This document shows, in pieces, positions 1 to 64,000 of a DNA stretch of 64,000 nt. The notes below the pieces were generated by a model. It was not told where the DNA came from. It did no database searches and saw nothing but the letters and a program-made list of their open reading frames with translations. The position numbers were made by a program, and so were the translations under genes. Position 1 is the stretch's first letter. Each line of letters opens with the position of its first letter. The stretch is from Oceaniferula flava (GTDB lineage: Bacteria; Verrucomicrobiota; Verrucomicrobiia; Verrucomicrobiales; Akkermansiaceae). The stretch lies in assembly GCF_016811075.1 (NCBI RefSeq), contig NZ_JAFBGL010000003.1, forward strand, positions 124,001-188,000, read 5' to 3'.

Positions 1-567
1 GATCTGCTCGTCATCGCTGAGTTCCAGGGTGAGCGCAGGTTTGCCGGCATCGAGGTGAGGGAGCAGTTTGTCGATGAGTTCGACCTCTTTTTTTGACTCT
101 TTGTCACCGCTCTTGGCTTTCTTAGCGCGGGATTCTTTGCGTTTCTGCAAGGCGGCGATGTCGGCGAGGATGAGTTCCGAGTTGATGATTTCGATGTCGC
201 GAATTGGATCAACACTGCCGAGTTCGTGAATGATGTCGTCATTATTAAAGCAGCGCACTACCTGGACGATGGCGTCGACTTCGCGGATGTTGGCGAGGAA
301 CTTGTTGCCAAGTCCGGCACCTTCAGAGGCTCCTTCCACCAGTCCGGCGATATCGACAAATTCGATCGCGGCGGGGATGATCTTCTGGGTCTTGCTGATC
401 TCGGCCATGACGTTCAAGCGTTCGTCCGGCACGGTGACCACGCCGACGTTGGGGTCGATGGTGCAAAATGGATAGTTGGCCGCCTCCGCATTGCGGGTGC
501 GGGTGACTGCATTAAAGAGTGTCGATTTTCCGACGTTGGGTAGACCTACGATTCCTGCCTTGAGCAT
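1..567 (-). CDS. ychF: Redox-regulated ATPase YchF, N-terminal 189 residues
   Basis: The gene is read leftwards from an ATG at 567 and runs off the left edge in frame, so only the N-terminal half is here (the family is about 365 residues). The P-loop GLPNVGKST is at residues 8-16, followed by the YchF-typical [10 protein letters not shown] and the G3 region [17 protein letters not shown]. YchF/OLA1 proteins are Obg-related but prefer ATP and bind ribosomes. The missing part should hold the NxxE specificity motif and the TGS domain. It is divergent from panD, with 86 bp between the two starts that can hold both promoters. Confidence 0.93.
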
Positions 568-653
568 GCGCGGGGAGTAGTGGGGTTTGACGATAATTGC
601 AATTTGTAAATTTGAAATTTGACCTTCGCACGGATCGCGGCTTGTTTCCGCAC

Positions 654-1001
654 ATGCAGCACGTGCTATTAAAATCAAAAATCCACCGCGCCTGTGTCAC
701 AGTTGCGGATGTTGAGTATGAAGGAAGTATCGAAATCCCATCCGATCTCATGGAGGCGGCCGGTCTTTGGGAGGGGGAGCGCGTGCTGGTAACGTCTGCC
801 TCGAAAGGTGGTCGACTGGAAACTTACGCCCAAGCTGGCGAGCCCGGAACTGGGAAAATCATCATGAACGGCGGCGCGGCTCACATCATTAAAGCCGGTG
901 AGCGCATCACCATCATGGCATTTGCCATCTCCGAGAACCCGATTCTTCCGAAGAAGGTGGTCTGCGACGAGAACAACGTCATCATTCGCCATATTAAATA
1001 G
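654..1001 (+). CDS. panD: Aspartate 1-decarboxylase
   Basis: The enzyme makes beta-alanine from aspartate for pantothenate and CoA. The protein is 115 residues, starts MQHVLLKSKIHRA and has the self-cleavage site YEGS with Gly24-Ser25 at the canonical position; Ser25 becomes the pyruvoyl group. The later NGGAAH motif (NGAAAH in E. coli) is also present. I use the ATG at 654 rather than an in-frame ATG at 597 because the extra 19 residues do not resemble PanD and would shift the Gly24-Ser25 site. No other pantothenate gene is nearby. Confidence 0.92.
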   Translation: MQHVLLKSKIHRACVTVADVEYEGSIEIPSDLMEAAGLWEGERVLVTSASKGGRLETYAQAGEPGTGKIIMNGGAAHIIKAGERITIMAFAISENPILPKKVVCDENNVIIRHIK

Positions 1002-1072
1002 CACTCGCATCGTTGCTTGCGCGAATCGGGCCTGAAAACGCTGAAAAAGCGTCAAATGCCCAAAATCGCGTC

Positions 1073-1101
1073 TTTACAAGCAGGAACCACTTCACCATAT
1101 T
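1073..1101 (+). promoter_or_regulatory. Possible secG promoter giving a very short leader
   Basis: TTTACA (1073-1078) and CATATT (1096-1101) are 17 bp apart, in the position of -35 and -10 elements. The secG ATG is at 1111, so a transcript starting about 7 bp after the -10 would have almost no leader. No Shine-Dalgarno is visible before the ATG, which fits. This rests on sequence resemblance only. Confidence 0.25.
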
Positions 1102-1110
1102 CCCGCGCCC

Positions 1111-1602
1111 ATGACTCCTGTAATTGCTGCCAACTGGCTCAACATCTCTATTAATCTGCTTTTGGTGATCCACGTGATCGTCTGTCTTCTGCTCGCACTG
1201 GTGGTGCTGATGCAGCGGCCTAAACAAGAAGGTCTCGGCGCGGCATTTGGTTCGGGTCTGACCGATCAAGCCTTTGGTGCCCGCACCACGGATGTTCTCC
1301 AGAAAGGCACGGTTTATCTCGGCACACTGTTTTTCGTGATCACCTTGGTGCTAGCCATCCTGATTGGTAAGCGTCAGAACGTGGATCACAACATGGCGGA
1401 TGACTCCACGGATCCTACCGAGGAAGTGTTGCCCAATGTGCCTGCCGTCGATGATGAGGAAGCTCCTGTCACCATGCCTACCGATGGTGTGGATGTGCCA
1501 GCAGCTCCTGTGACTCCTCCGGCTGCACCGGCTCCTTCCGAGGAAGAGCCAGCCACGCCACCCGCCGCTCCCGCTGAGTCGGAAGCTGGTGGTGATCAAT
1601 AA
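1111..1602 (+). CDS. secG: SecG subunit of the Sec translocon
   Basis: SecG assists SecYE/SecA-driven export across the inner membrane. Two hydrophobic helices (about residues 13-34 and 67-85) flank a loop with the family-typical LMQRPKQEGLGAAFGSG region. After about residue 90 the protein carries an acidic, proline/alanine-rich tail to residue 163, longer than the usual 75-110-residue SecG and probably disordered. The rhomboid gene follows after 6 bp, so the two are probably co-transcribed. Confidence 0.88.
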   Translation: MTPVIAANWLNISINLLLVIHVIVCLLLALVVLMQRPKQEGLGAAFGSGLTDQAFGARTTDVLQKGTVYLGTLFFVITLVLAILIGKRQNVDHNMADDSTDPTEEVLPNVPAVDDEEAPVTMPTDGVDVPAAPVTPPAAPAPSEEEPATPPAAPAESEAGGDQ

Positions 1603-1608
1603 TTTATC

Positions 1609-2853
1609 GTGGCGGAACCATCCAAGCCGGATGTTCTGAAGCCGGACGAAGTTCCGGCCTGGGCACGCGATGATGCGTTCCCTCTGAAACCCGATACCGC
1701 CGAGTATGGCGTCATCGATGCCAAGGGCGCAGTGCATCACGCCGCTGACGCCCGTGACTTGGCCGAAAAAGTAGGCGGTCTGAGGTCGGGAGTCGACTTG
1801 GTTTGGACCCCCGAGCATCCACGATTGGTGGTGCCTGAGGCCGTTCCTGCGCTACGCCAGGTGCTGCGCCAGCGCCAGGCAAAATTTGCCGACCAGGATG
1901 CCAGCGACGGCCAGCGCATGAGTCTTGTGTTTGGCGCGGCGGTGCTCTGGACCGGTTATGCGGCCTGGAGTAATTATGGGCGGAACTGGCACGCGCTGTA
2001 TTCCAGCCAGCTCACGGGTCTGGCCGCGCTCTTGCTGCTGATGTTTGGGCTGCTGCCGCTTTACGAAAGTTGGAAAACCAGGCGAAAGCTGGCGAAAACC
2101 GAGCCATCCGACCTTGCCGAGGAAATCCCTGAAGCTCAATTCGATGCCTGGCTGCAGCGGAGGAAAGTTCCGGTGACTTACTTCCTGTTGGCTTGTTTGA
2201 TCGCGGTGGGCTTGGCGCAGTTGTTCATCGACTGGGGTTCCACGGGGATGAAACCTTCCATCCTTCGCGCCGGATTGTTAAAAATGAAAGCGCTGAGCTA
2301 CCCGGAGGTGGCTGATGCGGCCGCTCAGTGGCGACTGTTCACAGCGCCCTTGCTGCACGGCAATATCGTGCACCTGCTGATGAATGCGGGTGGGATTCTC
2401 TACCTTGGGCGACGCACCGAGACGCTGGCTCGCTGGCCGCATTTGCTCATTGTCATTGCCATGGCCTCGTGGATCGGTGGTTTGGCGTCGTTCTACTGGC
2501 TGCCTAAGTCGCCTGCCGTGGGCTCGTCCGGTGGCCTGATGGGCTTGCTTGGCTTCATGCTCGTTTTTGAAAAGATGCACATGCGTTTGGTGCCTCGTCC
2601 CGCTCAGCGGCGCTTGTTGGCTGGGATTTTCCTGATGGTGGTGATCGGTTTTCTGGGGATGAGCTTCATTGACAATGCGGCACATGCCGGTGGTCTGTTA
2701 GCTGGGATGGCATATGCCGCTATCGTCTTTCCGCGTTCCTCATCCTTCCATCGCCCGAATGCGATGACACGCGATAAATGGGTGGGGGCTCTTGTTGGGG
2801 TTTTGATTCTTGGCACCACCAGCTTTGCGATCTATCATGTGCTGCTTGGCTAG
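1609..2853 (+). CDS. Rhomboid-family intramembrane serine protease
   Basis: The C-terminal part is a multi-helix membrane domain with rhomboid hallmarks: HLLMN at residues 255-259, the GxSG motif GSSG with catalytic Ser307, and the catalytic His359 in NAAHAGG. An unassigned soluble N-terminal stretch of about 100 residues and one or two extra helices (about 103-150) precede it. The start is GTG at 1609, 6 bp after the secG stop. Rhomboids cut transmembrane helices; the substrate here cannot be told. The 414-residue length is typical of rhomboids with an extra cytoplasmic domain. Confidence 0.85.
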   Translation: MAEPSKPDVLKPDEVPAWARDDAFPLKPDTAEYGVIDAKGAVHHAADARDLAEKVGGLRSGVDLVWTPEHPRLVVPEAVPALRQVLRQRQAKFADQDASDGQRMSLVFGAAVLWTGYAAWSNYGRNWHALYSSQLTGLAALLLLMFGLLPLYESWKTRRKLAKTEPSDLAEEIPEAQFDAWLQRRKVPVTYFLLACLIAVGLAQLFIDWGSTGMKPSILRAGLLKMKALSYPEVADAAAQWRLFTAPLLHGNIVHLLMNAGGILYLGRRTETLARWPHLLIVIAMASWIGGLASFYWLPKSPAVGSSGGLMGLLGFMLVFEKMHMRLVPRPAQRRLLAGIFLMVVIGFLGMSFIDNAAHAGGLLAGMAYAAIVFPRSSSFHRPNAMTRDKWVGALVGVLILGTTSFAIYHVLLG

Positions 2854-2886
2854 CGTTTGTTAGGAAAGGTGAAGCGTGTGAGAAAG

Positions 2887-2906
2887 TTGACACGCGGACT
2901 TGTCAA
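2887..2906. promoter_or_regulatory. TTGACA/TGTCAA inverted repeat upstream of xylB
   Basis: TTGACA (2887-2892) and TGTCAA (2901-2906) form a perfect 6-bp inverted repeat around an 8-bp spacer, 66 bp before the xylB start. It may be an operator or may simply contain a -35 element; no good -10 is evident 17 bp downstream. Confidence 0.3.
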
Positions 2907-2971
2907 ACGGCTGGCGACTGGCAATGAATACAGGTGCTGGCACACCGCCGGAACCATCGACGGAATCACTT

Positions 2972-4471
2972 ATGTACGTAATCGGGATTGATACTGGCAC
3001 CCAGGGGACAAAGGCCCTTGTTTTTGACCTCGAGAAGGCGGTTGTAGTGGCTCAGTCGTCTCAATCTTACGGTATGGTCGAGGGGCTGCCCGAGGGACAC
3101 CGCGAGCAGGATCCGGCGCTGTGGATCAAGGCGGTGGATGCCACCGTGCGCGATTGTGTCAAGCAGCTCGGTTCGGAGGTTGCCCGCGTCGCCGCGATCG
3201 GTGTCAGTGGCCAGCAGCATGGATTGGTAGTGCTCGACGATGCCAACCGCATCATCCGCCCGGCCAAGCTGTGGTGTGACACCTCCACCACCGAGCAGTG
3301 CGATGAAATTTCCCGCGCTTTCGGTGGATCGCCCGGTCTGATCGAGCTAGCAGGCAACCCCATGCAGCCAGGCTACACCGCGTCCAAGATCCTGTGGCTG
3401 AAACAAAATGAGCCACAGAACTTCGGCAGGATCGAAACTGTCTTGCTGCCTCACGATTTTATCAATTACTGGCTAACCGGCGTTAAACGCATGGAGCCGG
3501 GCGATGCCTCGGGCACTGGCTTGTTCGATGTGCGCAACCGTTGCTGGAGCAAGGAAATGATCGATTTCATCGACCCGGTGTTGCATCGTGTGTTGCCGGA
3601 AATCGGTTCCTCCCGTGACGTGCTCGGGCCGATTCGTCCGGAGCTGGCCAAAGCCTGGGGGCTGGGCACCCACGTGCTTGTGAGTGCGGGCGGGGGAGAT
3701 AACATGATGGGCGCCATCGGCACAGGCAATGTGAACCCGGGCCAAGTCACCGTGTCTCTCGGCACCAGCGGCACGGTCTACGGTGTCAGCGACAAGCCAT
3801 TGATCGATCCCCAGGGCGAGGTCGCCGCATTCTGCGATTCCACCGATCAGTGGTTGCCGTTGGTCTGCTCGATGAATGCCACCGTTGTGACCGAGCTTGT
3901 TAGAAAACACTACGGGTGGGATCACGAGCAGATGGAGAAAGAGGTTGCCTCAGCTCCGATGGGGGCGGAGGGAATGATGATGCTGCCCTACCTGCAGGGC
4001 GAGCGCACACCGAGTTTGCCGGAAGGCTGCGGCGTGCTCCACGGCATGAATCTCACCAATTTCACCCCGGCCAATGTCATGCGCGCTGCGATGGAGGGTG
4101 TCAGTCTCAGCCTCGGCTACGGCATGCTACGGATGACCGAACTCGGTTTTGAGCCGACCTCAGTGCGACTCACCGGTGGCGGCGCGAAGAGTGCCACGTG
4201 GCGTCAGATTTTAGCCGATGTTTTCGGTCTCCCGGTGGTCGCCCTGAAAACAGATGAGGGTGCTGCGCTCGGTGCGGCACTGCAGGCGGCGGTCGGGTTT
4301 TTCGAGCACAGCGGTGAGTCCCTGAGCTACGATGAGATCATTAGCTACGCGGTGGTCCCCGATGAGGCAACCCAATGCGAGCCGGACGAGGAGCGGCATG
4401 AGTTCTATCAAAACCTGCTGGCCCAACAGCAGTATCTGGTAGAGACCCTGCATATTCCCGGTTTCCTCTAA
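2972..4471 (+). CDS. xylB: Xylulokinase (FGGY kinase)
   Basis: This kinase phosphorylates D-xylulose to xylulose 5-phosphate for the pentose phosphate pathway. The protein has 499 residues, the xylulokinase size. It begins MYVIGIDTGTQGTKAL (N-terminal phosphate loop) and has SGQQHGLVVLD (like the XylB SGQMHG signature), GGGDNMMGAIG, SLGTSGTVY and LPYLQGERTP. I chose the ATG at 2972, where homology begins; upstream in-frame starts (2900, 2924) add unrelated residues. No xylose isomerase or transporter is adjacent. Another pentulose substrate within the FGGY family is possible. Confidence 0.85.
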   Translation: MYVIGIDTGTQGTKALVFDLEKAVVVAQSSQSYGMVEGLPEGHREQDPALWIKAVDATVRDCVKQLGSEVARVAAIGVSGQQHGLVVLDDANRIIRPAKLWCDTSTTEQCDEISRAFGGSPGLIELAGNPMQPGYTASKILWLKQNEPQNFGRIETVLLPHDFINYWLTGVKRMEPGDASGTGLFDVRNRCWSKEMIDFIDPVLHRVLPEIGSSRDVLGPIRPELAKAWGLGTHVLVSAGGGDNMMGAIGTGNVNPGQVTVSLGTSGTVYGVSDKPLIDPQGEVAAFCDSTDQWLPLVCSMNATVVTELVRKHYGWDHEQMEKEVASAPMGAEGMMMLPYLQGERTPSLPEGCGVLHGMNLTNFTPANVMRAAMEGVSLSLGYGMLRMTELGFEPTSVRLTGGGAKSATWRQILADVFGLPVVALKTDEGAALGAALQAAVGFFEHSGESLSYDEIISYAVVPDEATQCEPDEERHEFYQNLLAQQQYLVETLHIPGFL

Positions 4472-4492
4472 GCCCCATTTTTTTAAGCAACG

Positions 4493-5164
4493 GTGAGTAA
4501 AGGATCGGATATCAGAGGCACTTGGAAACAGCGACTGGCTGGCAAGGTGGTCACGGTGTTGATTAAGCTGTTAGGCCTGACTTTGCGCTGCAAGTTGGAA
4601 GACCCGCATGGCGTCCGTGCGCTGGCCCAGCCAGGGGTGCCGGTCATCTGGGTGTTCTGGCATAATTGTCTGATTGCAGCGCCACTGAACAAAACCAAAT
4701 TCAGCGGCAGCGCGCCAGCCAGTGCTCTCGCCAGCGCCAGCAAGGACGGCGCGGTGATCGAGTCGGTAGTGAGCAGCTTTGGAGTGAAAACCGTGCGCGG
4801 CTCAAGCTCCCGTCGCGGCGTCGCGGCCTTGATTGCTTTGAAAAAAGCGCTGAAAGCAGGCGAACAGCTCTTTGTCACTCCGGATGGTCCGCGTGGCCCG
4901 CGCTACCACTTGCAGCCGGGGATTGTGAAGCTGGCTCAGTCGTCCGGCGCTCCGGTGCTGCCGGTGAGATTCACCCATAGCTCCAGCTGGCGGGTGAAAA
5001 GTTGGGACCGTTTTCACATTCCCAAACCCTTCAGTCGTATCACCATTCACCTGGAAAAGCCGATCCAGGTTTCGGCGCGCATGGACGGAGAGGCATTTGA
5101 GCAATGTCGCAAGGGGATTGAGACAGCCCTGCGCCAAGGCGTGGATGATTTGCCGGAACTCTAA
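4493..5164 (+). CDS. DUF374 lysophospholipid acyltransferase-like protein
   Basis: The 223-residue protein resembles the DUF374 branch of the LPLAT acyltransferases. It has WVFWHN near residue 54, a central VRGSSSRRGVAAL segment, and the family's VTPDGPRGPRYHLQPGIVKLA stretch. An N-terminal hydrophobic helix suggests membrane association. Relatives are linked to lipid A or phospholipid acylation, but the acceptor is unknown. The start is GTG at 4493, 21 bp after xylB, so co-transcription with xylB is likely. Confidence 0.75.
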   Translation: MSKGSDIRGTWKQRLAGKVVTVLIKLLGLTLRCKLEDPHGVRALAQPGVPVIWVFWHNCLIAAPLNKTKFSGSAPASALASASKDGAVIESVVSSFGVKTVRGSSSRRGVAALIALKKALKAGEQLFVTPDGPRGPRYHLQPGIVKLAQSSGAPVLPVRFTHSSSWRVKSWDRFHIPKPFSRITIHLEKPIQVSARMDGEAFEQCRKGIETALRQGVDDLPEL

Positions 5165-5248
5165 CCGTCGGTGGTGGTGGGCATGGAAATGCGATACTTT
5201 TCTCAGTTTATTCTTTGCTGATAGGTCCCAATAGTTTTCCCTGATGAC

Positions 5249-6127
5249 GTGAGCACAATCATCGATGGTAAAGCGGTAGCCGAAAAAGTCCTGGCCGAAT
5301 GCGGTCAGCAAATTGAGGAGTTACAAACACGCGGCGTGGTTCCCGGCCTCGCCGTGGTTCTGGTCGGTGATGACCCTGCTTCAAAAGTTTACGTGGGCTC
5401 GAAAGTGCGCAAGTGCGCCGAGCTCGGCCTGCACTCCCGCAAGATTGAACTGCCTGCCGATGCCACCCATCAGCAGGTGCTGGATGTGGTGCATGAGCTG
5501 AATGCCGATCCCCAAATCCACGGTATCCTGGTGCAGTCGCCACCTCCGCCGCAGATCGATGAAGACGCCATTGTTAGGGCGATCGATCCCGCCAAGGACG
5601 TCGATGGATTTCATCCTGAAAATGTTGCGAAACTCGCACTGGAAGACAGCAGCGGCTATGTGCCCTGCACTCCGGCCGGCTGCATGCGCCTGCTCAAGGA
5701 GGCTGGTGTGGAAACTTCCGGCGCCGAGGCCGTGGTGATTGGTCGCAGCATGATTGTGGGCAAGCCCATGGCGCTGCTGCTGATGAGCAAGGAGGGCAAT
5801 GCCACCGTCACCGTGGCGCACTCACGGACCAAGGACCTCGTCGAGGTGTGCCGTCGTGCGGATATTATTGTGGCAGCAATTGGTCGACCCGAATTCGTCA
5901 CCGCCGACATGGTGAAAGACGGAGCCGTGGTGATCGATGTGGGTATCAACCGAGTCGAAGATGCTTCCGCCAAGCGCGGCTATCGTCTGGTCGGTGATGT
6001 TGCTTATGACGAGGTGGCACCGAAGTGCTCAGCCATCACTCCTGTTCCTGGCGGCGTGGGTCCAATGACCATCGCCATGCTGATTTCCAACACGATCAAA
6101 GCGGCGTGTCAGAGTCAGCGGGCTTAA
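5249..6127 (+). CDS. folD: Bifunctional methylene-THF dehydrogenase / methenyl-THF cyclohydrolase
   Basis: FolD interconverts methylene-, methenyl- and 10-formyl-tetrahydrofolate in one-carbon metabolism. Diagnostic motifs are YVGSKVRKC (residues 48-56, catalytic Lys52), [31 protein letters not shown], the dinucleotide-binding [11 protein letters not shown] and the C-terminal [11 protein letters not shown]. Length (292) is normal. The start is GTG at 5249; an 84-bp gap separates it from the acyltransferase gene. A second folate gene, 5-FTHF cyclo-ligase, is present about 49 kb away. Confidence 0.95.
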
Positions 6128-6153
6128 TTGCTATTGTCTAGAGGGGATGGGGC

Positions 6154-6228
6154 GCAAAGAGGAAATCTCGAAAAGTCTCTTTGCTGATCGCCCTAAACGG
6201 AACCCTCTCGACGAAGGGCTCAAGCCCT
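6154..6228. terminator. Two hairpins between convergent folD and the OmpA-like gene
   Basis: GCAAAGAG (6154-6161) pairs with CTCTTTGC (6177-6184), and AGGGCT (6215-6220) pairs with AGCCCT (6223-6228). They sit in the 135-bp gap between converging genes and probably end one or both transcripts. Neither is followed by a strong T-run, so this is a position-based call. Confidence 0.35.
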
Positions 6229-6262
6229 CCGTCATGAAGTGAATCTCTTGGTAGCTTAGCGG

Positions 6263-7519
6263 CTACTTGACAATCTCCCAGACCTCACAGATCTGGTTTT
6301 GGGTGTGATCCTCGGTGGAAAAACGGCTGGTCTGACCGAGGTAGACAGCCTTCACCTGCTGGCCGCTCTCTTTCATGGTGTTCACCACGGAGGCCACCGT
6401 GGTGGCGCGCTTGGCTGAGAGCTCGCGGTTGCTTTTTGCATCACCCGTTTTCGAGGCGTAACCGACCACCAAGAAAAAGGTGTCGGGGTCTTTCTTCGTG
6501 CTCAATGCCTGACGGATCAGAGCCTCGCGATCGAAGGTGATCTGCGATGAGCCGGTGGCAAATTCCTGACGCAGCACGATGCGGGCGTTCAGGGTGGTTC
6601 CGATGTTTTGGTAGGCTGCAGCCAGCTGTTGAGGGTTGGTGTTTTCCAATGTGCGCAGGCGCTCGAAAAGTGCGGCGGCCTCTGCTGGGAGATCCTTGTA
6701 GGATTCGATGAACAGTCGAGTGCGATCAAGCTGGGCACGGAGGCGTTGGATTTCATAACGCTGTTGATTGACCCTTGGGCGGAGCTGCTCGAGCTCGGCC
6801 ACGACATCGCTGTATTTCTTCCGCTCTACGCTGTTCTTGGCATCTTCTCTGAGTGCGTTCACTTGCTGCTGGAGTTGTTTTTCCTTGGCAATGCTGACGT
6901 CGAGCATCTTGTTCAGGCTGGCGAGCTGTTCGTTGGTGGGACGTGACTGAAATTCGGTCAGTTGCTTGCGCAGCATGGCGGCCTGGTTTTCGGCGATTTT
7001 CAGATCGTTCTGCAAGCGAGTTACTTCAGCGCTAGCATTGCCGGCTTGAGCAAGCTCCTTCTGCAGGGTCGCGATTTGTGCATAGAGTTGCTGTGAGTTC
7101 TGAGAGTGGGCATTGAGTTCACTCTCGAGTTTGCGCATGGCGGCGTCTTTTTGTGCCAGCTCTTTTTCCCACTGACTGGTCAGGGCTGCGAGTGATACGG
7201 CATCGCGCTGGAGGCGATCGGCCATGCTGCGTGCGCTGTGTGCGCTTTCAGGCAGAGGTGCTTCACCGCGGCTCTGGCGGATGGCATTGGTGTCAGCGCG
7301 GAGTTGAGCATTACGGGCTTTAAGCTCCGTGAGGTCAGAAGAATCCTTTTTGCTGAACGGGCTCTGACCGTTCATGGAGAACATCAGCATGATAAACAGC
7401 AGAACCACGACGAGAATAATCAGCCCAGTTGTGAGGGCTGGGTTGGCTGCAGGTTTCGTCGCGACGACAGGGGCTGCTTGTTCGGGTGTGCTTGAGGTGG
7501 TTGATTCTTGGTTTTCCAT
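6263..7519 (-). CDS. Inner-membrane-anchored coiled-coil protein with OmpA-like C-terminus
   Basis: A Gln/Pro/Ala-rich N-terminus is followed by one membrane helix (about residues 30-49). Residues about 60-270 form a long heptad-rich coiled coil. The C-terminal 110 residues look like an OmpA/MotB domain (FFLVVGYASKTGDAKSNRELSAKRA), which in relatives binds peptidoglycan. The layout resembles envelope-spanning tethers or MotB-like proteins, but there is no MotA/TolQ partner next to it and no plug motif. The function is unknown; a structural role in the envelope is inferred. Confidence 0.65.
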   Translation of the reverse strand: MENQESTTSSTPEQAAPVVATKPAANPALTTGLIILVVVLLFIMLMFSMNGQSPFSKKDSSDLTELKARNAQLRADTNAIRQSRGEAPLPESAHSARSMADRLQRDAVSLAALTSQWEKELAQKDAAMRKLESELNAHSQNSQQLYAQIATLQKELAQAGNASAEVTRLQNDLKIAENQAAMLRKQLTEFQSRPTNEQLASLNKMLDVSIAKEKQLQQQVNALREDAKNSVERKKYSDVVAELEQLRPRVNQQRYEIQRLRAQLDRTRLFIESYKDLPAEAAALFERLRTLENTNPQQLAAAYQNIGTTLNARIVLRQEFATGSSQITFDREALIRQALSTKKDPDTFFLVVGYASKTGDAKSNRELSAKRATTVASVVNTMKESGQQVKAVYLGQTSRFSTEDHTQNQICEVWEIVK

Positions 7520-7615
7520 GGTGGGAGGAAGTTGGTTCGAGAGGTGTGTGCTGGGGTTTAGCGTGTTTTGAGGGCGAGTGCAAGGTCGCTGTTTTTGGGG
7601 GCAATCGCGGCTTGT

Positions 7616-8644
7616 TTAAGCGTGGGCGAGCTTGAGGTTGGGGTTGATATCCTCATGTAAACTGGATTTTTTACCCCGCAGATGACTGTGTAAGGCGACG
7701 AAGCCAATCATCGCGGCGTTGTCGGTGGAGAGGGCGGGGGGCGCGATCAGCAGTTCGAGCCCATTTTGGTCGCAGGCCTCTTGCATCGCGTTGCGCAAGG
7801 TCTTGTTGCAAGAAACGCCGCCGGAAAGGGTGATGAGTTTTTCTCCGCATTGCGCAGCGGCGCGCAAGGTTTTGGTTACCAGCACATCAATGACCGCTTG
7901 TTGAAACGAGGCACAGAGGTCGGGGATCGCGTCCTTGGGAGCACGGCCCTGTTCGGGGTCGAGCTTTTCCAGCTGATAGAGCACCGCCGTTTTTAATCCT
8001 GAAAAGGAGAAGTCCAGGCCTTCCTTCATCATGGCGCGCGGAAAGTCGAAGGCGGTCGCTGATCCCTGATGAGCCTGTTTTTCGATCTCAGGGCCGCCAG
8101 GGTAGGGCAGGCCGAGCATTTTTCCTACCTTGTCGTAAGCCTCGCCCGCGGCATCGTCGCGGGTGCTTCCTAACAGCTTGTAATCGCCGAAGTCGCGCAT
8201 GTGGATCAGCAGGGTGTGGCCGCCGGAGACGATCAGGGCGAGGTTCGACTTCAGTTCGGGAGCTTCCAGGAATGGCGACAGCAAATGTCCTTCCATGTGG
8301 TTGACTGAAATGAACGGTTTGCCGGTGGCCACGGAGAGTGACTTGGCGGTGGTATTGCCCACCAGTAGGGAGGAGGCCAAGCCGGGGCCGGCGGTGGCAC
8401 CGAAGGCATCAATGTCGTGGATTTTCAACCCGGCATTGGCCAGCGCCAGTTCGATGAGGGGGCGCAGGTGCAGCGAGTGGTTTCTGCTGGCCAGCTCAGG
8501 CACCACACCGCCGAACTCGCGGTGGATGTCAATCTGGGAGGAAATCTCAGAGGCCAGGATCTCCAGCTGACCCGGCTCGTGGCGTAGGATCGCCACAGCG
8601 GTTTCGTCGCAGCTGGATTCGATGGCGAGGATCGTCGTCGGCAT
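7616..8644 (-). CDS. tsaD: tRNA N6-threonylcarbamoyladenosine transferase TsaD
   Basis: TsaD transfers threonylcarbamoyl to A37 of ANN-decoding tRNAs, together with TsaB/TsaE and TsaC, which are not in the window. The protein (342 residues) starts with ILAIESSCDETAVAIL, has the metal-binding HMEGH (His116 and His120), LIVSGGHT and the C-terminal LSGGVSCN/STDNAAMIG motifs. It is divergent from valS, with a 112-bp shared promoter region. Confidence 0.95.
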   Translation of the reverse strand: MPTTILAIESSCDETAVAILRHEPGQLEILASEISSQIDIHREFGGVVPELASRNHSLHLRPLIELALANAGLKIHDIDAFGATAGPGLASSLLVGNTTAKSLSVATGKPFISVNHMEGHLLSPFLEAPELKSNLALIVSGGHTLLIHMRDFGDYKLLGSTRDDAAGEAYDKVGKMLGLPYPGGPEIEKQAHQGSATAFDFPRAMMKEGLDFSFSGLKTAVLYQLEKLDPEQGRAPKDAIPDLCASFQQAVIDVLVTKTLRAAAQCGEKLITLSGGVSCNKTLRNAMQEACDQNGLELLIAPPALSTDNAAMIGFVALHSHLRGKKSSLHEDINPNLKLAHA

Positions 8645-8756
8645 GGGGATTTTTTAAACAGGAAATCCGCAATGCACAGGATAATTTTGACCACAGGATG
8701 AGTTTAGCCGCGAAGCGGTCTTTACAAAAGCAGGCGGCTTTGGCAGAAACCGCGCC

Positions 8757-11420
8757 ATGTCCGAGCTTCCCAAAGCCTATGAACCGCAAGCGGTTGAAAA
8801 AAACTGGTATGCCGCCTGGTTGGAAAACCAATGTTTCAGTGCCGACCCCTCATCGGAGAAGGAAGGTTACTCCATTGTCATCCCGCCCCCGAACGTCACC
8901 GGCATTCTGCACCTTGGACACGTTCTTAATAACACCATTCAAGACATTCTCTGCCGCCGCGCGCGTCAGCAGGGGAAAGAGGTGATGTGGCTGCCTGGCA
9001 CCGATCACGCAGGGATTGCCACCCAGACGAAGGTGGAGCGACAGCTGCGCGACGAGGAAGGAAAGACCCGCCGCGACGTCGGACGTGAGGCATTTCTCGA
9101 ACGCGTCTGGGACTGGAAGGACAAACACGGCGGCATCATCATTCAGCAGCTGAAACGTCTCGGTTGCTCCTGCGATTGGGAACGCGAGCGCTTCACCATG
9201 GACGAGGACTACTCGAGCCAAGTCTCCGAGGTGTTCACCAAGCTCTTCAACGACGGCCTGATCTACCGCGGCAAACGCATGGTCAACTGGTGTCCGGTTT
9301 CCCTGACCGCACTCTCTGACGAGGAGGTGATCTCCAAGCCTCAGAAATCCAAACTTTACTTCATGAAATACGAACTCGTCGATGCCCCCGGCGAGTTCCT
9401 GGAAATCTCCACCACCCGACCCGAAACCCTGATGGGCGATGTCGCTGTGGCGGTGAACCCGAAAGACGAACGCTACACCGATCTGATCGGGAAGAAAGTG
9501 CGCCGTCCGTTCCCTGCGGCTGAAATCCCCATCATCGCAGATGATCACGTGGATGTGGAGTTCGGCACCGGTGCCCTGAAAATCACTCCTGCCCACGACA
9601 AGGCGGACTTTGACATTGGTATGCGCCATGATCTGGAAATCATCGATACCTTGAATGCCGATGGCACGGTGAACTGCCCCGAGTGCCCGGACCTCGATGG
9701 TCTGGATCGCTTTGTCGCCCGTAAAAAAGCCGCGCAGAAGCTCGAGGAACTCGGCCTGCTGATCAAGGTGGAGGAGCACGACAACAACGTCGGCTACTCC
9801 GAGCGCGCTGATGTGCCGATCGAGCCGCGCATTTCCATGCAGTGGTTCCTGAAATACCCGGCCACGGAAGAAACCGCCGAGGCTGTGGCCAAGGGGGACA
9901 TTCAATATCGTCCTGCCCGCTGGGCCAAAACTCACGCCAACTGGATGGACAACATTCAGGACTGGTGCATCAGCCGCCAGCTCTGGTGGGGGCACCAGAT
10001 TCCGGTGTGGTATCGGAAGGAAAAATCCGAGGCCCTGCTCGCCGCCGAGTCGCTCGACGTGGCTGATCTCGAAGCTGGCGATATCTACGTCGGTGCCGAG
10101 CCACCGTCCGACCCGGAAAACTGGGTGCGCGATGAAGACGTGATGGACACCTGGTTCAGCTCATGGCTGTGGCCTTTTGCTACCATGTCGGAGGACGAGC
10201 AGAAGAAATTCTACCCCACCAGCGATCTGGTCACCGGTCCGGACATCATCTTCTTCTGGGTAGCCCGCATGATCATGGCCGGCTTCTACTTCAAGGATGA
10301 GATTCCGTTCAAAAACGTGTTCTTCACCTCCATCATCCGCGATATCAAAGGGCGGAAGATGAGCAAATCCTTGGGCAACTCACCGGATCCCATCGACCTG
10401 ATGGACCAGTATGGTGCCGATGGCCTCCGTTTCGGATTGCTGCGCACCGCTCCTGTGGGGGCGGACGTTCGCTTTGACGAATCCTTGGTTGCCGAAGGTC
10501 GGAACTTTGCGAACAAGCTCTACAACGCCTGCCGCTTCCGCCAGATGCTGGACAGTGGTGCCAGCGAGATTCATGCTCAGCTCACCGAGGTCAGCGGACT
10601 GCGTCCGTATCACATCGATATCGCCCGCAAGCTCGACCAGCTCACGGCGGATCAGGAGAAGGCATACGGCGATTACAAGTTCAACGAAATTGGCCAGCAG
10701 CTCTATGACTTCCTCTGGAGTGAGTTCTGCGATAAATTCCTGGAGGCCGTGAAAGGTGACCTGCGCGAGTCTGCCAGCGAAGCGGCGCGGAACACCACCT
10801 TGGCCGTTTTCGATGCAGTGATGAGTCGCTACCTGCAATTGCTCCACCCCTACATGCCGCACATCACCGAAGAGCTGTCTGCCCGGATGGGATACGTTTC
10901 CGAAGGTGAGTTCCTGATGCAGAAAGAGCTCCCATCCACTCGTCTGATCGAGGGGCAGGAAGACGCTGCCAGCCGCGCCGATGCCGTCTACACCACGGCC
11001 GGTCGGATGCGCAACCTGAAGGCCGAATACAATGTGGCCGCCCGCAAGGATGTGAAATTCATCATCATCAAAGCCGAGCCATGGCTCGCGGATGAGTCGG
11101 ATGTGCTGGGCCTGCTGGCTGGTGGTGAAATTGAAATTTGCGATAGCTACGATGCCCCCAAAGGAACTCCAGCCGCCGTCACCGATGTCGGTGAGGTCTA
11201 CATGCCGCTGGAAGGCCTGATCGATGTGGAAGCTGAGAAAGCCCGACTCGACAAGGAGATCTCCAAGGTCGAAATCGAGGTGAAGAAATGCGACGGCAAA
11301 CTTGGCAATGCCGCCTTTGTCGATAAAGCACCGGCGGCACTTGTCGATCGGGAAAAAGCACGCCGCGAGGAGTGGAGCCAGAAACTCAGTCAGCTGCAGG
11401 AAATGCGCAACGCCCTCTAA
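8757..11420 (+). CDS. valS: Valyl-tRNA synthetase
   Basis: This class I synthetase charges tRNA-Val. The 887-residue protein has PPPNVTGILHLGH with the HIGH-type signature HLGH at residues 52-55, the editing-domain segment TTRPETLMGDVAVAV, and KMSKS at residues 534-538 followed by LGNSPDPID. The C-terminal 65 residues form the ValS coiled-coil tRNA-binding arm (PLEGLIDVEAEKARLDKEI). No T-box leader is visible upstream. Confidence 0.96.
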   Translation: MSELPKAYEPQAVEKNWYAAWLENQCFSADPSSEKEGYSIVIPPPNVTGILHLGHVLNNTIQDILCRRARQQGKEVMWLPGTDHAGIATQTKVERQLRDEEGKTRRDVGREAFLERVWDWKDKHGGIIIQQLKRLGCSCDWERERFTMDEDYSSQVSEVFTKLFNDGLIYRGKRMVNWCPVSLTALSDEEVISKPQKSKLYFMKYELVDAPGEFLEISTTRPETLMGDVAVAVNPKDERYTDLIGKKVRRPFPAAEIPIIADDHVDVEFGTGALKITPAHDKADFDIGMRHDLEIIDTLNADGTVNCPECPDLDGLDRFVARKKAAQKLEELGLLIKVEEHDNNVGYSERADVPIEPRISMQWFLKYPATEETAEAVAKGDIQYRPARWAKTHANWMDNIQDWCISRQLWWGHQIPVWYRKEKSEALLAAESLDVADLEAGDIYVGAEPPSDPENWVRDEDVMDTWFSSWLWPFATMSEDEQKKFYPTSDLVTGPDIIFFWVARMIMAGFYFKDEIPFKNVFFTSIIRDIKGRKMSKSLGNSPDPIDLMDQYGADGLRFGLLRTAPVGADVRFDESLVAEGRNFANKLYNACRFRQMLDSGASEIHAQLTEVSGLRPYHIDIARKLDQLTADQEKAYGDYKFNEIGQQLYDFLWSEFCDKFLEAVKGDLRESASEAARNTTLAVFDAVMSRYLQLLHPYMPHITEELSARMGYVSEGEFLMQKELPSTRLIEGQEDAASRADAVYTTAGRMRNLKAEYNVAARKDVKFIIIKAEPWLADESDVLGLLAGGEIEICDSYDAPKGTPAAVTDVGEVYMPLEGLIDVEAEKARLDKEISKVEIEVKKCDGKLGNAAFVDKAPAALVDREKARREEWSQKLSQLQEMRNAL

Positions 11421-11500
11421 CATAGACGACTGCAAACCGGGGGCACATCTTGCTTGTCACCCGGTATCAGTCAGCTAGCCTGCGAGCAGAATTCACGTTG

Positions 11501-12598
11501 ATGCCCAAAATCGAGGACATACCCGCACTCCCCAGTGATGCTGCAGAGCTCTTGGAAGCCGTAGGCTATCTGGATGTGGCGGATCTTGCCGGTGCGGATC
11601 TGCATCAGCTCCATGCCGAGCTGGTCAAGGCGAATGAGAAGCTGCAGATTGCCGAGACCACACCTAGCGTAGCCGATCTCAAAAGTTGGCGTGGCGAACT
11701 CGGGGACGAAGCGGCCGCGGAAGAGAACTTTGCCGATGATGATGCGGACGAAGCTGAGACTTCGGAATCCGAAGCCAGCGAAGCAGCGCCCAAGCCTAGC
11801 GATCATCAAGGTGACCTTCATGTCATTGAGATGGAGGAGGGGGTGACCAACTTTGAAAACGAGCAGGAGGTCATCGACATGCTGCAAATGTCTCCCACCG
11901 CCGAGCCCTTGCCGGCAGCGTTGATCAAGGAGAACCGCTTAGCCGTTTCCGACATCCCCGAGGGCATTCTGCTCACCGCGTGGGAAGGCGAACTCGAGGT
12001 CAATGTCATGAACGCCAGCAAGCCGACTGAGGCTGAAAAGCGTGAAGCCGATGCCAAACGCACCGGACTGATGACCTCACGCATTCGAGGTTTTGACCAG
12101 GCCGACGCTCCTGACCATGTGGTGAAACCACTCGACCGAGGGAAGCCGAAAGATGTGGTTTCTGTCAGTAAGGACCTGAATTCCGGCATCGACCCCTCAT
12201 CACGGCGTTTTGTCCGCGGTGTGCTGCACCCGAGTCCGGGGAACGTGAAAACTTCTGCCTTTTTCACCGCCGTGGTGCAAATTCTGTTGGTCGCCAACTT
12301 GATTGGAATCCCGTGGATGCTGATCCACGAATATCGCAGTGGCGTGGAAATGATGGGCTGGGTGATCGGTCTGTTTTCAGGGCTTGTGGTCGCTGCGCTC
12401 TGCTATCTTTTCTGGGGGCTGAGTGCACGTTGCCGCATCTGCAGTCAGCGCCAGTTTACTCCTAAAAAGTGCCTTAAGAATAAGAAAGCCCATCACATTC
12501 CTCTGATCGGCTACATCTTTCCCACCGCCTTGCACGCCTTATTCTACAAGTGGTTTTACTGCATTTACTGCGGCACGGCGATTCGCTTGAAAAAGTAG
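11501..12598 (+). CDS. Unknown protein: helix-hairpin-like N-terminus, two membrane helices, zinc ribbon
   Basis: I do not recognise the family. The first 65 residues resemble helix-hairpin-helix/DUF4332-like helical repeats (LLEAVGYLDVADLAGADL). An acidic low-complexity linker and a mid-region without recognised motifs follow. Near the C-terminus are two membrane helices (about 260-315), then a CxxC pair (CRIC) and a second pair (CIYC) flanking a hydrophobic stretch, which looks like a split zinc ribbon. I start at the ATG at 11501; a TTG start at 11450 is possible. It lies 80 bp after valS and converges on dtd with a 4-bp gap. Confidence 0.6.
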   Translation: MPKIEDIPALPSDAAELLEAVGYLDVADLAGADLHQLHAELVKANEKLQIAETTPSVADLKSWRGELGDEAAAEENFADDDADEAETSESEASEAAPKPSDHQGDLHVIEMEEGVTNFENEQEVIDMLQMSPTAEPLPAALIKENRLAVSDIPEGILLTAWEGELEVNVMNASKPTEAEKREADAKRTGLMTSRIRGFDQADAPDHVVKPLDRGKPKDVVSVSKDLNSGIDPSSRRFVRGVLHPSPGNVKTSAFFTAVVQILLVANLIGIPWMLIHEYRSGVEMMGWVIGLFSGLVVAALCYLFWGLSARCRICSQRQFTPKKCLKNKKAHHIPLIGYIFPTALHALFYKWFYCIYCGTAIRLKK

Positions 12599-12602
12599 CA
12601 AA

Positions 12603-13055
12603 CTACTCCCTTGCGTGAGAGTCCATGGTGATGGTCACCGGGCCATCGTTGACCAGGGAGACCTGCATATCGGCACCGAATTCTCCCCGGGCACAGGCTT
12701 TACCCAGCTCCTTTTCCGCTGTGGCGAGGAATTGCTCGTAAAGGGGGATCGCCACTTCGGGGCGGGCTGCTTTGATGAATGAGGGGCGGTTGCCTTTTTT
12801 CGTGCCTGCATGCAGAGTGAACTGACTGACAACTAACAACTCGCCATCAACATCCGTCAGACAGCGGTTCATTTTCCCTTCGTCGTCTGGAAAAATACGC
12901 ATCTTGGTGATCTTGCCGACCAACCAGTCGATGTCCGTCTGACTGTCCTCGGGAACGATTCCTAACAAAATAAGAAAGCCGTGACCAATCTTGCCGGCAA
13001 CTCGACCTTCGATGCTGACACTTGCTTCGGATACGCGTTGAATAACTACTCGCAT
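12603..13055 (-). CDS. dtd: D-aminoacyl-tRNA deacylase
   Basis: Dtd recycles tRNAs mischarged with D-amino acids or glycine. The 150-residue length is exact for the family. It has MRVVIQRVSEASV at the N-terminus, the active-site SQFTL motif and the cross-dimer NDGPVT motif near the C-terminus (Gly-cisPro). The start overlaps the end of tilS by 10 bp, so the two are translated from one message. Confidence 0.95.
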   Translation of the reverse strand: MRVVIQRVSEASVSIEGRVAGKIGHGFLILLGIVPEDSQTDIDWLVGKITKMRIFPDDEGKMNRCLTDVDGELLVVSQFTLHAGTKKGNRPSFIKAARPEVAIPLYEQFLATAEKELGKACARGEFGADMQVSLVNDGPVTITMDSHARE

Positions 13056-14020
13056 GATGGATGGGATGGTGATGAATCGATAAACAGTCGCTTCTCTTTG
13101 CGTCTGAAATAACGATCTTGGGGAAGGTTGACTTTGGCGATGCTGCTGTCTTCGATCAATGACAGGCAGCGCGTGATGAGGTCGGAGCTGATCTCGGCCA
13201 CCTGATGCTTTTGCAGATAATCGTGCACGGCCATCTGGCGCAGGGCGGGGGAGAGGGAGGCGAGGGTGGGCAAATAGAGTCGACCCTGCGGGTCTTCCAG
13301 CTCGTAGCCCTGCAAGACCTCTTGCAGCGATTGCTGGGTCGATTGCGCAATGGCGGCGGCGCGCACCAGTGCCGGTTTCACGTTTCTGCCCATGATGTCT
13401 TCTAACAAGGGTAGCGCCTCGTTACGCAAGCGGTTCCGCGTTGCCACCGCCTGGGCATTGCTGTGATCCTCGCGGTAGCTGATGTGCTGCTGCTGGATAT
13501 ATGCATCGATGTCACTGCGGGTGGTCTGCAACAGGGGCCGCAAGAATTGCAGGGAGACGCCATCGATTTCATGCTGTGATGCATGGTCCATGCCCTTCAG
13601 TCCGCCCGAGCCGCGCAGGAGGTTGAACAAAATGGTCTCCGCCTGGTCATCGGCATGATGCGCCAGCAAGACGCAGTGGCAATGGTGCTGCACGGCGCAG
13701 CGACTGAAAAACTGGTGCCGGGTATTGCGCGCCGCTAGCTCTATCGACTGCTGACGGCTTTCTGCCACTGAGGCCACATCCACGGAGGTCAGCTCGCAGG
13801 GGAGGTCGAACCTTTTTGCCAGGTCCTCGACCCATGCGGCGTCTTGCTCCGAGTCCGCCGCGCGCAGCCGATGGTTCACATGGCAAAGCACCAGCTTGTC
13901 ATAGCCATGCTCGAGCAGGCTGTGCAACAAGGCGACGGAGTCCCGACCACCGGAAATGGCGAGCAGGAAGGTATCGCCTTTCGAGTGCGTGAGGAACTCG
14001 GGATGAAGAGGGAGCTTCAC
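13046..14020 (-). CDS. tilS: tRNA(Ile)-lysidine synthase
   Basis: TilS converts C34 of tRNA-Ile2 to lysidine so that it reads AUA. The PP-loop SGGRDS is at residues 23-28 (SGGxDS), followed by CHVNHRLR, LLAHHADDQAET and LLRGSGGLKGM, all TilS signatures. At 324 residues it has the catalytic domain and a shortened C-terminal part compared with the 430-residue E. coli enzyme. It overlaps dtd at its 3' end, and trhO lies 46 bp upstream on the same strand: a run of three RNA-related genes. Confidence 0.93.
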   Translation of the reverse strand: MKLPLHPEFLTHSKGDTFLLAISGGRDSVALLHSLLEHGYDKLVLCHVNHRLRAADSEQDAAWVEDLAKRFDLPCELTSVDVASVAESRQQSIELAARNTRHQFFSRCAVQHHCHCVLLAHHADDQAETILFNLLRGSGGLKGMDHASQHEIDGVSLQFLRPLLQTTRSDIDAYIQQQHISYREDHSNAQAVATRNRLRNEALPLLEDIMGRNVKPALVRAAAIAQSTQQSLQEVLQGYELEDPQGRLYLPTLASLSPALRQMAVHDYLQKHQVAEISSDLITRCLSLIEDSSIAKVNLPQDRYFRRKEKRLFIDSSPSHPSCE

Positions 14021-14066
14021 GTGCGATACGATAGAAAAGTCTCAATCACTTGTCGAGACGGAGCGA

Positions 14067-14963
14067 TTAAGACGCGGCGGCAGCGGCTGCATCGCGGCAT
14101 TTCTCGCAGCAGTAACGGCCGGATGCAGGTTCACATTTCTCGCAGCAGAAGTGTTGATCGTTGCAGGGTGGGTAGGCGCAGTTGACGTAGCGAGAGCTTT
14201 CCTCGCCACAGTGGATGCAGTGGCTGACGGTGCTCGGGTTGACGTGGTTGACGGGAACTCCCACGCGCTGGTCGAAGACGTAGCATTCGCCATCGTAATT
14301 CTCGCCGCGCGCTTCCGGGTCTTTGCCGTATTCGACGATGCCTCCCAAGAGCTGATTGACGTCCTCAAAACCTTCCTTCACCAGAAAACCACTGAACTTT
14401 TCACAGCGAATTCCACCGGTGCAGTAGGTTAGGATTTTTTTGCCATCGAGTTCCTCGCGGTGCTCTTTGATCCACTCGGGCAGCTCCTTGAAGTTGCCGA
14501 TGTCCGGGCGGATGGCTCCTTTGAAATGCCCGAGATCGTATTCGTAATCATTGCGGGCATCGAGGATGACGGCCTCGGGGTTTTCCATTTCCTCTTTCCA
14601 TTCCTTCGGCGTGAGGTGCTTGCCGGTGTATTCGTTCGGGGAAATATCCTCGTCGCCCAGGCCGAGGGTGACGATTTCATCGCGTGCCTTGACCGAGAGC
14701 TTGGGAAAGACGTGATCCTGCTCTTCATCGATCTTGAAGGTCATGGCTGCCGTGCGGGGATCGGCGTGCATGGCTTCGATGTAGGCCTCACAGGCGGACC
14801 TAGGGCCAGAGAGCGTGCCGTTGATGCCTTCCTTGGCGACGATGATGCGTCCGAAAAGTCCCAGCTCCTCGCATAAGGCACGCTGTTGATCACGATACAG
14901 TTCGGGATCCTCGATATCGGTGTAGAGATAATAAAGAAGAACAAGAAATGGTGGCTGCTCCAT
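14067..14963 (-). CDS. trhO: tRNA uridine-34 hydroxylase TrhO (rhodanese family)
   Basis: TrhO (YceA) makes 5-hydroxyuridine at tRNA position 34 with oxygen. The N-terminal ferredoxin-like domain contains [10 protein letters not shown]. The rhodanese domain (about 115-215) has [17 protein letters not shown] and the active-site loop CTGGIRC with Cys181. The C-terminal region is rich in CxxC pairs (CIHC, CEKC twice), a likely metal-binding tail also seen in long homologues. It precedes tilS and dtd in the same direction. Confidence 0.9.
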
Positions 14964-15035
14964 GGCTGTTGCTTAAGTCAAAATGAAACAGGGTGCAAGT
15001 ATTTGAATTTATGCACGCTGAGGCGTCGAAGGCGA

Positions 15036-15071
15036 CACAAAAAGGGACGCCGCATGTTCGTGCGGCGTCCC
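15036..15071 (-). terminator. Intrinsic terminator of the H1-like gene
   Basis: An 11-bp perfect stem, GGGACGCCGCA (15044-15054) with TGCGGCGTCCC (15061-15071) around a 6-nt loop, is followed on the minus strand by a TTTTTGT run. It lies 26 bp after the stop of the lysine-rich gene. Confidence 0.85.
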
Positions 15072-15096
15072 TGAATAATGAAAATGGATGGGCGGA

Positions 15097-15654
15097 CTAC
15101 TTTTTCTTTTTAGTCGCTTTTTTGGCCGTCTTCTTGGCGACCTTCTTCGTGGTTGTTTTCTTCTTAGCAACCTTCTTTTTGGACGCCTTTTTCGCTACCT
15201 TTTTCTTGGCGGCTTTTTTGGCTTTTTTCGCAGTTTTCTTGGTGGCTTTCTTAGCCGTCTTTTTCTTACCTGCTTTTTTTGCCTTCTTAGCGGCCTTCTT
15301 CGCTACCTTTTTCTTGGCGGCTTTCTTGGCTGATTTCTTTTTAGCGACCTTTTTCTTGGCTGCTTTTTTTGACTTTTTGGCGGCCTTCTTCGCAGACTTT
15401 TTCTTAGTCGCTTTTTTCGCAGATTTCTTTTTGGTGGCCTTCTTGGCTTTCTTAGCTGCCTTTTTCGCTACCTTTTTGCTGGCGGTTTTTTTCTTCACCG
15501 CAGCTTTGCGAGCCACTTTTTTCTTACTCACTTTTTTAGCGACCTTCTTACGGGTTACTTTTTTAGTCGTGGACTTCGTGGCGCGTTTGGCAGCGGCTTT
15601 TTTCGCCTTGCGTGGTGCAGCTTTCTTTTTAGCGGACTTTTTTTTGGCAGCCAT
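15097..15654 (-). CDS. Histone H1-like lysine/alanine-repeat DNA-binding protein
   Basis: The 185-residue protein is almost wholly made of Ala-Ala-Lys-Lys-type repeats with Thr, Ser, Val and Arg, and has no globular domain. It resembles the C-terminal tail of histone H1 and bacterial H1-like proteins (Hc1/Hc2, AlgP), which bind and compact DNA. Nucleoid binding is inferred from charge. The DNA is correspondingly repetitive. It has its own strong terminator and a 260-bp upstream gap, so it is probably transcribed alone. Confidence 0.75.
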   Translation of the reverse strand: MAAKKKSAKKKAAPRKAKKAAAKRATKSTTKKVTRKKVAKKVSKKKVARKAAVKKKTASKKVAKKAAKKAKKATKKKSAKKATKKKSAKKAAKKSKKAAKKKVAKKKSAKKAAKKKVAKKAAKKAKKAGKKKTAKKATKKTAKKAKKAAKKKVAKKASKKKVAKKKTTTKKVAKKTAKKATKKKK

Positions 15655-15913
15655 ATTCGTGTTTGTTAGGGTATGTTCGTTGTGTGGTCATCGCTTCCGC
15701 TTCCCTGTGATGACGATGTCGTCGTGGAGAAGTGTGTCGATTGTTAGAGTGGGGGCTTTTGATGATGCGCTGTTCCTGTTAGGGGGTGGCGCAAATAAAT
15801 AACACTCTTTTCACTTAACAGAATGCCCTAACCGTTTTGATTGGTCAAGGAGGGAATTTGGCGTCGGGTGATGTAAGGCCTTGAGCATGTGTTGAAAACC
15901 TCGGGGGCGTGTC

Positions 15914-16876
15914 TCAGTCGTCCGCATGTTTATGTTCGGTATTGTTAGGCCGATGCAATTCAGGGGCTAGTTTTTTCAGTTCCTGCCAGAACGTTTCTTG
16001 TGACGGGTGACCGTTAAAGAGGATTTTCCCATCGGGTGATACCAGCACCATCGTGGGCACATCGACGATGCGAAGTTGGGTAGCGAGTGAGTTTTTGTTA
16101 GATCCTGCAATCCATGCACACTTGGCCGTATCTTGAACTTCTTTACGGATTTCATCAGCGTCTTTCTTGATCTCCGGTCGATGCCCGATGAGCACTGATG
16201 CGACTGCGATACCGTGTTCTTGGCACTCGGCAGATGTGGCGGCGAAGTCCGGCATGTTGATCTGCACTTCCTGACTCATGGGTGACCAGAAGTGGAGCAG
16301 TAGCGCTTTTTTATGCTTCATCAGGGAGCCGAGGGTGATTGGCTTGCTGCCGTCTTGAGGCTGCAAGACGAAGTCTGGCTTTAAGGTGACTTTTGCCATG
16401 GCCTTTTGCAGTCTTAATCGCTCAATCGGTGGTGCGTAAATCTGCGCGTGTTTGGGGCTCAGCCAGAATGCTTCGGTGATGTGTTTTTTGAATTCAGCTT
16501 GTTGATTATTCTCCAGGGCGGCCAGCGCTTGGGTGTAGTGAACCACGGACAGCCAATCTTCTTTGACGCCAAAAATTTCCGAGGCGTCGGGATCGAACTT
16601 TTCACGCCATGGCAGGAGTTCGGCTGAGAACTTGGCAAGGGCTTGATTGTCGCCCTGATCCACAAGGTGTAGAAACCGAGCTTCGAGAATCACCTGCGGG
16701 TGCACGTTGGTCTCGATGGCCTTGGCGATGGCTTTTTCAAATTCTTGATTGCTGAGGCTGGAAAAGATTGTGTCTAACAGTTCCTGTTTGGCTTTTTCCG
16801 TTGAGGCTGCAGCGGGGGGATTTTCCTGCGCCAAACAGAAAGAGCTCATAACGAGGGCAAGGAGGAGATGTTTCAT
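15914..16876 (-). CDS. Exported thioredoxin-fold protein lacking the CxxC active site
   Basis: A signal peptide (residues 1-16) is followed by a helical, TPR-like region (about 25-160). The C-terminus (165-310) has TlpA/AhpC-type features: LKPDFVLQPQDG, ALLLHFWSPMSQE at 191-203, and VDVPTMVLVSPDGKILFNG with the cis-proline. Where TlpA has WCxxC, this protein reads FWSPMSQ (196-202), so it should not be a disulfide exchanger. I start at 16876; the longer reading frame from 16948 would run through the terminator of the upstream gene. Confidence 0.65.
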   Translation of the reverse strand: MKHLLLALVMSSFCLAQENPPAAASTEKAKQELLDTIFSSLSNQEFEKAIAKAIETNVHPQVILEARFLHLVDQGDNQALAKFSAELLPWREKFDPDASEIFGVKEDWLSVVHYTQALAALENNQQAEFKKHITEAFWLSPKHAQIYAPPIERLRLQKAMAKVTLKPDFVLQPQDGSKPITLGSLMKHKKALLLHFWSPMSQEVQINMPDFAATSAECQEHGIAVASVLIGHRPEIKKDADEIRKEVQDTAKCAWIAGSNKNSLATQLRIVDVPTMVLVSPDGKILFNGHPSQETFWQELKKLAPELHRPNNTEHKHADD

Positions 16877-16913
16877 AGCTGAAAGGTCGAGCTTCTGCTG
16901 CGAAATACCAAGC

Positions 16914-16944
16914 CAAAAAAAGGGCAGGCTACACGCCTGCCCTT
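16914..16944 (-). terminator. Intrinsic terminator of the LysM lipoprotein gene
   Basis: AAGGGCAGGC (16920-16929) pairs with GCCTGCCCTT (16935-16944) around TACAC. The plus-strand A-run at 16915-16921 is a T-run on the transcribed side. Confidence 0.85.
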
Positions 16945-16979
16945 GCAAAGGATGATGGGATAACGAACGAGTGCTCCGT

Positions 16980-17435
16980 TTATTGACCGGGGATGATCAG
17001 AGTTTGGCCGGTGCGGATGTTGGTATCGGTGAGGTTATTGGCCGCTTGAATGGCTTCGATGGAAGTGCCGTATTTTCTAGCAAGGCCCCAAAGGCTGTCG
17101 CCGGAAACCACTTCATGGCTACCGTTTGAAACTGAAGGCGCGATGGCGGCTACTGGGTTGGGCGAATTAGCCGGGAGGTTGACATTGGGAACCGGCTGGT
17201 AAGGGGCTGCGCTGCCACCTGCGGGGGTGTAGGTGCCTGCTTCGCCAGCTGTTTGTGGCACACCGTAAGGATTAGCTGCTGCAGCTGGGGCACCGTATGG
17301 ATTGGTGACTTGAGCCTGTTGGGATTCTTTCCACGCCTTGTAATCAGGGTCCATCAGTCCGCAGGAGGAAAGAGAGAGGGTGGCGACTGCGGCCAGGGCG
17401 GTGATGGCGATTGGGGAGATGGTGTTGTATTTCAT
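16980..17435 (-). CDS. LysM-domain lipoprotein
   Basis: The N-terminal signal ends in the lipobox LSSC with Cys25, so the protein should be lipid-anchored. A Pro/Ala/Tyr-rich linker with NPYG repeats follows, then one LysM domain (about 105-150: HEVVSGDSLWGLARKYGTS ... LIIPGQ), a peptidoglycan-binding module. An envelope role is likely; no catalytic domain is present. It has a strong terminator and appears monocistronic. Confidence 0.85.
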   Translation of the reverse strand: MKYNTISPIAITALAAVATLSLSSCGLMDPDYKAWKESQQAQVTNPYGAPAAAANPYGVPQTAGEAGTYTPAGGSAAPYQPVPNVNLPANSPNPVAAIAPSVSNGSHEVVSGDSLWGLARKYGTSIEAIQAANNLTDTNIRTGQTLIIPGQ

Positions 17436-17585
17436 AGCTTTGTTGATTGGGGAGGGGGTTGGTGGGGCCTCGCATAAGCGATTGCTGTTTATTTAGCATT
17501 TATTAACCATTTGTAAAATGGAAGTTTTAAAAAGGGCCGTCAGTTATCAAGGTAACGGCATCAGCAGGCCCGATCTTTCGGGGGA

Positions 17586-18392
17586 TCAGCTAGGGAATTT
17601 GAAAAAGGAAGCAGCCGTGGCCTCTGTGTGTGCTGCCAGTTCTTCCAGGGTTTCGCCACGGGCATTAGCGATCGCTTGGGCGGTGTGGCGGGTGAATGCC
17701 GGTTCGTTGCGTTGGCCTCGATGAGGAACGGGTGCGAGGTAGGGGGAATCCGTTTCCACCATGAACGCTCCGGTAGGACAGGCTTTTGCCGCAGCAAGCA
17801 CCTGCGCGGCATTTTTGAAGGTGGCGATGCCGGTGAAGGAGATCAGCCCGCCGAGGTCGAGGATCGGCTGCGCCTGCTCCAGCGAGTAGGGCCAGCAGTG
17901 AAACACGGCGCGGACGCGGTCGGCAAAGCGGCGGTAAATCGTGATGGCATCCAGCAACGAGGCCTCACCGGATTTGTCTCGGGTGTGGATAACGATGTTT
18001 TTTCCCAAGCGGGCGGTGAGTTCGAAGTGCTGGCTTAGCAAATCGCGCTGGCGTTGATGATAGGCTTCATCCGTCCAGCCCTCGGGCGCAGGGTGGAAGT
18101 AGTCCAGCCCGGTCTCACCGATGGCGACGCAGCGTTCGTCCTGCGCCAGGGGCTCTAACGACTCGAGATAGTCATCGGGCGTTTCATGCACGTCGCAGGG
18201 GTGGATGCCGATGCAGGCGAAAACCTCCGGGTGCTGCTGTGCGAGCTGCAAGTTCGTTTCGGCATCATCCAGACTGGTGGCCAGGGTCACCATGCGGGTG
18301 ACGCCCAGCTCTTTCGCGCGCGCGATGACGGCCGGTATTTCCTCGGTGGGAAATTGATGCGATGCGAGGTGGCAGTGAGAGTCGGTTAGCAT
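17586..18392 (-). CDS. TatD-family metal-dependent hydrolase
   Basis: The TatD signature is complete: N-terminal DSHCHL (metal ligands His6 and His8), GIHPCDVH, GETGLDYF, VIHTRD, FHCW and METDSPYLAP-like VETDSPYLAP. Members act as 3'-5' nucleases or D-aminoacyl-tRNA deacylases; the substrate here is not known. The length (268) is normal. Its start is 6 bp from the POT transporter stop, so it is probably the last gene of the mscS-gph-POT-tatD run. Confidence 0.9.
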   Translation of the reverse strand: MLTDSHCHLASHQFPTEEIPAVIARAKELGVTRMVTLATSLDDAETNLQLAQQHPEVFACIGIHPCDVHETPDDYLESLEPLAQDERCVAIGETGLDYFHPAPEGWTDEAYHQRQRDLLSQHFELTARLGKNIVIHTRDKSGEASLLDAITIYRRFADRVRAVFHCWPYSLEQAQPILDLGGLISFTGIATFKNAAQVLAAAKACPTGAFMVETDSPYLAPVPHRGQRNEPAFTRHTAQAIANARGETLEELAAHTEATAASFFKFPS

Positions 18393-18398
18393 GGGGTG

Positions 18399-20180
18399 TT
18401 ACTCTTGCAGGTAGCTTTTGGGTTGGTAGAGAATGGAGAAAGGAATGAACAAGATGGCGGTCACCAGCATCAGCTTGGTGAAGAACCAGAAGTAGTCGGC
18501 GCCTTCCAGACTGGTTTGGCCACCGGCGTAGTAGCTCACCTTGACTGGATCGCTGACTGCGTTGTTCGCCGTGCTTTCTTCGATCATGTTGAGTTTTCTT
18601 TTCTCTTTCTGCAGCCAGGTGCCTTCTTCTTTTTCGGTGGCCTTATCCACCTGAATCATGATTCCGAGGTCCCACTGGGTCTTGGCCGTCTTATCGGGGC
18701 CATCGGATGAGAGTCTGGCTTTGTTGGAGCTGATCTGGGTGTAGCGCAGTGGGTTGCCCCATGGATCGATCACGCTGCTGAAGGCCTCATTGCCTGAAAT
18801 CGTCGTCGGTAACGCTTGGGTGGTCCGGTAGATGCTTTTGATGGTGGCGGCAGATTCCTTGAGTAGGGAGGTCACTGGCGAAGTGATCTTGCCATCGACC
18901 AGTTCGAGGTCGTCGTCGCTGCCGAGTTTGCCGTCGTAACCGGCGTGGGCTGTTTCTTCCACCAGTGCCACTTCGGGGATCTGGATGTAGATGTTGATGG
19001 CTCCGGTGATCAGGTTTCCGACGGTGACGGAGACCAGGAAGATGGCCATGACGAAGGACTTCATGCGTCGGGGCGCCTGGGTGTAGGCGAACTCCAGGCA
19101 GACGATGGAGATCATGATCTCGGCCGAAGTGAAAATCAGGTAGGCGAGCAGCTGCCACCAGACGGTTGGGGTTTCGCCGCGGTCGATAGCTTCCTGGGCG
19201 ATGGAGATGATGGCAAAGGAGATCGCCATGATGAACAGGCCGGCTCCCACTTTGCGCAGTGGCGTGAGAGGGATGACCTTATTGACCGCTGGGTAAATCC
19301 CCCAAGTGAACAGGGGAATGAGCACCAGGATGAGGAAGGGGTTGGCGGCCTGGATCTGTGAGGGCAGCACCTCGATGCCAAAGACATTCAGGTCCATTTT
19401 CTCAGCCTGAAACACCAGCGTGGATGCTGTTTGGTCAAACAGACACCAGAACACGGCGACAAATAAGAACAGGGGGATCAGCTTGCCAATGGCCACCAAT
19501 CCTTCGCGGCTGGTGAGCTCTTTCAGGAAAGAGGATCCGTGCGCCGGAATGTGGATGAACTTATTCCGCCCCATCCAGAACGCGATGGTGGCCAGCACCA
19601 TCAAGATGCCGGGCAAACCGAAGGCGAGGTGAGGGCCATGCCACTTGAGCACCCAGGGGATGGCGAGGTTGGAAATCACGGCGCCAAAGTTGATCGAGAG
19701 GTAGAAGATGTTGAAAATCTTGGTCAGCAGATGCTGGTTTTTCAGACCAAATTGATCGCCCACGTGGGACGAGACGCAGGGTTTGATGCCGCCGGCACCC
19801 AGCGAGATCAGTCCCAAGCCAGCCAACAGCCAGACCTGAACCGAGCCGGCGATCCCCATGAAGGCGAGGCAGAGGTGGCCCAGGCAGTAGACGATGGAGA
19901 GGGTGATGATGGTGCGGTATTTGCCCAAAAAGATATCGGCAATCAGCGCTCCTAACAGAGGTGTGAGGTAGACGGCGGAGTTGAAAAACGACACGTAAGC
20001 CGTGGCGCTGGCCTCGTTCATGGACTCGCCGCCTAGCACGCCGAGGTAGTTGGCGAGGAAGATGGCGAGAGCCGCCTTCATGCCATAAAACGAAAACCGT
20101 TCGGCGGCTTCGTTGGATATGATGTAGGGGATGCCGCCGGGCATCCGCTCTGATTCTTCCGGGTGGGATCTGTAGGACAT
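18399..20180 (-). CDS. POT-family proton-dependent oligopeptide transporter
   Basis: This MFS-type membrane protein (593 residues) carries the POT signature NEAAERFSFYGMKAAL near the N-terminus (ExxERFxYYG) and GxGGIKPCVSSHVGDQF in helix 4. A loop of about 150 residues between late helices (residues about 400-560) is probably periplasmic and is longer than in E. coli DtpA. It should import di- and tripeptides with protons. The start is the ATG at 20180; an in-frame extension to 20279 would enter the phosphatase gene. Confidence 0.88.
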   Translation of the reverse strand: MSYRSHPEESERMPGGIPYIISNEAAERFSFYGMKAALAIFLANYLGVLGGESMNEASATAYVSFFNSAVYLTPLLGALIADIFLGKYRTIITLSIVYCLGHLCLAFMGIAGSVQVWLLAGLGLISLGAGGIKPCVSSHVGDQFGLKNQHLLTKIFNIFYLSINFGAVISNLAIPWVLKWHGPHLAFGLPGILMVLATIAFWMGRNKFIHIPAHGSSFLKELTSREGLVAIGKLIPLFLFVAVFWCLFDQTASTLVFQAEKMDLNVFGIEVLPSQIQAANPFLILVLIPLFTWGIYPAVNKVIPLTPLRKVGAGLFIMAISFAIISIAQEAIDRGETPTVWWQLLAYLIFTSAEIMISIVCLEFAYTQAPRRMKSFVMAIFLVSVTVGNLITGAINIYIQIPEVALVEETAHAGYDGKLGSDDDLELVDGKITSPVTSLLKESAATIKSIYRTTQALPTTISGNEAFSSVIDPWGNPLRYTQISSNKARLSSDGPDKTAKTQWDLGIMIQVDKATEKEEGTWLQKEKRKLNMIEESTANNAVSDPVKVSYYAGGQTSLEGADYFWFFTKLMLVTAILFIPFSILYQPKSYLQE

Positions 20181-20193
20181 GGGTGTGTGTGTG

Positions 20194-20862
20194 TTAGGTG
20201 GCTGGGTCGATGAGGGGAAGGAGCTCGGCAATGTGATCGATGCTGAACGGTGGCTTCTCCGCGGCGAGAGCCGGTGCATCGTGATAGCCCCAGGTGGCGG
20301 CGATCGGGATCATGCCGGCATGGCGCGCGGTTTGCAGATCGATGGTGGAGTCGCCCAAGAATGCAATCTCCGCGGGAGGGATCTTGAGGAGCTCGGCGAT
20401 GTCGAGCGCTCCGGCCGGGTCAGGTTTCGCGGCGAAGCCGTCGCGGTGACCGATCACGGCGGAAAAGGTGATACCGGGAAACAGGATATCGGTGATCTGC
20501 TGGCAGAAGACGTGCACCTTGTTGGAAAAAATCGCGATCGCCGTGCCTTGATCTTTCAACGCTTCCAGCACCTCAACGACTCCCGGATAGGGCGCGGTGC
20601 CGTCTTTCCACGACTGCGCGTAGTCCTGCTTCATGCCGTCCACCATGGCGTCCAGTTCCTGCTCGGACACCTCGCGGTTCACGGCCCGCTCGACCAGCAC
20701 ACTCATGCCGTCACCGATGAATGTGCGAACCACCGACTCGGGATGCTGGGGCATGCCGAATTTCTCCAGCACACGGTTCAACGAAGCTGCAATGCCGGGG
20801 AGCGAATGAATTAGAGTTCCATCGAGGTCGAAAATAACGGCGCGTATCACGCGGCGGAGCAT
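20194..20862 (-). CDS. gph: HAD-family phosphatase, phosphoglycolate phosphatase-like
   Basis: HAD motifs are in order: FDLDGTL (Asp12/Asp14), FSNK, KPDPAGALD with the catalytic Lys, and GDSTIDLQTARHAGM. The C1-cap architecture and 222-residue size match Gph, which removes 2-phosphoglycolate. Substrate choice within this class is hard to read, so other small phosphate esters are possible. I use the ATG at 20862 rather than a TTG at 20886. Confidence 0.82.
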   Translation of the reverse strand: MLRRVIRAVIFDLDGTLIHSLPGIAASLNRVLEKFGMPQHPESVVRTFIGDGMSVLVERAVNREVSEQELDAMVDGMKQDYAQSWKDGTAPYPGVVEVLEALKDQGTAIAIFSNKVHVFCQQITDILFPGITFSAVIGHRDGFAAKPDPAGALDIAELLKIPPAEIAFLGDSTIDLQTARHAGMIPIAATWGYHDAPALAAEKPPFSIDHIAELLPLIDPAT

Positions 20863-20917
20863 CAGGTGGATGCTCCGCAAGATCAAGACTTACCCATGCA
20901 AAAGTGGCAACTGAGAA

Positions 20918-21742
20918 CTATGAATTCACCTTGTGGAGGTGCACGTCGCTTTGTGGGTAGGGGAAGGAAATACCTTCTTTGTCGAATTCCTTCTTCACCT
21001 TCTCGGTGAGGTCAAAGGTGATTCCCCAGAAGTCGCCTGTGGCGCCCCAGACACGCAGCACGATATCGACGGAGCTGGCCCCCAAGTTTTTCACTGCAAG
21101 GAAGGGCTCCGGTTCTTTGTGAATGCGCTCGTCGGCTTGCACAATGCGGAGGATGACTTCCTTGGCGTGATCGATATCGTCATCGTAGCCGATGCCAAAG
21201 ATGAGCTCTACGCGGCGGGTGCTTTCGGCGGAGTAATTGATCACCGTGTTGGTGGCGACTGGGCCATTCGGCAGAATCACGCGTTTGTTGTCGGCGGTGT
21301 TGACGATGGTGTTGAAAATTTGGATGGAGGTCACTTTGCCGATTTCACCTTGGCTTTCAATGACATCACCCACCTTGAATGGCTTGAGGATGAGCAGCAG
21401 CACGCCACCGGCGAAGTTCTGCAGCGTTCCGGAAAGTGCCATACCCACGGCCAAGCCAGCGGCACCGAGGATGGCGACGAAGGAGGTTGTGGGGAAGCCG
21501 GCGATGCCAATACTGGTCACGACTAACAGCACCTTGAGCCCCATGCCCACTAGGCTGAGGATAAACGACTCCAGCGCCTCGTCATAATCGACTTTGTCAA
21601 ACCACTTGCGCAGGCCTCCGGTGATCATGTTACAGACTTTCCAGCCGATCCATAAGGTGACCAGTGCGAGTAAAAACTTCAGCCCGTGAGTGGTGGCGAG
21701 CTCGGTGATTTGTTGGAGAATTTCTGAGAAGTCGATGTCCAT
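20918..21742 (-). CDS. mscS: Small-conductance mechanosensitive channel (MscS family)
   Basis: The protein has three membrane helices and the MscS pore helix pattern GAAGLAVGMALSGTLQNFAGGVLLLILKPF in pieces, with the Gly/Ala packing of TM3. The beta domain (VGDVIESQGEIGKV ... RVILPNGPVATNTVINYS) and cytosolic vestibule follow. It opens under osmotic downshock to release solutes. The length (274) equals E. coli MscS. It is divergent from the aminotransferase gene. Confidence 0.93.
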   Translation of the reverse strand: MDIDFSEILQQITELATTHGLKFLLALVTLWIGWKVCNMITGGLRKWFDKVDYDEALESFILSLVGMGLKVLLVVTSIGIAGFPTTSFVAILGAAGLAVGMALSGTLQNFAGGVLLLILKPFKVGDVIESQGEIGKVTSIQIFNTIVNTADNKRVILPNGPVATNTVINYSAESTRRVELIFGIGYDDDIDHAKEVILRIVQADERIHKEPEPFLAVKNLGASSVDIVLRVWGATGDFWGITFDLTEKVKKEFDKEGISFPYPQSDVHLHKVNS

Positions 21743-21849
21743 GGCTCCTTGTTATGCGCTGTCTGCCGATCGTGCAACTGGAAACCTGTTACCGCGTGTT
21801 CATCGACACCCGTTCTCGACAGTATCAGCCAGCAGGTTAGAATGAGATC

Positions 21850-23169
21850 ATGCTTCCCAAGCTCACCACACATATCCCCGGGCCACGGTCTCTGGCGCTG
21901 AGTCAGGACCTGAAAAAATATGAATGCCGGAATGTGACCTACACCGCCGATGATTGGCCGGTGTTCTGGCAGCGGGCCGAGGGGGTGAATGTTTGGGATG
22001 CGGACGGGAATCGCTTTCTCGATGTCACGGCCGCCTTTGGGGTTGCTGGGCTGGGCCACGGATGGTCGGCCGAGTTCATGCGGGAGCAGTCCGGCCAGAT
22101 GATTCACGGCATGGGTGACGTGCACCCCACGGCCTTGAAGGTGGATGTCTGCCGCAAGCTTTCTGCCATGACCTTCGAACGCTGGGGGCACGGGATCGGG
22201 AAAACCATCCTTAGCAACTCCGGGTCCGAGGCGGTGGAGTCGGCCTTGAAAACCGCCCTGATGGCCACGGGGAAAAGTGGTGTGGTTAGTTTTAAGAACA
22301 GTTACCACGGACTGGGTTACGGTGCTTTGTTAGGAAGTGGTTTTGATAAATTTCGCAAGCCCTTTGAGAGTCAACTGGCGCCGCTCAGAAAGGTGCTGGA
22401 TTTTCCCGCCGATGCGGAAGACGGTTTGATTCGCCTCGCCATGCAGCTCAAGGAACTGAACCCCGAGGAAATTGGCGCACTGATCGTTGAGCCGATCCAA
22501 GGACGGGCCGGCAAGCTGGTGCCTCCACTGGGTTTGTTAGGGATGCTGCGATCGTGGTGTGATGTTTCCAATGTCGTGCTGATCTTCGATGAGATCTTCA
22601 CCGGCTTCAACCGCAGTGGAAAACTTTTTGCCTGTGAGTGGGAGAGCATTGTTCCGGATATCATCTGCGTCGGGAAATCGATGAGCGGTGGCTATCCGAT
22701 CTCTGCCTGTGTCGGAAAAAGTGATGTCATGGACGCGTGGCCGGAGTCCACCGGCGAGGCTCTGCACACCAGCACCTTTCTTGGTAACCCGGTGGGTTGT
22801 GCCATGGCCTCGGCATCGTTAGACGCCCATGCCGAGGATCACGTTGCTGAGAAGGTCCAGGCGACCGGTGACAAGTTGATCGCTGAGCTGAACAAAATCG
22901 ATCACCCGCTGATCCATGAGATCCGGGGGCGCGGACTGATGATCGGGGTCGAGCTTCGGCACGACGATGGCACGCCCGCCGGAGATGTGGCTGGTGCTGT
23001 GCTGTCGGATATGTTACGTCGTGGAGTCATTATGCTGGCCGATGGTGAGGCTGGAAATGTGTTGGCCTTCACGCCTCCCTTCGACCTCAGCGATGAGGAG
23101 ATCGAATTTCTTGCTCACCAGCTTTGGAATGCCATCAGCTCCGCAATCTATCAACTAGCAGGGAAATAA
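21850..23169 (+). CDS. Class III PLP-dependent aminotransferase
   Basis: Residues show the class III fold: WDADGNRFLDVTAAFG, SNSGSEAVESALKTA, IVEPIQGRAG, LIFDEIFTGFNRSGK and the PLP lysine Lys276 in CVGKSMSGGYPIS. Relatives include 4-aminobutyrate, ornithine and diamine aminotransferases and glutamate-1-semialdehyde mutase. The exact substrate is not evident; the omega-aminotransferase type is most likely. It is followed after 4 bp by a class IV aminotransferase, so the two are co-transcribed. Confidence 0.85.
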   Translation: MLPKLTTHIPGPRSLALSQDLKKYECRNVTYTADDWPVFWQRAEGVNVWDADGNRFLDVTAAFGVAGLGHGWSAEFMREQSGQMIHGMGDVHPTALKVDVCRKLSAMTFERWGHGIGKTILSNSGSEAVESALKTALMATGKSGVVSFKNSYHGLGYGALLGSGFDKFRKPFESQLAPLRKVLDFPADAEDGLIRLAMQLKELNPEEIGALIVEPIQGRAGKLVPPLGLLGMLRSWCDVSNVVLIFDEIFTGFNRSGKLFACEWESIVPDIICVGKSMSGGYPISACVGKSDVMDAWPESTGEALHTSTFLGNPVGCAMASASLDAHAEDHVAEKVQATGDKLIAELNKIDHPLIHEIRGRGLMIGVELRHDDGTPAGDVAGAVLSDMLRRGVIMLADGEAGNVLAFTPPFDLSDEEIEFLAHQLWNAISSAIYQLAGK

Positions 23170-23173
23170 GATT

Positions 23174-24022
23174 ATGAACGAAGAACGAATTGTATGGTTT
23201 AACGGCATGCTGATGCCGGATGATGAAGTCGCCCTATCACCCTTTGACCTCGGCGTGGCCAATGGCTTGGGAGTCTTTGAAACCTTGATGGCCTATGAGG
23301 GGAGCACGCCGACCTTTGACCGTCATTACGAGCGACTGAAAACCTCGGCGGCAGTGATGGATTTGGCGGTGCCTGTGGCGGCGGAGCTGGCCGATGCCAT
23401 TCAGGGGGTGATCAAGGCGAACGAACTCGAGGGTGAAAGAGCTCGGGTGCGCATTACGCTCGGCACTGGCAGTCGTCCGATGCAGTCCAGCGATGATTCT
23501 TGTGACATTCAGGACTACATTTTCATTACCGCCGTGCCCCAACCTGAGCGGACGGATATCGCCGAACTGATCTTGGTGCCAATGCGGTGCAACGAGCGCA
23601 GTGCGACGTCAGGGTTGAAATCCACTTCCTACGCAAATTATCTGTTAGCATATCGTCATGCTCGGAAAGAAGGTGCCGATGAGGCTGTGATGATGAATAC
23701 CATGGGGCAGCTCTGTGAGTGTTCGATGGCGAATCTGTTTGTGGTCAAAGACGGCTGCGTTTTCACTCCTCCCTTGAGTAGCGGCTGCCTGCCGGGGGTG
23801 ACCCGTGGCTTGGTGATGGAACTGTGCCAGCGCGAGGGGATTCCGGTGGAGGAAGTCGAGCTCACCGAGGATGTTTTGTTCATTTCCGAGGAAATCTTTA
23901 TCACCAGCTCGGGCAGGGAAGTGCAGGCAGCTAAAATGGTCGATACTAGTCTAACAGGTCCTGGCCCGATCACTCAACGGCTCGCCGACGCCTATCGCGA
24001 CATCATCACGCAGTCCGCATGA
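23174..24022 (+). CDS. Class IV PLP-dependent aminotransferase/lyase (IlvE/PabC/Dat fold)
   Basis: The 282-residue protein begins with WFNGMLMPDDEVALSPFD and GVFETLMAYEG, has the active-site lysine in GLKSTSYANYLLA, and ends with the ECSMANLFVV and LPGVTRGLV motifs of fold-type IV enzymes. Size and motifs fit aminodeoxychorismate lyase or D-amino acid/branched-chain aminotransferase; I cannot separate these. Its last codons overlap rnhC by 4 bp (ATGA). Confidence 0.82.
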   Translation: MNEERIVWFNGMLMPDDEVALSPFDLGVANGLGVFETLMAYEGSTPTFDRHYERLKTSAAVMDLAVPVAAELADAIQGVIKANELEGERARVRITLGTGSRPMQSSDDSCDIQDYIFITAVPQPERTDIAELILVPMRCNERSATSGLKSTSYANYLLAYRHARKEGADEAVMMNTMGQLCECSMANLFVVKDGCVFTPPLSSGCLPGVTRGLVMELCQREGIPVEEVELTEDVLFISEEIFITSSGREVQAAKMVDTSLTGPGPITQRLADAYRDIITQSA

Positions 24023-24924
24023 GTTTGCACAGTTATACCAGTCCGATCCAAGTCGGCGATGTGGAAAAGATCCGTCGGCTGCTGGACGACGCCGGTTTCG
24101 AGTTCAGCAGCAAGCCCTACGCGCATTTTTCAGCGAAGAAGGGCAAGCTCAATGTGACGGTCTATGAAAAAGGCCCGAAGGTTTTGGTGCAGGGAAAGGA
24201 GACGGAGGATTTCGTGAAATTCACGCTCGAGCCTGAGGTGTTAGGTGAGGCGAAGCTGGGATACGAGGAGGTGAACCAACCGGAAATGTTTGAGCCGCAC
24301 TTTGGCATTGATGAGAGTGGCAAGGGCGACTTTTTCGGTCCCTTGGTCATTGCCGGAGCCTACACTGATGCCGCATCCACCCGCGCCTTGATGGATGCCG
24401 GCGTGATGGATAGTAAACGCATCACCAGTGCGGCCAAGATTGCCAAGCTGGCGACCATGATCCGTCAGACACGCGGGGTGAAGTATGATGTGGTGAGTAT
24501 CGGACCGGAAAGTTACAACCGGCTCTACGGGTCGTTCAAAAACCTCAACCGCCTCTTGGCCTGGGGGCACTCGAAGGTGATTGCCAATCTCGCCGAAATG
24601 GTTCCCGACTGTCCACGCGCCTTGAGCGATCAGTTTGCTCGCAAGGAGGTGTTAGAAAGAGAATTGGCAAAACACGGAGTCAACCTCGAGCTGCAACAAC
24701 GGACCAAAGGGGAGAGTGACGTGGCCGTGGCCGCAGCTTCGATTTTAGCGCGCGAGCGTTTTGTGCAGTGGATGGACCAGTCGAGTGAGAAATCCGGAGT
24801 GAAGATTCCCTTGGGTGCCGGACCGCATGTCTTGGAGGCCGCCCGCGCGTTGATTGCCGCCCACGGTGAGGAGATCCTACCGAAGGTGGCCAAGATGCAC
24901 TTCAAGACGGCACAAGAAGTCTGA
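24019..24924 (+). CDS. rnhC: Ribonuclease HIII
   Basis: RNase HIII cleaves the RNA strand of RNA/DNA hybrids. The N-terminal 90 residues form the TBP-like substrate-binding domain special to HIII. The catalytic domain starts at HFGIDESGKGDFFGP (Asp98, Glu99), the HIII signature that separates it from HII, and continues with DSKRI and KGESDVAVAAASILAR. It is translationally coupled to the aminotransferase upstream. Confidence 0.93.
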   Translation: MSLHSYTSPIQVGDVEKIRRLLDDAGFEFSSKPYAHFSAKKGKLNVTVYEKGPKVLVQGKETEDFVKFTLEPEVLGEAKLGYEEVNQPEMFEPHFGIDESGKGDFFGPLVIAGAYTDAASTRALMDAGVMDSKRITSAAKIAKLATMIRQTRGVKYDVVSIGPESYNRLYGSFKNLNRLLAWGHSKVIANLAEMVPDCPRALSDQFARKEVLERELAKHGVNLELQQRTKGESDVAVAAASILARERFVQWMDQSSEKSGVKIPLGAGPHVLEAARALIAAHGEEILPKVAKMHFKTAQEV

Positions 24925-24975
24925 GGAATAGGGGCATTGAGCTGCACTCCTCTGATCTCGAGCGTCGTCGCTGAG

Positions 24976-25000
24976 GCCTTGGACATCGCCAGTCCAAGGC
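24976..25000. terminator. Hairpin between convergent rnhC and the cyclase gene
   Basis: GCCTTGGAC (24976-24984) pairs perfectly with GTCCAAGGC (24992-25000) around a 7-nt loop. It lies 51 bp after rnhC and 11 bp after the end of the opposing gene. No T-run follows on either strand, so its role as terminator is by position. Confidence 0.4.
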
Positions 25001-25010
25001 TCAAAACTAG

Positions 25011-26168
25011 CTACGATTTCAGCGCGCCGCTGTAAACTTCCAGCCATTCGATACATTCGGCTAACAGCTCGGTATCCATGGTGTGCACATCCTCGCCTTT
25101 GCCGAGATCCTTCAGCAGCAGCACGGTCAGTTCACCACCGAGGTGCTCGCGGAATTCCTCCAGTCCCAAGAACACCGAGCGTTGTCCGTCGGCATTGGTT
25201 TGGGTTAGTGCCGGGTGCCAGATATCCAGCTTGAGCGTGATGAGAACTTTCAGCACCCGCATGGCTGATTCTTCGTCGAGACGTCCTGTTTTCCAGGAGT
25301 AGACGGTATCGAGCGCCACACCCACACCTACGGCATCGGCATGACTGAGGGCGAAATCGGTGAGCTGCTCCATCTTGTGGGCCGCCCAGTGACCGTAGTC
25401 GAGTGGGCGACTGTTCCCCGTTTCAAAGGGATCACCACCGTAGGCGATGTGCGAGGCGTGCAAGAGGGCGGAGCGTTCTACCACCTCCTCAAGAGCGTGT
25501 GGTTTGAGCTCGGAAAGCTGTTCGGCATTGTCTTCGATCCAGTGGAAAAATGAGGCGTCTTTGACCAGAGCCACTTTCACCGCTTCCACCAGTCCGGCCC
25601 GGCGTTCGGTTTCCGGTTGACCGTGGAGGAAGGTGAAATCGTTGACCACGGCGTAGGGGACCGCGAAGCTGCCGAGGAAATTCTTTTTGCCATAGGCATT
25701 GATGCCATTTTTCACCCCGACACCGCTATCGTCCTGAGATAGGCAGGTGGTGGGGAAGCGCACCAGGCGGATGCCGCGGTGGGCGGTGGCTGCGGCGAGA
25801 CCGATGACATCGAGGTAGGCGCCGCCGCCGATGCAGAGAATGTAGGAATGGCGATCGATACCCGCCTTTTCAATGGCGTCCCATGCGGCTTGCAGGGTGT
25901 TGGCATCGCGCTTGCAGAATTCGCCACCAGTCTGGACGATGGTGCCGCGCGAGACAAAGCCGGGCATGCGGTCGAGGTAGTCGTTGACCTGTTGTTGCAA
26001 TTCAGGAAATGCCTCGGCCACACCGTTGTCGATAAATGCCAGAACTTTCGCATGGCCGTTGGTTTCCAAAAGATCGATCAGCACCCGGCTGTCCGCGGCG
26101 AAGGTATCGCTGGTGAAGCGGATGCGATGTTTGTTGCTGATTCTGATGTCAAAGTCTTTGCCGTGCAT
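25011..26168 (-). CDS. 3-Dehydroquinate synthase-like sugar phosphate cyclase (EboD-like)
   Basis: The DHQ-synthase fold is clear: NAD-binding CIGGGAYLDVIGLAA, RFPTTCLSQDDSGVGVKNG, then NFLGSFAVPYAVVND and EAVKVALVKDA. The GINAYGKKNFLGSF segment resembles the sugar phosphate cyclases of the ebo pathway more than housekeeping AroB. At 385 residues it is slightly longer than AroB. No shikimate genes and no other clear ebo genes are adjacent. It may still be the organism's AroB; I favour a secondary-metabolism cyclase. Confidence 0.7.
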   Translation of the reverse strand: MHGKDFDIRISNKHRIRFTSDTFAADSRVLIDLLETNGHAKVLAFIDNGVAEAFPELQQQVNDYLDRMPGFVSRGTIVQTGGEFCKRDANTLQAAWDAIEKAGIDRHSYILCIGGGAYLDVIGLAAATAHRGIRLVRFPTTCLSQDDSGVGVKNGINAYGKKNFLGSFAVPYAVVNDFTFLHGQPETERRAGLVEAVKVALVKDASFFHWIEDNAEQLSELKPHALEEVVERSALLHASHIAYGGDPFETGNSRPLDYGHWAAHKMEQLTDFALSHADAVGVGVALDTVYSWKTGRLDEESAMRVLKVLITLKLDIWHPALTQTNADGQRSVFLGLEEFREHLGGELTVLLLKDLGKGEDVHTMDTELLAECIEWLEVYSGALKS

Positions 26169-26258
26169 GATCGTGATACGCGGATGCGTTCGGCAATATT
26201 AGCCAGAAAATTAGAAAAAGCTAGACCGATTGATTTCTGATAGCGTCATCAAAGGGGC

Positions 26259-26292
26259 AAAAAAAAGAGACGCCACCGAAGTGCCGTCTCTT
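26259..26292 (-). terminator. Intrinsic terminator of the glycine-zipper lipoprotein gene
   Basis: AAGAGACG (26265-26272) pairs with CGTCTCTT (26285-26292), with an inner CAC/GTG closing a CGAA loop. Eight plus-strand A's (26259-26266) give the T-run for the minus-strand transcript. Confidence 0.85.
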
Positions 26293-26314
26293 GAGTGATT
26301 CTCTAGGTCTGGGT

Positions 26315-26557
26315 TTAGTAACCAGCGGCGTTCTCTTTCGAACGACCGACCGCGTAGCCGGTGCCGCCGCCCACAGCTGCGCCGATCAGGGCACCTTCAG
26401 CGGCATGGCCGGATTGGTTGCCAATGATGGCTCCACCCAGAGCACCGATGCCGGCGCCGACAGCTGCGTCTTGATGCGCTGGACGCGTATTTGGGCCGCA
26501 GCTGGAGAGTGAAATGGCGGAAGCCGCAACAGCGGTCAGAGTCAGTAGTTTTTTCAT
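26315..26557 (-). CDS. Small glycine-zipper lipoprotein
   Basis: The 80-residue product has a signal peptide ending in the lipobox LSSC and then repeated small-residue GxxxG motifs (GAGIGALGGAIIGNQSG ... GAAVGGGTGYAVG). This matches the glycine-zipper (YMGG/OmpA-leader-like) lipoproteins of the outer membrane, such as SlyB- or OsmB-type proteins. A role in envelope stability is inferred. It is followed by a strong terminator and appears monocistronic. Confidence 0.75.
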   Translation of the reverse strand: MKKLLTLTAVAASAISLSSCGPNTRPAHQDAAVGAGIGALGGAIIGNQSGHAAEGALIGAAVGGGTGYAVGRSKENAAGY

Positions 26558-26764
26558 AATGGTAGGTCTGTTTCTATTGGATTGGGGTGAAGGAGTTAGT
26601 TAGATGATGAACTCATTCTTTCATAACCCTACTAATGAGACGAAAAGGCTCAAGAAGTATTCAGGAATAATTGATTAATCGATGGAACGCTTTGGTCACA
26701 GAAACTTTGGAAAAGTGATGGCAACGATTGCTTCCCGGACGCCAACGCCTTAGGTTGCGGGTTT

Positions 26765-27091
26765 ATGGATATCACCGAAATCGACCGCGAAGACTTTCGC
26801 AACTTGCTCAATGACATTGGCAATACCTTCATGCCCTTCGGGCGGTTCGGGCCCAAGGATTTTCCACCTTCGGGGATGCCGATCTATGATTTGCCCCCGG
26901 AATACCTCGCCTGGTTTCAGGAACGAGGGTTTCCGAAAGGTCGCCTAGGCGAGCTGATGGAGGCCGTGCACCACATCAAGGATGTCGGCATGGACAGTGT
27001 TTTCAATCCGATCCGCGAAGCTTGCGGAGGACGGAGAAGTGTGAGGAAACGTCGCAACCGAAGAGGCGACTCCGAAGACTTTGGGGTGTAA
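26765..27091 (+). CDS. DUF3820 family protein
   Basis: The protein (108 residues) contains the DUF3820 core MPFGRFGPKDF followed by LPPEYLAWFQERGFPKGRLGELM, about residues 20-75. The family is annotated as a putative quorum-sensing-regulated virulence factor on thin evidence; function is unknown. The C-terminal 20 residues are Arg-rich (GGRRSVRKRRNRRGD), suggesting nucleic acid contact. It sits alone between genes of the opposite strand. Confidence 0.65.
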   Translation: MDITEIDREDFRNLLNDIGNTFMPFGRFGPKDFPPSGMPIYDLPPEYLAWFQERGFPKGRLGELMEAVHHIKDVGMDSVFNPIREACGGRRSVRKRRNRRGDSEDFGV

Positions 27092-27148
27092 TGCGGCGAG
27101 TTGCCGACCCGAGCCATGGAGTCGCTTATGGGATTCTTAGCGGGAGTT

Positions 27149-28324
27149 TCAGTCTTTTGTTTGGCTCTCGAAGTAGGTGATGATCTGGCGGCGTAGTTCG
27201 ATGGGGTCGAACTTGCCGTTGTGGCGCCATACTACCTTGCCGCCGGGTGCGATGATTACAGTGTGGGGGAGGGCTCCGTTCCACTCGGCATCGATGGCTT
27301 CGGCGAGATGGTCGACGTTTTCACCGCTGTAGATGTAGTTGTTACTCGGGCGGCCTTCTTTTTTCAGGGTCTTGGCCACACGTGGGGAAGCCGCGGCTTC
27401 CTTGTCTTCGAGAAACTTGACGACCTTGGCGCGGTCGCTCATTGGATCGGTGCTGATGGTGATGACTTCCATCGGGCGCATGTCGTAGCGGCGGGCGATG
27501 TTCACCAGATCGGGGAACTCAGCCACGCAGGGGCCACAGGTGGTGGACCAGAAGTTGATCACGCGCAGTTTGTCGCTTTTGTTTGCGGCGAGGGACTTGG
27601 CCGCATCGGCATCGAGATCGGCGAGGGTGACTGGCAAGTTGCTCCAGCGCTCGTTGTCCTTGGCGACGGATTCACGTTTCCAGGACCACTTGGTCGAGCA
27701 GCCGTGCGCCCGGGTGACTGGGGTTTTCACTTCTTCGCCAGCGAGCACGGCATCCAGAGCTTCACGCACGTAGGGGGTGCCGATGTTTTTGCGGCTGCGG
27801 CGGGCGTCGTCGAAACGTCCGTGGTAGCGCAGTTTGCGCTCGGCATCAAAAATGAACACATGGGGAGTGGCCACGGCTCCGTAGGCGAGTGTGGTCTTCT
27901 GCGTTTCGCCATCGTAGAGGTAGGGGAATTGGTAACCTTCTTCTTTAGCCACTGTTTTCATGTCTTCGAAGCTATCTTCGTAAACGGAGAAGCTGAATTC
28001 TGCGAGGCGCAGGGCGGTGTTGTCATTGCCGGAAATGGCGACCACAGCAGCTCCCTTGTCTTGATAATCCTTGTGCAGAGCGATCATCTTGCCACGGGCG
28101 GCGCGGGCGTCCGGGCAGTGGTTGCAGGTGAAAATAAGCACCAGAGCTTTGGCGCCGGAGAAGTCCTTGAGGCTGTGATTTTTCCCGTCGACTCCGGGCA
28201 GGGTGAAATCGGGTGCAGAGGCCCCGAGCTCGAGTGTTTTCACAGGAACTGGCTTGGCAGTCACGGAGGTGAGGGCCCCGACGGCGAGCAGCAGCGGGGC
28301 AATGAAGAGTGGTCTCAAATGCAT
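27149..28324 (-). CDS. Exported protein with two redoxin domains
   Basis: A signal peptide (1-23) precedes two thioredoxin-fold domains. The first (about 30-200) is peroxiredoxin-like with ASAPDFTLPGVDG and CNHCPDA (Cys67/Cys70). The second (about 235-390) is TlpA-like with FWSTTCGPC (Cys263/Cys266) and PHTVIIAPGGKVVWRHNG. It should act on thiols in the periplasm. It is divergent from a secreted heme protein with 85 bp between starts; a shared role, such as cytochrome maturation or redox delivery, is possible but unproven. Confidence 0.8.
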   Translation of the reverse strand: MHLRPLFIAPLLLAVGALTSVTAKPVPVKTLELGASAPDFTLPGVDGKNHSLKDFSGAKALVLIFTCNHCPDARAARGKMIALHKDYQDKGAAVVAISGNDNTALRLAEFSFSVYEDSFEDMKTVAKEEGYQFPYLYDGETQKTTLAYGAVATPHVFIFDAERKLRYHGRFDDARRSRKNIGTPYVREALDAVLAGEEVKTPVTRAHGCSTKWSWKRESVAKDNERWSNLPVTLADLDADAAKSLAANKSDKLRVINFWSTTCGPCVAEFPDLVNIARRYDMRPMEVITISTDPMSDRAKVVKFLEDKEAAASPRVAKTLKKEGRPSNNYIYSGENVDHLAEAIDAEWNGALPHTVIIAPGGKVVWRHNGKFDPIELRRQIITYFESQTKD

Positions 28325-28383
28325 GGGTCAAAATATGGCACCTGTTGAGATGCATTCAAGAAAAGAAGGCTGTGAATTGGCCG

Positions 28384-28389
28384 TATAAT
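28384..28389 (+). promoter_or_regulatory. Consensus -10 element before the heme/propeller gene
   Basis: A perfect TATAAT lies 21 bp before the ATG at 28410. The region 17 bp upstream is A-rich and lacks a good -35, so activation by a regulator is possible. The leader would be about 14 nt. Confidence 0.4.
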
Positions 28390-28409
28390 TGCTAATCAAA
28401 CCACATCAT

Positions 28410-30887
28410 ATGAAGTTCTTACGAATATTAACTATTGTAGCATCCGCGCATCTGCCGCTCGTGCCTTTGCAGGCTGAGGAGCTGGAGATGACCCTGCCAG
28501 ACGGGTTCAAAGTCGAAAAACTCTACCAAGTTCCCAAGAAGGAACAGGGGTCATGGGTATCCATGGCTTGGGACCCACAAGGTCGACTGATCACATCCGA
28601 TCAATACGGCGGTCTGTTCCGCGTCACCCTGAAGCCATTCAAGGTGGAGCCACTGAAGGTGAAAATGGGCGGAGCCCAAGGCCTGCTTTGGTTCAAAGAT
28701 GCACTCTACGTGTCCGTGGCGTCCAACGCCGTGGTGGAATGTGGTGTGTATAAACTCACCGATAGCACGGGCGACGGCGAGCTCGATAAGGTGGAGCTGT
28801 TCACCAAGCTCAGACAGGGTGGGGAACACGGACCACACGCACTGGTGCCTTCTCCCGACGGTAAGTGGATTTACCTCGCTTGTGGTAACCACAGCCCACT
28901 GCCTAAACAGGTCGACTTTTTCTATGGAACGGACAGCTGGGGTGAAGATCACCTGCTGCCTCGTCAGCCGGACGCCCGCGGTCACGCCCGCACGATGAAG
29001 GCCCCCGGTGGTTGGATTGTGCGTTTCACTCCCGATGGTAAAAAGTGGGAGCTGGTCAGCAATGGCTACCGCAATGCTTACGATATGGCATTCAACGAAC
29101 ACGGCGAGCTGATCGCTTACGATTCGGACATGGAGTGGGACTTCGGCACACCGTGGTATCGCCCTACCCGCATCGCTCATGTGACCAGCGGCTCTGAGTT
29201 CGGCTGGCGCAATGGCACCGGCAAATGGCCTGACTACTACCTCGACAGCGTTCCTGGCATCGTGGATATCGGTCCGGGTTCTCCCACCGGTGTGGTGGCT
29301 GGCCTTGGAACCAAGTTCCCAGCACGCTACCAGCGGGCGATTTTCGCCATGGACTGGACCTTCGCCACCATTTACGCGATTCACATGAAGCCTGACGGGG
29401 CGACCTACAAGGCAGAGAAGGAAGAATTCCTCACCAGCACAGGTCTGCCACTCACCGATGCGGTGGTGGGACCCGACGGCGCCATTTACTTCATGGCCGG
29501 CGGCCGTCGCGTGGATTCCGCGCTTTACCGTATCACTTACGAAGGAAACGAGGACGTTTCCCCGATCAAACCCACTCCTGTGCCGGAAGACTTCGCGCTG
29601 CGTCACAAGCTGGAGAAAATGCACGCTGGCTCAGGCGATCTGGCCGTGATCTGGCCGAACTTGGGTCACGACGATCGCGCCATCCGCTACGCCGCCCGCA
29701 TCGCTCTGGAGCACCTGCCTTATGCCGATTGGTTCGGTAAAGTGGCTGCAGAAAAAGACACCCGCACTCTTTGCCAGCTGGCAGTCGCCGTTGCGCGTCA
29801 CGGCAGCAAAGAAGATGCTCATGCGGTTCTGGCCCAACTGGCCACCGTTGATTTCAGCAAGCTGTCCACCGACGTCAAGCTGGAGCTGCTTCGCGCCGAG
29901 GCGCTGATCATGGCCCGTCACGAGAAGGGCAGTGTCGATCTCGTGGCTCAGCTCGATGCCCATTACCCGGACAGCGACGACAACGTCAACCGTGAGCTCT
30001 GCCGCGTGCTTTCCTACCTTCAGTCGCCTACCGTGGTGGGAAAAACGCTGAAGATGATGGCTGTGGAGAAAAAACAAACTCCTCCCGACTGGGCACTGCT
30101 CGCTAGCCGCAACCCGAAATACGGCACCGATGTCATCGGCATGCTCAACAACCTGCCATCGCTGCAAGACATGCACTACGCCTACTGCCTGCGTGTGGTG
30201 AAAACTCCGTGGACCAAAGAACAGCGTAAGCAGTATTTCACCTGGTTCAGCCAAGCTGCGAAGAAGAGCGGTGGCCAGAGCTACAAGGGCTTCATCAAAA
30301 ACATCCGCAAGAGCGCATTGGAAAATGCCACCGAGGAAGAGCGTAAGATGATTGCCTCTTGGAAACTGGGTGAGGTGAACAATCCATTCGCCGACCTGCC
30401 ACCTGTGAAAGGTCCAGGCAGAAACTGGAGAGTTCCAGCGGTGAGCAACCTCAAAGGCCTCGACAAGGCTGACATCGTCAACGGTGAGCGCATGTTCCGC
30501 GCTTCCCTCTGCGCAGCCTGCCACAGTGTCAAAGGTCAAGGCGGCGGAGCTGGTCCTGACCTCAGCCACGCGGCGGGTCGCTTCAAGCTGGCCGATTTTG
30601 CAGAAGCGATTGTAGAGCCTCACAAGGTGATCTCCGATCAGTATGAATTCAGCCTGATCCGCAAACGCGACGGATCCTTCCTCACCGGGAAGATTCTCGA
30701 CGAGAAGGATGCCGTGCTGATCGTGGCCAACAATGCCTTCGATTTCAGCAAGACCGTGGAAGTTGCTGAGGTGGATGTGAAGTCCATCACACCGTCACCC
30801 GTCTCACCCATGCCTCCAGGCCTGATCAACCGCCTGAATGAGCAGGAGCTGAAGGACCTGATGGCCTACCTGCTGAGCTTGAAATAA
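28410..30887 (+). CDS. PVC-type secreted propeller protein with C-terminal heme-binding CxxCH domain
   Basis: After a signal peptide (about 1-22) comes a sorbosone dehydrogenase-like beta-propeller (about 25-380: LPDGFKVEKLYQVP, GLLWFKDALYVS, EHGPHALVPSPDGK). A helical HEAT-like middle follows, then a cytochrome c domain with CAACH at 701-705 and the typical GPDLS downstream. This architecture is expanded in Planctomycetes and Verrucomicrobia, often near sulfatases and TIM-barrel isomerases; the substrates are unknown, probably sugars. I start at ATG 28410, not the TTG at 28389. It ends in a strong terminator. Confidence 0.82.
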   Translation: MKFLRILTIVASAHLPLVPLQAEELEMTLPDGFKVEKLYQVPKKEQGSWVSMAWDPQGRLITSDQYGGLFRVTLKPFKVEPLKVKMGGAQGLLWFKDALYVSVASNAVVECGVYKLTDSTGDGELDKVELFTKLRQGGEHGPHALVPSPDGKWIYLACGNHSPLPKQVDFFYGTDSWGEDHLLPRQPDARGHARTMKAPGGWIVRFTPDGKKWELVSNGYRNAYDMAFNEHGELIAYDSDMEWDFGTPWYRPTRIAHVTSGSEFGWRNGTGKWPDYYLDSVPGIVDIGPGSPTGVVAGLGTKFPARYQRAIFAMDWTFATIYAIHMKPDGATYKAEKEEFLTSTGLPLTDAVVGPDGAIYFMAGGRRVDSALYRITYEGNEDVSPIKPTPVPEDFALRHKLEKMHAGSGDLAVIWPNLGHDDRAIRYAARIALEHLPYADWFGKVAAEKDTRTLCQLAVAVARHGSKEDAHAVLAQLATVDFSKLSTDVKLELLRAEALIMARHEKGSVDLVAQLDAHYPDSDDNVNRELCRVLSYLQSPTVVGKTLKMMAVEKKQTPPDWALLASRNPKYGTDVIGMLNNLPSLQDMHYAYCLRVVKTPWTKEQRKQYFTWFSQAAKKSGGQSYKGFIKNIRKSALENATEEERKMIASWKLGEVNNPFADLPPVKGPGRNWRVPAVSNLKGLDKADIVNGERMFRASLCAACHSVKGQGGGAGPDLSHAAGRFKLADFAEAIVEPHKVISDQYEFSLIRKRDGSFLTGKILDEKDAVLIVANNAFDFSKTVEVAEVDVKSITPSPVSPMPPGLINRLNEQELKDLMAYLLSLK

Positions 30888-30908
30888 GCTTCAAGCAATC
30901 AATCACTA

Positions 30909-30943
30909 CCCCTCGTAGCCATGGTGCTGCGAGGGGTTTTTTT
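30909..30943 (+). terminator. Intrinsic terminator of the propeller/heme gene
   Basis: CCCCTCGTAGC (30909-30919) pairs with GCTGCGAGGGG (30926-30936) with one T-G pair, followed by seven T's (30937-30943). Confidence 0.92.
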
Positions 30944-31194
30944 GTGTTTGGAAGGGTGGCTGGGGGAGCTTAGCGGCGGATGCTTGAGAGAATGTCTTCA
31001 GTCGACTCGTGAGGCTGGTTGGTCGTATTACCGAAGCCAGCTGGCAGGAAAATGGTGGCTGTGCAGGGCAGCGGTGACGCGCCTCAGACCTTGGGGATTT
31101 CCCGTAAAGAAGAGTTCGCACTCTTCGGAAGTTAAGGTGTCTGTCAGCTGTGTGTGCACGCATGCAGCCAAGCCTTCGCTACCTCGCAGGCACG
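30944..31194. other. Non-coding gap between convergent transcripts
   Basis: This is the centre of a 431-bp gap between the converging heme-protein and TIM-barrel genes; each side ends in a terminator. I see only a short GAAGAG/CTCTTC hairpin near 31108-31126. Open frames here are short, have no ribosome site and match nothing I know. Confidence 0.5.
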
Positions 31195-31226
31195 AAAAAC
31201 CCCTCGCAGCGATAGGCCACGAGGGG
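31195..31226 (-). terminator. Intrinsic terminator of the TIM-barrel gene
   Basis: CCCCTCG (31200-31206) pairs with CGAGGGG (31220-31226), with an A5 tract at 31195-31199 that becomes the T-run on the minus strand. The stem is the same 7-mer as in the terminator at 30909. Confidence 0.75.
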
Positions 31227-31318
31227 TGATAAGTTAGGAGTGAAGGTTTTGCTTCCTTCGATGTGAGTGGGTGACCGCGGCGTTCGAGCTCGATAACGGC
31301 AATCACGCCAGCCCCATC

Positions 31319-32212
31319 TTAGGCATCGATCTTGCGATAGGCGGCGATGAGGTTGTTCAGGCCTTCTTCGCCCTTGCCTTTGACGCCGTGTTCCATGCCG
31401 ATCACGCCGGTGTAGTTCTTCTCACGCAGCCATTTGGCGACGCTGCCGAGGTCGAGTTTACCGGTGCCTGGCTCCTTGCGGCCAGGGCTATCGCCGAACT
31501 GCACGTAGGCAACTTCGTCCCAGACTTTCTCGATGATTTCGATAAAGCGGTCGCCGTGTCCGATTTCACCCTCGTGGTAGAAATCTGCGAGCAGTTTGCA
31601 GGACTTGCGATTGACGGCTTTGCAGAGCATGTGGCCGTCTTCAAACGAGCGGAGGAGGGGATCTTTCTTACGGATTTGGTGAGAAAGCGGTTCCTGCACC
31701 AGGATGATGCCGTGTTCTTCCACGATGTCGCAGCAGTGGTGCATAGTATCGACGGATTTGGCGATCTGCTCCTTGAGGGGCATTTCGTTCCGGCTGCCAG
31801 GGAGGAAGGTCATGTGAGTCTGGCCGGTGGCCTTGGCGAGCTCGACGCCCTTTTTCATATCGGCGGCCAGTTTCGCGCGGTCCTCTTTGGTGGCTTTGGA
31901 GAAATCGATAGCATAGCCGGCGGTGATCACGGAGACACCGAGGGTGATGCCCTTGTCGTTGCAGAAGCTGCCCACCTTTTCCCAGACCTTGGGCCCGCGG
32001 CCTTTTAGCCAGTTGTCTTCCCAGGCGCGGAAGCCGTGGTCGTAGGCGAACTTGAGCTGGTCCACGTAGTCCTTGGGGGCGGTGGGGAGCTGGTTCAGGG
32101 TGGGGGCGAACTTGGCCTTGAATGCCGGGTTCTTATCGTTGGCGGATGCCGTGGCAGCAGGGCCTAGCAAGGCACTGGCGAGCGTAAGTTTTGTGAATGT
32201 TCTTCGGTTCAT
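31319..32212 (-). CDS. Tat-exported TIM-barrel isomerase/epimerase-like protein
   Basis: The N-terminus has a twin-arginine signal (MNRRTFTKLTLASALLG). The rest is an AP-endonuclease-2/xylose isomerase-like TIM barrel similar to hydroxypyruvate isomerases: HMTFLPGSRNEMPL, GIILVQEPLSH, LLADFYHEGEIGHGDRF, VQFGDSPGRKEPGTG, GVIGMEHG. The conserved acidic and His residues for metal binding are present. Such exported isomerase-like proteins are common in PVC bacteria and probably act on sugars; the substrate is unknown. The exported ClpP-like gene lies 20 bp upstream on the same strand. Confidence 0.78.
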   Translation of the reverse strand: MNRRTFTKLTLASALLGPAATASANDKNPAFKAKFAPTLNQLPTAPKDYVDQLKFAYDHGFRAWEDNWLKGRGPKVWEKVGSFCNDKGITLGVSVITAGYAIDFSKATKEDRAKLAADMKKGVELAKATGQTHMTFLPGSRNEMPLKEQIAKSVDTMHHCCDIVEEHGIILVQEPLSHQIRKKDPLLRSFEDGHMLCKAVNRKSCKLLADFYHEGEIGHGDRFIEIIEKVWDEVAYVQFGDSPGRKEPGTGKLDLGSVAKWLREKNYTGVIGMEHGVKGKGEEGLNNLIAAYRKIDA

Positions 32213-32232
32213 GGAATCGTTGATGGTGAGGT

Positions 32233-33450
32233 TTACTTCATGCGGTAGTAGCCGTCTTGGTTGTAGAGGAAATAGCAGTCCTTGGGGGTGAGGCGTGGCA
32301 GGTAGACGCAGGGTTTGCCATTTTCATCAACGGTTTCTTTCAGACCGTTGGCCGAGGCAGTGACGCTGGCAGTTCTCTTCAGGTCGGGGTTTTTCAGTAG
32401 GGATGTCTCATGGATGCGCTCGACGATGTGGTCCACCCACTTGAGCTTCTGAGCCTCGGTGCCGAACTCTGTCCAGTCGCCCGAGGTGGTCTTGGCATAC
32501 ATTTGCTGAATGAACTCATCGGTGCTGATGCCCATTTTCTTGGAAATCGGTCCGGCGAGACGTTTCCACCATTTCTGAGACTCCTGATAGAATTCCTTCT
32601 GTTGGGTCAGGTTCAGATTGGCAAAGGTGATGGTGGAGCTGATTTGGTGATGCAGGATCACGGAGTTCGGATAGGCGTAAGACTTCTCAGCCAAGGTGCA
32701 GATGCTAGCGGCCATTGAAGCGGCGAAGGATTTCACCACCACGTAAACGGGGGCGCTGCTGCCTTCCATGGACTTGAGGATGCGGTATCCGGCCATCACG
32801 GAGCCGCCCGGTGAGGCATCGATGACGATGAAGATTGGCTGCTCGGCATTCTTGTTATTGTAGTAGTTGATCCGGGTGGTGATGTGATCGGCCGTGGCCA
32901 TGGTGACCGGGCCGTTCATGGAGATGCGGCGATCGGAAATCACCAGGGTGCCGTCTTCTTTGAGCGGGTCTTCGAGGTAGACAGGTTTGGCGTTGGCGTA
33001 AGCTTCGCGTTTTTTCTGGGCTTCGAGGGCGGCGATTTCACCTTCCAGCTTGGCGGTTTTCATTCCCCACTGAGCTTGCATCATTTTCAGCTCGCTGGTG
33101 GCCTGGGTTGATTTCTGTTTGGCGATCTCGGCAGCCTGTGCCAGTTCCTTTTGCTCAATGGCGTATTTGGCGTCGGCTTCTTGGCTGGCGAGTTGTTGTT
33201 TCAGCTTGGCCAGGGCCATTTCCTCACTGATGGCTTCTTTTTCCAGCTTCAGCTTGGACACCTTGGCGCGGATCTCGGCGAGTTCCTTTTTCAGCTTTTC
33301 GGCCTGCAGCGCATTCTCGGCGGCTAACTTGCTTTGTTCGCTTTCCTCGGTTTTCACCGGAGCTGCTTGGTTTGCTGGAGCGGCATTTTGTGCCATCACG
33401 CTACCCCCTAGGGAGGCGAGGCATAGAGTAGAGATAAGTCGATATTTCAT
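32233..33450 (-). CDS. Exported ClpP-like serine protease with N-terminal coiled coil
   Basis: A signal peptide (1-20) and a long charged coiled coil (about 38-155) precede a ClpP/crotonase-fold domain (about 155-350). That domain shows IDASPGGSVMAGY (ClpP INSPGGSV), the nucleophile motif SFAASMAAS with Ser245, and the histidine motif PNSVILHHQ with His268; an Asp in SGDWTEFG is a candidate third member. Normal ClpP is cytosolic and works with ClpA/X; no ATPase partner is here and the signal peptide suggests the periplasm. SppA and NfeD proteases are distant relatives with similar placement. I start at ATG 33450. Confidence 0.75.
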   Translation of the reverse strand: MKYRLISTLCLASLGGSVMAQNAAPANQAAPVKTEESEQSKLAAENALQAEKLKKELAEIRAKVSKLKLEKEAISEEMALAKLKQQLASQEADAKYAIEQKELAQAAEIAKQKSTQATSELKMMQAQWGMKTAKLEGEIAALEAQKKREAYANAKPVYLEDPLKEDGTLVISDRRISMNGPVTMATADHITTRINYYNNKNAEQPIFIVIDASPGGSVMAGYRILKSMEGSSAPVYVVVKSFAASMAASICTLAEKSYAYPNSVILHHQISSTITFANLNLTQQKEFYQESQKWWKRLAGPISKKMGISTDEFIQQMYAKTTSGDWTEFGTEAQKLKWVDHIVERIHETSLLKNPDLKRTASVTASANGLKETVDENGKPCVYLPRLTPKDCYFLYNQDGYYRMK

Positions 33451-33660
33451 AATGTCAGTTACAATGATGCTTGAAACTACGTAGCGAGCGCGGGAAAACA
33501 ATCAGCTTTTTGCAGAATGGCAGGTCAATAAAGGCGCCCAATGGGTTTGCTGGAGGCCTGTGCTGTCCGAGTGGCTGCGGACAAAGCGTGATCGTGCCGT
33601 GGCTCAAGCTCTAAGCCTGAGTGAGGTGGATAAGAAAAACAGCAATCACGCGGGCAAGAA
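33451..33660. other. Upstream region of the ClpP-like gene
   Basis: This is the leader and promoter side of a 499-bp gene-free stretch (33451-33949). No clear promoter pair, repeat or small open frame stands out in this part. Confidence 0.35.
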
Positions 33661-33699
33661 AAAAGCCGCAGGCTGGGGGGGACCCGACCTACGGCTTTT
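33661..33699. terminator. Bidirectional terminator-like hairpin in the ClpP-like/purB gap
   Basis: AAAAGCCG (33661-33668) plus AGG pairs with CCT plus CGGCTTTT (33692-33699), with one mismatch and a G-rich loop. It has an A-run on the left and a T-run on the right, so it can work in both directions. No gene ends just before it on either side. Confidence 0.6.
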
Positions 33700-33890
33700 C
33701 CGAGATTACAACTTCAACACGCTGATAACATGAATAAAGCTGGCATCTGCAATTCACCCTTACATGAATAAGAACGACGCTTTCACGCTGTTCTCAGTAG
33801 ATATAGACCACCGAGTTTTGAAAACGTTCAAAGAAAAGTGAGAAAAATGCCAGATTGGCTTTATTGGCTTATTTTTAGAGGGTTAAGTGG
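33700..33890 (-). ncRNA. Possible small RNA or short-peptide transcript
   Basis: The region lies between the purB terminator (33894-33928) and the hairpin at 33661-33699, so a minus-strand transcript starting here would end at that hairpin with six T's. A weak TTGAAC box is at 33826-33831. One tiny frame (ten codons, MPALFMLSAC) is present but without support. This is a structural guess with no recognised RNA family. Confidence 0.2.
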
Positions 33891-33893
33891 GGT

Positions 33894-33928
33894 AAAAAAA
33901 TCGCGCTGGCCCGTCGGGACAGCGCGAT
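33894..33928 (-). terminator. Intrinsic terminator of purB
   Basis: ATCGCGCTG (33900-33908) pairs with CAGCGCGAT (33920-33928), with an A7 tract at 33894-33900 giving the T-run on the minus strand, 22 bp after the purB stop. Confidence 0.9.
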
Positions 33929-33949
33929 GGTGGAAAAAATGAAGGGCGA

Positions 33950-35368
33950 TTACAGAATCGCACCCGGAGTGTATTTGGCAGCATCCGGGTAGGCGCTTTC
34001 GAGTTTGCCGACTTCAGCGCCAAAGTGATCCACCTGGCTGCGGGCGGTGCCGGTGTTTTCGCGGCCTTCTTCCAGCAGGGCGTAGAGTTGCTCGTAGCTC
34101 AGCGGGATGCGGTCGTCTCCAGCGAGACGGTTCAGCAGGTCGTTTTCGCGGATCTCGCCGGTTCTCAGGTCGTTCACCGTGGCCACGGCGTGCTCCTTGA
34201 TCACCTTGTGGGCGGCCTCGCGACCGACTCCCGCCTTGACCGCTTCCATCATGATGGTGGTGGTCATCAGGAAGGGGAGGTAGTGATTGTTTTCCGCTTC
34301 GATCACGGCTGGGTAGGCATCCATCTGGCCGAGCACGGTGAGGAAGGTTTCGAACAGTCCGTCGAGGGCGAAGAAGGCATCCGGCAGCATCAGACGACGC
34401 ACCACGGAGCAGGAGACATCGCCTTCGTTCCACTGATCGCCAGCAAGTCCGCCAGCCATGGTGACGTGGCCTTTGAGGATGACGTGGAAGCCATTGACGC
34501 GCTCGCAAGAGCGGGAGTTCATCTTGTGAGGCATGGCGCTGGAGCCGGTTTGGCCTTTGGCAAAACCTTCACTGGCGGTCTCGTGACCGGCCATCAGGCG
34601 CAGGGTGCGGCACAGTGAGGACGGGCCGGATGCGATGTCTGCCAGAATGGAAACCGTGCGCATGTCGAGCGAGCGTGGGTAGACTTGCCCCACATTGGTG
34701 TAAACTTCCGGGATGCCGAGGTGACTGCACACCTTGGCTTCGAGCTGGAGTGCCTTGTCGGCATCGCCATCGAAGAGGGAGAGCTGGTCCATCTGGGTGC
34801 CGACAGCGCCCTTGAGGCCGCGCACCGGATAGGTATCGATCAGGTGATTGAGCATGCCGAGTGCACCGAGCAGTTCCTCGCCGTTCATAGCGATGCGTTT
34901 ACCGAAGGTGGTCGGCTGGGCGGCCACGTTGTGGGTGCGGCCGGTGATCACCAGATCGCGCCACTGGGCCGAGCGGGCTTTCATCTGGGCGAGGGTGGCG
35001 ATGGTTTTATCGCGGATAACCAGAAGCGATCGATACACCTGGAGCTGTTCGACATTTTCCGTCAGGTCACGCGAAGTCATGCCCTTGTGGATGTGCTGGT
35101 GGCCGGCGAGATCGCAGAACTCCTCGATACGGGCTTTGACATCGTGGCGGGTGATGCGCTCGCGCTCCATAATGGCCTCGAGGTTCACCTGGTCTTTGAC
35201 CGCTTCGTAGGCATCTATGGCTTCCTGGGGGATGTCCAGTCCGAGGTCTTTCTGGGCTTTCATCACCGCGATCCAGAACTCGCGTTCCAAGACAATGCGG
35301 CCTTCGGCGGACCAGATGGATGAGATGGCAGGAGAGGCGTAGCGTTCGGCGAGGACGTTGGGTATCAT
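33950..35368 (-). CDS. purB: Adenylosuccinate lyase
   Basis: PurB works twice in purine synthesis, cleaving SAICAR and adenylosuccinate to release fumarate. The 472-residue protein has the fumarase-superfamily signature GSSAMPHKMN, the TSRDLTENVEQ region and the TGRTHNVAAQPTTFGKR motif. It is closer in length to the eukaryote-like PurB group. The start is ATG 35368 rather than a TTG at 35377. It has its own terminator and is divergent from lnt. Confidence 0.94.
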   Translation of the reverse strand: MIPNVLAERYASPAISSIWSAEGRIVLEREFWIAVMKAQKDLGLDIPQEAIDAYEAVKDQVNLEAIMERERITRHDVKARIEEFCDLAGHQHIHKGMTSRDLTENVEQLQVYRSLLVIRDKTIATLAQMKARSAQWRDLVITGRTHNVAAQPTTFGKRIAMNGEELLGALGMLNHLIDTYPVRGLKGAVGTQMDQLSLFDGDADKALQLEAKVCSHLGIPEVYTNVGQVYPRSLDMRTVSILADIASGPSSLCRTLRLMAGHETASEGFAKGQTGSSAMPHKMNSRSCERVNGFHVILKGHVTMAGGLAGDQWNEGDVSCSVVRRLMLPDAFFALDGLFETFLTVLGQMDAYPAVIEAENNHYLPFLMTTTIMMEAVKAGVGREAAHKVIKEHAVATVNDLRTGEIRENDLLNRLAGDDRIPLSYEQLYALLEEGRENTGTARSQVDHFGAEVGKLESAYPDAAKYTPGAIL

Positions 35369-35525
35369 GTTAATCAAGAGTCAGAAATTGGGTGTCGGGA
35401 GACCTTGGGAATCAATACGGAAACGGCGCGGGTGACAAATGTAAAAAACTGCAGCATCAGTTTCATTAATCATTTCATTGAGATAATAGATTGTTTGGAT
35501 TCTCACCGTAGTGTTAGTCTGCGCT

Positions 35526-36966
35526 ATGGTTCTGCCCCCGTTGATTCTTCGTTTACTTTTGTCCATCGGCAGTGCGGTGCTGGCGATTTTGGTCTTTCCT
35601 CCTATTGGCTGGTCGGCATTTGCCGTGGTTGCGTGGGTGCCGCTGTTGTTTGCCCTGCGTGGAGCCAAACCGGCTCACGGCTTTTATTTTGGTCTGCTGC
35701 ACGGCGGTATTTTCTATGGCGTCACCATGGCGTGGCTGGCGAAGGTCTTTGTGGGGGCGCAGCAGATGGTGGTGCCGCTGGTGTTGATCATGGCTCTGTT
35801 CACCGCCTTTTTTGCCCGCGGTTATGCGGTGGCGCAGCGGCGTTATGGACCGGGCTGGGCGGCGGCTTTGTTCGCTTCCTGCTGGTGGCTGGCGCTGGAG
35901 TTCTATCGATCGGAAATTTTCTACCTGAAGTTCCCATGGATGACCCCAGGCGTGGGACTGGGACCCACCTGGATCTCGCCGCTCATCGGGGTCTCGGGTG
36001 CTAGCTTTTTACTGATCTTGGCCGCCGCCTTGGGGGGGGCAGAAAAAACGTCACAGCCTGACCGGAGCGGTGCTGATGGCTGTGCTGTTGGGCTCGGCGG
36101 TATGGCAATCCACCCGTGACGTGCCACTGGGTTCGGACCCGGTGAAAATCACCGCGGTGCAGAGTGAGGTGGCGGATATCGACAACTACATCGAGCTCTC
36201 GAAACTGGCCTCCGGCGAGCAACCGGCGGATATCATCCTGTGGCCGGAATACGCCCTGCCATTCGAGCTCCGGAAAGACGTGCGTGCGAGTCGGAAGTTA
36301 TTTCAATTTGCCGAAACCATGGGAGCCTACGTGGTGCTGGGGACTCACAGCGCTGCGCCGGACGAGGGCTGGAGAAACACCGCCATGACCGTGGATGCAC
36401 GCGGCTTTGTGGGGGAGCATTATAAAAACCACACCGTGCATTTCTTCGATGACGGAGTGCCCGGCACGGAGTCGAATGCAGTCGCCACGGCACATGGCAA
36501 GGTGGGCACAGCGATTTGTTTCGACTGTGACTACCAAGATGTGATCCGCCGCATGACGGCGGACGGGGCGGAGTTTTTTGCCATCCCCAGCATGGATGCG
36601 ATCCACTGGGGCGAGCAGGAACACTATCAGCACGCCGAGCTTTTTCGCCATCGGGCCGCTGAGAACGGGCGCTGGCTGGCCGTGGCCGCCACCTCGGGAG
36701 TGACCCAGATTCTCGATCCGAATGGCAAGCGGGTGAAATCCATCCCGATCATCGAAGAGGGGGCTCTCAGTGGGGAAATTGGCAGGGTCACCGAGCTCAC
36801 CCTTTACACCCGCATTGGCTGGTTGTTTCCCTGGGTGGTGATGGTGGCAGGTGCGCTTTGGATGATCGTTCTCTTCCTTCAGGGGCTGGTCGAGCGGTTT
36901 ACAAAGGGCTCACCGGAAAGGTTACACCGCGGTAGTTCACCCGGCGATAGCGTGGGTCCCAGCTAA
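35526..36966 (+). pseudogene. lnt: Apolipoprotein N-acyltransferase, frame broken at a G8 tract
   Basis: Lnt adds the third acyl chain to lipoproteins. The N-terminal frame (from 35511/35526 to 36119) holds the membrane helices; the C-terminal frame (open from before 36070 to 36966) holds the nitrilase-like domain with the full triad: Glu in WPEYALPF (36247-36249), Lys in HYKNHT (36424-36426) and Cys in AICFDCDY (36517-36519). The frames meet at eight G's (36032-36039); seven would give one continuous protein of about 479 residues, the normal Lnt size. Because the second half is intact, a sequencing error, slippage or recent mutation is more likely than old decay. Confidence 0.8.
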
Positions 36967-37618
36967 AGATGCAGATCTCACGTCGGGTCGCACGCAGCAC
37001 GATGGTGGACGCACTGAGCATGCGCCATTTTTGTTGAGTCGGGTGGTAGTAGCTGTAGCGCACCGGCACGTTCTCGGATTTGGTCAGGGACGGGGCCTTG
37101 TAGGTTTGGTCTTGGCCGGGTTTCAGGGCGATGGTTTTTTTGCCGAGGTTGACCGCAATATTGACGGGCGAAAGATTCATATAGAGGTAGTCGCCCCCTT
37201 TGAACGATGCGAGGTCCTTGACGCGGGTATCGAAAATCAACGGAGCTTTCTTCTTGGGAGCGGGCACCAGGATCACCAGTGCTTTGCTCACGCCCTCGGG
37301 GATTTTCGCCTGGGCCAATGTTTGATAGAGGGGGGTCTCCGGATCATTCGGATTGGGGATCTCGCGAACCATGCGGACAATGCCATCGGCCGGAATCTTG
37401 ATCGGGCCACTGGCCATGCGCTTGGAGAGGGTGAGCTCGGTGATTTTTTTTCCGGTCATCAGGCTGACCGGGTTTTTTAAACCTTTGGGGATGTGGGTGC
37501 AGACGAAATGGGCGAGTCGCCCCGTCACTTTCTTCGGCTCTGCGGTGGTGGACTCTTGCGCAGCGAGTGGCAGTAGCGAACAAAGCCCTAGCCATGAGCT
37601 GATCAGAATGGTTTTCAT
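36899..37618 (-). CDS. Secreted protein of unknown function
   Basis: A signal peptide (about 1-20) is followed by a 219-residue beta-rich domain ending in ICIFSWDPRYRRVNYRGVTF. I do not recognise the family. Its 3' end overlaps the 3' end of lnt on the other strand by 68 bp. It starts 26 bp after the end of the pilin-like gene and reads the same way, so the two are probably co-transcribed and may work together. Confidence 0.6.
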   Translation of the reverse strand: MKTILISSWLGLCSLLPLAAQESTTAEPKKVTGRLAHFVCTHIPKGLKNPVSLMTGKKITELTLSKRMASGPIKIPADGIVRMVREIPNPNDPETPLYQTLAQAKIPEGVSKALVILVPAPKKKAPLIFDTRVKDLASFKGGDYLYMNLSPVNIAVNLGKKTIALKPGQDQTYKAPSLTKSENVPVRYSYYHPTQQKWRMLSASTIVLRATRREICIFSWDPRYRRVNYRGVTFPVSPL

Positions 37619-37643
37619 ATATGGGTGGAAGTAGTTTGTTAGG

Positions 37644-40600
37644 TTAGACTTCGTTGGCGTTCAACCAACGGAAGCTGATGATGTTGAATTGGCGACCGAA
37701 GCGGCTGTTGACTTCGCTGAGTTCGGCATTGTCACTGAACTCACCATCTTCATCGAGGATGCGAGCGGGCACATCGGCCTCGTTGGTGGGGTCACAGTAT
37801 TCAGGGCTCCGCTGCACGATGGCTTCGCACCAGGCTTTGGCTGCGACGTTGCCATTGGCGTCCAGGGCCTCGCCGTAGGCTCGGATGCGGAAGGTGTCAT
37901 CCCGCACCGCCAAGGTGTTGCTGATGGGCTTTAGCAAGTCCGACTGAATCACGTAGCCGGGGATGCCTGCAAAGCGCGAGCCAGCGGTGGCCTCGGGGGT
38001 CTGGAAACGGTGGGAGCCGAGCTCGCTCTGCTGCATCATGTAGTCGGGGCCATTTTTGAAACGGTAATTGATGGATCCGGATTGCGGGCTGGAATCGTCG
38101 TAATCGATCGCACTTTGCAGCGCACCCATCAAGCCCAACTCGTCCGTGGATAAGCGGCGGTTGATGAACTCGGAGTAGTTGAGGAAGGGGCCACGTTGCT
38201 TGACTTGTTTGACACATTCTTCCGCCAGTTTGAGGATTTGGTCATCGTCCAAGTAGCGCACGCCGGTCCAGCCATTACTGCCATCGGGCAGATTGGCGCC
38301 GGTTTCCGGATCGTCCATTTCCTGGTCAGAGATTTCGGTGTTGTAACGTGAGAGGGCGATGCGTTTGCCGCTGGGAACACTCACCGGCTGCAGCGATGAG
38401 CCATTGCGGTAAACCAGCTGCCGCTCACGAATGCCGGCGAACAAGGCGGTCCAGGCAGGCACCGAGGTGCTGTTGACGTTGAACATGCCATCGACCATGA
38501 GGTGCTTGGCTGCCTTGAGGTAACCTTCCTGAGCCTGGAGCTCAGCCTTGATATCACTGGCGGACTGGCCGGTGACGCGGAAGTGGTAGCGGCTGTTGGC
38601 GAGGCTTTCGTTTTCGACTAACTGATCCAAGTTCTCGCTCAGGCTCAGTGCCGAGCTGGCACCGGGGCGTGTTTGGTCTGCCAGCGAGGAAACAAAGTAA
38701 TCATCCCAGAGGGCGTCGTTCAGGAGGAACACGTGATCCCAATAATCGTTGAAGAGTTTGTTGTCCGTGGTGTTGGTAGTGTATGGGTTCGATCGGTCCA
38801 CCGGGTCCTGACTCTTGGAGTTGTCAAAGTAGGTGTAAACGCCGTCGCGCGCAATCATCGGGTGGATGAAGGAGTTCCCGATTCCCGGACCGGTGACGCC
38901 GCTCTGGTAGGCCAGCGCTTTGGCTTCCGCAGCGTAGAGCGATGCCTTTCCGGAGTTGGAAGCACTGGCGATCCCCACCTGAAGCGAGGAGTTGAGCTTG
39001 GTGAGCTCGGCCCAGCCTGGGTTGATTCTCATGTTGGAAAAACTGGCGAGGCTGGAAAGTGGGGCGGTGGGGAGCTCGAGAGAGACCACCGAGGTGACTT
39101 GCTCCACAGGATTCGTGCCCGATCCCAAAAAGGCGCGCTCGCCCAGGTGACCGACCACTCGAGGCATCTCCGATTGGGAGGTGGGGCCGAAGTGGAAAAT
39201 GTAGGGGTCGTCGAGACGTTGGGTATGTGCAATCTGATCGTCCTCCGACATGTAAAGCATGCTGCCATTGTAAAATGGAGGGGAGTGCAGCCAGTTCCGG
39301 CCACGCCAGTCTTCTTCCCAATCGATGCTTTCGTAATCCATTTCCGACACCCCCTTGATGGCCAACTGCGAGAAGGCAACAGGGAGAGGTTCGGTGTCGC
39401 CGAAGACCCAGCGGGCGATGCCGGCAGGTTCAGGACCTGTGATGGAGGTGTATGTCTGGTCCACCTGCAGCCAGTCGTGATTATAGGTGAGGGGAATGCG
39501 GGTGGCGGTGCTGCCCCAGTGCTGCACGTGAACCAGGGAGCCGGGAGTATTGCCAAAGTTGATGTTGCCCCCCCAGACCGAGTGACTGAAATCGATGGAT
39601 ACGCCGGGGTTTTCCGTCGTGGTGTAGCCCGTGGAGCTACCTATAAGTAGTTTCATCCCCCCGATGGCCTGTGGGTCGAAGCCGGGGTAAAGGTTTTCGT
39701 TGGTGCTGCCGTTGTTGACTGCGCTCAGCGAGAATAACTTGATTTCACCGGGTTCAAAGGTGATGTCCGAGCTGCCATCCGACGTCAGAAACGACTGCAA
39801 GTTTTGGCCAATTTGGAAGACCTCACTGGTGGATGCTGTGTTGTTCAGGAACAGCTGCGCCCGAATGGGTAAGGCTTTGTAAGGCGCTTGGAGCGACCCC
39901 AATTGGCGACTCGGTAAAACCAGCGGCGTGTTGTAGGGATTCCAGTAGGTGAGGACGGGAGAGAACACGAGATAGAGCTTGTAGCGCGTGGGGGTGGTGT
40001 TCGCCACTTCCTCGGTGAGCAGACTGTAGATGTAGGTCAGTTTGGCTAAGACCGGAAATCTCCAGTAGTTGTTCGATCCGTCCCAGCCGTTCGTGGAGGT
40101 GAAGCGGGTGCCCCAAACGATATCGGAGGAGGGTTGGGAACCTGTCCAATCCAAAGAACCTTGGCCTCCGGTATCGGCCACAGTGGCGTCACTGTCGTTG
40201 CGATACATGCGGTAGTAATGGCGCATGTTGGTCCATGAGGCGAAGTGGCGGTTAGGCACCGTGGGGTTGTTAGCCAAGAGATCGGCACTCATCGGACGCA
40301 CCGAGGGTTCTTGGATATCCGAAGATTGAAATTCGTAGGTCTCGGGCAGCGATGAGTTGTCGTTTTCGAACAGGAGGCTGAGGTCTTTTTTCAGGTGCCC
40401 GGTGCGCACGCTGGCAATCACGCCCTGACTGTTAGCGGTGAGGTCAAAGAAATGCTCTTGCACCTTAGCTTCATCCACCGCGGCGTTCTGCAGGGTCAGT
40501 CGGGTGATCAGGCGCTCGGCGGTGCTTTCGTCATCATCGATGGCATCGAGCCCGTCGATCGCTCCGATACCGACTTCAGCAGTGTCGCCCTGGGACGTTT

Positions 40601-41336
40601 CCCAAGCATCGCTGCTGAGCGAGCGGGAGCTCTTGGCCAGGTTAACTTTCGCCTTGTGATTCTCAGGCCCGATCCACCAGGCGTGTTTGCCCGATGTTTC
40701 CACGGGCACCAGATACGCGCGGGTAACCTGGTCGGGCTGATTACTTGCGCTATCGCCCAGGCTGCCTTCACCCACCATGATCACGGAATTGTCATCATCG
40801 AGATTGGCCAGAGTGATGGGGGCATCAACATCTTCTTCCATGCCCTCGGGCAGGGAGAGGAGCCAGCGGCGGAACATTTTCTCACGCTGCGGGGTGTAGG
40901 TGTCGGAAATCTCCAGGGTGTCGCCGTTGTCAGGGAGGGTGTAGTCCGAGTTCAGCCAGCTGCCCCACGCATGGTAACTGGCCAGCCAGCGCGACTGATC
41001 GACGCCATCGATTTCCTCCGTGTCATGGTTCTGATCAAAAATGGCAGATTCCGCACTGATGCGCATATCAGGCCCCATTTCTTTCTGTAACTCGCCGATG
41101 GCTAGCATCAAGGCCATGCGAGCGTTCGCCTGGGCTTCGGACATGGCGGAAGAGTTTTTATTGGTCCGTAACTCGATGGTGCTCAGGGTCAACATGGCGA
41201 GAGCGATCATTACGAGGAGGACCATCACGGAGATCGTGGCGATCAGCGCAAAGCCTGCTGGTTGGGGCAAATGCGCGGCAGGGCGGTCTGCGGCCGATGG
41301 ATTTTGACGATGAATATTCATGATACGTGAGCACAT
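37644..41336 (-). CDS. Very large pilin-like protein, Verru_Chthon cassette protein A type
   Basis: The N-terminus has a prepilin-like segment: a basic leader, PAGFALIATISVMVLLVMIALAM (about 27-50 in pieces) and TLSTIELRTNKNSSAMSEAQANARMAL. The remaining 1,170 residues form a large extracytoplasmic region without known domains. This size and start match the Verrucomicrobia-specific Verru_Chthon cassette protein A, which usually lies with smaller pilin-like proteins B-D. None of those is adjacent here. The glutamate at pilin position +5 is absent. I start at ATG 41336; 41321 is an alternative. Confidence 0.7.
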   Translation of the reverse strand: MCSRIMNIHRQNPSAADRPAAHLPQPAGFALIATISVMVLLVMIALAMLTLSTIELRTNKNSSAMSEAQANARMALMLAIGELQKEMGPDMRISAESAIFDQNHDTEEIDGVDQSRWLASYHAWGSWLNSDYTLPDNGDTLEISDTYTPQREKMFRRWLLSLPEGMEEDVDAPITLANLDDDNSVIMVGEGSLGDSASNQPDQVTRAYLVPVETSGKHAWWIGPENHKAKVNLAKSSRSLSSDAWETSQGDTAEVGIGAIDGLDAIDDDESTAERLITRLTLQNAAVDEAKVQEHFFDLTANSQGVIASVRTGHLKKDLSLLFENDNSSLPETYEFQSSDIQEPSVRPMSADLLANNPTVPNRHFASWTNMRHYYRMYRNDSDATVADTGGQGSLDWTGSQPSSDIVWGTRFTSTNGWDGSNNYWRFPVLAKLTYIYSLLTEEVANTTPTRYKLYLVFSPVLTYWNPYNTPLVLPSRQLGSLQAPYKALPIRAQLFLNNTASTSEVFQIGQNLQSFLTSDGSSDITFEPGEIKLFSLSAVNNGSTNENLYPGFDPQAIGGMKLLIGSSTGYTTTENPGVSIDFSHSVWGGNINFGNTPGSLVHVQHWGSTATRIPLTYNHDWLQVDQTYTSITGPEPAGIARWVFGDTEPLPVAFSQLAIKGVSEMDYESIDWEEDWRGRNWLHSPPFYNGSMLYMSEDDQIAHTQRLDDPYIFHFGPTSQSEMPRVVGHLGERAFLGSGTNPVEQVTSVVSLELPTAPLSSLASFSNMRINPGWAELTKLNSSLQVGIASASNSGKASLYAAEAKALAYQSGVTGPGIGNSFIHPMIARDGVYTYFDNSKSQDPVDRSNPYTTNTTDNKLFNDYWDHVFLLNDALWDDYFVSSLADQTRPGASSALSLSENLDQLVENESLANSRYHFRVTGQSASDIKAELQAQEGYLKAAKHLMVDGMFNVNSTSVPAWTALFAGIRERQLVYRNGSSLQPVSVPSGKRIALSRYNTEISDQEMDDPETGANLPDGSNGWTGVRYLDDDQILKLAEECVKQVKQRGPFLNYSEFINRRLSTDELGLMGALQSAIDYDDSSPQSGSINYRFKNGPDYMMQQSELGSHRFQTPEATAGSRFAGIPGYVIQSDLLKPISNTLAVRDDTFRIRAYGEALDANGNVAAKAWCEAIVQRSPEYCDPTNEADVPARILDEDGEFSDNAELSEVNSRFGRQFNIISFRWLNANEV

Positions 41337-41365
41337 CTTTGTATATGCTATGTATCACACAGTTA

Positions 41366-41425
41366 TTCGTTTTTAGGGGGAGGCGACAAACTTTAATGTT
41401 TTGCCATCTGGTTCATTTTTAGGGG
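41366..41425. repeat. Two direct repeats upstream of the pilin-like gene
   Basis: TTCGTTTTTAGGGG (41366-41379) and TTCATTTTTAGGGG (41412-41425) differ at one base and start 46 bp apart. They lie 30-90 bp upstream of the pilin-like gene start and could be regulator sites. Confidence 0.45.
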
Positions 41426-41467
41426 TAGTTTGCTTGAGTGGGATTCATGATCACCTGTAGTTATCGT

Positions 41468-42535
41468 TCATCGGGGCACGGGGCCGACTGTTTCTCCATC
41501 GATAAATTCTACGCTCGCTTTACTGTAGTGGGTATCAGTTTTCCCTCGGGCCACGTTATGTGCCCAGCGTAGGACGCGGCGTAACATCGGGTTACTATCA
41601 AAGTTGATGTGAGCCACCGAGGGGCGAAAGCCATCGAAATAAACGTCCGGATCTTGGCAGACCAATGAAATATGCTGAGGGGCGAGAATGCCGCGCTGAG
41701 CCAGATACTGTTGCGCGGCCATGAATCGGCCTGGCTGCTCAATGATGAGTGCAGTGGGAGGGGTGTACTCGAAGAGGGAATCGAGACACTGGTAAAAGCT
41801 GTCTTGATCGTCGGCCCAGTCTGGGATGTTGTAAGATCCCGCTTTGATGCCGTGCTCTTCCAGTTCTTCTAAAAATTTCACAAGAAAGACAGCGGGCTCC
41901 GGTTTTCTAACATGCTCGGCGATGAGCAAGACAATCCGCTGGTGGCCGAGACTGACCAGTCGCTTAAGGATGGCGCGGAAGGCCAGATGTTTATCGGTTC
42001 CGATGCCAGCCATCGGGAGCTCTTTGCGTCTTCCGAACAAGGCAAAGGCGGGTGTCTCTTGTTGGGCAAACCATTCTAATACATCGTGGGATGCCGCGGT
42101 GACAATCCAAGCGTCGGTCTCGGTGCGTTTGACGTAACGGGCGATTTTTGTGACGTCCATGCCGTAGCCGTGTAAGGATTTTTTAGGATCCACGATGACG
42201 GTGTGGCCGGCTTCGATCAAGCGGTGTTGGAGCTCGATCATGTAGTGCACGTACAAATCCGACGAATGGTAAAGCAGGATGGTGATCCGCAGGGTCGGGC
42301 GGCTGGTTTCTTTAGGCAGAACAATTTGCCTGCTGCGTCTGCGCCCACGATTCACTAACAGTCCGTCTTGCTCCAGTAGTTTTAGAGCCGATTCCACGGT
42401 GTTAGAGCAGACTCCTAACTCTGCGACCAGTTTTTGGGAGCCGGGCATGCGCCCCGTCCAGACGCGTTTCATCAAGCATTCGCGTAAATGCGCTGCCACT
42501 TGCTCTGCGGATGAGCGGATTCTGAAATCTGACAT
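41468..42535 (-). CDS. GntR/LacI-type transcriptional regulator
   Basis: The N-terminal 75 residues form a GntR-like winged helix (VAAHLRECLMKRVWTGRMPG, SNTVESALKLLEQDGLLVNRG). The C-terminal part (85-340) is a LacI/periplasmic-binding-type sensor (AILKRLVSLGHQRIVLLIAEH, PPTALIIEQPGRFMAAQQYLAQRG). Such regulators usually respond to sugars; the ligand is unknown. A perfect palindrome next to its start suggests self-regulation. It is divergent from a PEP-CTERM protein gene. Confidence 0.82.
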   Translation of the reverse strand: MSDFRIRSSAEQVAAHLRECLMKRVWTGRMPGSQKLVAELGVCSNTVESALKLLEQDGLLVNRGRRRSRQIVLPKETSRPTLRITILLYHSSDLYVHYMIELQHRLIEAGHTVIVDPKKSLHGYGMDVTKIARYVKRTETDAWIVTAASHDVLEWFAQQETPAFALFGRRKELPMAGIGTDKHLAFRAILKRLVSLGHQRIVLLIAEHVRKPEPAVFLVKFLEELEEHGIKAGSYNIPDWADDQDSFYQCLDSLFEYTPPTALIIEQPGRFMAAQQYLAQRGILAPQHISLVCQDPDVYFDGFRPSVAHINFDSNPMLRRVLRWAHNVARGKTDTHYSKASVEFIDGETVGPVPR

Positions 42536-42540
42536 AATTT

Positions 42541-42568
42541 CAATCTACTCTATATTTAAGGTAGATTG
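42541..42568. promoter_or_regulatory. Candidate operator palindrome next to the regulator start
   Basis: CAATCTAC (42541-42548) and GTAGATTG (42561-42568) are a perfect 8-bp inverted repeat with a 12-bp AT-rich spacer, starting 6 bp before the regulator ATG and 118 bp before the PEP-CTERM start. Half-site spacing of two helical turns suits a dimeric GntR/LacI protein. Confidence 0.55.
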
Positions 42569-42685
42569 CGAGAGGAATGTCATCGCCGATGCCCGTGCTG
42601 ATCATTTAATGATAGATGTCTCTGTTTTAGGCATAACTGCGTTTGCAGTGTGTTGAGAATAGAGAGTCAATACACACGAATAAAA

Positions 42686-43459
42686 ATGAACATAACTAAT
42701 TATATCAAAACCTATACTGTGGTGGCGGCATTTAGTTTGGGGTCGGCCAATGCTGCCTCCATCTTAATTCAGTCGGATGATTTCGAGAGTTTGCCTGAGG
42801 GTGTGGCTCCGGATGCTGCTCAGGTACAAGTTAGAGGCTTGAGTTTGGATCCGAATGGAGCCGGAACCAATGCCAACAACACCTACACGGGCACTTTGGC
42901 TGTCCAAGTGAATGCCGCTTCAGGATGGCGCGATGTTTCCAGTAAATACAATGCCGCCTCTGGGGAGACCTACAATGGCAATGCCCGCTGGGATCAGACG
43001 GGGAACGGAGGGGGGATCGGCATACGCATTCGTGCCAATACCGGTGCTGCCACCTTGGACAATGCGATGCAGTTGACCACCTTGGGCGCCACTTCTGTGA
43101 CGATGGCCTATGACATCGATCTGGACGACGACAGTGCCTATTCTCTGGATATCATCTACTCTGCGGATGCGGCATTTACGTCTCCTGTGGTGCTGCAGAC
43201 CTACACCTCGGACGGCTCTGACAACGGGGGATGGTTCTCTGACAGTGTTACCATTCAAGATGGCGTGGGTGGTGTCGTTTTCTCTGATGATGCGTATTTC
43301 ATGATTGGCAGAACCAGCACGAGCACAGGATTTTCCAATCCGACCTTTCACGTGCTGGATAACATCGTCATCACGGCTGAGGTTGTACCCGAACCTTCAT
43401 CGGCGGCATTGTTAGGCCTTGGTGGACTCGGACTGCTGCTGCGTCGTCGTCGCGCATAG
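42686..43459 (+). CDS. PEP-CTERM exported protein
   Basis: A signal peptide (about 1-24, ending ANAAS) leads into a beta-rich domain with many Asp, Asn, Gly and Thr residues (about 25-225). The C-terminus is a PEP-CTERM sorting signal: VPEPSSAALLG, a hydrophobic Gly/Leu helix, then RRRRA. In the exosortase system the tail is removed and the protein sent to the surface or matrix. No exosortase gene is in the window. I use ATG 42686; a GTG at 42650 adds 12 charged residues. Confidence 0.85.
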   Translation: MNITNYIKTYTVVAAFSLGSANAASILIQSDDFESLPEGVAPDAAQVQVRGLSLDPNGAGTNANNTYTGTLAVQVNAASGWRDVSSKYNAASGETYNGNARWDQTGNGGGIGIRIRANTGAATLDNAMQLTTLGATSVTMAYDIDLDDDSAYSLDIIYSADAAFTSPVVLQTYTSDGSDNGGWFSDSVTIQDGVGGVVFSDDAYFMIGRTSTSTGFSNPTFHVLDNIVITAEVVPEPSSAALLGLGGLGLLLRRRRA

Positions 43460-43480
43460 TGATCTCAATTAGCTTCACTC

Positions 43481-43519
43481 AGCCCACCTTGGCCCATGCG
43501 TGGTCTCGGTGGGCTTTTT
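43481..43519 (+). terminator. Intrinsic terminator of the PEP-CTERM gene
   Basis: AGCCCACC (43481-43488) pairs with GGTGGGCT (43508-43515), followed by a T5 run (43515-43519). A small inner CCA/TGG hairpin lies in the loop. Confidence 0.85.
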
Positions 43520-43552
43520 GCTGGCTTGAGGCAAACTTAGGCCGACGGATTA

Positions 43553-44332
43553 TCAGCTGGATTTGCGAGTGGTTTTCTTACTGGCCGGCTTTTTCAATCG
43601 CACCCGGTAATGGGTGCGCGATCCGTTGGTGAACTTCTTGATTTCAAACAAATCGATGGCGGCAAACATGTCGCTCAATTTGGAAAACCCGAACGAGCGA
43701 TGGTTGAAGGGGCTTTGGTTCGCGATGTGACTGCCCACCGGCCCGAAGGCTGCCCAGCCATCGTCATCGGTGGAGGCCTTCACCGCGTTGCGCAGTGTGT
43801 TCATTAGCTTGGTGTTCTGTTTCAGCTGGTTCACCGAGTATTCCATCTTCGCCTCGGATGTCTTGTTAGAGCTTTCCTCGTCGAGGTAGAGGAAGCTGGT
43901 GCAGGAATTGACGAAGGGTTCTGGGGTGGTTTGTTTGCCGAATCCGATCACTTGCTTGCCGTCGGCCCGCAGGCGGGTGCAGAGCGGGGTGAAATCGCTG
44001 TCGGAGGAAACCAGGCAGAAGGTATCGACGTCCTTGGTGTATAAGATATCCATGGCTTCGATCAACAAGGCCATGTCGGTGGCATTCTTGCCTTTGACGA
44101 TGTCAAAATGCTGGACCGGTTGGATCGCGTGATCATGCAGCACATTTTCCCAGCCGGAGAGGGATCGTTTTTTCCAATTCCCGTAAGCACGGCGAATATT
44201 GATCACTCCGTGGGACGCGAGTTCGGAGATGATGAAGTCGATTTTCGAAGCCGGTGCATTATCGGCATCTATCAGCAGAGCAATACTGTTTTCTGAAGTG
44301 TGGGTGCTGTTTTTATAAGATGAGATCGGCAT
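43553..44332 (-). CDS. NYN-domain ribonuclease-like protein with C-terminal OST-HTH/LOTUS domain
   Basis: Residues 15-155 match the NYN (PIN-like, LabA/DUF88) fold: ALLIDADNAPASKID with acidic Asp22/Asp24, GKNATDMALLIEAMDIL, and FCLVSSDSDFTPLCTRLR. Residues about 165-250 look like an OST-HTH/LOTUS RNA-binding module (DDGWAAFGPVGSHIANQSPF ... RSFGFSKLSDMF). A basic tail follows. Bacterial members are thought to cut or bind RNA; the target is unknown. It reads away from the sulfatase after a 200-bp gap. Confidence 0.82.
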   Translation of the reverse strand: MPISSYKNSTHTSENSIALLIDADNAPASKIDFIISELASHGVINIRRAYGNWKKRSLSGWENVLHDHAIQPVQHFDIVKGKNATDMALLIEAMDILYTKDVDTFCLVSSDSDFTPLCTRLRADGKQVIGFGKQTTPEPFVNSCTSFLYLDEESSNKTSEAKMEYSVNQLKQNTKLMNTLRNAVKASTDDDGWAAFGPVGSHIANQSPFNHRSFGFSKLSDMFAAIDLFEIKKFTNGSRTHYRVRLKKPASKKTTRKSS

Positions 44333-44447
44333 AAGAAGACCTAATCTAATCTAAATCGTCTGACTTCAAAGACGAGAATCGGAGTTTTTTGTCAACTTCG
44401 ATCGGAGCGGTTCACGGCACCCGGCAAGGTGAACTTCCATGGAGTGA

Positions 44448-44504
44448 CGACTCAGACGAAACCACGATGATAAGATGTCCTTCATCATGGTCCGTCTGGA
44501 GTCG
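44448..44504. repeat. Long imperfect hairpin between sulfatase and NYN genes
   Basis: CGACTCAGACG (44448-44458) pairs with CGTCTGGAGTCG (44493-44504, one bulged G), and inside it CCACGATGA (44462-44470) pairs with TCATCATGG (44482-44490, one mismatch). It lies just after the sulfatase stop and may protect or end that transcript; no T-run follows. Confidence 0.45.
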
Positions 44505-44533
44505 ACGCTGTTTGTGGCAGTCGGAAAAGACGA

Positions 44534-46018
44534 CTACTTCTTCTTATAATTCGGGTTCTCAGCAGGCAGCAGGGCGGTGGTTTCTTTCAGCATCGCTTGC
44601 ATTTGCTTGGTGAGTTGTTTGACCTTTTCCGGGTTCTTGCTGAACAGGTTGTTGGTCTCTGACTTGTCTTGAGCCAGGTTGTAGAGTTCGTCTTCCTTGT
44701 CCGGGCTGTAGAAGTGAATGAGCTTCCAGTTGCCTTGGCGGATGACGGTGCCAGGTGAGCCACCTTGGTTGCCCCAGTGAGGGTAGTGCCAGAAAAGAAT
44801 GCGGTCCTTGCTCTTCTTGTTAGGCTCTTTCAGGGCGGAGACCAGGCTGGTGCCATCGATGTGCTGTTTAGGCATGCTTTCAAGTCCTGCCATTTCCAGA
44901 ATGGTAGGGTAGAAATCGGTGGAAATGGTGGGGTAGGAGGAAATGCTGTTGGGCTTGGTGACACCAGGCCACTTGACGATCAGAGGCTCGCGAATGCCGC
45001 CTTCGTAGAGCCAGCCTTTGCCTGCGCGCAGTGGCAGGTTGGAGGTTGGCCAGCCTTCGGAGGTGGAGAGGCCGCCGTTGTCGGAGGTGAAAATCACGAC
45101 GGTGTTGTCTTCCACGCCATTGTCTTTCAGGCCTTGCAGCACTTTACCCACAGCCAAGTCCATGGCTTCGACCATGGCGGCGTAGACTGCGTGTTCTTGC
45201 ACCAGACGGAGCTTGCGAGGTTCCTCACGGCCCCAGACTTCTTTCTTCGGCAGTGATTTTCTTTTTTCTTCATACTTCTTCACCAGGTCTTCGCGGCCCA
45301 TCAGTGGAGTGTGCACGGAGTAAAAGGAAAGGTAGGCGAGGAATGGTTTGTCCTTGTTGGCGGCGATGAATTTCACCGTCTCGGAGGCGAGGCGATCTGG
45401 TAAGTGCTCACCTTCAGGGCCGTCTTTCAATTTTGGGTTGCCGTAGGGTGAGAAGTATTTTTTGCCGCCGTATGGGCCACCGCGGTGGTAGCCGCCTTTA
45501 TTCACGTCAAAGCCATGATCTTCCGGGTAGGAGCCTTCGCCACCCAAGTGCCACTTGCCGGCGAAAAAGGTGCTGTATCCTTGTGCCTTGAGTGCTTCTG
45601 GCAGTGTGGTGTGGGATTTTGCAAGTTCACCAAGATAGGGGGCTGGCAGCAGTGGGCGGTTTTTATAACGCTTGTTGGCCTTCATTTTGTCCACCGTGCT
45701 TTCTTCGGGCAATTTGCCAAAGTGCTGGTTGGGGGCGCCAAAGAAGTCGGTGTTTTTGGTGCGTGCCGGATACTGTCCGGTGAGGACCGACGAGCGGGTG
45801 GGGGAGCAGACAGGGCAAGCGGCATAGGCTTGGGTGAACTTGGTTCCGGCCTTGGCCAGGTTGTCCAAATTGGGAGTTTCGTAAAAGGATGACCCGTAGG
45901 TGCCCAGGTCCGTCCAGCCGAGGTCATCGGCAATGATGAAGAGAATATTCGGTGGCTTCGCTTCGGCAGCGGCTAGCGGCATAGCCAGCGCGGCGAGTGC
46001 AAGGATGGTTCGTTTCAT
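44534..46018 (-). CDS. Exported sulfatase (type I, formylglycine-dependent)
   Basis: A signal peptide (1-20) is followed by NILFIIADDLGWTDLGTYGS with the metal-binding Asp pair. The sulfatase signature CSPTR is at 71-75, so Cys71 is the residue converted to formylglycine, followed by SSVLTGQYPAR. Later come HTPLMGRED and TSDNGGLSTSEGWPTS. The length (494) is typical of the S1 arylsulfatase family used by marine Verrucomicrobia to remove sulfate from polysaccharides. The exact sugar cannot be read. A formylglycine-generating enzyme is not in the window. Confidence 0.9.
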   Translation of the reverse strand: MKRTILALAALAMPLAAAEAKPPNILFIIADDLGWTDLGTYGSSFYETPNLDNLAKAGTKFTQAYAACPVCSPTRSSVLTGQYPARTKNTDFFGAPNQHFGKLPEESTVDKMKANKRYKNRPLLPAPYLGELAKSHTTLPEALKAQGYSTFFAGKWHLGGEGSYPEDHGFDVNKGGYHRGGPYGGKKYFSPYGNPKLKDGPEGEHLPDRLASETVKFIAANKDKPFLAYLSFYSVHTPLMGREDLVKKYEEKRKSLPKKEVWGREEPRKLRLVQEHAVYAAMVEAMDLAVGKVLQGLKDNGVEDNTVVIFTSDNGGLSTSEGWPTSNLPLRAGKGWLYEGGIREPLIVKWPGVTKPNSISSYPTISTDFYPTILEMAGLESMPKQHIDGTSLVSALKEPNKKSKDRILFWHYPHWGNQGGSPGTVIRQGNWKLIHFYSPDKEDELYNLAQDKSETNNLFSKNPEKVKQLTKQMQAMLKETTALLPAENPNYKKK

Positions 46019-46048
46019 AGGTTGTTGAATAGGAATAACGGGGTGAAA

Positions 46049-46840
46049 TTAAAGATGGGAATGGGAAAAACTGACCTGCTCCAGTGGGATTTCCGGACAG
46101 AGAACTGGAAAGAGAGATTTCAGCTGGTCCAGATCCCCGGTGGTGATGATACGGTGCAGGACGTCAGATGTTTCAGTGACTGTTTCTTTCATAAGACGGG
46201 CGACATGTCGAGCGACAGCCTCGCCGGTGTCAAGAATTTGGACGTCGGGCCCAGCCACCTGCTCGATCAGTGGTCTGAGAAAGGGGTAGTGGGTGCAGCC
46301 TAAGACCAGCACATCTGCCCCGGCTTCCAGCAGCGGCAGAGTTTCTTCTTCCACGATGCCCAGCGCCTTCGTTCCGCTGAGTTCGCCTCGCTCGACCAGC
46401 TCGACGAAGTTCGGACAGGGGCGGGTGATGACATTGACGCCGTTGGAGTGGTCGGTGACGAGGCGGTGGAATTTTTCTCCTGCCAGCGAGGCTTCGGTGG
46501 CGAGCACGCCGACGGTGCCTGTCTGGGTCATCGCGGCCGCAGGTTTGACCCCGGGCTCCATGCCGACGAAGGGCACCGGATAGGCCGCCCGCAGAGCTTC
46601 CACCGCCGCAATGGTCGCCGAGTTGCAGGCGATGATGATGAGCTGGCAGCCTTGCTCCAATAAGAAATCCGTCACCTTAAAAACTCGCCGCTGAATTTCA
46701 TCCGCCTCCCGAGCACCATAAGGGCACCAGGCGCTGTCGCCAAAGTAGATCACCGATTCATTGGGCATCAGCTTCTGCACTTCATTGAAAACAGAAAGCC
46801 CGCCAAGGCCGGAGTCGAGAATGCCGATGGGTGAGTTCAT
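46049..46840 (-). CDS. murI: Glutamate racemase
   Basis: MurI supplies D-glutamate for peptidoglycan. The protein (263 residues) starts PIGILDSGLGGLSV, has FGDSAWCPYG, and both catalytic cysteines: Cys72 in ACNSAT and Cys182 in GCTHYP. It lies 23 bp after mutS and 30 bp before the sulfatase on the same strand. The family also contains aspartate racemases, but the motifs fit MurI. Confidence 0.94.
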   Translation of the reverse strand: MNSPIGILDSGLGGLSVFNEVQKLMPNESVIYFGDSAWCPYGAREADEIQRRVFKVTDFLLEQGCQLIIIACNSATIAAVEALRAAYPVPFVGMEPGVKPAAAMTQTGTVGVLATEASLAGEKFHRLVTDHSNGVNVITRPCPNFVELVERGELSGTKALGIVEEETLPLLEAGADVLVLGCTHYPFLRPLIEQVAGPDVQILDTGEAVARHVARLMKETVTETSDVLHRIITTGDLDQLKSLFPVLCPEIPLEQVSFSHSHL

Positions 46841-46863
46841 GGGATTTTGTCCAGGTGCTGTGC

Positions 46864-49377
46864 TTAGCTGAACAAGTCCATCTGGGGCGAGTCGGCCTCA
46901 GGGAGGGATTTGTTCTTGGTGTTCTTCGCCTTGGGTTTGCCTTTGGCTTCGGGGCGAGTGGAGTTCATTTCGAGGTGGGAGAGGATATCTTTGGCTCGAT
47001 CGATGATGGCGGGGGGGAGGCCGGCGAGGCGGGCGACTTGGATGCCGTAGGACTTGTCGGCGGTGCCGGGGAGGATCTTGCGTAGGAAGATGATGTCGTC
47101 GTTCCATTCCCTCACCGCGACGTTGTAGTTCTCCACCGCTTCCTTGCTACGCGAGAGATCGGTGAGCTCGTGGTAGTGGGTGGCAAAGAGGGTGCGCGAC
47201 TGGATGGCGTCGTGCAAATGCTCGGCCACCGACCAGGCGATGGAGAGGCCGTCGAAGGTGGCGGTGCCGCGACCGATTTCATCGAGAATGACCAGTGAGT
47301 TCGCGGTCGCGTTGTTGATAATCAGGGATGTTTCATTCATCTCCACCATGAAAGTCGATTGGCCGGATGTGAGATCGTCCGAGGCTCCGACGCGGCAGAA
47401 AATGCGATCGACCAGACCGATGCGCGCTTTTTCTGCCGGCACGTAGGCGCCGATCTGGGCCATCAGGGTGATCAGGGCGACCTGGCGGATGTAGGTGGAT
47501 TTACCCGCCATGTTCGGCCCGGTGATGAGGATGACGCGTGAGCTGTTGGCATCCATCTCGGTGTCGTTGGGGACGAATTTTTCATCGACCAGAGTCTGCT
47601 CTAACACCGGGTGGCGACCGTTGGTGATTTCGAGGTCGCGAGATTCATCGAGCTGCGGGCGGGTGTGCTGGTGCAGCTGGGCGAGCTCGGCGAGGCCGAT
47701 CAGGACGTCGAGGGTGGCGAGGGCGTCGGCGCACTGCTGGAGCTGATCGATCTCATCGGCGACGGCCTGGCGGAGTTTGATGAACTCCTCGTATTCCAGC
47801 TGCTTGGCGCGCTCGTCGGCGCCGAGGATTTTGTTCTCCATTTCCTTCAGCTCGGGCGTGATGTAGCGCTCGGCATTGGCCATGGTTTGCTTCCGCTGGT
47901 AATCGTCCGGCACCATGTCCACCTTGGCTTTGGTGACTTCGAGGAAATAGCCGAAGACGTTGTTGAACTTGATTTTCAGAGTGTCGATGCCGGTGCGTTT
48001 GCGCTCGGATTCCTGCAGCTCGGCGAGCCATTGTTTGCCGGAGCTGGAGGCGGAGCGCAGTTCATCGAGCTCGGCATTGAAGCCATCGCGGATAATGCCG
48101 CCGTCGCGGGTGTTGGCCGGTGGTTCATCAGACAGCGCCTTTTTCAACAGCTCGGTGAGTTCTGGGAAGCTGTGGAGTTTGCTCTCTAACTCGGCATGGA
48201 AATCGGAGCCGGGGAGGTGCTCGGCGAGGGCCACCAGATGGCTCTGGAGGTCGGGTATTTTCAACAGGGAGGTGAGTAGGGAAAGCAGATCACGGGCGTT
48301 GCCGGAGTTCTGCGAGAGGCGCGAGGTGGTGCGCTCGATATCGCGGATTCCCTTGAGCGACTCCCGACATTGGCCGAGGAGAAAGGGCTCGGCAAGGAAG
48401 GCGGCGATCACTTCCTGACGGGCATTGAGTGCGGTGAGATCGCGCAGTGGGTGCAGAATCCAATCGCGCAGCTTGCGCGCGCCCATCGGGGTGGCGGTGC
48501 GATCGAGGGCTCCTAACAGCGAGTGGGGTCGACCCGTTGGGGAATCGACCAAATCCAGGTTCCGCTGAGATGAGGCATCGATCAGCACATGGCCACCATC
48601 TTGTCGCACCGAGAGGGTGCGCAGGTGGTCGCAGGAGCGGCGGAGCTGGAAGGAGAGATAGTGGAGGATGGCGCCGGCGGCGGAAATGGCGGCTGTCAGG
48701 TCGTCGCAACCAAAACCGCGCAGCGACTGCACCTTAAAATGATCGCAGAGAGCGTAGCGTGCTTGATCGGTGATGAAGGCGTAGCCGTCGTATGGCAGGC
48801 AGCCGGGGAGGTGACCGAAGGTATTGATTTGGTCGTCCGGGATGATCAGCTCCTTGGGCGCGAGGCGCTGGAGGGCATCTTTCAGCGCATCCTTGTTGGG
48901 AAACTCGGCCACGGTGAACTCGCCGGTGGAATGGTCCGCGCAGGCGAGGCCGATGGATTTTCCCGCCTGATACACCGCAGCGAGGTAGTTGTGGCGGGTA
49001 TCGTCTAACAAGCTCATGTCATCGACGGTGCCGGCGGAGATGATCTGGGCGATCTCGCGCTCGACGATTTTCCCTGGCTCGGGGGTGCTTGTTTGCTCGG
49101 CAATGGCGACCCGCATGCCGCCCTGAATCAGCTTGGCGATGTAACCTTGAGCCGCATGGTGGGGGACACCGCACATCGGGATATCGTTGCGTTTGGTGAG
49201 CGCAACATTGAGAATGGATGAGGCATTCTTCGCATCCTCGAAGAACATCTCGTAAAAATCTCCGAGGCGGTAAAACAGCAGGACGTCATCGGGCAGAGAA
49301 CGCCGCATCGTCAGATACTGCGCCATCATCGGGGTGAGCTTTTTTTCCTTCGAGCCTTTGTCTTTCGCGGATGCCAT
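46864..49377 (-). CDS. mutS: DNA mismatch repair protein MutS
   Basis: MutS recognises mismatches and starts repair with MutL. The mismatch-binding domain begins with LTPMMAQYLTMRR and LLFYRLGDFYEMFFEDA (the Phe-x-Glu motif is in FYEMF). The C-terminal ATPase has the Walker A GPNMAGKSTYIRQ, DEIGRGTATFDGLSIAW (Walker B) and THYHELTDL. I use ATG 49377 (837 residues), which gives the normal MutS N-terminus; an in-frame ATG at 49428 adds 17 residues. MutL is not in the window. Confidence 0.95.
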   Translation of the reverse strand: MASAKDKGSKEKKLTPMMAQYLTMRRSLPDDVLLFYRLGDFYEMFFEDAKNASSILNVALTKRNDIPMCGVPHHAAQGYIAKLIQGGMRVAIAEQTSTPEPGKIVEREIAQIISAGTVDDMSLLDDTRHNYLAAVYQAGKSIGLACADHSTGEFTVAEFPNKDALKDALQRLAPKELIIPDDQINTFGHLPGCLPYDGYAFITDQARYALCDHFKVQSLRGFGCDDLTAAISAAGAILHYLSFQLRRSCDHLRTLSVRQDGGHVLIDASSQRNLDLVDSPTGRPHSLLGALDRTATPMGARKLRDWILHPLRDLTALNARQEVIAAFLAEPFLLGQCRESLKGIRDIERTTSRLSQNSGNARDLLSLLTSLLKIPDLQSHLVALAEHLPGSDFHAELESKLHSFPELTELLKKALSDEPPANTRDGGIIRDGFNAELDELRSASSSGKQWLAELQESERKRTGIDTLKIKFNNVFGYFLEVTKAKVDMVPDDYQRKQTMANAERYITPELKEMENKILGADERAKQLEYEEFIKLRQAVADEIDQLQQCADALATLDVLIGLAELAQLHQHTRPQLDESRDLEITNGRHPVLEQTLVDEKFVPNDTEMDANSSRVILITGPNMAGKSTYIRQVALITLMAQIGAYVPAEKARIGLVDRIFCRVGASDDLTSGQSTFMVEMNETSLIINNATANSLVILDEIGRGTATFDGLSIAWSVAEHLHDAIQSRTLFATHYHELTDLSRSKEAVENYNVAVREWNDDIIFLRKILPGTADKSYGIQVARLAGLPPAIIDRAKDILSHLEMNSTRPEAKGKPKAKNTKNKSLPEADSPQMDLFS

Positions 49378-49489
49378 GTTCTTGCCGATATGTAACGACC
49401 CGAGCGGTGGAATGTCGAGTCTGAGCATGGATGGAATTCATCAAGATGGGTTTGACAAACCAAAGAGCGACTCTTTTAGTATCACCCGT

Positions 49490-49930
49490 ATGACAAAATC
49501 AATCACACTCAAACGAGCTCTTCTCCCCGTGTTCGCGGTGGCCATGGCCATCTCCGCGCCGGTAATGGCGGAAGAGGATCACGATCACACACCGCTGGAA
49601 AAAGCGATGAAGATCAGCAGTAATGCGCTGAAAAGCCTGCGTAAAATCGATAAAAACGATTGGGCTGCCGGCGCCGAAGCCGCGCGCACCGCTGCGGACG
49701 GCATCCGCCAGGGGATGGAGTTCATTCCATCGCTGGTGAAAGATATGGCTGATGGCAAAGAAAAAACCAAAGCCATTGCCGACTACCGCCGGATGATGGG
49801 CCTCAACTACGCCGCTCTCTGTGAGTTGGAAATCGGCTACCTCGAAGAAGATCAGGAAAAAATCGACGCTGCCATGAGCAAGGTCAAATCGGCTAAGAAA
49901 GAAGGCCACAAAAAATACACTGACGATTAA
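49490..49930 (+). CDS. Small exported four-helix protein, cytochrome b562-like
   Basis: A signal peptide (1-27) precedes a 119-residue helical domain. The mature part has a Met near its start (Met40 in LEKAMKISSNALKSLRK) and a His near its end (His140 in KKEGHKKYTDD), the same positions as the heme ligands of cytochrome b562 (Met7/His102). Helix periodicity and length also fit. This is a pattern match, and heme binding is not shown. The gene is divergent from mutS and 24 bp before yraN. Confidence 0.55.
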   Translation: MTKSITLKRALLPVFAVAMAISAPVMAEEDHDHTPLEKAMKISSNALKSLRKIDKNDWAAGAEAARTAADGIRQGMEFIPSLVKDMADGKEKTKAIADYRRMMGLNYAALCELEIGYLEEDQEKIDAAMSKVKSAKKEGHKKYTDD

Positions 49931-49954
49931 CTCTCATTCAGTTAGGCTGAACCC

Positions 49955-50398
49955 ATGTTTCGGATGGGGTCATTTTTTTACAAGCATTTCAGCCGACGAC
50001 TTAACACGCCGTGCCGCCTCCAGAAGCGGGACGGCGTTCGTTTATCCAGGAATGAAATCGGAGACCTGGGTGAGCGCATCGCCTGCGATCACTTGCGCGC
50101 TGCAGGAGGCAAGGTGCTCTATCGCAACTACCGGGGGCCGAAAGGCGGCGAGGTGGATATCGTGCTGCGCGATGACGACACGCTGGCTTTTGTGGAGGTG
50201 AAAACACGCACCCGCCGAGGATACGGTCGACCGCTCGATGCGGTGGATGCCTCGAAGCAGGAGTTGATCGAACGTGGGGCGAACTCCTGGCTGCACCTGC
50301 TCGGACACCGCGATATGCCGTGGCGCTTTGATGTGGTGGAGATCATTCTCGAGGACGGAGAGCTGCCGGAGGTGACGGTGGTTCGGAATGCTTTTTGA
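49955..50398 (+). CDS. yraN: UPF0102/YraN-family nuclease-like protein
   Basis: The core (about residues 32-130) has NEIGDLGERIACDHLR, YRNYRGPKGGEVDIVLRD and LAFVEVKTRTR, the D-ExK pattern of the restriction-endonuclease-like fold. YraN proteins are widespread and their role is unresolved, perhaps DNA processing or repair. A 31-residue basic N-terminal extension is present if the ATG at 49955 is used; a later start is possible. Confidence 0.85.
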   Translation: MFRMGSFFYKHFSRRLNTPCRLQKRDGVRLSRNEIGDLGERIACDHLRAAGGKVLYRNYRGPKGGEVDIVLRDDDTLAFVEVKTRTRRGYGRPLDAVDASKQELIERGANSWLHLLGHRDMPWRFDVVEIILEDGELPEVTVVRNAF

Positions 50399-50491
50399 TG
50401 CCCTCATCTAGCATGATAAAAAACCTAGTCATGGCAAAGCCCGGCATTGCCAAACGGCCTCCAATCAGCAAGGCTGTGCGCGGATTTTATT

Positions 50492-52186
50492 ATGTCGTCA
50501 TCACCATCTAACATGCCCCTCTACGTGATCGGGCACAAAAACCCCGATACCGATGCCATCTGCGCTGCGATTGGCTACGCTGATTTATTGCAAAAGCAGG
50601 GTAAGACCGAGGCTCTGGCTGCCCGCTGCGGCAAGGTTCCGGCGCGCACTGCTTGGGTGCTTGAGCAAGCGGGGATGGAAAAACCTCTACTGCTTGACGA
50701 TGTCTGTTCTTCGGCCGAAATGATATGCCGCAAGGATGTGGTGCAGGTGAATGAGAACGACACCTTCCTTCACGCCTATCAGATGATGCTGAGCAATGGT
50801 GTTAGGAATATTCCTGTGGTTACCTCAGAGGGGAAACTCTGCGGTCTGCTCAAGTATCTCGATTTATTACAACTGCTGATGCCCGCGAACACCGATGCCG
50901 CTTCCGTGCGTCGGATGAGTGCTTCACCCGTAAAAGTGGCAGCCACTCTGGAGGCTGAATCCTGCGGCGCGGCACTGAGCGATGAGGAAGAACAGATTGT
51001 GATGCTGGTGGGCGCCTCCAGTGTCGAGACGGTGATGAGTCGGTTCGCCGATGCCACCGAGCGAGGCGATGTCGGATCCTACGTGGTGCTTTGCGGTGAT
51101 CGTCCGATTGTTCAACGTGAAGCGATTTCCAACGGTGTCCGCATGCTGGTGGTGACCGGTGGATTTGGCGTGGCTGATGATCTGTTAGCGATGGCGAAGG
51201 AGCGGGGCGTTTTTGTGCTGCGTTGTAAACAAGACACCGCCACCGCGGCCAAGCTGATCCGCTGCTCGCGGATGGTGCGCCATGCGCTGGACAACAATAT
51301 CGTGCGCTTGCTCGCCGACGACTCGGTGAAGGACCTGCGCACTCAGCTGGCTCACCAGCAGCAGGATCTGTTCCCTGTGATTAACCCGGGCGACAACAGC
51401 CTGATGGGCGTGATTTCCAAGTCCGACTTGATCGATCCTCCACGCATCCGTCTGGTGCTGGTGGACCACAATGAATACTCCCAGGCGGTCGAGGGCGTGG
51501 AAGAGGCCGAGGTGATGGAGGTGATCGATCACCACCGCTTGGCTGGTGACCTGGTGTCCCGCGAGCCGATCCGCTATCTCAACGAGCCGGTAGGCTCCTC
51601 ATGCACCTTGGTGGCGCGTGAATACCGCTACGCCGGGATCGATATCCCAAGGGGCGTGGTGCTCTGCCTGATTGCCGGCATGGTTTCCGATACGCTCAAT
51701 CTAACATCACCCACCACGACCGATCTCGATCGCGAAATCTTGGCTTGGCTGTGTGAAACAGGAGGGGTTGATGCGGCTCAGTTCACCCGCGATTTCTTCG
51801 CCTCCGGTTCGCTGCTGGCACACAACACCGCCATGGAGGCTGTCAATGCCGACCGCAAGGTGTTCGAGGAAAACGGAGCTCGCGTTAGTATTTCCCACGT
51901 TGAAGAATCGGGCCTGGAGCTGTTTGCCAGCCGTCGTGATGAACTCGATGCTGTGCTCGACGATCTCATCGCGGAAAAAAGATACAACCTCGCTCTGCTT
52001 ATCGTGACTGATATCACCAGTCACCACAGTGTGCTGCTGGCGAGTGGTGACGATCACATTATCGACTCCCTACCATTCGAGCGCGACGGTGACGGCGTGT
52101 TCCAAGGGCCGGGTGTGGTCAGTCGGAAAAAGCAGGTTTTCCCCGCCGTGTGCCAGGCACTTCGTGTGGCCGCAGCTCACCGGTAA
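50492..52186 (+). CDS. ppaC: Manganese-dependent inorganic pyrophosphatase with CBS and DRTGG domains
   Basis: Family II pyrophosphatases split PPi to phosphate. The DHH domain is split: it starts with VIGHKNPDTDA (His15, Asp19 and Asp21 bind metal) and resumes with LVDHNEYSQ and VIDHHR, ending with a DHHA2 domain. Between them (about 75-310) are two CBS motifs (NGVRNIPVV; LFPVINPGDNSLMGVIS) around a DRTGG domain, the adenine-nucleotide-regulated form. The 564-residue length fits. I start at ATG 50492; proB follows after 12 bp. Confidence 0.92.
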   Translation: MSSSPSNMPLYVIGHKNPDTDAICAAIGYADLLQKQGKTEALAARCGKVPARTAWVLEQAGMEKPLLLDDVCSSAEMICRKDVVQVNENDTFLHAYQMMLSNGVRNIPVVTSEGKLCGLLKYLDLLQLLMPANTDAASVRRMSASPVKVAATLEAESCGAALSDEEEQIVMLVGASSVETVMSRFADATERGDVGSYVVLCGDRPIVQREAISNGVRMLVVTGGFGVADDLLAMAKERGVFVLRCKQDTATAAKLIRCSRMVRHALDNNIVRLLADDSVKDLRTQLAHQQQDLFPVINPGDNSLMGVISKSDLIDPPRIRLVLVDHNEYSQAVEGVEEAEVMEVIDHHRLAGDLVSREPIRYLNEPVGSSCTLVAREYRYAGIDIPRGVVLCLIAGMVSDTLNLTSPTTTDLDREILAWLCETGGVDAAQFTRDFFASGSLLAHNTAMEAVNADRKVFEENGARVSISHVEESGLELFASRRDELDAVLDDLIAEKRYNLALLIVTDITSHHSVLLASGDDHIIDSLPFERDGDGVFQGPGVVSRKKQVFPAVCQALRVAAAHR

Positions 52187-52198
52187 TTTATATTTGTT

Positions 52199-52957
52199 AT
52201 GTTAGACAACATCGTAGTGATCAAGATCGGCACAGGCGTGCTGACACGGGAGCAGGACGGAACGCTGGACGAGGCCTCACTGGTGCGGCTGGTCACCTCC
52301 GTTTCAGAGCTCGTGGCCGATGGCGTTCCCGTGGTCATGGTATCCAGCGGAGCTGTGGGGGCGGGCGTTTCGGCGCTGCAGCTGGATGGCTACCCGGACG
52401 ATACAGCTTCTCGTCAAGCCTGTGCCGCAGTTGGCCAGACCCGGCTGATGCATGCCTACGAGACCTTGTTCCAGAAATTTCAGATCAACGTCGCCCAGAT
52501 TCTCCTGACCTCGGAGGATCTCGATAGTGACCAGCGCAGCGGCCTGGTGATGAATACCCTGCATCGCTTGCTTAAGGGAGGCAACATCGTGCCGATCATC
52601 AATGAGAACGATAGCGTGGCGGTGGAGGAACTGCGGGTGGGGGATAACGACATGATGTCCGCACGCGTGGCGAAACGCCTTCAGGCTCGGCTGTTAGTGA
52701 TGCTCAGCACGGTGGACGGCTTGCAACGTGCGGATGGCAGCACGGTGGATATGGTGACCGATCTCAACGAGGTGGCCAGCCATGTGCGTGCTGATCACGG
52801 GAAATTCTCTATTGGCGGAATGGCTTCTAAACTTTTGGCTGTGGGCACCGCGGTAGAGGCTGGTGTGGAGACGGTGATTGCCAGTGGTCGCAAGCCTTCG
52901 GCGCTGGCCAAAATCGTCGCTGGCGGACAAGCGGGCACTCGATTTCCTGTGAAATAA
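52199..52957 (+). CDS. proB: Glutamate 5-kinase without PUA domain
   Basis: ProB phosphorylates glutamate for proline synthesis. The amino-acid-kinase fold shows VVIKIGTGVLT, VSSGAVGAG, QTRLMHAYETLFQ, PIINENDSV and GGMASKLLA. At 252 residues it lacks the C-terminal PUA domain of the 367-residue E. coli enzyme; this short form occurs in many bacteria. ProA is not nearby. A likely terminator follows at 53069. Confidence 0.93.
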   Translation: MLDNIVVIKIGTGVLTREQDGTLDEASLVRLVTSVSELVADGVPVVMVSSGAVGAGVSALQLDGYPDDTASRQACAAVGQTRLMHAYETLFQKFQINVAQILLTSEDLDSDQRSGLVMNTLHRLLKGGNIVPIINENDSVAVEELRVGDNDMMSARVAKRLQARLLVMLSTVDGLQRADGSTVDMVTDLNEVASHVRADHGKFSIGGMASKLLAVGTAVEAGVETVIASGRKPSALAKIVAGGQAGTRFPVK

Positions 52958-52987
52958 AGCGGCTTCGTTTGAACTTTTGTATCAAGC

Positions 52988-53008
52988 GAACGATTCAAAC
53001 GATCGTTC
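52988..53008. repeat. GAACGAT/ATCGTTC inverted repeat downstream of proB
   Basis: GAACGAT (52988-52994) and ATCGTTC (53002-53008) form a 7-bp inverted repeat, surrounded by several TTTGAA and TTCAAA words. It could be part of the proB 3' end or a regulator site for the HD gene. Confidence 0.3.
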
Positions 53009-53068
53009 AATTTGAAGGATTTGAACATTGCCAAATTTCCAGAGGCGTCCTATGGTGCACATCTCGAA

Positions 53069-53090
53069 GGGACGCCACGGCGTCCTTTTG
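53069..53090 (+). terminator. Short intrinsic terminator after proB
   Basis: GGACGC (53070-53075) pairs with GCGTCC (53080-53085) around CACG and is followed by TTTT. It lies 112 bp after the proB stop and before the HD gene. Confidence 0.55.
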
Positions 53091-53128
53091 CCTTCCTGCT
53101 GTAGTTTCCTGAATTTTGGGGATCAACA

Positions 53129-54922
53129 GTGATCAACAACATCGCATTTTTTTACAATCCGACCCACTTACTTATGGGATTTATTGATTCCTTCAAGCGC
53201 TGGCGTCTTGCCAAGAGAGGTATGTCCTCAGGCAAGAAACGCCGAACCACCAGCGGTAGCTCCGTGGTGGATTCAATGGAGAATAGTGTCTGGATGAAAC
53301 TGGTGATCTACCCAGTTTTTGCCGCACTAGCCTGCTTGATCGCCGCTTATTACGTCGCCGATGACATCCTCTTCAATGGGGATCCGCTGCAGCGCACGGT
53401 GCTCTGCCTGATCCTCTGTGCTGCGGTCATTCTGTTTTATCACATCCGCCACACGGTGAGTGTGGGAAATGGTCGCGTGACTTTGGTCTTTGGTGGTATT
53501 TTGGTGCATCTCGGGCTGCTGCGGTTGACCTGTTACTTGATTAACAATAACGAGTTCTGGGATGCCGATTACCTCTTACTGCTGCCGCCCTTGGCCTTTG
53601 CTCCGATGATCCACTCGGTGCTGCTGGGCCGACATGCCGGATTTTTCTCATCACTCAGCGTTGCCTTGTTCGGTTGCTTGCTGATGCCGCAGGACGACAT
53701 TTTCTTTTTCCTCATTATTAACCTCGTAGCAGGTTCCATCGCTGTGGCATTGACGCGGAATGTGCGCCGCCGAGGAAGTTTGCTGCGCGCCGGGTTTTAT
53801 GTCGGAGCGACCACTATGTTGCTGGCTGTGGCTTTCGGAAAGATCGATCTCTCGACCTTCAGCTCTAGCGAAGGCTTGTCCGATGAGTTGACTAAAATGG
53901 GGGTGGCCGTCTTTGGTGGCCTGCTGACCGGTATGGTCATCAGCGGTCTGCTGCCGGTCCTCGAGACCCTTTTCCTGATCACCACTGACATCAGCTGGCT
54001 GGAACTGAGCGATCTGAACCACAAGTTGCTGCGCCGTCTGCAGCTGGAGGCTCCCGGAACCTATCATCACAGCATGGTGGTGGCTTCGCTGGCTGAATCT
54101 GCCGCCGAGGAAATCGGAGCCAATGCCGCGATGTGCCGGGTCTGTTCCTATTTCCACGACATCGGAAAACTGAAGAAACCAGAGTATTTCATCGAGAACC
54201 AGGGCGATAGTAACCCGCACGACTCCCTGACTCCGACGATGAGCGCGATCATTATCATTGCCCACGTCAAGGACGGCGTGGACATGGCAATCAAGCACAA
54301 GCTCAACCCCAAGATTATCGAGGTCATTCGTGAACACCACGGCGACTCGCTAGTCAGCTATTTCTATCACAAGGCGCGCGACATGCGTCAGTCTGTGGAG
54401 CAGAAGGTGAAGGAGGGACTGGAAAACAAGGAGGATATCCCCGAGGTGGATGCCAAGAATTTCCGCTACCCTGGGCCTGGTCCCAGCAGCCGTGAAAGTG
54501 GGATCATCAGTCTGGCCGATTGTGTGGAAAGTGCTTCCCGTAGCCTGAAAAAGCCCACTCCACAGAAAATTCGTAACCTTGTCCGCGACCTCGTCATGGC
54601 CCGGGTGACCAGCGGTCAGCTCGACGACAGTGGCTTGACGATGGGCGAGATCAAGATCGCCTGCGATAGCTTCTCCGCTACCCTGCGCAGCATGATGCAC
54701 ACCCGGATTGATTATCCCAAGGATGATGAAACCGGCAGCAAGGGTAAGGATGACAGCCGCAAGACGTCCGTGCCGCCACGCGAGCCGAATGCACGCCAGC
54801 AATATGAAGATCGTAAACGTGCCACTGGTTCGAAAGAGCGTTCGTCTCACGTCGCGAAGACTCAGATAGCCAGAAAGGCGCCTAAACCTAGTGGCCATCC
54901 GATCACCGGCTTGAATGGCTAA
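53129..54922 (+). CDS. PgpH-like membrane HD-domain phosphodiesterase
   Basis: Seven or so membrane helices (about 55-300) are followed by an HD domain with HHSMVVASLAESAAE and YFHDIGKLKKPEYF (His343-Asp344), then EHHGDSLVSYF. This matches the 7TM-HD (PgpH) family, c-di-AMP hydrolases, and the gene is next to ybeY as usual. The large extracytoplasmic 7TMR-HDED sensor is missing: only 597 residues against 700-870. A 70-residue Lys/Arg-rich tail follows the HD domain. The GTG start at 53129 is preceded by GGGG at good spacing. Confidence 0.82.
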   Translation: MINNIAFFYNPTHLLMGFIDSFKRWRLAKRGMSSGKKRRTTSGSSVVDSMENSVWMKLVIYPVFAALACLIAAYYVADDILFNGDPLQRTVLCLILCAAVILFYHIRHTVSVGNGRVTLVFGGILVHLGLLRLTCYLINNNEFWDADYLLLLPPLAFAPMIHSVLLGRHAGFFSSLSVALFGCLLMPQDDIFFFLIINLVAGSIAVALTRNVRRRGSLLRAGFYVGATTMLLAVAFGKIDLSTFSSSEGLSDELTKMGVAVFGGLLTGMVISGLLPVLETLFLITTDISWLELSDLNHKLLRRLQLEAPGTYHHSMVVASLAESAAEEIGANAAMCRVCSYFHDIGKLKKPEYFIENQGDSNPHDSLTPTMSAIIIIAHVKDGVDMAIKHKLNPKIIEVIREHHGDSLVSYFYHKARDMRQSVEQKVKEGLENKEDIPEVDAKNFRYPGPGPSSRESGIISLADCVESASRSLKKPTPQKIRNLVRDLVMARVTSGQLDDSGLTMGEIKIACDSFSATLRSMMHTRIDYPKDDETGSKGKDDSRKTSVPPREPNARQQYEDRKRATGSKERSSHVAKTQIARKAPKPSGHPITGLNG

Positions 54923-55385
54923 CACCACTGACTCAGAGATGCCGCCGTTACCGGAAATTTCCATCTACAATCACCAGGAGGTTGTGCCCTTGGGGCGTGA
55001 GCTGCTGGAGCTTTTTCAATCGGCCGCCGAGCTCGCTTTGCCGCTGGTCATCGAAGTCGCCGCAGAGGCTGGCTCGGCCTTGGTGCATCTCGAGGAGGTA
55101 GAGGTCAGTATTGTCGACGACGAAACGATTGCCGATGTCCACCTGCGCTTCATGGATATCCCAGGAGCCACGGATGTGATCACCTTTGATCATGGCGAAA
55201 TCCACATCAGTGTGGAAACGGCAATCAGTCAGGCGCGGGAATATGATAATGCCTACGAACGTGAGCTGATGCTCTACATCATCCATGGGCTGCTTCATCT
55301 GGCTGGCCACGAGGATGCCAGCGAGCATGGATTGGCCGCGATGAATCGGCACCAGCAAGAGATCTTGGAAAAGGTCTGGCGCTAG
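54915..55385 (+). CDS. ybeY: YbeY endoribonuclease, with altered third metal ligand
   Basis: YbeY helps 16S rRNA 3'-end processing and ribosome quality control. The signature region is YIIHGLLHLAGHED (122-134): His124 and His128 align with the first two metal ligands. The usual third His of the H-3-H-5-H motif is at the Asp134 position here, with His132 nearby, so binding may differ. VDDETIADVHLRFMDIPGATDVITFDHG is also typical, in parts. It overlaps the HD gene by 8 bp and shares its stop site with the next, opposed gene. Confidence 0.9.
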   Translation: MANTTDSEMPPLPEISIYNHQEVVPLGRELLELFQSAAELALPLVIEVAAEAGSALVHLEEVEVSIVDDETIADVHLRFMDIPGATDVITFDHGEIHISVETAISQAREYDNAYERELMLYIIHGLLHLAGHEDASEHGLAAMNRHQQEILEKVWR

Positions 55386-55954
55386 TGAGGTTTGAAATCG
55401 AGTAGGCCGTTTTCGGTCACCACCTTCTGCATGAACACATCGTGCACGCTGCTTGGAACCGAGTCCTGGAGCTGGGCTTGCAGGCCGATGCCGACTACTG
55501 CGGCGTCGGGTTTCCGCAGCGCGAGCGCCCGATCGTAAAAGCCGCCTCCATGACCGAGTCGCGACCCGTCACGACCAAAGATCAGCCCAGGGCAGAGGAA
55601 GAGATCGATCGCTTCCGTGGCCACCGCCGGGTGCCGCTCGGGAATAGGTTCAAGGATGCCCAGCATCCCCGGAGTCAGCTCGGCGGGGGACTCGACATGA
55701 TGAAAGCTCAGCACTCCGCCACGGTGGCAGAGAGGGTAGAGGAATTGTTTGTCGGGCAGCCGTTGGTGCAGCGAAGATAAGTTCACCTCATCGGCCCGAG
55801 CGCTGAACATGGTCACCGTTTTGGCCCCGTGGTGGATTTCCGGATGGCGATGGATTTCCTGACAGATACGCGTCGAAGCGGCGGCGATTTCGGGCAGCGG
55901 GATCTCCCTCAAGGTGGCCCGCATCGCAGCGCGCAGTGTGTCTTTTTCCCTCAT
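55382..55954 (-). CDS. 5-Formyltetrahydrofolate cyclo-ligase
   Basis: The enzyme converts 5-formyl-THF to methenyl-THF using ATP, rescuing stored folate. The protein (190 residues) has LCPGLIFGRDGSRLGHGGGFYDR near residue 120-145 in parts, including the ATP/substrate motif GHGGGFYDR. Arg/Lys-rich helices at the N-terminus also fit. Its stop overlaps that of ybeY: the bases CTAG at 55382-55385 give TAG on both strands. Confidence 0.9.
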   Translation of the reverse strand: MREKDTLRAAMRATLREIPLPEIAAASTRICQEIHRHPEIHHGAKTVTMFSARADEVNLSSLHQRLPDKQFLYPLCHRGGVLSFHHVESPAELTPGMLGILEPIPERHPAVATEAIDLFLCPGLIFGRDGSRLGHGGGFYDRALALRKPDAAVVGIGLQAQLQDSVPSSVHDVFMQKVVTENGLLDFKPH

Positions 55955-56002
55955 TTAAATTGCAGCTTGATTGATCGCTCTCGCAGCGAGAGACTAACGG
56001 CG

Positions 56003-56584
56003 ATGAATCGCATTTTGCAAGGACTGCTTATCCTGACGCTGATGGTCGCCAGTTTGCAAACTGGATGGAGCCAAGGTGGCGCCATCGCTGAGCCTTCTGG
56101 TTTCCAGGGAAAATATCAGAAGCCTAGCATCAATCAGCGCCTCTTCGGTGAGGAGCTGGCCATGGTGGGCACCGAGCGCGATGAGTATGCTGCTAACTTG
56201 GCTGCCTACGCGGTGAAAGTCGTGCAGGAACACAAGGCCGATCAGAATTCTCTCGATCTCGCTCGCCAGGTGTTAGGGCTGGGGTTGCACCTTTCTCCTC
56301 GCAATAAAAAGTGCATCGTTGCGAACGCTCAGTTGGCTCGCGGAGTGATGCCTGACCGGGTTGCCGCGGATTATGAACCGGAGGTTTTTGCCCGCTTACT
56401 GCTCGCGCGCGGACAGCTGCTCGAGAAACATGAGAGCGAGATCAATCGGCTTCTGGCACGTTATTTCATTGAGCTGGCAGCAACCATCGACCCTCGCAAT
56501 GAAGACGCCATTTACGAGTCGGAATTACGTCGACTCGATCTCGGCGACCTGTCGTGGAAAATGCTCACCGATGCGAAAAAGTAG
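56003..56584 (+). CDS. Secreted protein of unknown function
   Basis: The 193-residue product has a signal peptide (about 1-23) and then a wholly helical, TPR-like mature part (about 45-190: LDLARQVLGLGLHLSPRNKKC, YFIELAATIDPRNEDAIYES). I do not recognise a family. The start is ATG 56003; the frame is open further upstream but those codons overlap the cyclo-ligase gene. A small lipoprotein gene follows after 86 bp. Confidence 0.55.
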   Translation: MNRILQGLLILTLMVASLQTGWSQGGAIAEPSGFQGKYQKPSINQRLFGEELAMVGTERDEYAANLAAYAVKVVQEHKADQNSLDLARQVLGLGLHLSPRNKKCIVANAQLARGVMPDRVAADYEPEVFARLLLARGQLLEKHESEINRLLARYFIELAATIDPRNEDAIYESELRRLDLGDLSWKMLTDAKK

Positions 56585-56670
56585 CTTTGATGGAGAGCTT
56601 GTCAGACCCTGCGCAAGGACCCAAAAATGCAGACTTGCCCTGTGCTTTCTCTCATGGCAGACTACCAGCC

Positions 56671-57273
56671 GTGCTGATTCTGTCTCAACCGCTTAAATCC
56701 TCGTTGGCTCTGCTTTTTGCTGCCGTCGCCGCATTGGTGTTAGCCTCCTGTGCGTCTGAAACAACGGTGTCCAAGGAGCGGGTGCGCAAGGATGCCTGGG
56801 GTGACAAAGAGTCCTTCAGCGTCGGAAAAGACAAAGATGGAAACCCGGTGATGAAATCGGACAAGCGTAGCAGCCTCGAGGGGAAAACCAGCCACATTGC
56901 CAGCAATCGCGATTTTTCTGGTCAGGATTTCACCAAAAAGTCCTACCGCAAGAAGCGTTGGGGAGGGAATACACTTTTCGGAGGTAAAAAATACGAGGGG
57001 AATACCGATGCGAGCAAATATAAGCAGGAACCATGGTTCGTGCAGAAACAAGCCCATGCTCAGGGACAGACTGCAACGGTTTCCAATCAATCTTATTCGG
57101 TGAATCCATTTCGCACGAGATCGGCTCACGAGCAAGGAGGCTCGCGCATGGCCCATACTTCTGATGCGGAAACGGATGTCCGTCGCCGTGTCTTTGTCCA
57201 ACCAGAGATTACCGAGTGGGAAAAGCAATCCGGCTTGAGTGTGGGGGATACCAATCGGATGCTGGGACGTTAA
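56671..57273 (+). CDS. Probable lipoprotein of unknown function
   Basis: From a GTG at 56671 the product (200 residues) has a lipoprotein signal: a hydrophobic stretch ending in VLASC. The mature part is rich in Lys, Ser, Gly and aromatic residues with no known domain (YRKKRWGGNTLFGGKKYEG). An ATG at 56590 would add 27 residues before the signal, which is less likely for a lipoprotein. It resembles no family I can name. Confidence 0.5.
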   Translation: MLILSQPLKSSLALLFAAVAALVLASCASETTVSKERVRKDAWGDKESFSVGKDKDGNPVMKSDKRSSLEGKTSHIASNRDFSGQDFTKKSYRKKRWGGNTLFGGKKYEGNTDASKYKQEPWFVQKQAHAQGQTATVSNQSYSVNPFRTRSAHEQGGSRMAHTSDAETDVRRRVFVQPEITEWEKQSGLSVGDTNRMLGR

Positions 57274-57579
57274 GGCGCACTTGGTCAGTCGTCGAGCTGG
57301 TCGCCCCATTGATCGATTAGAGCTGAGCTGCAGCTGAACTGCAGCTGCCAATCGTGTTTTGAATCTCTTTCTCATGAGTGTGGTGAAAATCCTTCACTGC
57401 CTTTTGTGTTGATCCCTCCAGAGAATTGGGGCAATCTTCAATACACCTCGATTCTGATCATTGGATGTCAAAACCCCTAGATCAATGGCTTTTGCGTGCC
57501 CTGGTTTCACGACTTTTGATGACATTCATCCATCGTTTTGAACGAATCCACCGTCCGCCATCGTTATAACAATGCAAAG
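57274..57579. other. Gene-free region with one hairpin upstream of the HtrA-like gene
   Basis: The 306-bp gap contains AGCTGCAG (57326-57333) pairing with CTGCAGCT (57339-57346) around CTGAA, a probable terminator-like element of the lipoprotein gene with only a weak T-run (57357-57360). The rest probably holds the promoter of the HtrA-like gene; I see nothing else. Confidence 0.4.
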
Positions 57580-58617
57580 ATGATGAGTTTTACCTCCACA
57601 CACACCCACTCGTTTTCAGTCGATTTTAGTCTATTTCTTCGGAAAATGGTCGGCCTGCTCGCAGCCCTCAGCTGTTTCGCGGTAGCTCCCGTGGCGCAGG
57701 CCAAGCTGTTTCCTTTTAATGAGGCCAAGGCGCCTGCGACCAAGGAAGACCTGATGGCAATTCAGAATGCCTTGATGGAAAGCAGTAACCATGTCCGCAA
57801 GGCCACGGTGAGCATCTCTCTCGGTCAGGGCTTCGGCAGCGGAGTCATTATTTCTCCAGACGGATTGATCCTGACCGCGGCGCACGTCAGCGGCGGTGTG
57901 GACAAGGAGCTTACTGTGATCATGAACGATGGCACCAAGCATAAGGCGGTGTCGATGGGGCTGAACTCCACCACGGATGCAGCCATGATACGCATCGTCG
58001 ATGAGGGAAAATACCCTTATGTGGAGGTGAACAAGGAAAACGATTACAAGCTCGGCCACTGGGTGTTTGCTCTCGGCCACTCCGGCGGATTTGATCAGGA
58101 GCGCGGACCGGTGCTGCGCCTTGGCCGGATTGTCAAAGACTCGGAAACCACCTTGCATACCGACTGCAAAGTGATCGGTGGCGATTCCGGCGGTCCGCTT
58201 TTTGACATGTCTGGGAAATTGATCGGGATCCACAGTCGGGTCTCGGAAACTTTGGTGGAAAACATGCACGTGCCGATGCGCGAATACATTCGCCACTGGG
58301 ACAGCATGAAGAGCAATGAATTCATCGGCGACGGCCCCTTCGCCAAACGTCCGGTCAAGGGCTCCGGCTTCATCGGTCTGGGCACCAGCGATTCAGAAGA
58401 GGGATTGCTGGTCGGCAAAGTCGGCAAAGACACCCCCGCGGAAGAGGCCGGTGTGCAGGCAGGGGATATTCTTTTGTCCCTCAATGGCAAAGAGCTTGCT
58501 GATAAGGCTGCGTTCAAAGCCATCCTCAAAGAAATGGCAGAAGGAGACAAGGTGGAGTTGAAAATCTCCCGCCGTGGTGAACCTCTAACCATCGAGTTTA
58601 AACTGGGTAAACGTTAA
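57580..58617 (+). CDS. HtrA/DegP-like exported serine protease with one PDZ domain
   Basis: After a signal/anchor region (about 1-41) the trypsin domain (about 72-260) has the full triad: His102 in LTAAHV, Asp133 in TTDAAMI and Ser203 in GGDSGGP. A PDZ domain follows (about 268-345: GLLVGKVGKDTPAEEAGVQAGDILLSLNG). It should degrade or sense misfolded envelope proteins. I start at the first ATG (57580); ATG 57646 would give a shorter signal peptide. A degenerate paralogue follows after 62 bp on the same strand. Confidence 0.88.
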   Translation: MMSFTSTHTHSFSVDFSLFLRKMVGLLAALSCFAVAPVAQAKLFPFNEAKAPATKEDLMAIQNALMESSNHVRKATVSISLGQGFGSGVIISPDGLILTAAHVSGGVDKELTVIMNDGTKHKAVSMGLNSTTDAAMIRIVDEGKYPYVEVNKENDYKLGHWVFALGHSGGFDQERGPVLRLGRIVKDSETTLHTDCKVIGGDSGGPLFDMSGKLIGIHSRVSETLVENMHVPMREYIRHWDSMKSNEFIGDGPFAKRPVKGSGFIGLGTSDSEEGLLVGKVGKDTPAEEAGVQAGDILLSLNGKELADKAAFKAILKEMAEGDKVELKISRRGEPLTIEFKLGKR

Positions 58618-58679
58618 AAAATTGCTCAGCAGCACCTCTATTCCACGATTAGTTCTCTAAACTCCGACCTCTTTTTCCC

Positions 58680-59699
58680 ATGACCCGTTCCATTCTTACT
58701 TCCCTCACGATCATCCTTACCTCAGCAGCCATTCAGCCGCTGCTTGGTCAAAACGTGCTTCCCGGCGATCTCCGAATCAATGGTAAGACGGTATGGGAAG
58801 CCTTTGAACCCCAGCGGCAGGTGCTGCAGAAAAGCTCCGCGGTGATTTACACCGACGATCGGGCGCGCATCATGAAGATCTACGGCACCATCGTCAGCGA
58901 AGATGGTTATATCCTGACCAAGGCGAGCGAAATCGAGGGTTCCTCATCCTTGTCGCTGCGCATCGGGAGCGATATTTACCGTGAGGTGCAGGTGGTCGAT
59001 GTCGATCCTCAATGGGATGTGGCCATGCTGAAAATCAAACCTACCACGCCTTTAATTCCAGTCGAAATCAGCGATCAGAGTGATGTCCCTCAAGGGAGTT
59101 GGGTCATTTCCAACGGTTCGACCTCCCGCTCTAACCGTCGAGTGAAAGTGGGCATCGTGGGTGCCCATTCCCGCGGTGTGGCCGTTGATAATGGCGTCAT
59201 GTTAGGTGTGGTCCTCGGTGAGGACTCAGATAATGGTCTTGAGATCAAAGAACTATCCAAGGACGGAGGAGCGGAACAAGCGGGTTTGCAAAAAGGGGAT
59301 ATCCTGAAGTCTGTGGAAGGTCAGCCGATGCTGGAGCGCGAAGAACTGCTGAAGGCGGTGCAGGATAAAAAAGCCGGCGACAAGTTAGCCGTCGAGGTGG
59401 CCCGCGACGGTGAGATGATGAAGTTTGAGATTGAGCTCAAAGCTCGTCCCGGCGGCCCCAAACGACCTTCCCGCAACGATCAGATGGGCGGTGGCGCCAA
59501 GGCTCTCTCCGAGCGGAGCTCCGATTTTCCGCGCATTCTGCAGCACGATACCCCGGTCAGCAAGGACCGCATCGGCGGCCCGCTGCTGAACCTGGACGGC
59601 GTGTGTGTGGGGATGAATATCGCCCGCAACAGCCGCGTCGCCACCTATGCCATCCCCGCGCGCGAACTGAGTGAAATCATTGCTCGCTTGAAAAAATAG
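58680..59699 (+). CDS. Degenerate HtrA-like protein with a PDZ domain inside the protease domain
   Basis: A signal peptide (1-23) leads to the first half of a trypsin domain (about 50-165) with ILTKASEIEG where HtrA has LTNNHVV, so Ser83 replaces the His; Asp113 is kept in DPQWDVAMLKI. A PDZ domain (about 172-255) comes next, and only then the second half of the trypsin fold (282-335), where KDRIGGPLLNLDG stands for GNSGGPL, so Ile298 replaces the Ser. It should be proteolytically dead and may act as a partner or binding protein for the HtrA upstream. Confidence 0.78.
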   Translation: MTRSILTSLTIILTSAAIQPLLGQNVLPGDLRINGKTVWEAFEPQRQVLQKSSAVIYTDDRARIMKIYGTIVSEDGYILTKASEIEGSSSLSLRIGSDIYREVQVVDVDPQWDVAMLKIKPTTPLIPVEISDQSDVPQGSWVISNGSTSRSNRRVKVGIVGAHSRGVAVDNGVMLGVVLGEDSDNGLEIKELSKDGGAEQAGLQKGDILKSVEGQPMLEREELLKAVQDKKAGDKLAVEVARDGEMMKFEIELKARPGGPKRPSRNDQMGGGAKALSERSSDFPRILQHDTPVSKDRIGGPLLNLDGVCVGMNIARNSRVATYAIPARELSEIIARLKK

Positions 59700-59782
59700 C
59701 GGGTTCATCGTTTGGGTGAATATCTTGCGGGCAATTTTCCTTGTGCCGTGGCGAGGGTAACTGTCAGTGTGTGGCGAGTTAT

Positions 59783-61483
59783 ATGAATTCCACCAACTTC
59801 GCCAACCATCGCTCTGTATTTCTAAAGCTGCTTTATTCGGTCCTTCTTCTACCTTTAACAATAGGAACAGCTATGGCTGGGACCCTCGATGAGGGACTCG
59901 ATGCTGCGTTGGACCCTATAGCGAATGTTTTAGAGTCGATCATTTTTTATTCATTGCCTGTAGCTGGTCAGTCGCTACCTGTGATCCTGTTAGTGCTTGG
60001 AGGAACTGCCATTTTTCTCACGGTCTACTTCAAGTTCATCAACCTTCGCTCGGTGGGGTTGGCCATTAGAACGGCGAAAGGTAAATACACTCGTCCAGAT
60101 GCACCTGGACAAATTACTCATTTTCAAGCTCTGACAGCAGCTCTTTCTGCCACCGTGGGGTTAGGGAATATTGCGGGCGTTGCAGTAGCGGTTGGCCTTG
60201 GTGGACCAGGTGCAACATTTTGGATGATCCTGATGGGGCTTTGTGGAATGACGACGAAATTCTGTGAGTGCACACTTGGTGTCAAATTTCGGAAAATCGA
60301 TGATAAGGGCCGTGTTCATGGAGGGGCGATGTACTATCTCAGCCAAGGTCTTAAGGAAAAAGGCTATGGTAAACTTGGGGTAGGTTTAGCGATCTTCTTT
60401 GCCGTGATGTGTATCGGTGGTGCCATTGGGGCAGGTAACATGTTCCAAGCGAACCAAGCCGCCTCGCAGGTGAGCACTGCATTTGGAGTGTTTGAGGAAA
60501 GCAAAGTCGTATTTGGCTGTATTCTATCTGTTATTGTCGGCATGGTCATCATTGGTGGTATTGTCTCCATTGCTAGAGTGACTTCCATCCTCGTGCCCTT
60601 CATGTGCGGGGTTTATCTGATCGCCACATTGGCTATTCTGTTCACAAATATCGATAAAGTAGGAGACGCCTTCGCACAGATTATTACAGGTGCATTCAGC
60701 CCTATGGCTGTCGGTGGTGGCTTTGTCGGTGTGTTGATTCAAGGCATTAAACGGGCTGCCTTTTCCAATGAAGCCGGTATTGGTTCTGCTCCCATTGCTC
60801 ACTCAGCAGTAAAAACCGATAAGGCTGCGAGTGAAGGCTTGGTTGCCCTGTTGGAGCCATTCACGGATACCGTTGTAGTGTGTACCATGACTGCGCTGGT
60901 GCTGGTGGTAACTGGCGTATGGAAGGTCGATGCCGTGGTGAAAGATGATACCACAGCTCTCTATGCGAAGCCCGGTATTGAGGAGGTCGTCGTCGCTCAA
61001 GCTGTAGCAGGCGATGAATTGCGCTTGTTAGGTAAATCGGAAGATGGGAATTACGGGCAAGTATGGCGCGATGAGGGCGAACCAGTTTGGGTTGCTATGG
61101 AATCTGTCAATACGATCGAAGGTGTTGCTAAAACTTCGAGAGCTTTCAAAACTGAATTCACATGGTTCCCCAAAGTTCTGGCGATAGCCGTCTTGTTGTT
61201 TGCATTCTCCACCATGATTTCGTGGTCTTACTACGGAGAACAGGCTGTGATTTACCTTTGCGGCGGCCCGAATCCTATCGCGGTGTTACTGTATAAGCTC
61301 TTCTTTTGCGCTTTTGTCGTTGTTGGTTCGGTAGCTTCGCTGGGCAATGTCATCCGTGTGTCTGATGCGATGTTATTTGCGATGGTGTTCCCCAATATGA
61401 TTGGGCTCTATTTCTTGCTGCCAGTAGTGAAGAAAGAACTGGCAATTTTCCGTAAACACGTGGCAGAAATCGAGGGCAAGTAA
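59783..61483 (+). CDS. AGCS-family sodium:alanine/glycine symporter with SH3-like insertion
   Basis: The symporter (566 residues) has the AGCS signature around GPGATFWMILMGLCGMTTKFCE, then RAAFSNEAGIGSAPIAHSA and LEPFTDTVVVCTMTA. Unlike DagA/AlsT it carries an N-terminal signal-like segment and a soluble insertion of about 65 residues between late membrane helices (nt 60940-61140) that looks like a bacterial SH3 domain. The codons are more AT-rich than in neighbouring genes. It should import alanine or glycine with sodium. Start at ATG 59783; the nearby NdpA-like gene follows after 12 bp. Confidence 0.85.
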   Translation: MNSTNFANHRSVFLKLLYSVLLLPLTIGTAMAGTLDEGLDAALDPIANVLESIIFYSLPVAGQSLPVILLVLGGTAIFLTVYFKFINLRSVGLAIRTAKGKYTRPDAPGQITHFQALTAALSATVGLGNIAGVAVAVGLGGPGATFWMILMGLCGMTTKFCECTLGVKFRKIDDKGRVHGGAMYYLSQGLKEKGYGKLGVGLAIFFAVMCIGGAIGAGNMFQANQAASQVSTAFGVFEESKVVFGCILSVIVGMVIIGGIVSIARVTSILVPFMCGVYLIATLAILFTNIDKVGDAFAQIITGAFSPMAVGGGFVGVLIQGIKRAAFSNEAGIGSAPIAHSAVKTDKAASEGLVALLEPFTDTVVVCTMTALVLVVTGVWKVDAVVKDDTTALYAKPGIEEVVVAQAVAGDELRLLGKSEDGNYGQVWRDEGEPVWVAMESVNTIEGVAKTSRAFKTEFTWFPKVLAIAVLLFAFSTMISWSYYGEQAVIYLCGGPNPIAVLLYKLFFCAFVVVGSVASLGNVIRVSDAMLFAMVFPNMIGLYFLLPVVKKELAIFRKHVAEIEGK

Positions 61484-61495
61484 CTCATCATACCT

Positions 61496-62551
61496 ATGCC
61501 ACACACTCTGAATTTTAGACGCGCCAAGCTGACCGCCATGGCGCTCGCCCGCGTGGGGAACCCACTGCGCTCCGAACCGCTGAAGACCTCGAAGGAACTT
61601 TGCCAATTTTCCGCAGAAGACAATGCGGTGCTGACTCCCTCGTTCCTGAAACCGTTCAAAAGCCTCGAACGCCGCGCCTTCGACCACCATTCCTCGCTGG
61701 AACTCAACGAGGTGTATCGCTATGCGGGGGCAATCTTCGAAGATCCCGACAAGCTCTGCGACCTCGGCAGAAAGATTGCCCGGCACCTCTACAACACCTC
61801 CAAGCACCCGAATATTAAGTCCGGCGATCTCTGCGTGGCCTTGATCAAGGACTTGCTGGTCGATGGCGAACCTCTCCTGGCGATCAGCCTGATCAAGTCG
61901 GAGAGCCGGGTGCCATTCCTGGAAGTCACCGATTCCGATGGCAACCTCCAGTTGGTCACCCACCAGGGGATTTCTCCGGATAAAATCGACAAAGGCTGCC
62001 TGATTGTGAATTGCGATAAGGAGGGCGGTTTCCTAGTGTATACCTTTGATAAGACCTCCTCGGGCACGAACTTTTGGATGCGCGACTTCCTCGGCGTGAA
62101 ATTCCGCCGCGACGATGACTTCATGACCAAGCGCTACGCCGACATGTGTGTCTCCTTCGCCAAGGAGGGACTGCCCGAAGAAATGGGGGCGGAGGAAAAA
62201 TGCCGGGTGGCCAATAATGCCATCGGATACTTCGAAGAACGCGATGAGTTCGACCTCAAGCACTTCCGCGAAGAGGCATTGAAAGAGCCCGAGATCATTG
62301 AGAAATTCGATGAGTTCCGTGAGCTCCAAGACGAAGAAGACGGCGCCAAATTGGACGAAACCTTCACCATCGATAAAAAAATCGCCCGCAAAGCCGGCAA
62401 CCGCTTCCGCAGCACCATCAAGCTGGATAGTGGCGTGAATATCAGCTTTTCACCTGCCTTCAAGGAGGCCGATGACTCCGTCTTCGAACGCGGCTTCGAC
62501 GAGGGGAAGCAGATGAAGTTCGTCAAAGTCTACTACGAGGAAGAGCTTTAA
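61496..62551 (+). CDS. Nucleoid-associated protein, YejK/NdpA-like
   Basis: The 351-residue protein resembles the 37-kDa nucleoid-associated (NA37) family: two-part fold with LVDGEPLLAISLIKSESR near residue 120 and an acidic C-terminal part with FTIDKKIARKAGNRFRST and INISFSPAF-like NISFSPAF. The family binds nucleoid DNA but its role is unclear. This is a moderate-strength match. Its start lies 12 bp after the symporter. Confidence 0.65.
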   Translation: MPHTLNFRRAKLTAMALARVGNPLRSEPLKTSKELCQFSAEDNAVLTPSFLKPFKSLERRAFDHHSSLELNEVYRYAGAIFEDPDKLCDLGRKIARHLYNTSKHPNIKSGDLCVALIKDLLVDGEPLLAISLIKSESRVPFLEVTDSDGNLQLVTHQGISPDKIDKGCLIVNCDKEGGFLVYTFDKTSSGTNFWMRDFLGVKFRRDDDFMTKRYADMCVSFAKEGLPEEMGAEEKCRVANNAIGYFEERDEFDLKHFREEALKEPEIIEKFDEFRELQDEEDGAKLDETFTIDKKIARKAGNRFRSTIKLDSGVNISFSPAFKEADDSVFERGFDEGKQMKFVKVYYEEEL

Positions 62552-62637
62552 GCTCCACTGCCAGGTGTTCCCGAAGTCAGATGGGCCGTGCGCGCGGAAT
62601 CGGCAGGCAGTGATCGATCGTGTGCAAGCTACGCGTG

Positions 62638-64000
62638 TCACTGCCCGTTCTTGTTCAGCCAAGCGTTGATTTCGTCCCAAGTGAGGTAGAGCAGCATCGG
62701 TGACTGAGTTCCCGGAACGCTGTAATCTCCATACGAGTGAGTGTGTTCATGACCGAAGGAGGTAAAAAACAGACCTTTGGGGGTAGGGGTCAAGCTTTTG
62801 GAGTTAAGGATAGGCACTTGCATGGATTTTTGACTATCGGGGGTCAAGCTTGAGCTCATGCTGACCATTTCCTCGTTCAGTTGATAGCTGAGTGGGATCG
62901 TTCTCGACCCGCTGCCGTCTAGATTGAGGCGGAGTAAGCGAAACTCATTGGGATCTCTCTTGGGATACTTCTGTAGGTTTTCTGGCTCGCGTTTGAGTAA
63001 CCATAAATATCCTTTTGCCACCACAGCGCCTAACAGCTCTCCTTTGAATTCAGGTTTCCCGAAATGATACAGAGGACGCACTTTTTTCAAGGCGGGACTC
63101 AGATTGGCCGCATACGAACGAAAAATCACCTGAGGTTTGTTTTGCGAAGCATCAAAGAGATACATGTAGTCGAGGCGCGGTTTGTTGGCATAGTATCCAT
63201 GGCACCAATAGAGGGTCTTATCTCCGCGTATTTGAGCAATGCCAGCGCCGTGGAGTGATGCCAGTTCTTTACCGCTCTCCAGTTCAACCAAGGGAGACCG
63301 TCCCCCAGACCTATAAAGCAACATCACCGTGTTTCCGGCCTTGTTTTGATAGGCAAAGTGAACACTTCTGGGGTCAAAGCGGTCGATTGGATGAAGTACT
63401 GGGCGCCGGGTGCTAGTAGTGATCCAATCCATGTTTCCTGCCGAATCGGCAAAACCAGCCAGCATCACGGGCGATTTAAGTCCATGGGGGGTCAAGCGCG
63501 AACCAATGAAGAAACCATCCTTAAGGCTCTGGATGTTCCAATAGAAGAGTTTTTTGCTATCTGATCTTGGCGCTTTAATTTCCTTCCACTGCTCGCCGGA
63601 GCTTGCACGTGGGCAGTGGAAAATTCTGCCATCCATGCAGACCATGATGGTCTGTTGGTTGACCGCTAGACTACTAATGAAAAGATTTTCTTTCAATGGA
63701 GGTTTGATGAACCTCTTCACCGCCATGCTCGAGACATCAAGCTCAATGATGCCTTCGCGGACGCGGGGAATAAAAAGAGAGTTACCAGAGGCTATCATTT
63801 CAGCCCCGTAAAGCCGGTTCTTGGAGGTGTCGTTAGGTCTCCAAAATTTGATGGGGAGGGCTCCGGCGATGACGGGTCTGGGGGCGATATATGTTTTATT
63901 GATATTCGGGTAATATTGAATAATCCGCTCCTTGATTTCCTGCAAAGACTTGGCATTGGACGCGTAGTTTTGCTTCCACCGTTTATCTTTTTTAGCCCAT
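62638..64000 (-). CDS. Unknown, probably propeller-like protein, N-terminus cut by the window edge
   Basis: The frame stays open to the right edge (the codons before the apparent start at 63945 read AKKDKRWKQNY and SNAKSLQEI), so the N-terminus is missing. The visible 454 residues have repeated strand-rich segments such as GAEMIASGNSLFIPRVREGIIELD and LFISSLAVNQQTIMVCMDGRIF in parts, as in a beta-propeller, but no family motif. GHEHTHSYGDYSVPG near the C-terminus is His-rich. It is more AT-rich than the genes left of 59 kb. Function unknown. Confidence 0.5.
   Translation of the reverse strand, partial: WAKKDKRWKQNYASNAKSLQEIKERIIQYYPNINKTYIAPRPVIAGALPIKFWRPNDTSKNRLYGAEMIASGNSLFIPRVREGIIELDVSSMAVKRFIKPPLKENLFISSLAVNQQTIMVCMDGRIFHCPRASSGEQWKEIKAPRSDSKKLFYWNIQSLKDGFFIGSRLTPHGLKSPVMLAGFADSAGNMDWITTSTRRPVLHPIDRFDPRSVHFAYQNKAGNTVMLLYRSGGRSPLVELESGKELASLHGAGIAQIRGDKTLYWCHGYYANKPRLDYMYLFDASQNKPQVIFRSYAANLSPALKKVRPLYHFGKPEFKGELLGAVVAKGYLWLLKREPENLQKYPKRDPNEFRLLRLNLDGSGSRTIPLSYQLNEEMVSMSSSLTPDSQKSMQVPILNSKSLTPTPKGLFFTSFGHEHTHSYGDYSVPGTQSPMLLYLTWDEINAWLNKNGQ

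Follow-up and report, generated by a model that had tools for sequence, protein, structure and literature searches.

A live HtrA protease and its inactive neighbour

In the window, meaning the whole stretch of 64,000 nucleotides that was analysed, two HtrA-type genes follow one another in the same direction on the + strand, separated by a gap of 62 bases. Gene A (57580..58617, + strand, with its ATG at 57580) encodes an HtrA-type serine protease of 345 aa, with the protease domain at residues of about 84-250, followed by a single C-terminal PDZ domain at residues 263-342. Gene B (58680..59699, + strand) encodes a dead HtrA of 339 aa with an internal PDZ domain. By inspection, the N-terminus is signal-like in both A and B. 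A contig scan confirmed 140 relatives of B, and the best 80 of these 140 were used as named loci, all from Verrucomicrobiota (Rubritalea, Roseibacillus, Haloferula, Luteolibacter and others). The earlier note had credited the first gene with a complete His102/Asp133/Ser203 triad, and the translation of 57580-58617 indeed contains H102 (ILTAAHV), D133 (TTDAAM) and S203 (GGDSGGPLF). The triad is intact in 79/80 A rows, the single gap fitting L041, which is truncated at the contig end, and the PDZ domain was likewise detected on A in 79 of the 80 named-locus rows.

The His-Asp-Ser triad by which an HtrA protease is recognized, present in A, is absent from B. At the positions of His, Asp and Ser, B has S83, D113 and I298, which confirms the previous reading that the second gene keeps the Asp alone, and the same pattern was found in 81/81 rows (the window and the 80 named loci). 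In all 81, the His position is occupied by Ser and the Asp is retained, and the Ser position carries Val (43 rows), Met (19), Ile (8), Gln (4), Glu (3), Thr (3) or Cys (1), with Ser in 0/81. A further 26 diverse B rows, chosen from the matches to B as its relatives, had Ser (23), Ala (1), Thr (1) or Val (1) at the His position, retained the Asp in 25 cases, and carried Cys (11), Met (5), Ile (3), Val (3), Ala (2), Thr (1) or Ser (1) at the Ser position; because they were picked as relatives of B, the domain order that they share is no independent sample. The sole diverse row with Ser at the old nucleophile position (L132:2722-3654, with ESGGP) also has Ser at the His position.

K81 and S83 are invariant in 65/65 B rows. 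Three arginines, R165 (the L3 Arg), R153 and R154, are retained in 81/81 B rows and Q288 in 71/81, and among the diverse rows the L3 Arg is present in 25/26, with Lys in the remaining one. B also features a family-specific motif, RNDxMSG...SxRRxxF, at residues 265-283 (59472..59528, + strand), between the PDZ domain and the remaining protease part. None of the 23 NCBIfam families listed for B reached its cut-off, the best being TIGR02037 with 114 bits against 416.

Position of the PDZ domain within B

B can be divided into three pieces. The first part (residues 24-167; 58749..59180, + strand) belongs to the dead protease domain and ends at the L3 sensor Arg165; next comes a PDZ domain inserted in loop L3 (residues 175-253; 59202..59438, + strand; Pfam PDZ_2); and the second part (residues 280-339; 59517..59696, + strand) resumes the dead protease domain, Ile298 occupying the nucleophile position in it. 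Pfam gave Trypsin_2 and PDZ as the only families in B, and its strongest Trypsin_2 stretch covers 69-165 (profile positions 3-108 of 144). When B was compared with a DegP-like chain by phmmer, residues 69-168 corresponded to 100-198 of the chain, residues 277-316 to 196-235 (weak on its own, at 11.9 bits), and residues 173-258 to the later PDZ domain of the chain at 281-366. Stretches that are contiguous in the DegP-like chain stand about 108 residues apart in B, so that the PDZ domain of B separates two pieces which adjoin in a normal HtrA.

The AlphaFold2 model of B, built from 65 rows, had a pLDDT of 90.4 and a pTM of 0.78. Its best match was obtained with VIA, which re-aligns the top matches of Foldseek and whose result covers the families among these: DegS without its PDZ domain, with Z 24.8, rmsd 3.8 and 189 residues aligned. 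The match spans residues 24..339 of the B model and 37..250 of the DegS delta-PDZ chain, indicating one canonical protease domain built from both ends of B. Foldseek gave MucD (8k2y) as the best row, and its superpositions of B were poor (TM about 0.3-0.4 among the 50 rows listed), as is expected from the altered domain order, so that the VIA alignment was relied on instead. According to the model, residues of about 24-167 and 280-339 are one protease domain with the chymotrypsin-like fold of HtrA.

When 15 rows each of A and B were aligned with DegS and DegQ of E. coli, R165 of B fell on Arg178 of DegS in 15/15 rows, and the PDZ domain begins no more than about ten residues after R165. Loop L3 of DegS comprises residues 176-189, as given in the available text of PMC11642142. 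The correspondence of R165 to Arg178, with the PDZ domain close behind, places the insertion inside L3, within the second barrel. The order of first part, PDZ and second part is common to 81/81 rows (the window and the 80 named loci), and the architecture is therefore not a product of chance. B thus departs from the HtrA rule that the PDZ domain comes after the protease domain, its PDZ occupying 175-253 and its protease being completed by 280-339.

On this point the earlier note was borne out in the main. The PDZ domain does precede the second half of the trypsin fold, by AlphaFold2, VIA and all 81 rows; its location between the halves of the fold held good as far as its being internal is concerned, but it sits in loop L3 of the second barrel and not between the two barrels. 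A structure prediction and a homologue search had both been suggested as checks. In the former, the trypsin fold is completed by residues 280-339 and the PDZ is internal, neither an incomplete barrel nor a plain C-terminal PDZ (the two outcomes named as contrary) being found; the latter returned the same domain order in 81/81 rows.

Linkage, fusions and distribution of the pair

In 79/80 named loci, B is immediately preceded by A on the same strand, 75 of them called automatically and 4 with longer start overlaps, and the single miss (L045) is a locus that begins at a contig end. The two genes overlap in 67 of the 75 automatically called loci, with start codons assigned mechanically, which suggests coupled translation. 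None of the other window genes beyond position 50000 was near B in more than 8/80 loci (frames antisense to A or B excluded). A transporter-like gene 3' of B in the window (59741-61483), presumably encoding an amino-acid carrier, was near B in just 8/80 loci.

Of 58 genomes, 49 yielded B (39/45 of the good ones) and 50 yielded A (40/45 of the good ones). The partner lay within 3.5 kb on the same strand for 93/99 B matches and 91/101 A matches, and A preceded B in 90 pairings and followed it in 3; at least two of the three reversed pairings (L126 and L134) consist of a lone B-type gene ahead of an A-B fusion. Five of the six lone B matches were at contig ends or were fragments, leaving one real exception (G055), and nine of the ten lone A matches were weaker (E 7.9e-46 or worse, including the fused L005), some of which are probably canonical HtrAs. 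In G055, A and B are on different contigs (C46:106897-107823 and C38:18697-19320), the only clear case of this kind and a natural test of the pairing. Because the named loci and the genomes overlap (for example, L038 and contig 71 of G008), the counts from the two sets are not additive.

A and B were also found as a single protein. In a sample of 20 stretches, picked partly for long frames, ten carried both genes joined in a single frame (L118, L119, L120, L121, L126, L127, L128, L129, L130 and L136), and a second batch contained more A-B fusions (L170, L173, L174, L176, L177 and L180), as well as one in the reverse order, B then A (L175). The first part of B was not detected in the fusions of L128 and L136, in the latter case by the models used. 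Directly ahead of the A-B fusion, L126:2169-5977 holds a B-like protein with about 270 extra N-terminal residues, which had no Pfam family match, and L134 is similar.

Two fusions differed in domain content. On contig 8 of the window's own genome, L005:328-1962 encodes a fusion of 545 aa between an active HtrA-like part and a dead B-like part (LTKASE, no Ser), and no PDZ was found in either half. L180:1124-3919 encodes a fusion of 932 aa that combines an active protease, a dead B-like part in which PDZ was not detected, and a C-terminal SASA (sialic-acid-specific acetylesterase) domain. The PDZ domain is therefore not essential in every version. The window's genome has a second A-B pair on contig 7 (L002), and HtrAs that contain GNSGGP and two or more PDZ domains on contigs 6 (L004) and 10 (L007), which means that A and B are not its only HtrAs.

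A further arrangement occurs in genus g3, which belongs to the same family as the window's genome and has genomes of 2.2-3.5 Mb. There, the core-type A is the protease alone (246-254 aa) and the B paired with it retains the inserted PDZ, a combination found in 13/13 genomes with a core-type B (12 two-gene loci and the fusion in G280). Each of these 13 genomes contains a second full-length B, and the A of this second pair carries a PDZ in both cases looked at (L169 and L171). Nine g3 genomes had no full-length B among the matches listed (G015, G107, G124, G160, G192, G238, G245, G248 and G331), and as their relatives have two pairs, this suggests loss in some lineages.

In a phylum scan of 288 genomes with the diverse B alignment, in which at most 8 first-look candidates were scored per genome and 40 genomes that gave no match were not itemized, the full-length B proteins among the matches listed came, within the same order, from families f1 and f4 and, outside the class, from two genomes of family f38 (G141 and G283), the remaining matches listed being partial. 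B was also found in families f2, f3 and f6 of the order. In a tree of the protease part, one branch has all 27 B rows on the same side and a second branch has all 17 A rows on the same side (100/99 each), and sub-groups matched across the A and B halves, for instance L122 with L123 and L133, which suggests a single insertion with A and B duplicated as a pair. One origin each for A and B is thus favoured by the tree, short of proof, given that only four canonical HtrAs were included and that long-branch warnings applied to five single rows and to the A and B groups themselves. The distances within A and within B are correlated (Spearman 0.73 over 3159 pairs); since shared ancestry alone gives such a correlation, it was not counted as evidence.

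A putative two-part protease and its rivals

The linkage, the fusions in both orders and the PDZ-less A in g3 are most simply explained by a mixed complex with B as the sensing and A as the cutting subunit, and they suggest that the two tasks have been shared out between partner proteins. We consider it reasonably probable that A and B constitute a two-part envelope protease of this kind, with B as the sensor and activator. A would supply the active site, and B, as a dead HtrA protomer, would bind A, the simplest form of this being a mixed trimer-like complex. The PDZ domain of B could bind the C-termini of substrates or of stress-signal proteins; because it is spliced into L3 beside the sensor Arg, the signal of the ligand would enter L3 directly, and it would then pass to the LD loop of the adjoining A subunit and turn A on. 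B could perhaps also hand substrate to A. In the activation path of DegS, as described in the available text of PMC11642142, the PDZ signals to the LD' loop of the adjoining subunit by way of L3 (Arg178). B no longer has the means to cut, yet the Arg that acts on a neighbour in DegS is retained in 81/81 rows. The earlier proposal that the dead copy works with the live one gains support from the 79/80 linkage, the fusions, the parallel sub-groups of the tree and the PDZ-less A; contact between the two, the A-B complex, its ligand, activation in trans and whether B turns A on or off are inferred.

In most cases, the PDZ domain of B would not be the sole sensor, because A has a PDZ of its own in 79/80 named loci and in L169 and L171. 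The 15 A rows aligned show no conservation of DegS LD residues 161, 162 and 164, and folding, instead of signalling, might be the reason why the L3 Arg persists. A linked A-B model (alignment A7, 11 rows) was of low confidence, with pLDDT 71.4 and pTM 0.57, and its packing was not used; A7 was the only one of six A-B alignments with its rows correctly placed, and A4, A5, A6, A8 and A9 were dropped because identities and invariant columns showed rows in the wrong half. A more specific version of the two-part reading, possible although it falls a little short of being probable, is a split HtrA in which the sensor PDZ is built into L3 of a dead B whose sole job would be to switch the live A, probably with one origin in Verrucomicrobiota and with separate, fused (in both orders) and PDZ-less A forms.

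Alternatively, B could be an inhibitor, a dead protomer in the oligomer of A that keeps A off until the PDZ of B is engaged. The same linkage, fusions and lost catalytic residues would fit such a brake, and contacts between PDZ and L3 in DegS are inhibitory when no ligand is bound, according to the available text of PMC11642142. However, a permanent fusion of inhibitor and enzyme (L118, L170 and L175) would need a release step, and a PDZ-less A next to a PDZ-bearing B points to a positive job for B, so that we regard a brake as unlikely. A similarly low probability is assigned to B being a stand-alone chaperone, scaffold or ligand binder that lies beside A through operon history alone, because the A-B linkage outlasts that of other window neighbours and because fusions, once reversed, and parallel sub-groups occur. 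Such a role would nevertheless be in keeping with the strongly conserved motifs of B's own (RNDxMSG, GMNIAR and the LD arginines), and the pseudo-HtrA MamO has gained metal binding, as reported in the available text of PMC4794232.

It is very improbable that B has acquired a new active site of its own, for example with Lys81/Ser83 or with Cys or Ser in place of the former nucleophile. Although K81 and S83 are invariant (65/65), and the former nucleophile position is Cys in 11/26 diverse rows and Ser in one (L132), His is found at the His position in no row (Ser in the 81 core rows; Ser in 23, Ala in 1, Thr in 1 and Val in 1 of the 26 diverse rows), and the nucleophile position of the core rows is Val, Met, Ile, Gln, Glu, Thr or Cys, never Ser. 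On these counts, the idea that B cuts with a different nucleophile was set aside as unlikely. The notion that residues 280-339 are not protease at all, B having a plain C-terminal PDZ or being an artefact of gene prediction, found no supporting point in the analysis and has next to no probability; it was ruled out by the high-confidence AlphaFold2 model with its Z of 24.8 to DegS delta-PDZ over residues 24-339, by phmmer and by the order in 81/81 rows.

Among known systems, MamE and MamO, two HtrA homologues encoded in one genomic island of magnetotactic bacteria, may by analogy be the most similar in working to the proposed two-part protease, in that a dead HtrA adjoins a live one, as B does beside A (available text of PMC4794232). 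MamO activates MamE non-catalytically, the dead HtrA being required for proteolysis by the other, and contact between MamE and MamO was not detected by the authors in the part of that study available (PMC4794232). As described there, MamO has Thr as nucleophile with the mutated triad residues H116 and D149 present, whereas B has lost both His and Ser; MamO also has a C-terminal TauE-like domain and metal binding (PMC4794232), whereas the 339 aa of B contain Trypsin_2 and PDZ alone. B scored 42.0 bits against the NCBIfam MamO model, for which the cut-off is 800, and judged by sequence the A/B pair is not of the MamE/MamO family.

With DegS, DegP, DegQ and MucD (S1C), B has in common the protease fold and the retained L3 Arg, but it differs from them in having no active site, a PDZ in L3 instead of at the C-terminus, and an adjoining partner gene. 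In the S41 proteases CtpB/Prc and in RseP, a PDZ lies within the protease and gates it; in comparison with B, their protease folds are unrelated and their active sites are live. An inactive domain takes part in trimerization in AtDeg7, and Deg7 of C. reinhardtii has the order PD-PDZ-PDZ-PDia-PDZ-PDZ, with the PDZs after the protease domains (available text of PMC3473262), whereas the PDZ of B is inside the dead domain. In the literature searched (bioRxiv and most subscription journals excluded), none of the titles listed describes a PDZ placed within the protease domain of an S1C enzyme, or the A/B pair; the available text of a survey of microbial PDZ domains (PMC6411480) was among the material covered. 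The pairing of a live and a dead HtrA is thus already known in kind, and it is the architecture of B that is unusual.

How a signal crosses between HtrA subunits is an open question in the field. In the A/B pair, the sender and the receiver of the HtrA signal are seemingly separated, with the PDZ wired covalently into L3, and because they would be on two separable proteins, the crossing between subunits would be directly testable. TIGR02037 was matched by 26/26 diverse B rows, and one pattern scan yielded 140 relatives of B. A match to a Do-protease model may therefore mislead on the ability to cut, and Verrucomicrobiota proteins that match such models may be unable to do so.
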